From a virus, in the IMG/VR virus record IMGVR_UViG_3300025083_000182, positions 1-27,157 of that record: a stretch of 27,157 bases of DNA. The stretch is one strand, 5' to 3'. Shown here piece by piece: positions 1 to 27,157 of the stretch; the first letter of the stretch is position 1; the number at the start of each line of letters is the position of its first letter. The notes under the pieces were generated by a model. It saw nothing but the letters and a program-made list of their open reading frames with translations. It ran no database searches and was not told the DNA's origin. A program made the position numbers and the translations under genes.

Positions 1-3000
1 TCTTCTTCTTAGCTTCTTTGAGGAAGTTGGCTGCGACCGCTGCCTTTTCTACATCTTTTTGTAAACTGTCGTAGCTGGTTTGTCCTGTGAGAAGCTCTTG
101 GATCTGTGATACTTCAAGCTCATCACCGTAAACATTTCTGCTTCTAAGCTCTATCAATTCAAAGCTCAATTCATTCCCCATTACTTGGTAGAATACCGAG
201 TCGGGGTTCTTGGTATAAAGACCACTAGCATCTTTAGCAAAATCTGTCATCACTCTGTGCGATGGGTAGCCCTGCATTGGCCCAAAGAACAGCATATTGC
301 CGATGACGTTTCGGATGTAAAAAGCAGGGGAGCCTAGAGTCTTAGAAACTAGGGAAAGCCCAACCATCTTTTTAACTGTACGCATTATCAGGCCCTGCAC
401 TTCCGCCATCTCGTTGAGTGGGTCGGTTATGTCGGGTTGCTTACCCCCGAATAGAGTCTCTAAATTAGACGCTACTTCTTTGGGGACATACATATCCGCT
501 AATGGATTAAGATCACTAGTCCCTTCGACTAGGACTGGTTCCCAGTTTGGATACTTATCTCTGTTTTTTAAGTATTCTTTTTGGCTAACCATCCAAGGAG
601 TTCCCTCAACCTTGCCAGTTTCTGGATCAACGCCCGTCCCTAATGCTTTAAGTTTATTAAAGAATGCCTGATTAGAAATCATACTCGCCGTGTGATTCAA
701 CGAATAGCTGAGATTATAAATCCCTGTATCTTCTTGGAACTCCCCAAGAAGTTCTCGGATTTCTTGAGGGATCTCCTTCTTTTCATTGATGGTCTCTACA
801 ATCTTTTGAAGTGGATCTCCGTCCTTGAACCCTGCACCCTGTAGCACTAAATCCTGTTGCCCCATTTCTCGTTGGGAAGTTAGGAACTTCTTACGCGCTT
901 GCCCTTGAGAATAGCCATCGATGAAATCATTCATCATAGCTGTTGCGTTTGATTGCATCTTTGAGTTCTTGGCAGTGGCCTCGGCTTGCACTTTTATGGT
1001 CGCTTGAGCTTTGGTTAAACCATCCGCTTCCATTATCTTCTGAACCTCCGTATTCTGAAGTTGTTTCATAAAGTAAGCGACTGCTCGCTCGCGAACTTCG
1101 GCATATTGATCAGACTCTTTAACTTGCTTAGAGAAGTTACGGTCTTCAAACATACGGTAAGACCGTGTTAAATACAGACCCCGATTGAAATCAAAAGCCA
1201 TGTTCAAATCTTCGGGATTCATGGTAGGTCCAAAGACCTCGATTGCTTTCTTTGAAAGCTGGTCTTGGAGCTGACGCATCTCAATAACGAGGTTATACAT
1301 ATCAGGAGAGATCTTTAACAGATCATCCATTGCTTTATCCCTCTGGGCGAACTGCTTCTCCCTATTACTTTCACGGAAGTCCATTGTCATCTGCTTCTTA
1401 GAAGCTTCAGCTATGTCGATGGCTGCGTTCTTTTCATCAGCCGTGGGGAGCGCATTAGCTTTGGCGAGGTCTTGCTCATACGATGCTTGAACAAGATCCT
1501 CTTGCTTCCTCGTTAGCTGTGATCCTTCGGTAGTTCCCGAAGCTCTCGCGATTAACTCGGCGGGAATGTTATCCGCTTCTCCTGTTATAGAACTTAGTCG
1601 TTCGTTTTCTTTTTTTAAGATCCTGTTGTGTTTCTGTTGAAGAGTATCAACAAGACCTTTAGTCTCGCGAACAAACGCTTTGTTCTGGTCGTAGAAGTTT
1701 ACAACTCTCTTGTCGGCGGAGCGAACAAAAGTTTTGTAGAGGAACTTCATTACCTTATTCTTATTTGTAAACTCGTAGTCCTTGCTGAACTCTAAGAGGG
1801 GGACATCAAGAATCTCTAACCAGTTACCAATTGATTTTTCCTGCATCTGAACTTCATCGAGGAAGTTAGGCAGCTTTGAATCTTTACTGAACTGAGATCC
1901 AGTAGCGGGTTGTGGAGTCGGTTGTCCTGCTGGTTGAGTAGCTTGTGATCCCGAAACACCAGCGTCTGAATCTTGCTGCTCTGTTAAACGATTTCGTAAA
2001 CTAGCCGTATCTGTCTTAGCAGTCGGCTCTAGCATATTAACATCGACGGCTTGCTCCATAAGTTTCTCGATGACCGCATACGGATCGCGAGGATTGTGGT
2101 GCATAATACTAGGAGCGGGCTTGTAGTTAAGTGACAAACCCCTGATCTCCCTGACCGTGTTGTTAACTGCCTTACGCATCTCAGGAGAAACATCATCCAG
2201 TGTCCTGTGGTAAGTCAGCTTACTGAGGAATGCCTTCATGTAAGTGATGAAGGTCGGAATCAAGGATGGGTTGGACTGCAAGAACGCCATCTGTTGGTTG
2301 GTCGTCCTTCCGGTAGTGGCTAACTCGGTATGTCTGGCGATAGCTTTCTTAGCTAAATTAAACCGCTCCGTAGCAGCAACCTTTCCGTCTTCACTCCTAA
2401 GTCTATCGAATGCGTCTTGTTGTTCGTCGAGTGGATATGCTTCTTTAATCTCAGCTTCCAGCTCTGACTGAGTCATTGCCTTAGTTATGTCAACATACTG
2501 AGTATCAGATATCATCGTATCTGCTGCCGCTTGACCCACTGCCTTATTTAAAATAATTCCAATAGCGTGTTTCCTCCTTTGGGCATCTAGTCCCGATACT
2601 CCTTGGTTAGCTAGATACAGAGCTGCTCGTTTTGGGTTGAGTATAAGCGCCCCCGTAGCACTATCTACAGTTGCTATCTCTGGGCTTGCATTATCTACAA
2701 CTACATTCAGCTCACTCGGAATATAAGCACCAGCAAACTCAACAATCTCTTCTGCTCTCTGCTCAAGCTTTTCATTCACGGCAGCATCGTTTGCCATGTC
2801 CATGTCCTTCGCCATCTGGTGTAGATCAGCTTGAGACTTGTGAATCCTATCTGCAGCCTGACTCGCGAACGCTGCTTTAGTTTCGGGCTGGGGTGTGTAG
2901 GCTCTTTTGGTCAGGTCAAGTGCGTCTTGGAGAGCTGACTTTAGTTCGCTAGTTCTGATCCCCAGCAACTTAGCTAATGCTCTGATAGCTTTTTGCAAGA

Positions 3001-6000
3001 GGTTGGGTTTACCCTTCGCAGGAATTACACGGTTGAGGAATGATTGAAACTCAGGATCAGTGAGGATGTGTGTCAGAAACTCGTCGATGTTAGATGACGC
3101 ATATATCAGATTTCCCTTCCCTGATTTTTCTGCTAAAGGTTTCGCAATACGGAGCAGCTCCTCTAAGTTCGCGACCGCTTCGTTCTGCGCTTCTGTTCTA
3201 GATTCCGGTGGTGTTTGGAAGATGTCATGCGTGAACACATGGAGATACTCGTGAATTAAAGTATCTGCCACACCTCTTTTCCCAGTTCTATCTACGTTAA
3301 CTATTACCGTCCTCTGCCCCAATCCATCGACGTAATACACCCCCGCATAAGAAGATGGGGAACCCTCAATAAGAAATCTTACAGAACGAATAAGCTCTTT
3401 GTTCTTGAGTAGAGTTTTAGCTAGAAGTCTGAGGGGCTTATGTCCTGACTCTGCAATCTCTTCAAGAGAGTCGATCACAGATTCGGGATCGTCATCTAGT
3501 AGACCTAGCTCTGCTATCTCTCTTAGGTTTTTGCGGCGACTTTGTTTCCTAGAACGACCATCATTAACCGCTCTTTTTCGGTGGGCATGAGCTTGATCCC
3601 GTACTTGCGTGTAAAATGTTTTTACATCCCCATACGAAAGCAATGTGTCTTTTCCAACCAACTGTTGTAGCTCTGCCTTAATCAGATTATACAAGTTGGT
3701 ATCTGTATCTAAAGCTCCTTGCAGTGTGGGGCTAGTTACCCCCAGCAAAGTGAGTGCGTTTTTCATGTCCTGCCCTAATTTGTATGTAGGGTTGATGACA
3801 TCTAGATTACGACTACTAAGTTTCTGCTCCAAGATAGCGGCTGGTTTATTAGTCCCACCTTGTGAAGCTAAGAAGTAAACCAGTTCTACAGCTACTTGCT
3901 CAGATGAATAGTCGTTGGTTACTTTCTTCCCTCCGTGATATTCGTTATTGAGAAGTTCTTTGACATCTCTTCGGAGCCGTTCATCTAATTTAATAGCCGT
4001 AGCTACGTCATCAATTTTTGAAGCCGTATATTTACTTATCTTCGGAACACTGAGGGGTTCGATAGTTAGAACTTTAGGTGCGTTGAAACCTCTGTCGGCT
4101 TGTTTCTCTGTGTCGTGTAAGTCTGGACGCTTAGTTATGTCCGTGTCGGGTTCAAGCAACGAAGCCACATCACGGATAGCCTGTGATTTTCTCTCGGCTT
4201 GAACCTTGCTGAAAAACTTAGCGTTCTTTATGGCGGATGATTTTAAATCTATGTTAACTGAAGGGCGGAGTTTTGATTCCGCTTCATTAGCTATAGCAAT
4301 AATTTCTGAAATAGACTTTTCCTTTACTAACCCACTATTCCGGTATTCCTCTGTAGCAATCGCTAGTGCGTCTGCCTGATTCTGTGCAGTGTCAGGAAGC
4401 TTCGATATCTTTGAATTGTAGATATCTCTTATAGCGATTGCGTCTCTTTGTTCTTGAGTAACCGCGCTCCCTTCTATGCGAGCTACAACAGAGGCAATAT
4501 TTTTGTCTCTCCTTTTTGGGCCTGAGTATACCTCTAGAGGGGGTATCCCTAAATTACTTTCGATAGTAGAACGGAGCTTGCCCATAGAGCTTAGAGGTGC
4601 GACTTCAGAAGAAACATAGATCTGCCCCAATTTATTAGTCTCGCGGATATCTCCGATCTGTTCATTAAGGAGTTCGGAAGCTTGTCGTAGCAAAGGGCTT
4701 CCATAAAAATTATCTATGTCTGCTTGTGATCCTTTGTTAAACCACCCTTTTTCTTCACCAAGTCCAAAAAACGGAACCCACTTCCCCGCATTCGGTTTTC
4801 CAGCCATCCCTGTTGAAAGGTAGAAAGGAACAGTTATCCCATTTATTTTTCTAAATACAATGGCACGATCCACAAGCTGCACTATGGGTGATGTGTCCCC
4901 ATCCATAGTAGGAACATCTACTTTTATAGGGATGCCCTCCAATCTAAAGTCGTTACGGACTGTTCCTTCAGATCGTGAACCAGCCTCTTTAGCTGCGTTA
5001 TAAATCTGCTCTTGCAGATCTAGGCTCATGGTTATAGCCGCAGCATCGACGTAATCTTTATCAAGATTAACTCCTGTGGCGGTTATGATCTTCTTGAGAG
5101 CAGGAAGATTTTTAGCATCTTTTAATAACTCTGGCACTTTTGCCGAAACTGGTTTCTTTCCAGTTGCTGCTCGGAACGGACTTACCACCTTAACATCATT
5201 GATAGCCTCTAAATCAATGCTGTTCTTTAAAGTAGTAAGTCTTCGGATCTTCGTCTTAACAGGACCGTAATCTGGTTCGTGAACCCCGATCTTGTTTATT
5301 GGAGTCTTAGCCGAGATCAAGCCTCCCTTTACAGGAACCATGATGTCGGTAACAAAGTATTGGTCCCCCTGTTTTTCTATAACGAAAGACTTATTAGTAT
5401 TGGGGTTAGTCGCCTGATCTTCCGTTAATGGGATAGCTACGTTATTCCGCAACAAGGTAACCATTCCAGCGGGATCGTTGTTAAACACACCGTTGCCATA
5501 CTTATCAATGATGACCGTCCCCGAAGGAACTAAAGTATTAGGAAGCCTTACACCCCCATCCGTTCTTTTCGGATTTATTGTGGGGTATCTCTCAGCAATC
5601 TTTTCTTTGATTACTTTTTCTACTGCTAGTAAATATTTTGCATCTGTCCTTTCAAGATCAAGGCCCAGTTGCTCTAGGTTCGTTCCAATATCTGCGACCG
5701 GAAAGCCCTGCTCAATGAGTGCTTCTAGCTTATCTAAATCTTTCTTCGTTACCTTCGCTGGTTTAGCTTCATCAGCGATAGCTTTTTCCCGTGCATCAAT
5801 TGCTTGTTTGACAAGACCACTTGCTGTTTCTGGGGAGACCAACTTTCCCGAAGCAACTAAAGCCTCAATCTCTTTCAATCGTTCAGCTTGAAGTGCTTCT
5901 GGAAGCTCTTCAACAACCTTCATTGCCTCGATGTATCTCCTTTCCCTAGCTTCGATATCCTTGATGGAAAAATCAAACTTCTGTTGAGGAGTCAGTGCGG

Positions 6001-9000
6001 GTTTAACATCTGGGTTACCTCCGGTAACATCCGCATTCGCAGCGTCTGGATTCGTGTCCGTTCCGGTGACATCAGTAATTGCATCACTGGTCGTGACGAT
6101 AGGAGAAGCGTTGCCCTTTGCGTTTTTCTTTTTATTTTCTTCGTTAATTATCCGCTGCTGATCGTCTTGTGTAACATTAGCTTCGGCATCATCCGCTATT
6201 CTCTTAGCTTCTTCTGCTATTTCTTCTTCCGTTTGCTCTACTGAATCATCCCCTTCTGGTTTCTCTGCAGATTCTTCGGCTTCTTTAGCCGCGCGCTCTT
6301 CAGCATACTTAGCTCTAGTTCTTTTGATAAACTCCGCATTAGTTTGGGGGGCGGTTTTTTCTAAATCTTCAAACCTCTTTAATTCATTATTATCCTCCAA
6401 CCTCTGCCTAAAGTCAGACTCAACTTTAGCCTCAATATCAGCCATCCGATTGAGATCCGTAACTCTATCCCCTCCGAATTCTCTAGCCGCAGCACCAATA
6501 GCGGGGGATGCCCCACCCATAAGCCCTCCAATCATAGCCCCTTGAAGAGCTTGGAAAAACGTCTCCTCTAAAGAGAAATCTTGTCTAGCCCAAGCGGATT
6601 GAATAATTGAGTTTGCGAACTCATCGATGAATTCTTCGCCAGCTTCACCAGCAGCCCCCCTAAGAATTTGACCACTTATTCCCACACCCGCTTCTTTGAA
6701 GGTGGAGGAAACAGCATCCTCCATGTATTTGAGAAACGCTTTATCCGAAGAAACCCGACCCACCATTCTGTCGGTTTGTTTCTTAATTGTTCTAAGACTG
6801 ACTCCTGTAAGGACAGCACTCTCAAGACCACCATATTTACCACCACCTAGTTTTCCTGCAATCGCGGTTATGAGTCCAGTAGTTGTTCCAGCGGAAATCA
6901 TGGACCCCCAAGCGGTGTCGTGAGCAACTTCCTTTACTCTTTCTTCACTCCAACCATCTACCCACTCTCCATTAACTTGATACCGTTGTGTGTAATCATC
7001 AGCAACGGCTTTGTGAACTGCACCATAAGTCATACTACCTGACCGCAAAGCAGCGACTCCAAACTGAGGAGTCGTGATGCCCAAAGTTTTTGCTAATTTG
7101 CTGTTATACCCTTTATACGCAGCAATCATCTGGCGGTTCGATAAACCTTTAAATGAACCCGATGCCTGTAATCTTCGTAAGGCAGCTCCTGTGCTTTCTT
7201 TTATGCTTCTCCCCGCAACATCTCGCACCTGTTGCTTTAGCGCCGAATTAAAAGTGCTTTTAAGTACAGCTTTTGCTGTAGCGGTTGCCCCCTGCTTTAA
7301 AGTGAAGTAACCCGCTGCTGCCCCAACAGTTATTCCCCCTGATGGTATGGCGAGTAGTCCTGCGGCGAGAGTAATAATAGCATCTATCGCCATAGGAAAC
7401 ACTTGCTCCGATGCTTGTTGAAAAAACCCAGCGTCTTGCCCGAAGATTTGTCTCATCTGATTTAGATGAGCTTGGGCTTTAGCGTTTTGTAGTAATCCCT
7501 GTTTACCATACTCCGCCCCAAACAATGCTCCCGCCCCGTAATACAAAGTTGACCAGCCCTGAGTAAAACTCATACCAAGCCCCTGTAACCCCAAGTTGGG
7601 ATCTTCGTCAGCTACAAATTTTTCAACAATCTCTGCTTGGGTCAGACCATTTTGTCTCCCCTCCAACTCTGCGGTAGCGAACTGTTCATCGTATTCTTTT
7701 CTTAGGATATCACTCCGAGTATCCGCCAATATCTCGTTACTCGCCAACCTCTTCGCGTTTTCAATCTCTACCTCCTCGTCAGAAAAATCATTTTGCTTCA
7801 ACGATCTCCTAAACTTCTCTTCATGCAGCATCAAAGCGGGTTGAATAAACGTCCCCCTATACTTTCGTCGAACAACATTTTGAGATAGGTCGTCATCATC
7901 TTCTTCATAGATGAGGGTCGAGTCGAGGGTTTTAGATCCATGCCCAGCTATCTCGACAACCATGTCATCAACAACATCTTCTAGAATATCTACACTAGCC
8001 CCTGTCTTCCTTGCAAGATCCTCAATAAGGTCGCGTCGAGTTTGTTCTACGTCATCTTCAAACTCTTCCCGTAAGCCTTCAAACCTTTGATAGTCTTCAG
8101 AATATTTTTTTTCTTCATCGTCTCCGGTAGCCCAGTTCCAACTCTCTCTAATGTTAGAAGCCATTGAAACGACTACTTCCCCCGTAGAATCCCAACCCTT
8201 ATCTGCCCATCCCCAAGACTTATCTTTACCCAGTGCAGTAGCTAGTGCCTCAAATCTAGCCCTAACTTTTTCATCTTTAAGATCTGTGAAGTCCTCTTTT
8301 AAATCTACAAACTCTTCAACTTGGGCTTGCACTCTTTCTCGTATATCAACCTCATACGCTAACAAGCCGTTCTTATCTTTTTGAACTTCTCTTGATTCCC
8401 TCAAAGAAAAAACATCTCTAGGAACTACACCAAACTTACTTCCTTCTCTTAATAACTCCGCTTCCGATAAACTTTCATCCATCTTTCCACCAAGAAAGAC
8501 ACGCTGACCACTTTTGTTGAAGTAAACTCCAGCCGACAACTCATCCTTTTCATACAGATCTGTAATATAGTTCTGCCTCTTTTGACGAGCTATCTCATGC
8601 ACCTCCGTAGCATCTAGATCTTCCGGCAGTTCTTGTCCTGTCTCCACCGCTTTTGCGTATCGCAAAATCTTCTCTTGCTCCCCCTCCTCGAAATCCATCG
8701 CCTCCATCCCAACACCCATGTTGTCCGCAACAAACTGGACATCTTTTTGATTTGATGGAAGAACCTCCGAATACTGAATGATAGCTTCTTGAGCCTGTTG
8801 GTAATTAGACTGTGTTAATATACCCTTCTTAATAAGAACATTCTCAAAACTTTCTTGGAATTTTTTCTCAGTATCTTCGTTATATTTGCCAGCCGCAATA
8901 TATTCAAGCCGAAGATTATCTAAGTGTTTAGTTCTACCCTCCAATTCATTTTCAAAGGGGTTTTCTGTAGCCCACACACTATATGGAGTGGGGCTAAATG

Positions 9001-9034
9001 GCGCTGTTGTTTTGGGTTCGCTTGGGTCTGACAT
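1..9034 (-). CDS. Giant internal virion / polyvalent-type protein, zincin metallopeptidase domain (3' end outside window)
   Basis: One reading frame opens at ATG 9034 and is still open at base 1, giving at least 3,011 codons. The N-terminal ~500 residues are charged and helix-rich. Residues about 548-577 and 832-850 are Gly/Ala-rich hydrophobic segments that could insert in or cross a membrane, with an EAGEEFIDE motif between them. An acidic, probably disordered linker lies near 900-1010. Residues about 1390-1465 hold a GKWVPFFGLG-containing segment that I recall from other large phage proteins. HEYLH at 1928-1932, with E1985 in a DEFLTH context, looks like a zincin active site (HExxH plus a downstream Glu). 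Residues 2907-2913 read IRNVIGN, resembling the late domain of giant phage polyvalent proteins (LPD38-like, from memory). The position after TerL and two small virion-like genes suggests an injected internal protein. Translated start is unambiguous; no SD is seen. The exact role is inferred. Confidence 0.85.
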   Translation of the reverse strand, partial: MSDPSEPKTTAPFSPTPYSVWATENPFENELEGRTKHLDNLRLEYIAAGKYNEDTEKKFQESFENVLIKKGILTQSNYQQAQEAIIQYSEVLPSNQKDVQFVADNMGVGMEAMDFEEGEQEKILRYAKAVETGQELPEDLDATEVHEIARQKRQNYITDLYEKDELSAGVYFNKSGQRVFLGGKMDESLSEAELLREGSKFGVVPRDVFSLRESREVQKDKNGLLAYEVDIRERVQAQVEEFVDLKEDFTDLKDEKVRARFEALATALGKDKSWGWADKGWDSTGEVVVSMASNIRESWNWATGDDEEKKYSEDYQRFEGLREEFEDDVEQTRRDLIEDLARKTGASVDILEDVVDDMVVEIAGHGSKTLDSTLIYEEDDDDLSQNVVRRKYRGTFIQPALMLHEEKFRRSLKQNDFSDEEVEIENAKRLASNEILADTRSDILRKEYDEQFATAELEGRQNGLTQAEIVEKFVADEDPNLGLQGLGMSFTQGWSTLYYGAGALFGAEYGKQGLLQNAKAQAHLNQMRQIFGQDAGFFQQASEQVFPMAIDAIITLAAGLLAIPSGGITVGAAAGYFTLKQGATATAKAVLKSTFNSALKQQVRDVAGRSIKESTGAALRRLQASGSFKGLSNRQMIAAYKGYNSKLAKTLGITTPQFGVAALRSGSMTYGAVHKAVADDYTQRYQVNGEWVDGWSEERVKEVAHDTAWGSMISAGTTTGLITAIAGKLGGGKYGGLESAVLTGVSLRTIKKQTDRMVGRVSSDKAFLKYMEDAVSSTFKEAGVGISGQILRGAAGEAGEEFIDEFANSIIQSAWARQDFSLEETFFQALQGAMIGGLMGGASPAIGAAAREFGGDRVTDLNRMADIEAKVESDFRQRLEDNNELKRFEDLEKTAPQTNAEFIKRTRAKYAEERAAKEAEESAEKPEGDDSVEQTEEEIAEEAKRIADDAEANVTQDDQQRIINEENKKKNAKGNASPIVTTSDAITDVTGTDTNPDAANADVTGGNPDVKPALTPQQKFDFSIKDIEARERRYIEAMKVVEELPEALQAERLKEIEALVASGKLVSPETASGLVKQAIDAREKAIADEAKPAKVTKKDLDKLEALIEQGFPVADIGTNLEQLGLDLERTDAKYLLAVEKVIKEKIAERYPTINPKRTDGGVRLPNTLVPSGTVIIDKYGNGVFNNDPAGMVTLLRNNVAIPLTEDQATNPNTNKSFVIEKQGDQYFVTDIMVPVKGGLISAKTPINKIGVHEPDYGPVKTKIRRLTTLKNSIDLEAINDVKVVSPFRAATGKKPVSAKVPELLKDAKNLPALKKIITATGVNLDKDYVDAAAITMSLDLQEQIYNAAKEAGSRSEGTVRNDFRLEGIPIKVDVPTMDGDTSPIVQLVDRAIVFRKINGITVPFYLSTGMAGKPNAGKWVPFFGLGEEKGWFNKGSQADIDNFYGSPLLRQASELLNEQIGDIRETNKLGQIYVSSEVAPLSSMGKLRSTIESNLGIPPLEVYSGPKRRDKNIASVVARIEGSAVTQEQRDAIAIRDIYNSKISKLPDTAQNQADALAIATEEYRNSGLVKEKSISEIIAIANEAESKLRPSVNIDLKSSAIKNAKFFSKVQAERKSQAIRDVASLLEPDTDITKRPDLHDTEKQADRGFNAPKVLTIEPLSVPKISKYTASKIDDVATAIKLDERLRRDVKELLNNEYHGGKKVTNDYSSEQVAVELVYFLASQGGTNKPAAILEQKLSSRNLDVINPTYKLGQDMKNALTLLGVTSPTLQGALDTDTNLYNLIKAELQQLVGKDTLLSYGDVKTFYTQVRDQAHAHRKRAVNDGRSRKQSRRKNLREIAELGLLDDDPESVIDSLEEIAESGHKPLRLLAKTLLKNKELIRSVRFLIEGSPSSYAGVYYVDGLGQRTVIVNVDRTGKRGVADTLIHEYLHVFTHDIFQTPPESRTEAQNEAVANLEELLRIAKPLAEKSGKGNLIYASSNIDEFLTHILTDPEFQSFLNRVIPAKGKPNLLQKAIRALAKLLGIRTSELKSALQDALDLTKRAYTPQPETKAAFASQAADRIHKSQADLHQMAKDMDMANDAAVNEKLEQRAEEIVEFAGAYIPSELNVVVDNASPEIATVDSATGALILNPKRAALYLANQGVSGLDAQRRKHAIGIILNKAVGQAAADTMISDTQYVDITKAMTQSELEAEIKEAYPLDEQQDAFDRLRSEDGKVAATERFNLAKKAIARHTELATTGRTTNQQMAFLQSNPSLIPTFITYMKAFLSKLTYHRTLDDVSPEMRKAVNNTVREIRGLSLNYKPAPSIMHHNPRDPYAVIEKLMEQAVDVNMLEPTAKTDTASLRNRLTEQQDSDAGVSGSQATQPAGQPTPQPATGSQFSKDSKLPNFLDEVQMQEKSIGNWLEILDVPLLEFSKDYEFTNKNKVMKFLYKTFVRSADKRVVNFYDQNKAFVRETKGLVDTLQQKHNRILKKENERLSSITGEADNIPAELIARASGTTEGSQLTRKQEDLVQASYEQDLAKANALPTADEKNAAIDIAEASKKQMTMDFRESNREKQFAQRDKAMDDLLKISPDMYNLVIEMRQLQDQLSKKAIEVFGPTMNPEDLNMAFDFNRGLYLTRSYRMFEDRNFSKQVKESDQYAEVRERAVAYFMKQLQNTEVQKIMEADGLTKAQATIKVQAEATAKNSKMQSNATAMMNDFIDGYSQGQARKKFLTSQREMGQQDLVLQGAGFKDGDPLQKIVETINEKKEIPQEIRELLGEFQEDTGIYNLSYSLNHTASMISNQAFFNKLKALGTGVDPETGKVEGTPWMVSQKEYLKNRDKYPNWEPVLVEGTSDLNPLADMYVPKEVASNLETLFGGKQPDITDPLNEMAEVQGLIMRTVKKMVGLSLVSKTLGSPAFYIRNVIGNMLFFGPMQGYPSHRVMTDFAKDASGLYTKNPDSVFYQVMGNELSFELIELRSRNVYGDELEVSQIQELLTGQTSYDSLQKDVEKAAVAANFLKEAKKK

Positions 9035-9080
9035 AGCAGAAGCAATATGTTAGGTATTAGTTTTTATTAGAGAGTGATAT

Positions 9081-10181
9081 TTAACCGCCCATAATTTTCT
9101 CGGGATCTGGATCTCCTGTAGGTGTTCCTGTAGAGGTTCCTGTAGAGGTTCCTGTAGAGGTTCCTGTAGAGGTTCCTGTAGAGGTTCCTTTAGGATCTTG
9201 GCCCATTAAAAATTTATTTCGCTTCCTACGTTTTGCCCCAATCCCTTGTAGGGTACGAGAACGAATTGTTTGTAATTGTTTTTGTAGTGCAGCAGCAATA
9301 TCTGTTCCCGTATCTGGGACTTTGAGAGATTCCCCATTCGGAAGTACGAGACCACCGTATGATGCTTCAAAATCTACATTACCGTCCTCAGCTAACTTTT
9401 TATCGACTGCTACTTGTCTAAGAAGATCTTTCACTTGCTCAAGAGTTGTCTCCGCAATGGCTACCTCATTATTAAATATTTGAGATTCCCTAGACTCTCG
9501 TTCTTTTTTCTCCAGTTTCTTACGCTCCTCAATATTTTTAGTTACCGCAAAACCAGCGTTTCTGAGATTAGCTCTTTCCCTTGCCGTGAGGTTTGTACCC
9601 CCAGCAGAATCTGGATCGAGATAAGATTGTCTCAAGTCTTCGACTTGTTCTTCCGCCTCCATTCTAAAAATAGTATTAGCATCTAATCCTGTCGTGTCCG
9701 CAGACCTTTTTCGCTCGTCTTTTCTCCTTATCCTACGAGATAGTTTCTCATTTCTCTGCTGCATCTGAGATCCAATGAAGCTACCCGCCGCGAGTAAAGA
9801 TTGTTGCGCGACTTTACTATTAGCAAATGTGTCGGCGTTTTGCAGTTGGATAAGACTTAGTTGTTCTTGCCGCTCAAAAGGATTAAGCTGATCGTCTTCC
9901 ATAGTCATTTGAATTTGACCCAAAAGATCTTCGGCCCTTTGGTCCGCTTCCCGCTCATCACGAAGCATTCTTTTTCTTTGTTTAAAGTCAAAAATGCTCG
10001 CCTCGTATGCAAGATCAGCCGCTCTTTCTTGCCTTAATTGCCCCCGCAACTTAATCATCAAGTCAAGTTGGGGCATGATCTGTTGATCAGCTTTCGCATT
10101 TGCGAATGCAGATTCTCTTGCCGTAAACCCAAAGGTGTTTCTTTCGGGTGCGATGTCCCGCTCAAAATTAAATTCAGACAT
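9081..10181 (-). CDS. Coiled-coil probable internal virion protein with GTST tandem tail
   Basis: 366 residues, very rich in Glu, Arg, Gln and Lys, and predicted by eye to be long alpha-helix or coiled coil over about residues 20-300. There is no enzymatic motif. The C-terminus (about 328-352) is a Gly-Thr-Ser-Thr tandem repeat encoded by perfect 12-nt units, followed by a short acidic end (DPDPEK). The start ATG shares one base with the stop of the upstream gene (TAATG), so translation is probably coupled. It sits between a basic 320-residue protein and the giant ORF, an arrangement reminiscent of the three-gene ejection-protein sets of T7-like podoviruses. That functional link is inference from order and composition only. 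I do not recognise a named family. Confidence 0.8.
   Translation of the reverse strand: MSEFNFERDIAPERNTFGFTARESAFANAKADQQIMPQLDLMIKLRGQLRQERAADLAYEASIFDFKQRKRMLRDEREADQRAEDLLGQIQMTMEDDQLNPFERQEQLSLIQLQNADTFANSKVAQQSLLAAGSFIGSQMQQRNEKLSRRIRRKDERKRSADTTGLDANTIFRMEAEEQVEDLRQSYLDPDSAGGTNLTARERANLRNAGFAVTKNIEERKKLEKKERESRESQIFNNEVAIAETTLEQVKDLLRQVAVDKKLAEDGNVDFEASYGGLVLPNGESLKVPDTGTDIAAALQKQLQTIRSRTLQGIGAKRRKRNKFLMGQDPKGTSTGTSTGTSTGTSTGTSTGTPTGDPDPEKIMGG
9112..9195 (-). repeat. 12-nt tandem repeat encoding Gly-Thr-Ser-Thr
   Basis: Five perfect copies of gttcctgtagag (plus-strand reading) at 9124-9183, flanked by one degenerate copy on each side (9112-9123 and 9184-9195). The unit is a multiple of three, so copy-number change keeps the frame of the host gene. 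Confidence 0.9.
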
Positions 10182-11143
10182 TATCGGCGGCGGTTGCGGC
10201 GGTTATTATTAGATCCAAAACCAAGCCTAGTATCACTAGCTAAAGCACCTCCTCGAAACTGCTGAACAACGTCTCGATTTCGCCCGTTACGATTTCTCCC
10301 GTTACGATTTCTCCCGTTACGATTTCTCCTGTTACGATTTCTTCCTCCTCCGCCTCCTCGGAGTTCTTCGTCGGATAAGCGGATTAATCGTTGTGTATAA
10401 CCATCGTTCATACTTCGTATTTCAGCAGCGGTAGCTGCATCCCGATCCATCTTAGCTCGCAGAGCTGGTGTCATAATTGCGGGAGCTGAAGCTTCTGCTG
10501 AACGACCGTAGTCCAATGCAATAGCTTCTGCGGCTCTACCATATCCTTTTTTACGTAATCGATCCGCTATTCTTAATTTTCCGTTCCTAGAGTAGAGGTT
10601 CCTCGTTTCCCCAAGGCGACCCCCACCACCCAACGTCCTGTTAGGACTGTTAGCCCTAGCAAAGAAGTCATCATAATCAGCTTTCTGTTTCGCTTTTTTC
10701 GCATCTCTATTAGCTTGCATCTTTTCTATCCTCGACCCAACAAAATTCCTACGCTCTTCAAGGATCTCACGATCCATTGCCGATTCGTCAATCCCAAAGT
10801 CACCATCAGGATCAATACCCGTTTCTCTAATACGACTTAGTTCTGCCTCCCGCGCATCAGGATCTCTCAATTTAAAAGCGTTTGTTATATCATCCCTCAA
10901 ACCAATTCTTTGGTTCAACCTAGCTTGCTCAGGTGTTTCAGCTTCGTCTACGTCTTCGTCTTCTTTTGAAAGGGATCTAATAACTCTACGATCCAAGTTA
11001 TCCAAGAACTTCCGGTCCTTCTTTCTTATAGGCTTTTGCTTATCAAAAGCGGAGATTAATCTTTGAGCGCCTTGTGAAAACCCAGAGCCGATGCTTTCGG
11101 CTGCATCTTTTCCGCCCTTTAAAAGATCTTGCAAGAATGACAT
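10181..11143 (-). CDS. Basic probable internal virion protein with RNG-rich tandem tail
   Basis: 320 residues. The N-terminus (FLQDLLKGGKDAAESIGSGF) is an amphipathic helix-like stretch. Residues about 30-170 are highly charged and helical, with many Arg, Asp and Glu. Residues about 263-295 are a low-complexity Gly/Arg/Asn tract built of Gly-Arg-Asn-Arg-Asn units encoded by 15-nt tandem repeats, and the protein ends in NNNRRNRRR. The strongly basic tail could bind nucleic acid. It lies 31 bases after the TerL stop and overlaps the next gene by one base. By position and composition it is a candidate small ejection/internal virion protein. No named family is recognised. Confidence 0.78.
   Translation of the reverse strand: MSFLQDLLKGGKDAAESIGSGFSQGAQRLISAFDKQKPIRKKDRKFLDNLDRRVIRSLSKEDEDVDEAETPEQARLNQRIGLRDDITNAFKLRDPDAREAELSRIRETGIDPDGDFGIDESAMDREILEERRNFVGSRIEKMQANRDAKKAKQKADYDDFFARANSPNRTLGGGGRLGETRNLYSRNGKLRIADRLRKKGYGRAAEAIALDYGRSAEASAPAIMTPALRAKMDRDAATAAEIRSMNDGYTQRLIRLSDEELRGGGGGRNRNRRNRNGRNRNGRNRNGRNRDVVQQFRGGALASDTRLGFGSNNNRRNRRR
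10270..10344 (-). repeat. 15-nt tandem repeat encoding Gly-Arg-Asn-Arg-Asn
   Basis: Units of cgttacgatttctcc: perfect or near-perfect copies at 10285-10299, 10300-10314 and 10315-10329, with degenerate copies at 10270-10284 and 10330-10344. The reading frame is kept through the array. Confidence 0.88.
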
Positions 11144-11174
11144 AGTTTAAATTTAAGGTATTTTCAAGAGAAAG

Positions 11175-12962
11175 TCAATCAATGAGGGTGGTTTCACTGT
11201 TCTGCAAAGCACTCCTTAGGTTTTTTATAGTAGTCCTCCGATGAGGCATTGCAGAATTTGGTGTGTCTGGTGGGTCTACCGCCACTAAACCAAGTCGTTG
11301 CCTAGCACAATCGAGAGCAAGGAATGCCGCATCAGCGAGGTCTGGACTCCTTCCGAAGCGAGCTTTGAACTCCGGTTTAGATTCAATCTTCATGCGGAGA
11401 CTCCCGCTCTTCACCATGTCGTAGTTTCTTGAGGTCATTTCTTGAGCTAGTTCTGATTCAATCCCAAATATTTGTTTGGTTCGCATCAATTCTTTTCCCA
11501 CAAACCATAGCTCTGACACACGATTGACATACAAATCAGCCCCGACTTTAGAGCTATTTGCGCTAACACGCTTATCACTAGCCTTTCCGCCAAAAGAAAT
11601 TCTCATAAATTTGTTGGACCACTCTCCAGCAAGCACATCACAGAAAGGCGCTCCAGCACCCGTGGCATCAACGCTTAGATTCTCTGGCAGAACACCGTGC
11701 TTTTTACATTCTTTCTGAATCTGCTCAACGATTTGATAGGTTCGTGGAACGGCTTTATTTGTGGCATCGTCATTTAAATGAATGATTTTCCCAAACTCTA
11801 TAACATACTGACCAGTAGTGTCATACCCACATTTGGCTAAAGCTAGGCACGTTCGATCCCCCCCATTGGTGAAGCTCGGGTCCAGACCCGCTAGATTTAC
11901 GGTGTTTCCCTGCCAGTTCACTTTATTCAAAGCACCACTAGAAGTCAGTTCATTTTCTGTGTAGATGCCAGTGGTTTCGTCGCTATCAAAAAATACTGCC
12001 CGAACCATTCGCATATACCCCCGACTCTCAACCCCCAATAGCGCCTTATCTTCGTCAAGTTTTTCTTGGGTGGGGAGCCACGGATATATAACTTCTCCAG
12101 CTATAATGTTTGGTGATCTCTCGCCATCTAGTCGAATGTATTTGCCATGCCATTTTGTTTCCCATTCGTCGGCAGTATTTGTATCGACACTATCCCAACC
12201 GTCTTTTGGAGTGGACCATATTCCAAACGCATCAAATCTTGAGTTGGGGTTACTCATCCCGATCATCTGGAATGAGGGGTTTTTGGACAGGTTTGTGAGA
12301 CCAGCGTTCAAAATAGCTTCTGACAATTCTGATAATTCGTCTCCGATAAGGATCACCCTCGCTTGTTTTAAACCAATGAATTTGCCAACAGCTTCTTTAG
12401 TTTTACTCTTCTCCGCTGAGATCAAAGACAACCCCGCCCTCTCAATGAGTGTTCCTTTCTCATTAACGTAAGATGCACTTCCAATTGAATCGCGTATCTT
12501 GATTGGTGCGCCCTCAATCACGGTTAGGAGAGACATCACACTACCCCAGATTCGTTTTCGAGCTTCACGAAGCGTGGTGGAAGTCATAAGAACAAGCGTG
12601 TCTTGGGGTTGGGATAACCAATTTACGATTCCCCAAGCAGCCATAATATGAGATTTTCCTGACGAAGCACTCCCCCCGATTGCGAGGTATTTGTTTTCGA
12701 GTGCTGCTTTGATCATCATCTCCGCCCAAGGATGGCGAACGCACAGTTTGTCAGGCAAGTCATCGTGATTCCACAACTCATCGCAGATCCGCCAAAAGTA
12801 ATATTCCTTAGCAACGACAGATTCATGGTTAGCGAATCCATAGAGGAGTGCGGTTATCAGACTAGTGGGAGGTAGTTGGAAACCACCAACATCCATTTTC
12901 TTTGTCTGTGGGTCAATTCTCGGTTCGAGTAACTGCTTGCTCCTTTCTTCTTTTAAAGCCAT
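11175..12962 (-). CDS. terL: Terminase large subunit (ATPase-nuclease packaging motor)
   Basis: Motor that translocates and cuts phage DNA into proheads. With the chosen ATG the protein has 595 residues. Walker A is GGSASSGKS (residues 96-104) and Walker B is VILIGDE with D208/E209. The RNase H-like nuclease domain shows NLAGLDPSF (D361), LSVDATGAG (D432) and SPDLADAAFLA (D544), the usual three acidic positions. The frame extends upstream to a TTG at 12977, but that only adds five hydrophobic residues; MALKEERSK at 12962 is preferred. It is the first gene of the leftward unit and is transcribed divergently from the TerS-like gene 29 bases away, which is unusual because the two subunits are normally co-oriented. 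No SD is seen; a possible promoter lies at 12974-13002. Confidence 0.95.
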   Translation of the reverse strand: MALKEERSKQLLEPRIDPQTKKMDVGGFQLPPTSLITALLYGFANHESVVAKEYYFWRICDELWNHDDLPDKLCVRHPWAEMMIKAALENKYLAIGGSASSGKSHIMAAWGIVNWLSQPQDTLVLMTSTTLREARKRIWGSVMSLLTVIEGAPIKIRDSIGSASYVNEKGTLIERAGLSLISAEKSKTKEAVGKFIGLKQARVILIGDELSELSEAILNAGLTNLSKNPSFQMIGMSNPNSRFDAFGIWSTPKDGWDSVDTNTADEWETKWHGKYIRLDGERSPNIIAGEVIYPWLPTQEKLDEDKALLGVESRGYMRMVRAVFFDSDETTGIYTENELTSSGALNKVNWQGNTVNLAGLDPSFTNGGDRTCLALAKCGYDTTGQYVIEFGKIIHLNDDATNKAVPRTYQIVEQIQKECKKHGVLPENLSVDATGAGAPFCDVLAGEWSNKFMRISFGGKASDKRVSANSSKVGADLYVNRVSELWFVGKELMRTKQIFGIESELAQEMTSRNYDMVKSGSLRMKIESKPEFKARFGRSPDLADAAFLALDCARQRLGLVAVDPPDTPNSAMPHRRTTIKNLRSALQNSETTLID

Positions 12963-12965
12963 AAT
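12937..12965 (+). promoter_or_regulatory. Possible sigma70-like promoter for the replication operon
   Basis: TTGCTC (12937-12942) and CATAAT (12960-12965) are spaced by 17 bases; the -10 box matches 5/6 and the -35 box 3/6. Transcription would start around 12972 and give a ~20-nt A-rich leader before the ATG at 12992. The promoter would overlap the first TerL codons and interleave with the opposing candidate promoter. Confidence 0.33.
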
Positions 12966-12973
12966 TATTAAAA

Positions 12974-13002
12974 ACAATAGAACAGAAAAAAATGGGTATC
13001 AA
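12974..13002 (-). promoter_or_regulatory. Possible sigma70-like promoter for the terL operon
   Basis: On the minus strand TTGATA (12997-13002) and TATTGT (12974-12979) are separated by 17 bases, a 5/6 and 4/6 match to sigma70 boxes. Transcription would start near 12967, only about five bases before the TerL ATG, so the mRNA would be nearly leaderless. The -35 box lies inside the first codons of the divergent gene. The region is A/T-rich, so chance matches are likely. Confidence 0.3.
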
Positions 13003-13582
13003 TTCCAAACAAGACATTCAAGACCGTGCCGTTCAACTCTACAATTTAGACTGGAAAACAAGTTCCATCGCTAAAGAGTTGGGAGTTCATGCAGGGACGG
13101 TTAGAAGGTGGTTCAAAAAGAAAGGAATTCCAGCCAGAAACAACGGGTTGGATATGACTGTTAAGACCGAAGACATCGAGACAGATGAAAAACCTGTAGA
13201 TGAGTTGGGCGATAAGATTGAACAGAACTTGGAAAACATGACTGATGAAGCGGTTCTTAGGGCGAAGCACGATGCTCGTTTAGAAGAGGATGAGACAATG
13301 ATGGAAATCGCTGAAAGTCAAAGTAGCCCCGCTGAGAAATATCAGCACTACATCGCAGCAGCCGGAATCAAACTTCTTCGGGACAACATGAATAACTTAA
13401 AAGGGCCAAAGAACGTCCGTGAACTTTCTGAATTAGACCAGCTTATCCGAAGAAACTTAGGTCTTAACTCTAAGACAGGAGGGGGGTCGAGCAGGATGCA
13501 GATTGATATTTCTATCCTAAACAATAAGAAAGCAGATAGGGGTAATGGGACTGTAATAGATATTGAATCCAATGATAAATAA
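12992..13582 (+). CDS. terS: Terminase small subunit-like HTH protein
   Basis: 196 residues. Residues about 23-46 (SSIAKELGVHAGTVRRWFKK) form a clear helix-turn-helix of the kind used by small terminases to bind pac/cos DNA. The middle (60-110) is acidic and helical. The C-terminal part has an oligomerisation-like helix (ELDQLIRRNLGL), then GGGSS and a beta-type QIDISI end, a pattern I recognise from phage TerS proteins that contact the large subunit. Adjacency to TerL supports the call, but it points away from TerL and heads the replication operon, so a DNA-binding regulator is the alternative. The ATG has an A-rich leader with no SD. The last 11 bases overlap the next gene. Confidence 0.72.
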   Translation: MGINSKQDIQDRAVQLYNLDWKTSSIAKELGVHAGTVRRWFKKKGIPARNNGLDMTVKTEDIETDEKPVDELGDKIEQNLENMTDEAVLRAKHDARLEEDETMMEIAESQSSPAEKYQHYIAAAGIKLLRDNMNNLKGPKNVRELSELDQLIRRNLGLNSKTGGGSSRMQIDISILNNKKADRGNGTVIDIESNDK

Positions 13583-13901
13583 CTTCGATAATTTCTCTTG
13601 GGACTACAACCCCCAAAAAGATCCATACCATAAAAGGTCTGTGACTTCAGATGATTACAGAGAGACGGGTTTTGCAGAAGTAATATTTTTTCATCAGCTT
13701 GAGCCAGCACTAGTTGGGATTGTTGAATTAGCGACTGGACCTCCCATAGCTTGTTATAGTAGTTCTATTGCAAGCACTTTACTGCAAGAAGAGCATGGAT
13801 TAACAGAGGAGGATGCTAAGTTCGCTTTGACCCAACTTATTGACGCAGACTTAGGACCGAGTGCGCCCTGTTTTTTAGACACTAGTATCGTAGAAAAGTG
13901 A
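13572..13901 (+). CDS. Conserved-type small phage protein of unknown function
   Basis: 109 residues from the ATG at 13572, inside the 3' end of the TerS-like gene; the frame could be extended to a TTG at 13563 without clear benefit. The second half has the pattern ...CYSSSIASTLLQEEHG followed by LTEEDAK and a Gly-Pro-Ser-Ala-Pro-Cys-Phe-Leu end. This resembles a widespread phage family in which a Tyr/Asp-Ser segment is followed by a 'GMSEEEA' helix and a terminal TPxF-like motif. That is a memory-based, distant resemblance. No catalytic motif or membrane segment is seen. The stop overlaps the next ATG by one base (TGATG). Confidence 0.65.
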   Translation: MINNFDNFSWDYNPQKDPYHKRSVTSDDYRETGFAEVIFFHQLEPALVGIVELATGPPIACYSSSIASTLLQEEHGLTEEDAKFALTQLIDADLGPSAPCFLDTSIVEK

Positions 13902-14134
13902 TGACCCTATTCAGAAATAAAGAGCTTATCAGTGATCCCAAAGTAATCATCAGAAAAGAGGATTATCAGAAGAATGATTTTTACTTTACAATAAAACAAC
14001 TTGAAGGGGCATTCTACCGAGTCAACCCATCAAATGCTAAAGAAGTTTTCTTTTTACAAGCCTTACCAAAAAATGTATTTGTCTATGCTCCAGCAGAAGG
14101 GAACGGGTTAATAATTACTTTGAATTTGTTTTGA
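13901..14134 (+). CDS. Small hypothetical protein
   Basis: 77 residues from ATG 13901, chosen over the GTG at 13898 because TGATG coupling to the previous stop is the common junction in this operon. The sequence alternates charged and aromatic residues (DYQKNDFYFTIKQLEGAFYRVNP), suggesting a small beta-rich fold. It has no motif I recognise. It sits between the TerS-proximal unknown and the RuvC-like gene, so a role early in infection or in replication is possible but unsupported. Confidence 0.6.
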   Translation: MTLFRNKELISDPKVIIRKEDYQKNDFYFTIKQLEGAFYRVNPSNAKEVFFLQALPKNVFVYAPAEGNGLIITLNLF

Positions 14135-14616
14135 TAATCGGAATTGATAACGGACTAGATGGGGGTCTCTGTGCCGTTTCTAAATTTAATGGATCTGTCA
14201 TAGACAAGATCGCGATGCCGACGAAGTGGGTTGCTAAAAAAAGAGAGGTGGATACCCGTGTTATAAAAGAATGGATTCTCAACCTAAATACCCCTTTCAC
14301 AATTGCTATTGAAGAACCCCTCGCTCACGCAAAGAGTTCTCAAGCAGTAAGATCTATGGCGCTTTCTTTTGGTAAAATTGTGGGTATGGCGGAAGCCAAC
14401 GACTACGATGTCCAAAGAATTTCTGTCCACAAATGGCAGAAGGCAATGCTCGGCTTTAGACCTAAAGGAATGACTAAACAAGTTGCTCTCGCCAAAGCTG
14501 AAGAACTAGCCCCCGCAGAGTGCTGGTTAAAAAATAAAAGATGCCGGAAAGCTCACGATGGGATGATCGATGCGTTCCTTGTAGCCCTTTATTACAGGGG
14601 TGTGCAAAAAAATTGA
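14131..14616 (+). CDS. RuvC-like Holliday junction resolvase
   Basis: 161 residues, RNase H fold. It starts with IIGIDNGLDGG, the first strand carrying the catalytic Asp (D6). Further acidic positions are E61/E62 in IAIEEP and D143/D147 in AHDGMIDAFL, the usual RuvC tetrad. ISVHKWQKAMLG and KGMTKQVALAKAEEL match the body of phage and mitochondrial RuvC-like resolvases. It would cleave four-way or branched DNA formed during replication and recombination, clearing it before packaging. The start is TTG at 14131, overlapping the previous stop (TTGA); no ATG occurs before M29, and starting there would lose the catalytic strand. Confidence 0.85.
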   Translation: MIIGIDNGLDGGLCAVSKFNGSVIDKIAMPTKWVAKKREVDTRVIKEWILNLNTPFTIAIEEPLAHAKSSQAVRSMALSFGKIVGMAEANDYDVQRISVHKWQKAMLGFRPKGMTKQVALAKAEELAPAECWLKNKRCRKAHDGMIDAFLVALYYRGVQKN

Positions 14617-14661
14617 AAAAACTTATTGACCGAATTTCTCGTCTGCTCCACAGTCCGTCTG

Positions 14662-15777
14662 ATGAAAACACCAGACCATGCTGACAGAGGACACGCAGAG
14701 TTCTCCCCCTCGTCGCTAAAGTATTGTGCGGGGTGTGCGGGATATAAAGGCCGTGAAGGAACCAATCCGGCGGCGGAGATGGGGACTCGCATACATGAGG
14801 CTATCGAAATCCTAGACCCATCCAATCTCCAGAGTGAACAAGAGATTTCAATCTACGAAGAGATCATTGCAGATCAAACGGAGTATTTGAAAAACTACGA
14901 GGACAGAGAACTGACTGAAACCCACTCTGAAATTGTTCTCGATATAGAACTTAAAGGAACCTCGACGTTCGGAACTTGTGATCACCTCTCAATCTTTGGA
15001 AAAAAAGAAGGTGTCTTAATAGACTACAAGACGGGGATAAGTGTCATCGACACACCCAAAAATAATTACCAAGCCCGTGCTTATACAATAGGGTGTTTCC
15101 AAAAATTCCCTGAGTTGGAAGAAATTACATTCGTGTTCTTCATCCCCCAACGAAATGAAATTTTATCCGATACATTTAAAAGGGATGAACTAGAAGATCT
15201 TATTGATGATCTTTCCTCAGTCATTCTGGAAGCTGAACGAGTCAGGCCCAAATGGGATTCGGGAACACCCGATCTATCTGAACTAACACCTACTGTAAAT
15301 TGTAGGTTTTGTAAGTTTGAAGGTATTTGCCCAGCCCTCGGAGGATTGGTGGTAGAAGTAGCTAAGAAAATAAATCCTCAACTCCCTGATGTAGACCTTG
15401 ACTCTACGGAAGACCCAGAAGTTTTAGAGCAGCTTTGGGCTATTCAAAAAATAGTGACCAATTGGGCGGATGGTTTTAAGAAACGAGCCATACGACTCGC
15501 TCAAGATGGTTTAGAATTTCCAAACCTTCGCTTGAAGAAAATGGCTGGTAGAAGGAACATTACCGACCAGAAAAAATTTATTGAACTTGCCAAGGACTTT
15601 GGGATGGACAGCGAACAAGTATTGGAACACGTTTCCATCCCCCTCGCCAAAATTGCCAAGAGTATTGGCGACACGGCAGAAAGAGGTCAGAAAAAAATGA
15701 AGGCAGAATCCTTCATTCAGACCTGTCAGGAAAATTCAATCATCGAAGAATCTCCCTCAAGGCACACCTTGTCTTGA
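14662..15777 (+). CDS. Cas4-like PD-(D/E)XK nuclease with Fe-S cluster motif (DUF2800-like)
   Basis: 371 residues from ATG 14662; a TTG at 14626 would add 12 residues not expected in the family. FSPSSLKYCAGC near the N-terminus, GTRIH with H45, GTCDH with D107, VLIDYKTG with D121 and K123, and Q137 with Y141 form the RecB/Cas4-type nuclease core. Cys214, Cys217 and Cys223 (CRFCKFEGIC) with Cys22 or Cys25 are placed to bind a 4Fe-4S cluster. Such proteins (DUF2800 type) are common in phage replication modules beside PolA and a primase-helicase and are thought to act as exonucleases for recombination. A hairpin pair overlaps its stop codon. The downstream gene begins 36 bases later. Confidence 0.85.
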   Translation: MKTPDHADRGHAEFSPSSLKYCAGCAGYKGREGTNPAAEMGTRIHEAIEILDPSNLQSEQEISIYEEIIADQTEYLKNYEDRELTETHSEIVLDIELKGTSTFGTCDHLSIFGKKEGVLIDYKTGISVIDTPKNNYQARAYTIGCFQKFPELEEITFVFFIPQRNEILSDTFKRDELEDLIDDLSSVILEAERVRPKWDSGTPDLSELTPTVNCRFCKFEGICPALGGLVVEVAKKINPQLPDVDLDSTEDPEVLEQLWAIQKIVTNWADGFKKRAIRLAQDGLEFPNLRLKKMAGRRNITDQKKFIELAKDFGMDSEQVLEHVSIPLAKIAKSIGDTAERGQKKMKAESFIQTCQENSIIEESPSRHTLS

Positions 15778-15779
15778 GG
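15755..15779 (+). other. Two mutually exclusive small hairpins at the nuclease stop codon
   Basis: CCTCAAG (15755-15761) can pair with CTTGAGG (15773-15779), enclosing the TGA stop. Alternatively CAAGG (15758-15762) pairs with CCTTG (15767-15771) around a CACA loop. The arms share bases, so only one can form. No U-run follows, so it is not an intrinsic terminator; a coupling or mRNA-processing role is only a guess. Confidence 0.3.
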
Positions 15780-15813
15780 AAACCAAGAAACAAGAAACTA
15801 GAAAATAGAAACC

Positions 15814-16470
15814 ATGAGTAAAGAAACTGAATTAGCAACTAAGCCCACTAATGCACTAGCGACAGCAGCATTGCCGGACACTATTGACGCATCGGATATT
15901 GATATCCCTCGTATTAATGTCGTCCAAAAAACTAGTGACATTACTTGTCGTGATGGTGAACCCGCTCCGTATGGGTCAATCGTCCTCGATAAGTCTGTTG
16001 TATTAGCCCAACCCGAAACCCCAATCAAAGTTATCCCTTTGATTGCAACGAAACAGTGGCGTGAGGACATCCCTTATGACTCTGATGATGTTCCCCGAAT
16101 TGCAGGATCGGAACAAGAGAAGAATCAACTTGCTTTGGATAGTGAGTATAACCTCCTTGAATTTGCTGAGATCACTTTCCTCTTTGAAGGGAATGACGAT
16201 GTTGAGGCTTTCCCTCTTCCGCTTGGTAAGAAGAACTACGCTATGGGTCGTATCAACGTGGCAAAGGATGCCTATCGGCAGACTTTCAAACGGTTGACTA
16301 CCTTTGCGGTATTCAACAAAACTACACCAATCCACACTAGGTTGTGGAATCTTACTTCTTCGGTTATTACCCGTGGAAAGTATTCATGGTTTGCTCCTTC
16401 TCTTGCGATTACGCAAGACGAGCCAAGCAAAGAAGTCATCTCATTTGTGGAAGGATTTATGAATCAGTAG
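15814..16470 (+). CDS. Putative ssDNA-binding / recombination-associated protein
   Basis: 218 residues. The N-terminus is flexible and Ala/Thr-rich, followed by DIPRINVVQ and many beta-type stretches (PIKVIPLIATKQW, LEFAEITFLFEG, TFKRLTTFAVF). The C-terminus is only mildly acidic (DEPSKEVISFVEGFMNQ). I recognise no enzymatic motif. Genes of this type and size lie between the Cas4-like nuclease and PolA in many phages and are often annotated as single-strand binding proteins, so the call rests on context and composition. The ATG follows a strikingly A-rich leader (15780-15810) with no SD. The next gene starts one base after the stop. Confidence 0.5.
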   Translation: MSKETELATKPTNALATAALPDTIDASDIDIPRINVVQKTSDITCRDGEPAPYGSIVLDKSVVLAQPETPIKVIPLIATKQWREDIPYDSDDVPRIAGSEQEKNQLALDSEYNLLEFAEITFLFEGNDDVEAFPLPLGKKNYAMGRINVAKDAYRQTFKRLTTFAVFNKTTPIHTRLWNLTSSVITRGKYSWFAPSLAITQDEPSKEVISFVEGFMNQ

Positions 16471-16471
16471 T

Positions 16472-16672
16472 ATGAACAAAGATCTTACACCACAAGAAGT
16501 TTACGAGACTGAAATCGAAGCCATGAAAAAATCCATTTCGGATTTAGAAGGGGTCGTTAAAAACACGGAGACGGCGTTACAGGCAAACAAGATTTTGCTT
16601 AGTGGCTTAGAGCAAAACTTAAAGGATCTCCATAAACAAAACGAATTGGAACTCGTTAGTAGCACCGATTAG
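16472..16672 (+). CDS. Small coiled-coil protein
   Basis: 66 residues with a heptad-like pattern through most of the chain (EAMKKSISDLEGVVKNTETA and LLSGLEQNLKDLHKQNELEL), so probably a helical oligomer. The ATG is one base after the previous stop (TAGTATG), indicating coupling to the putative ssDNA-binding gene and perhaps a partner role. There is no catalytic, zinc or membrane motif. It is the last gene before the 122-base structured gap ahead of the polymerase. Confidence 0.6.
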   Translation: MNKDLTPQEVYETEIEAMKKSISDLEGVVKNTETALQANKILLSGLEQNLKDLHKQNELELVSSTD

Positions 16673-16794
16673 GTAATGCGGCGGCGTTAATTGGCGCTGG
16701 TTAATCATCCGCCTTTGGGTAATCGCATAAAAGCCCAAGAATACCCCACCCTCTTTTATTTTCGGGGAGGGTGGGGTAACTCTATACATATATT
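16673..16794 (+). promoter_or_regulatory. Structured non-coding gap before the DNA polymerase
   Basis: This is the largest non-coding interval in the window. It holds GC-rich TGCGGCGGCG and CCGCC blocks with repeated TTAA, a weak TTGGG/CCCAA inverted pair, the strong hairpin at 16742-16778, and an AT-rich TATACATATATT just before the ATG. It could be a regulatory leader or part of a replication origin. No iterons or clear promoter pair were found. Confidence 0.4.
16742..16778 (+). other. Perfect 12-bp GC-rich hairpin upstream of polA
   Basis: TACCCCACCCTC (16742-16753) is fully complementary to GAGGGTGGGGTA (16767-16778), with a 13-nt loop. Eight of the 12 pairs are G-C. The stem ends 16 bases before the polymerase ATG. 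No U-run follows on either strand, so it does not fit a standard intrinsic terminator. The right arm alone is G-rich (GGGGAGGGTGGGG) and could form a G-quadruplex-like structure. Confidence 0.6.
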
Positions 16795-18588
16795 ATGAAT
16801 ACTTTCGCGATAGATTACGAAACATATTACGACAAGGAATGCTCCATAAGAACTCTAGGAGTTTTGGGGTATTTCAGTCACCCCAACTTTGATGCCTACA
16901 TGGTTTCAGTTGTTGGGACCGAGGGGACAAATTTTGTTGGTCACCCCAAAGAATTTGACTGGAGTTTGTTGGACGGCAATGTTGTCTTGTCTCACAATGC
17001 CTCCTTTGATGAAACCTTGTTCCTGTATGGTGTATCCCAAAACTGGTGGGATGATTGTGACCCAGCAGAATGGCACTGCACTGCAGATCTTGCAGCATAT
17101 TGCAAGCTACCCAGATCACTAAAAGGGTCCACGGCTCAACTCTTCAATCTCACTGTAGATAAATCCACACGAGACAATATGTCTGGCAAACGATGGGAGG
17201 ATATGTCCCCAGAATTTAAAGACGAAGTTAGTGAATACGCCCTCAAGGATAGTGAATTGTGTCTCAGGTTATGGGAAACACTCAAAGATCAGTGGCCCCA
17301 GTTTGAGAGGGACATCAGTAGGGTAAACCGTAAGATAGTTCAAAGGGGAATCCCCATCGACACAGACCTTTTAAAAAAGCAGTTAGAAACAATCAACCAA
17401 GCTTTGTTTGAAGCGGAACAAAACATCCCTTGGTTGGATGAAAAGCCTCTTCTTAGTAGGGCAGCTTTTGATCAACAATGTTTACTGCTCGGCATAACCC
17501 CACCACATAGTCTTGCCGAGGCAGATGAAGACGCTCAAAAATGGATTGAGGAACATCGCGAAGAACACAAATGGATAGGAGCGGTAAAAAGCTGGAGAAG
17601 AATAAACTCCATTAAAAAGAAGTTGGAAAGCTTTGATTATGCAACCATGCCTGATAGTAGATACTACGGGGGTTGTATGTATTTTGGGGCGCACACGGGT
17701 AGATTTAGTGGGTCTGGAGGAAACTTAAATTTACAGAACCTCCCTAGAGAGGAAATGTTTGGGGTGAACTTGAGGCATTTGATTTGCCCCGAACCTGACA
17801 AAAAATTAATCGTGGTAGACCTTTCTCAGATTGAAGTAAGAACACTTTGCTGGTTGGCTAAGGATCACGAAATGATGGAGGAGATTAAAAACACAGATGA
17901 TATTTATGAAGCGTTTGCTATTCGATTTGGAATGTGGGATGAAGAAAAAGGAATACTTAAAAAAGAAGACCCCGAAAAAAGACACGCCGTAAAAGCAATG
18001 GTGTTAGGTTGCGGATATGGGGCAGGAGCAAAACGATTTGCGAGTATGTCATCTATCACCGAAGAGGAGGCGCAAAAAAGAGTGGACACTTATAGGCAAA
18101 AGATGAGGAAGATAAAATCTCTTTGGTATGAATATAGTGAAGACATCAAAGGCTCAGTAAGTGTCACCGGAGGATATGACGCAGACGGCAAAAGACTACA
18201 CGCGAAGTTTACCGTGGACCTACCTAGCGGCAGGGTTCTGGACTATGGGACACTTCAAACAGGTGGTGACCCGACTAATACACAATACACCGCTAAAGTT
18301 CCTAGACATGGTAAATACGTTCCCGTAAGACTTTGGGGTGGACTAGTAGCGGAGAACGCCTCTCAAGCATTAGCACGAGATATTTTCTCTGATATGCTTC
18401 TAAGGGTTGATAAAGCAGGATACAATATTGTCATGCACGTTCACGATGAGATGGTTGTCGAAGCTGACGCTACTGAAGCGGAGGAAGTGTTACACAATGT
18501 GATTAAAATTATGTCGGAACCCCCTGAGTGGATTTCAGATATTCCCGTAGCTGCTGAAGGATCAATACAAACTAGATATGAAAAATGA
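16795..18588 (+). CDS. polA: DNA polymerase I-like (family A), 3'-5' exonuclease plus polymerase
   Basis: 597 residues; replicates the phage genome. It has the proofreading exonuclease and polymerase domains but no 5'-nuclease domain. Exonuclease motifs: Exo I D7/E9 (IDYETY), Exo II N68/D72 (HNASFD), Exo III Y148/D152 (YALKD). Polymerase motifs: A at 342-349 (DLSQIEVR), B at 396-409 with R396, K400 and Y408 (RHAVKAMVLGCGYG), C at 550-552 (HDE). Leu404 in motif B aligns with E. coli Phe762, the position that varies among Phe, Tyr and Leu in viral polymerases. The start ATG has no SD and lies 16 bases past a strong hairpin. The stop overlaps the next start (ATGA), tying its expression to the primase-helicase. 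Confidence 0.95.
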   Translation: MNTFAIDYETYYDKECSIRTLGVLGYFSHPNFDAYMVSVVGTEGTNFVGHPKEFDWSLLDGNVVLSHNASFDETLFLYGVSQNWWDDCDPAEWHCTADLAAYCKLPRSLKGSTAQLFNLTVDKSTRDNMSGKRWEDMSPEFKDEVSEYALKDSELCLRLWETLKDQWPQFERDISRVNRKIVQRGIPIDTDLLKKQLETINQALFEAEQNIPWLDEKPLLSRAAFDQQCLLLGITPPHSLAEADEDAQKWIEEHREEHKWIGAVKSWRRINSIKKKLESFDYATMPDSRYYGGCMYFGAHTGRFSGSGGNLNLQNLPREEMFGVNLRHLICPEPDKKLIVVDLSQIEVRTLCWLAKDHEMMEEIKNTDDIYEAFAIRFGMWDEEKGILKKEDPEKRHAVKAMVLGCGYGAGAKRFASMSSITEEEAQKRVDTYRQKMRKIKSLWYEYSEDIKGSVSVTGGYDADGKRLHAKFTVDLPSGRVLDYGTLQTGGDPTNTQYTAKVPRHGKYVPVRLWGGLVAENASQALARDIFSDMLLRVDKAGYNIVMHVHDEMVVEADATEAEEVLHNVIKIMSEPPEWISDIPVAAEGSIQTRYEK

Positions 18589-20762
18589 AAATTAAATACC
18601 TCAAAAACTTAAAATCAAAAGACGCTTTAATAACCGTAAATGATCCGACAGAGATCGATGTAAAACCTATACCACCTTTTAAATCCAAAGCTTTATACCG
18701 AGAGTGGTGTGCTAAAAGTGATACGGATCACGCATTCTTAACAGGCTTTGAAGGAATTAACCCCAACGCAAGGATCGAAGGAGAAAACAAAATATGTAAA
18801 ATCCATTCAATCCCAGCAGACTTCGACGCTCCCCCTGATTGGCCTAATGTAAAAGACATCATTACAGCGAAATGCCCTAAAGCTCTACCAGCTTGGTATT
18901 GTCGGACATACAGTGGTTACATAAGGTTGTTTTTTGAGCTAGAGGAAACGCTTTCGATTCACCACACATTGGTGACTCCTTTCTTTAAGTATCTAAAGCA
19001 GACGCTGCAATATCATAAAATCTTTGCGGGATATGATAAAAAATCAGAGTCTCCTTCTCAGTTAATGGAGATCGGAACAGAATGGGTAAACATGGGTGGG
19101 AAGATCCCTAGCTCTATAGTTCAAACAGCTTTGTTTAAAGCAGCCCAAGAAAAACCACCAGAATCAAAAGACACATCTATTCCGATTGAAATTATTGCCG
19201 AAGAGGTTGAGAAAAAATTCCCAAACAGATGGATAGGAGATTTTGAAGTCGGTTCACGAGGACCATTATTTTGGATCGATGACGGTATTGATCGAGAGGG
19301 GTGTCAGGTATTTGAAGATGGGATGGTCGTGTATTCAGATCGGGATCTCGCTTGGAAAACTTGGAGAGATATTTTTGGCCCCGATTTTGTTAAAGACTTT
19401 GAGGAACAGAAAATGGGGGATCTACTCGATGAGTATTGGTTCAATGGAAGACAATTCTTTAAACAGCTTGATGGGACAGCTAAACCCATACCCAGAGATC
19501 AACTAGTATTAGAGTTGAGGCAGCGAGGATTTAAAGGGGGTAGACCAAAAAAAGGAGAGAATGTCTCCGAAGTCGAAGCTGCCATTGTCCTAATCAGTAA
19601 TACAAATAGGATTGATGAAATAGCTCCGGTTGTATTTCGGCGGAATGAAAGGATTGTATCTTACAACGGTTTACAGATCCTTAACTCAGCAACAGTATGT
19701 CCCATCGAACCCGCTGCAGATGGAGACATAAATACTTGGCCCTTCTTAAATAAATTTTTTGATCAATTCTTTGAAGACTCAACTAATATTCGTAGTAAGT
19801 ATTATTTCTTTGGGTGGTTGCAGCGGTATTACAAAGCATTCTACAACAACAAAGAGGATCAAGGACAAGCCTGTATTCTAGTGGGACCAGCGAAGAGGGG
19901 TAAAACTCTTTTATCAAACAAGATAATAGCTGCTCTTGTGGGGGGTTTCGCTGATGCGAGTGACTACCTGTCTGGTGGAACAAAGTTTAACAAAGATCTA
20001 GGTAGAGCCGCTTGTTGGGTCATCGATGATACAGTCAGTGCGGCATCGTTCCAAGACCAACGGAAAGCAACGGAGCTTATAAAGAGGGGGGTTGCTAATC
20101 CAAGGATTGAATTCATGGCAAAATACGCAGATGCCGTAACACTTCCTTGGGCGGGTAGGATTATAGTTAGTCTTAATGATGATCCGAACTCAATGAGTGT
20201 GCTGCCAACGATGGACTCTAGTAATAAAGATAAACTAATGGCATTCAAAGTTTGTAAAAAGCCATTTGCTTTCCCTAAAAAGGAAGACTTAGAAAGCATC
20301 ATTGAGCAAGAACTACCCCACTTTGCTAAGTGGCTGATGGATTGGAAGCCCCCTGTAGAGATACAGGATGATGACCGATTCGGTATTAAGAGCTTTATAG
20401 ACAAGAGTATTTCCTATGCTGCCTTCGATAACTCTAGCAGATCTCAAGTATCGGAACTGATAGACTTTTTTGCGAAAGCGTGTAGAGAACAAAACGAGAA
20501 GATGGCTTCGTGGCGGGGGACGATTCTAGAACTTCAAGTCGCATTACACTCATACAATGGGGGGCGACCTCTGGGGGCTTCTAATAAGATAGACTTCATA
20601 CGCAACGGATTGTCACATTTGGAAGATGTGGGTAAGCATAGTAAAACGACTCGACCCATAAAATCTGTTGGTAAAGGTAGTGGTAAGATCTGGATAATAG
20701 ATGTTACATCACCTTTCGATATTGATTATGAAGAGGTCACTTTAGAGAACCAGCCTTTCTAA
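18585..20762 (+). CDS. Primase-helicase (AEP-like primase plus SF3-type helicase)
   Basis: 725 residues; expected to prime and unwind DNA at the fork for the neighbouring polymerase. The N-terminal third has an archaeo-eukaryotic primase-like site: D79/D81 in SIPADFD, then YCRTYSGYIRLFFELEE (105-121) and MEIGTEW (161-167). The C-terminal half carries Walker A GPAKRGKT (434-441, K440/T441), Walker B VIDD (479-482) and a polar strand ending in N531 (IIVSLNDD), the order seen in SF3/D5-type helicases. The primase assignment is weaker than the ATPase assignment. The start overlaps the polA stop by four bases. The 3' end overlaps the convergent gene at 20737-20762, leaving no room for a terminator. 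Confidence 0.85.
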   Translation: MKIKYLKNLKSKDALITVNDPTEIDVKPIPPFKSKALYREWCAKSDTDHAFLTGFEGINPNARIEGENKICKIHSIPADFDAPPDWPNVKDIITAKCPKALPAWYCRTYSGYIRLFFELEETLSIHHTLVTPFFKYLKQTLQYHKIFAGYDKKSESPSQLMEIGTEWVNMGGKIPSSIVQTALFKAAQEKPPESKDTSIPIEIIAEEVEKKFPNRWIGDFEVGSRGPLFWIDDGIDREGCQVFEDGMVVYSDRDLAWKTWRDIFGPDFVKDFEEQKMGDLLDEYWFNGRQFFKQLDGTAKPIPRDQLVLELRQRGFKGGRPKKGENVSEVEAAIVLISNTNRIDEIAPVVFRRNERIVSYNGLQILNSATVCPIEPAADGDINTWPFLNKFFDQFFEDSTNIRSKYYFFGWLQRYYKAFYNNKEDQGQACILVGPAKRGKTLLSNKIIAALVGGFADASDYLSGGTKFNKDLGRAACWVIDDTVSAASFQDQRKATELIKRGVANPRIEFMAKYADAVTLPWAGRIIVSLNDDPNSMSVLPTMDSSNKDKLMAFKVCKKPFAFPKKEDLESIIEQELPHFAKWLMDWKPPVEIQDDDRFGIKSFIDKSISYAAFDNSSRSQVSELIDFFAKACREQNEKMASWRGTILELQVALHSYNGGRPLGASNKIDFIRNGLSHLEDVGKHSKTTRPIKSVGKGSGKIWIIDVTSPFDIDYEEVTLENQPF

Positions 20763-21273
20763 GAGCTGCAATTGGCAAATGATACCCATCCACTTTGTAA
20801 GTAAAACCGTATTCATCGGGTTCCCCCCGAAGTTTGTATTCAGCTTTTCTACGAATAGTGAGTGATGTAGCCCAACCAAGAAGCCAAGCTTTCTGGAAAT
20901 CTTTACGGACACGAACGAAGAAATAAGCTTTGGCGGATAACTTTTTTCCTTCGGGACAATTAACAGAAGCTGTGTAGTGGGGTTGAGGAACCCCAGCGCA
21001 GCTTTTTGATTTAATGTCTATTGTTCGGTTACCTAGAACATAATCGTGTTTAAAAGATTCATCTCCCTCATAAATAGCTTGGGGATATAAACATTCAAAA
21101 GCAACCTCCCCCAAGAAACCAGTCATACGTCCGGCTCCTCTAGTAAAAGAATTGGGCAAGACTCCCAGCTTTTCACTCCTCTCAAAAGCCTCTTTGACAT
21201 GGTCACTAGTGGGCGTAAAGACCAACATACCGTTGGATCTTTTGAAATGTTTTGGTAATTTCTTTCTACTCAT
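20737..21273 (-). CDS. PD-(D/E)XK nuclease-like protein
   Basis: 178 residues. FLGEVAFE (E56, E60), HDYVLGNRTIDIKSK (D77, then D86-I-K88) and a following beta strand (AYFFVRVRKD) fit a small restriction-endonuclease-fold protein, with D77 and D86xK88 as candidate catalytic residues. A DNA-processing role (degrading host DNA, trimming branches) is inferred. It is the last gene of the lysis-led minus-strand unit, overlaps the preceding gene by eight bases, and runs tail to tail into the primase-helicase with 26 bases of overlap. Confidence 0.6.
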   Translation of the reverse strand: MSRKKLPKHFKRSNGMLVFTPTSDHVKEAFERSEKLGVLPNSFTRGAGRMTGFLGEVAFECLYPQAIYEGDESFKHDYVLGNRTIDIKSKSCAGVPQPHYTASVNCPEGKKLSAKAYFFVRVRKDFQKAWLLGWATSLTIRRKAEYKLRGEPDEYGFTYKVDGYHLPIAALRKAGSLK

Positions 21274-21568
21274 CCGTCCCTACTCGTTTTAAAAAACGCT
21301 CGTAGGCAGGGAAGAAGACTTCATCCATACACCGCACCACAGCTTCCTGTTCAAAGGTCTCGCAAAACCCCACCCCCGATAGGCACAGTGATGCTTCCAT
21401 CAACTCATGGCGAACAGTGCTTAAAAGGGCTTTTCCTTCTAAATGTTCGGAAATAAAAATAATCTTTCGTTCGTGACTGTAGTACCCATACAAGTCCTCG
21501 TCACTAAGATCTGAAAAACGAATCTTAATTGTTTGCCCCGCTACCCTTATACTTTTGGGTATAGTCAT
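21266..21568 (-). CDS. Small metallopeptidase-like protein with degenerate HExxH
   Basis: 100 residues, laid out like the small phage zincin proteins related to ImmA/IrrE or SprT-type domains: an N-terminal beta region (TIKIRFSDLSDEDLYGYY), a strand KIIFIS, then helix STVRHELMEASLCLSG. The expected HExxH is HELME (H54, E55, E58), so the second histidine is replaced by glutamate. A downstream acidic helix (ETFEQEAVVRCMDEVF) follows. Zinc binding is therefore uncertain. It starts on the stop of the amidase gene (ATGA), so it is coupled to the lysis cassette. Confidence 0.6.
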   Translation of the reverse strand: MTIPKSIRVAGQTIKIRFSDLSDEDLYGYYSHERKIIFISEHLEGKALLSTVRHELMEASLCLSGVGFCETFEQEAVVRCMDEVFFPAYERFLKRVGTDE

Positions 21569-22113
21569 TTTGCATAGAATTTATTTATTCCTTCGGCATA
21601 AACTGAGGCTAATTTATCTAAATCTGATTGTATTAGATCCACATCAGATTGACTAGATCCAAAGAACGGCTCTGCGATACAAGCATAACAAGGAGTCTTA
21701 CGGAGAAACATAGCACCTCTTGATCCCTTACCCCTTGCTTTGATGCCACGAGACGCTAAATTAGGATACGCTTCGTCCATTGCTTCCTTTAATTTCAAAG
21801 CTAATTTTTTCCCTCCCCTGCTAGTTTCCCAATAAAGCCATTCATGTCCTGTTGCTTTGGGACTAGCCGAATTAAAATGTAATTCAATACATGCGTTAAC
21901 TCCGTCTTTCTTCATATTACGAGAGACGTAATTCATAGCCCCGACATAACTGGAAGCTTTGTAATCGTCATATACTTTATATGGAACTTTTAGTTTCGGT
22001 GTAACTAACGAAATCAATTCGGTGTTGAATGTGTGTTCACTAACGCTGGGCTTCCCAACTGTGTAAGCGCCACTATCTCCTCTCCTTGAATGACCTATAG
22101 CTAAACCAATCAT
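21565..22113 (-). CDS. N-acetylmuramoyl-L-alanine amidase (endolysin), Amidase_3 type
   Basis: 182 residues; cleaves the amide bond between MurNAc and L-Ala of peptidoglycan at lysis. Zinc ligands fit H8 (IGHSRRGDSGA), E26 (SVSEHTFN) and H79 (IELHFNSA); E148 (IAEPFFG) fits the catalytic glutamate. No signal peptide or cell-wall-binding domain is present, so it needs a holin to reach the wall. The start ATG overlaps the stop of the upstream membrane protein (ATGA). It is surrounded by small membrane and spanin-like genes, confirming a lysis cassette. Confidence 0.9.
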   Translation of the reverse strand: MIGLAIGHSRRGDSGAYTVGKPSVSEHTFNTELISLVTPKLKVPYKVYDDYKASSYVGAMNYVSRNMKKDGVNACIELHFNSASPKATGHEWLYWETSRGGKKLALKLKEAMDEAYPNLASRGIKARGKGSRGAMFLRKTPCYACIAEPFFGSSQSDVDLIQSDLDKLASVYAEGINKFYAK

Positions 22114-22283
22114 TTTTTATACTTAAAAATTAACCTATATAAAGATACCGCAGCTACTGCGATGCCTAGTATTAAAGATATTACTCGGAGCCAATACTCC
22201 ATTTGCTCTTGCATAGATGCGGCTACGGCTATGGTTGGGGTTAAAGTCCCTAAGAGGGTGTCGATTAGTTTAGAAGAGTTCAT
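22110..22283 (-). CDS. Small membrane protein of the lysis cassette
   Basis: 57 residues, translated from ATG 22283 to TGA 22110. One clear transmembrane segment covers about residues 33-50 (VISLILGIAVAAVSLY), followed by a basic end (FKYKK). The first half (LLGTLTPTIAVAASM) is moderately hydrophobic and could form a second short helix. It overlaps both neighbours by four bases (ATGA at each end). It may be a second holin, an antiholin or a pinholin-like partner of the product at 22597-22773. Confidence 0.72.
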   Translation of the reverse strand: MNSSKLIDTLLGTLTPTIAVAASMQEQMEYWLRVISLILGIAVAAVSLYRLIFKYKK

Positions 22284-22522
22284 TTGTTCCCAATTATAAT
22301 TGCTCTCCGGTAAGTGTAATCGCTGTGAAATTTGTGATCTTCTCTACCCGTCAACACCCCCTCTACAAAATGGTATTGAGTTCCTTCTATTAGAGTGATT
22401 GTAGGAGGATCATACAGTGCGCTTGAGTTCGCGGTGGAGTCGTTTTGCAACCCGCTCCAGCCGCAACTTTGCAGCAGGGCTACCATCGGCAGCAAGCTCA
22501 TCAATCTCGTCTTCCAGTTCAT
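22280..22522 (-). CDS. Small lipoprotein, candidate outer-membrane spanin
   Basis: 80 residues. The N-terminus is a lipoprotein signal: basic start (NWKTR), hydrophobic stretch (LMSLLPMVALL) and lipobox LQSC with C20 as the lipidated residue. The mature part (~60 residues) is polar and Ser/Thr/Tyr-rich. Its 5' half overlaps the preceding small coiled-coil gene in another frame for 113 bases, the nested arrangement typical of Rz/Rz1 spanin pairs that fuse inner and outer membranes. Unlike classic Rz1 it is not proline-rich, so this is a structural rather than sequence-based call. Confidence 0.65.
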   Translation of the reverse strand: MNWKTRLMSLLPMVALLQSCGWSGLQNDSTANSSALYDPPTITLIEGTQYHFVEGVLTGREDHKFHSDYTYRRAIIIGNK

Positions 22523-22595
22523 AAACGTATTTTCTGTGTTTTAGTTTTATGTATAGAACATAAGCCTCGAGTGCGGCAGCGATGGCGCGAATCAT
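22410..22595 (-). CDS. Small helical protein, candidate inner-membrane spanin
   Basis: 61 residues. A short hydrophobic N-terminus (IRAIAAALEAYVLYI, about 2-16) is followed by a highly charged helix that looks coiled coil (YELEDEIDELAADG and LRLERVAKRLHRELKR). The topology, membrane anchor plus periplasmic coiled coil, fits an i-spanin, and the lipoprotein gene is nested in its 3' half. The hydrophobic stretch is short and contains a Glu, so membrane insertion is uncertain. The ATG begins just after the stop of the holin-like gene. Confidence 0.55.
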   Translation of the reverse strand: MIRAIAAALEAYVLYIKLKHRKYVYELEDEIDELAADGSPAAKLRLERVAKRLHRELKRTV

Positions 22596-22596
22596 T

Positions 22597-22773
22597 TTAT
22601 TTCTTCGCTTTTCCGATATTTAACGCCGCCCATTCAAGTATGATGTAGAGCTTTCTCACAAGCCCATCATCTTTAGGTGTGGGAGTTAAGGCACAAATTG
22701 CGGATGCCGCAGCCACCACAGCAGTGGCAACTGAAATAAGACTATCGCGGTTTTCTAGAATGTAATTAATCAT
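22597..22773 (-). CDS. Small holin-like membrane protein
   Basis: 58 residues, translated from ATG 22773 to TAA 22597. A single hydrophobic helix spans about residues 12-30 (LISVATAVVAAASAICAL), followed by TPTPKDDGLVRKLY and a second amphipathic helix ending in NIGKAKK. I recognise the TPTPKDD-then-NIGKA pattern from small membrane proteins common next to lysis genes in marine and other phages, often annotated as holin or hypothetical. It leads the lysis cassette, three bases after the stop of the 316-residue structural gene. Confidence 0.75.
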   Translation of the reverse strand: MINYILENRDSLISVATAVVAAASAICALTPTPKDDGLVRKLYIILEWAALNIGKAKK

Positions 22774-22776
22774 AGT

Positions 22777-23727
22777 TTATAGTAAGTTAGGTATTCTTGA
22801 TCCTGATCCACTTGGATCAAATTTTAAAACAGGTTTGGCTTCTCCTCGATACGCATCCAACTCTTCATCGAGTAATTTTTTGCACACGTTCCAATGGTAA
22901 TTGGCGCGTTCAAGATCTGCATTTTCTTCTGCTACACTACCGAGAAGACCGTGTTTAATAGCATTAAGATTGCTCGGCCTAACCGTGTCGTAAGAGTTAA
23001 TGAGCTGTTTGAACTTTCGTTTCACTAAAACACGCATTGTCTTCTTAACTGAAGAACTGTTTGATATCCTATATCTTCGATACGCATTTACTTTATTCGC
23101 TTCTTGAACAGTTCCTAATTCAAGCCTATCTGAAATATCATTCGCATTAATAGCTACAATCTTCACTGGGTCTTTAAGGGAAGAATCCCCATTCCTAATT
23201 TCTGTAACATCAGTAAACACGGTAGGAGAAGAAGTATAAGCAGCCGCCGTAGTAAAAGTGGGGGTATAGGTCTGAATATAAGAGCTACTGTTTAGTCCCG
23301 TCACAGTAATAAAATTGTTACTAGTTCTAGGAATAGATTGTTGAGGCTCAACAGGCACAACATGAAGATTATAAGTTTTACCAGCTTCTAGTTCATTCAC
23401 TGTGGGAACAAGACCATCATCAATAATACCGAAACCAGCTAAAGTAATTCCTTCTCTGTTTCTTCCGGTGATCCTGTAATCATGGAATTGACTTTGTGCT
23501 TTAACAGGATCGTTGTCCATAAGAGCCGAGACAATTGCCTCCGCATCATCAGGCAGCGTAAAATTACCGTCTGTAGTAGATATAGTGGTCTCATACAAGA
23601 GATCACGCCACATCCCCATTGCATACAAACGAGGCAATACTAGATTAAGTTCCTGTATAAACGAGGAACCAACAGATTTAAACTTAGACAGGGCTTCTTC
23701 AACTCCCGCTACGGTAAGGGTAGCCAT
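22777..23727 (-). CDS. Probable virion structural protein (adaptor/tail-tube-like)
   Basis: 316 residues. The N-terminus (TLTVAGVEEALSKF through LVLPRLYAMGMWRDLLYE) is helical, then a beta-rich Ser/Thr middle with an inserted domain (about 120-200), and a helical C-terminus containing AEENADLERANYHWNVCKKL and LDAYRG. The C-terminal helix pattern reminds me of phage adaptor or tail-tubular proteins from marine metagenomic phages, but I cannot assign a family. It lies between the fibre-like gene and the lysis genes, fitting a late structural role. No SD; start chosen at the first ATG (MATLTVAG). Confidence 0.65.
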   Translation of the reverse strand: MATLTVAGVEEALSKFKSVGSSFIQELNLVLPRLYAMGMWRDLLYETTISTTDGNFTLPDDAEAIVSALMDNDPVKAQSQFHDYRITGRNREGITLAGFGIIDDGLVPTVNELEAGKTYNLHVVPVEPQQSIPRTSNNFITVTGLNSSSYIQTYTPTFTTAAAYTSSPTVFTDVTEIRNGDSSLKDPVKIVAINANDISDRLELGTVQEANKVNAYRRYRISNSSSVKKTMRVLVKRKFKQLINSYDTVRPSNLNAIKHGLLGSVAEENADLERANYHWNVCKKLLDEELDAYRGEAKPVLKFDPSGSGSRIPNLL

Positions 23728-23771
23728 ACCCTACTTTAATGGAAAAAGAGCCTTTAGTCAAGGTATGGGCC

Positions 23772-25826
23772 TTACTCTGGCTCTGGACACAAGCTACTTT
23801 GGGGACATTCAACTACCTTAATCGGTTCACTAAGACTCCCTGTGGGGGCGTAAACTTCTACAGTTGTCCCTGTCGTTAGAACTTCCGTAGTATTTGTTGA
23901 GGTAACCACATCTACAGGGTTCAAGTCTTTTACAACATTTACGGTGTTTCCTGCCGTAGCTACTTCAGAAGTAGGCAAACTAGCTACAACAGATACTGTT
24001 GAACTGGAAGAAAGCACACTTACTCCTGTAGTAGAAGTAACAACATTCGATGTGACGGTTGTAACTTCTGAAACAAAAGTTGTTGTTGGAATAGATTGCA
24101 CAACATCTACAGGGGTTGCCGTATTGAGAACCGTAGTTGTTGGGACAGATTGTACTACGCTTACGGGACTTCCCGCATCTACCACATTAGTGGTGCTAAG
24201 TGTTTTAACAACGCTCGTAACGCTGGCTCCCGTAATTAAAGTTGGGAATGTCGGAGGATTAGTTGCATATTGTCCTGTTGCGGCAACACCCAAAACCCAA
24301 ACACAATCACCTTGCGAGTAATTACCATTACTGTCAGTTGTCCCACAACCCGCTACTTTAACAGCGGTCATACCGCCCCCCGCAGAAGCAGCTCCCCCAC
24401 GCCAAACATCAGTGACCATGTCGGTTGACGAATCAGGGGCCAATGCAACAGGAGTGGTCCCATCGGAAGATAGAACTGAAGTCATGTTACCCGTTGTAAC
24501 ACCAGCCGCTACAGTTGTGGTTGTAGCCACCCCAGAGACTGAAGTAAAATTACCTGTTGTGACGGGGATACAAGCAAGTTTATATGTAGTCTCATCAACT
24601 CCATGAACTTCAGTCTTATTCCCAGACGTAACTGGAGCTGCAGCAGTGGTTACTGCCCCAGCCGATACGACAGTAGCCATGTTGCTGTTGGTGGGTTCTA
24701 GTGCTACGGTGACCGTTCCCGAACTAGTCAAGACCGCTGTAACTTGAGCTTCAGTAGGCATCTGAGCCACAGAAGTTGTAGACCCTGCAGTTAAAACAGT
24801 GGTGGTTCCTGATGCGGCTGATAGAACAGTAGTCTTGTTAAGTTCTACACAAGTGAGGTCATTTAAACAGGTAACGAGTCCGTCTTCGACAACCGCAACA
24901 CCCTTACCATCTATTTTCCAATGCTTGTTGAATTCATTCCCCGTGACATGAATTTCAGTGGCCGCTGCTTGAGCATCGTTATATTTTACTTTTACTTGTG
25001 GGTCTCCTGTAAATGGAGATGAAAGGCCGGACTGCGACCGTTCATTGATACTCCTAAATTCTTTTTCGTCTTTATCTTGTCGGACATATTTCTTGTAAAC
25101 ATTTTTACCCGCCCCCAAGTTTTTAATTTTATTATACCCCCTGTGCCAATGGAGCGGCCCTCTAATTCCTTCTAGACTCCCATACAACCTAGCTTCCCTG
25201 CCGTCTTTCTCTTCATTCCACTGGTGACGATAAAGCTTTCCATCTTTTACCCAAACAATGGGGACAGAGTATTTTCCTTCTTTACCATTATATCCACTTT
25301 CATCTGGTAGTTCAAACTGAACAGAATCCGGTAACTCCTTACTCTTCGCTAATCTATACAACGCACCATCTGGGTTATCGGGGTCTGCGATTACTTTTCC
25401 CTGCTCGTCAGTATTGAATTCTGAATAGATAACACACTCTCGACTCGCTTTTATTGTTAAAGGTTCTAATGCGTGTTTCTCCACACAAAGATTACTTTTA
25501 GGGTGCATCTCATATAAGTGTGCTTTTGAAATACACACCCTCTTATCCCCGTCTGGTTCGTATCGGTAAGGTTCATGTTCTACTCGATACTGCTCGGGAA
25601 TCGGTGGGGCTTCCCTGCCCACATCCACTCTATGAGTATAAAATTCAGCGGGGGCATCTGATGTTCCTTCTGTCGTTGGAGAAAACTTAAAAGAAGGAAT
25701 CTCTGAAATCTCAGCGTCTTGAATAGAAACATCTGCTTCTTCGGGCTGCGAGAACTCAGTAATAGCTTCCTCACTTTCTCCAAAGAGGAAGTTCTTAATT
25801 TTTTGAAAGAATCCTTCTCTAGCCAT
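23772..25826 (-). CDS. Fibre-like structural protein with long Thr/Val repeat shaft
   Basis: 684 residues from the ATG at 25826 (MAREGFF), two bases after the upstream stop; a start at 25856 would overlap that gene and is less likely. Residues 1-20 are an amphipathic basic helix, followed by an acidic Pro/Glu linker and a compact region (about 60-270) rich in Tyr, Trp, His and charged residues with several Cys. From about residue 327 to 676 the chain is almost only Thr, Val, Ser, Ala and Gly, arranged as ~21-22-residue units and then ~18-residue units. Such alternating T/V repeats suit beta-helical or triple-beta-spiral shafts of tail fibres. It ends with a Cys-containing acidic tail (SSLCPEPE). 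A host-recognition or collar role is inferred. Confidence 0.75.
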   Translation of the reverse strand: MAREGFFQKIKNFLFGESEEAITEFSQPEEADVSIQDAEISEIPSFKFSPTTEGTSDAPAEFYTHRVDVGREAPPIPEQYRVEHEPYRYEPDGDKRVCISKAHLYEMHPKSNLCVEKHALEPLTIKASRECVIYSEFNTDEQGKVIADPDNPDGALYRLAKSKELPDSVQFELPDESGYNGKEGKYSVPIVWVKDGKLYRHQWNEEKDGREARLYGSLEGIRGPLHWHRGYNKIKNLGAGKNVYKKYVRQDKDEKEFRSINERSQSGLSSPFTGDPQVKVKYNDAQAAATEIHVTGNEFNKHWKIDGKGVAVVEDGLVTCLNDLTCVELNKTTVLSAASGTTTVLTAGSTTSVAQMPTEAQVTAVLTSSGTVTVALEPTNSNMATVVSAGAVTTAAAPVTSGNKTEVHGVDETTYKLACIPVTTGNFTSVSGVATTTTVAAGVTTGNMTSVLSSDGTTPVALAPDSSTDMVTDVWRGGAASAGGGMTAVKVAGCGTTDSNGNYSQGDCVWVLGVAATGQYATNPPTFPTLITGASVTSVVKTLSTTNVVDAGSPVSVVQSVPTTTVLNTATPVDVVQSIPTTTFVSEVTTVTSNVVTSTTGVSVLSSSSTVSVVASLPTSEVATAGNTVNVVKDLNPVDVVTSTNTTEVLTTGTTVEVYAPTGSLSEPIKVVECPQSSLCPEPE
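23850..24240 (-). repeat. Distal ~18-residue Thr/Val repeats of the fibre-like gene
   Basis: Degenerate units such as VSVVQSVPTTTVLNTATP, VDVVQSIPTTTFVSEVTT and VSVVASLPTSEVATAGNT follow each other, with the consensus V-x-V-V-x-x-(V/I/L)-P-T-T-x-V. The DNA copies have diverged at third positions. Confidence 0.7.
24395..24845 (-). repeat. Proximal ~21-22-residue repeats of the fibre-like gene
   Basis: Units such as FTSVSGVATTTTVAAG-VTTGN, MTSVLSSDGTTPVALAP and MATVVSAGAVTTAAAP-VTSGN share the pattern T-x-V-x-S-x-x-x-T-T-x-x-A-x-x-P-x-T-x-G-N. They form a second repeat family distinct from the distal one. Confidence 0.65.
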
Positions 25827-25828
25827 AA

Positions 25829-27106
25829 CTAAAATTTCGGTGGAAACACCGTCCAAGTAGTTCTCACATAACCACCCCTAGAAGGTTCTTGTTTATCTCT
25901 AGCAACAAGACCTGTGGCAGCTATTTGGTTTAAATTAGGTGGTGTAGTAACAGGTAACTGTTTATTGTATATGGTGTATTTGTAAACTGGATCTACTGTT
26001 CCAGTTGTGCATCTAACAAAGCCACCATTCATTAGGCACGGGGGTACGGAAATACGGACGTAAGGAGTTCCAAAAGTGAATGATTGTGGGACCATTGCTT
26101 TTGCTTCTACTCCAGTGAACTTAGAGGGGGAATACTGAACGGTTACTTTAGTCTTACACGGACCTCTATATGCTTCGGGGTTCATGTGATACTCAGGGAA
26201 AGCTAATACCTGACCATCATGTCGCTCGTAACCAATAACATTTATACTCTCTAAAACAGGTGGGAACGTGTGATCCATGCTGGTAAAATACTCATCCACT
26301 AGAAGCGTGTTACCAGCGCCCACACCAGCAATAGTTTCTTGCTTTACAACTTCATACCAATCAGTGGATATCTGTCTTCCTTCTCTGTAAGCAGCAACTT
26401 TTAAATTAGACTCTGCATCGTGGGTTACGAGTGTCGTACTCCACCAAGCATTATCGGGGTCTAGTATAAGTTCATCAATTGTTTTTGTTTGCCCCGTAGG
26501 TTGACCAGTTGGTATTTCTCCCGTGTAGTAATACTTCAAGGCGCTTTTGAGATTTCGGTGAGATAGATCATCCCACTTGAGAGTCTCAATAGTAGCCCGA
26601 ACAAAATAGGTTCTTTGTTCTACAACAAAGATTCCATCCAACTCGCGGTCACCAATTCTTTTCTGCTGGCGACCCATCAGCACATAACCTTTTCCAGTAA
26701 AGTTAGCGGCGGCGGGGGAGGTAGGCATCGGGGAACCCGCCACAACTGTGCTATCGTCTTCTGTAAACGAAGAGCGTAAGCTGATATATGTCCTTACTAC
26801 AGTATCAAACTTGGTCTGACCCAAGCTAGATTGAGAATACTCAAAATTATAATCATCCTGAGAAGTTCTCGTGTTTGCGTAATAGTAATAATAAAACTGA
26901 CCATTAGGGTCAGCTTGCTTCACATACGCTAGGGTATGATCAGGAAAGTTTACCGTGTCAGGATGCGCGGTTCCGTATGCAGGAGGTTTCTTCCCAACCC
27001 TCTGGGCATCAACAGTTTCAAAGAACAACAAATCCTGCACATTCGGAGATACGAATGTGAGGACAGTCTGCCTCTGAGGGCTGGGCTGATTCCTCTGTAT
27101 AGGCAT
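25829..27106 (-). CDS. Probable virion structural protein
   Basis: 425 residues, beta-rich, Tyr- and Thr-rich, with no enzymatic motif, membrane segment or coiled coil that I can see. Features include a Tyr run (FYYYYY, about residue 72), repeated FTGKGY/FTGVEA elements and the C-terminal VRTTWTVFPPKF. The composition and neighbours point to a tail or appendage component. The ATG shares a base with the stop of the upstream partial gene (TAATG), and the stop is two bases before the fibre-like gene, so the three are probably one translational unit. No family recognised. Confidence 0.75.
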   Translation of the reverse strand: MPIQRNQPSPQRQTVLTFVSPNVQDLLFFETVDAQRVGKKPPAYGTAHPDTVNFPDHTLAYVKQADPNGQFYYYYYANTRTSQDDYNFEYSQSSLGQTKFDTVVRTYISLRSSFTEDDSTVVAGSPMPTSPAAANFTGKGYVLMGRQQKRIGDRELDGIFVVEQRTYFVRATIETLKWDDLSHRNLKSALKYYYTGEIPTGQPTGQTKTIDELILDPDNAWWSTTLVTHDAESNLKVAAYREGRQISTDWYEVVKQETIAGVGAGNTLLVDEYFTSMDHTFPPVLESINVIGYERHDGQVLAFPEYHMNPEAYRGPCKTKVTVQYSPSKFTGVEAKAMVPQSFTFGTPYVRISVPPCLMNGGFVRCTTGTVDPVYKYTIYNKQLPVTTPPNLNQIAATGLVARDKQEPSRGGYVRTTWTVFPPKF

Positions 27107-27157
27107 TACGATTCTTCAATTTTAGGCTCTGCATCTACTTGCTCCCCTTGTGGGGGG
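27106..27157 (-). CDS. C-terminal end of an upstream gene (partial, 5' part outside window)
   Basis: The frame open at the right edge encodes PPQGEQVDAEPKIEES and stops with TAA at 27106-27108, overlapping the next ATG by one base. An acidic Pro/Glu-rich tail is common at the end of phage structural proteins, but 16 residues do not identify it. The TAATG junction, repeated elsewhere in the window, supports it as a real gene end. Confidence 0.55.
   Translation of the reverse strand, partial: PPQGEQVDAEPKIEES

Follow-up and report, generated by a model that had tools for sequence, protein, structure and literature searches.

The virion RNA polymerase of phage N4, which is ejected with the DNA and carries an HExxH motif in its C1 domain (PMC12633501), has previously been classed as a polyvalent protein with a peptidase (PMC5512222), and a zincin-like metallopeptidase is the commonest domain of the polyvalent class (Iyer et al. 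2017, PMC5512222). The marine phage described here, whose window of 27,157 bases is an entire virus record, encodes a 3,512-aa protein (hereafter the giant) that can be compared part by part with this and other described proteins. N4 gp50 (PDB 9pnr, 11gp) resembles the giant in size, at about 3,500 aa, and in its C1 zincin, but has an RNA polymerase domain for which the giant gives no match and a C2 domain that is not homologous to the giant by profile. The phiKMV internal core protein gp37 (PDB 9sfn, chain G) has the zincin in common with the giant (hhalign 96%), whereas it is only 1,337 aa long, lacks detectable C-terminal homology and has no comparable cargo slots that we could see. Vibrio phage 1.205.O NVP1205O_20 (3,130 aa) has a zincin region 31-33% identical to that of the giant and, unlike the giant, carries LPD38 and a methyltransferase region.

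Three further proteins share other parts. Cellulophaga phage phi18:3 gp123 (1,935 aa, a virion protein by MS/MS) and Pelagibacter phage HTVC027P gp85 (1,342 aa) have a C-terminal module like that of the giant, but are much shorter and show no slot-1 domain, and gp123 has no zincin match. Conversely, Cellulophaga phi14:2 (Crassvirales) g067, a 1,797-aa virion protein also detected by MS/MS, shares the slot-1 domain and no other part that we could see. Like the polyvalent proteins (Iyer et al. 2017, PMC5512222), the giant is multi-domain and combines a zincin with variable domains; it differs from them in that its cargo domain and C-module have no Pfam match and LPD38 was not found. That class is defined by at least two unrelated domains, and the giant unites a zincin, a slot-1 domain and a C-module, each of which occurs singly elsewhere.

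The giant gene begins at ATG 9034 on the minus strand and continues stop-free for 3,011 codons to the left window edge, where it is still open, as the earlier note had described from the letters alone. A second IMG/VR contig, L002, differs from the window at 2 of 9,034 nt over this gene and encodes the same 3,011 residues followed in frame by 501 more codons and a stop, so that leftward extension led to a protein of 3,512 aa rather than to a nearby stop and a protein of ordinary size. Residue numbers below refer to this 3,512-aa protein, of which residues 1-3011 are those of the window protein (Table 1). The three motifs picked out earlier are all present: EAGEEFIDEF at residues 797-806 (window 6617-6646), HEYLH at 1928-1932 and IRNVIGN at 2907-2913 (window 296-316).

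Table 1 Features of the giant gene and its upstream block in the window.
Feature	Residues	Window position	Strand	Remarks
Terminase large subunit TerL, 600 aa		11175..12977	-	phrog_2, 2.9e-11; heads the block closed by the giant
Basic protein, 320 aa, RNRNG repeats		10181..11143	-	Candidate smaller ejection protein; gene order conserved
Charged protein, 366 aa, directly upstream of the giant		9081..10181	-	Candidate smaller ejection protein; gene order conserved
Giant gene, first 3,011 of 3,512 codons	1-3011	2..9034	-	Likely internal virion / ejection protein, polyvalent class
N-terminal hydrophobic Gly/Ala module	430-900	6335..7747	-	Candidate membrane-active part
Variable slot 1	1349-1596	4247..4990	-	Far shorter in relatives
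Slot-1 cargo core, informally 'PFFG domain'	1390-1470	4625..4867	-	FYLSTGMAGKPNAGKWVPFFG...WFNKG
Zincin metallopeptidase domain	1880-2060	2855..3397	-	HEYLH 3239-3253; third-ligand Glu1985 at 3080-3082
Possible second zincin-like domain, degenerate	2100-2250	2285..2737	-	Suggested by AF2 secondary structure and alignment
Variable slot 2 junction	2336-2390	1865..2029	-	...SQFSKDSKLP; nearly empty in the window giant
C-terminal virion module, start	2566-3011	2..1339	-	Continues to 3512 in L002

Complete giant genes are also found in L003 (3,306 aa), L004 (3,296 aa), L006 (3,260 aa) and L007 (3,353 aa), whose products are 65-93% identical to the window giant. Nei-Gojobori dN/dS over the whole gene is 0.135-0.222, and lies below 0.3 in nearly all regions tested; the giant gene is under purifying selection in related contigs. 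Because neither the window protein nor its slices had a significant family match in Pfam or PHROGs, we characterised the protein through its relatives instead.

The central part of the protein matches known phage zincins. By tblastn it shares 33% identity, along a stretch of 126 aa, with Vibrio phage 1.205.O, whose zincin region in turn matches N4-like virion RNA polymerases and phiKMV-type internal core proteins from many phages, and direct profile comparison (hhalign) gave 95.3% (E 2e-8) against N4, 96.3% against phiKMV/XAJ24 and 98.0% against 1.205.O, with reversed controls at 0.1-0.2%. A search of solved structures with the full alignment returned a single weak match (E 0.09), to phiKMV gp37, which falls in the zincin. 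Structure matches of alignment A4 to 9sfn and N4 are circular, as both sequences are contained in the alignment itself; the tblastn, full-alignment structure search and hhalign results are independent of them. Among the 12 giants of alignment A7, which are 32-74% identical to P0002, the HExxH motif is invariant and the third-ligand Glu is present in 11, L035 having Asp. The zincin proposed earlier was recovered by homology and is probably active. Two AF2 models reached mean pLDDT values of 63 and 70, a modest confidence, and neither had a significant match in Foldseek; in the zincin, three modelled strands precede the helix with HExxH, which is the order expected. The adjoining region 2100-2250 has predicted elements similar to those of the zincin, but its counterpart of HExxH reads NKAVGQ, or NEEIGH in relatives, and it is perhaps an inactive zincin copy.

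The C-terminal part leads to a different set of virion proteins. A tblastn search with the last 1,262 aa matched phi18:3 gp123, whose record is annotated as a virion protein by MS/MS proteomics, and others. In hhalign comparisons this module of about 900 aa gave 100% against the gp123 set (E 1e-41, about 760 columns) and 100% against a set of 1,250-1,650-aa phage proteins (E 7.8e-62), with reversed controls at 0.1%. These profile matches place the giant in the phi18:3 gp123-type C-module family. IMG/VR relatives carry the scan motif near the C-terminus, mostly about 360-530 aa from the end, and a search of genome contigs with the C-module alignment found no relative that might point to a host. 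The earlier note suggested that the part beyond the window may hold further effectors; instead these 501 residues are the remainder of this module, and the variable cargo is located mid-protein, in slot 1, with slot 2 nearly empty. In Pseudoalteromonas phage Y3 (L010, 9148-22519), the end sequence of a 3,421-aa giant is repeated as the start of the next gene, which encodes 1,027 aa comprising an ADP-ribosyltransferase and the C-module; this repeat can be read either as a tandem duplication or as an assembly fault splitting one giant gene.

The N-terminal module comprises a hydrophobic segment at 545-563 and the conserved acidic motif EAGEEFIDEF, and shows weak hhalign similarity to the corresponding modules of N4 (2.5%) and Vibrio 1.205.O (13%). 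This hydrophobic module may meet the membrane.

Slot 1 sets the giant apart from its close relatives. Between the flanks at residues 1340 and 1607 the window giant has 268 aa, compared with 62 in L003, 31 in L006, 52 in L004 and in L005, and 106 in L007, and L002 alone was recovered when the extra sequence served as query in a peptide scan. The domain held there, of about 110 aa, follows the pattern FYLSTGxGGKxxxAGKWYPFFGxGxDGWxNKG...GSPxLRxxA and is absent from relatives of up to 94% identity; its presence marks a recent gain, or repeated loss, in the window lineage. It matches the MS-detected phi14:2 g067 (27.7% over 125 aa, E 2e-4), the gene of which adjoins the RNA polymerase gene g066, and also phi4:1 gp038. 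A scan with the slot-1 alignment found the domain in 41 more IMG/VR contigs, the best with 44% identity and E 5e-27; the ORFs range from stand-alone proteins of 186-252 aa to giants, the longest of which has 3,768 aa. The stand-alone proteins, measured stop to stop, lie at L124:7851-8582, L137:7809-8408, L138:7854-8408, L139:7767-8477 and L140:7716-8369; none of the four submitted to a Pfam scan (L124, L137, L139 and L140) was matched. In two giants, L122 (3,639 aa) and L125 (3,674 aa), zincin, C-module and slot-1 domain occur together, and on alignment to P0002 the slot-1 domain falls at about 923 and not at 1390. By this alignment they carry the same cargo on the same three-part scaffold at a different site.

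Three separate parts of the giant, the zincin, the C-module and the slot-1 domain, therefore match virion proteins, and because each points to proteins that are ejected with DNA or have been detected in virions, we consider it likely that the giant is a 3,512-aa internal virion protein of the podovirus ejectosome type and of the polyvalent class, which is packaged and then ejected together with its cargo. The earlier suggestion of a polyvalent or ejection-style protein with a zincin thus stands as to kind, through homology to virion-found proteins, and is wrong or unsupported in detail, both in the place of the cargo and in the LPD, MuF and transglycosylase domains, none of which was found by Pfam or PHROGs. 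A lytic transglycosylase domain as in T7 gp16 likewise had no Pfam match in the giant. In the sequence of events that we infer, running from virion presence and packaging through ejection and a membrane role to protease activity, its target and cargo action, the capsid would contain the giant together with two smaller partner proteins, the 320- and 366-aa products encoded upstream, and at infection the giant would exit through the tail, either before the DNA or along with it. The hydrophobic module near its N-terminus would then join the envelope, its zincin would cleave either the giant itself or a host protein, and the domains in the exchangeable slots would work inside the host cell.

The giant could alternatively be a polyvalent protein that acts inside the infected cell and is not packaged, as a late effector or an assembly factor such as a processing protease. 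In its favour, the virion evidence comes from matched proteins of other phages, and the zincin of some other polyvalent proteins may serve to process proteins ahead of packaging (discussed for P1 DdrB in PMC5512222). Against this reading, which we regard as unlikely, the three matched parts point to proteins that have been detected in virions or seen in structures of virions or ejection proteins, and the giant is the last gene of a TerL-led block, behind two smaller genes. Ejection genes often sit last in such a block, after smaller genes. The order TerL-small-mid-giant is kept in L002, L007, L017 and L018, with sizes that vary somewhat. The two genes between TerL and the giant (window 9081-11143, minus strand) each have a simple repeat at their end, (GTST)n in one and (RNRNG)n in the other. 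Other window genes encode a RuvC-like resolvase, an exonuclease, a family A DNA polymerase, a DUF5906 primase-type protein and an amidase endolysin; adjoining the last is a small M78/IrrE-type metallopeptidase-like gene (21266-22113, minus strand), and a 694-aa protein rich in Val/Thr/Ser repeats (23772-25856, minus strand) has no family match. Since tblastn searches with TerL and one tail-type protein gave zero matches among isolated phages, we call the phage a podovirus presumptively.

A tape-measure protein, long because the tail is long, would account for the length and the helical content, but is very unlikely: one and the same C-module terminates proteins whose lengths vary between 1,250 and at least 3,870 aa (shorter ones being mostly cut off by contig ends), a zincin and domain insertions are present, and the matches fall on internal virion proteins, virion RNA polymerases or cargo-type virion proteins. 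That the giant is a divergent N4-type virion RNA polymerase is scarcely credible, despite the similar size (3,512 against 3,500 aa) and the common zincin domain, since neither Pfam nor PHROGs gave an RNA polymerase family match and the C-module is unrelated to N4 C2 at the profile level (hhalign 0.3%, the level of the reversed control); we rejected this identity. Two further assignments were rejected. The giant is not an orthologue of phiKMV gp37, to whose C-terminal region its C-module has no detectable homology (hhalign 0.3%), nor a member of LPD38 (PF18857), for which 0 of 12 members had a Pfam match and hhalign gave 7% over 106 columns. These profile tests instead describe an ejectosome-like polyvalent protein of the gp123-type C-module family. 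An assembly chimera or read-through artefact, which a metagenomic contig with one open end might suggest, is already refuted by complete genes in five contigs and purifying selection throughout.

Slot 2 measures 35-58 aa in L026, L028 and the window clade, whereas the distant relatives L027, L030 and L032-L036 have it filled with about 680-1,090 aa of cargo. DUF7178 (PF23802) recurs in this cargo in L027, L030 and L032-L035; by eye alone, other pieces in these same proteins resemble ADP-ribosyltransferase and methyltransferase-like folds. In L031-L036 the motif LQSRxG(A/S) stands at the borders of the inserted pieces, in two or three copies per protein (for example, at residues 1803, 2108 and 2733 of L035). 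When giants were searched without bias for 5-mers occurring three times in the same protein, nothing exceeded shuffles except one 5-mer in L027, so that the observation rests on the LQSRxG motif itself. Is this motif a linker, a recombination site or a protease site? Self-cutting by the zincin between cargo domains is an attractive guess. Extended further, it would make the giant an injected polyprotein whose own zincin cuts at recurring junctions between domains, LQSRxGA/S in relatives and SQFSKDSKLP here, and so frees cassette cargo swapped among phages, with the slot-1 domain as a cassette shared with Crassvirales virion cargo; we offer this as a possible scheme, on balance improbable.

The giant joins the literatures on polyvalent proteins and on podovirus ejectosomes in one uncultured phage family. 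It presents one scaffold, a zincin with a C-terminal virion module, on which the slots carry different cargo in relatives with up to 94% identity elsewhere. The C-module and the slot-1 domain are two protein families named by none of the Pfam scans, their novelty being judged against the libraries and papers of the present search. Together, these features suggest a possible and testable route of cargo release inside the host.
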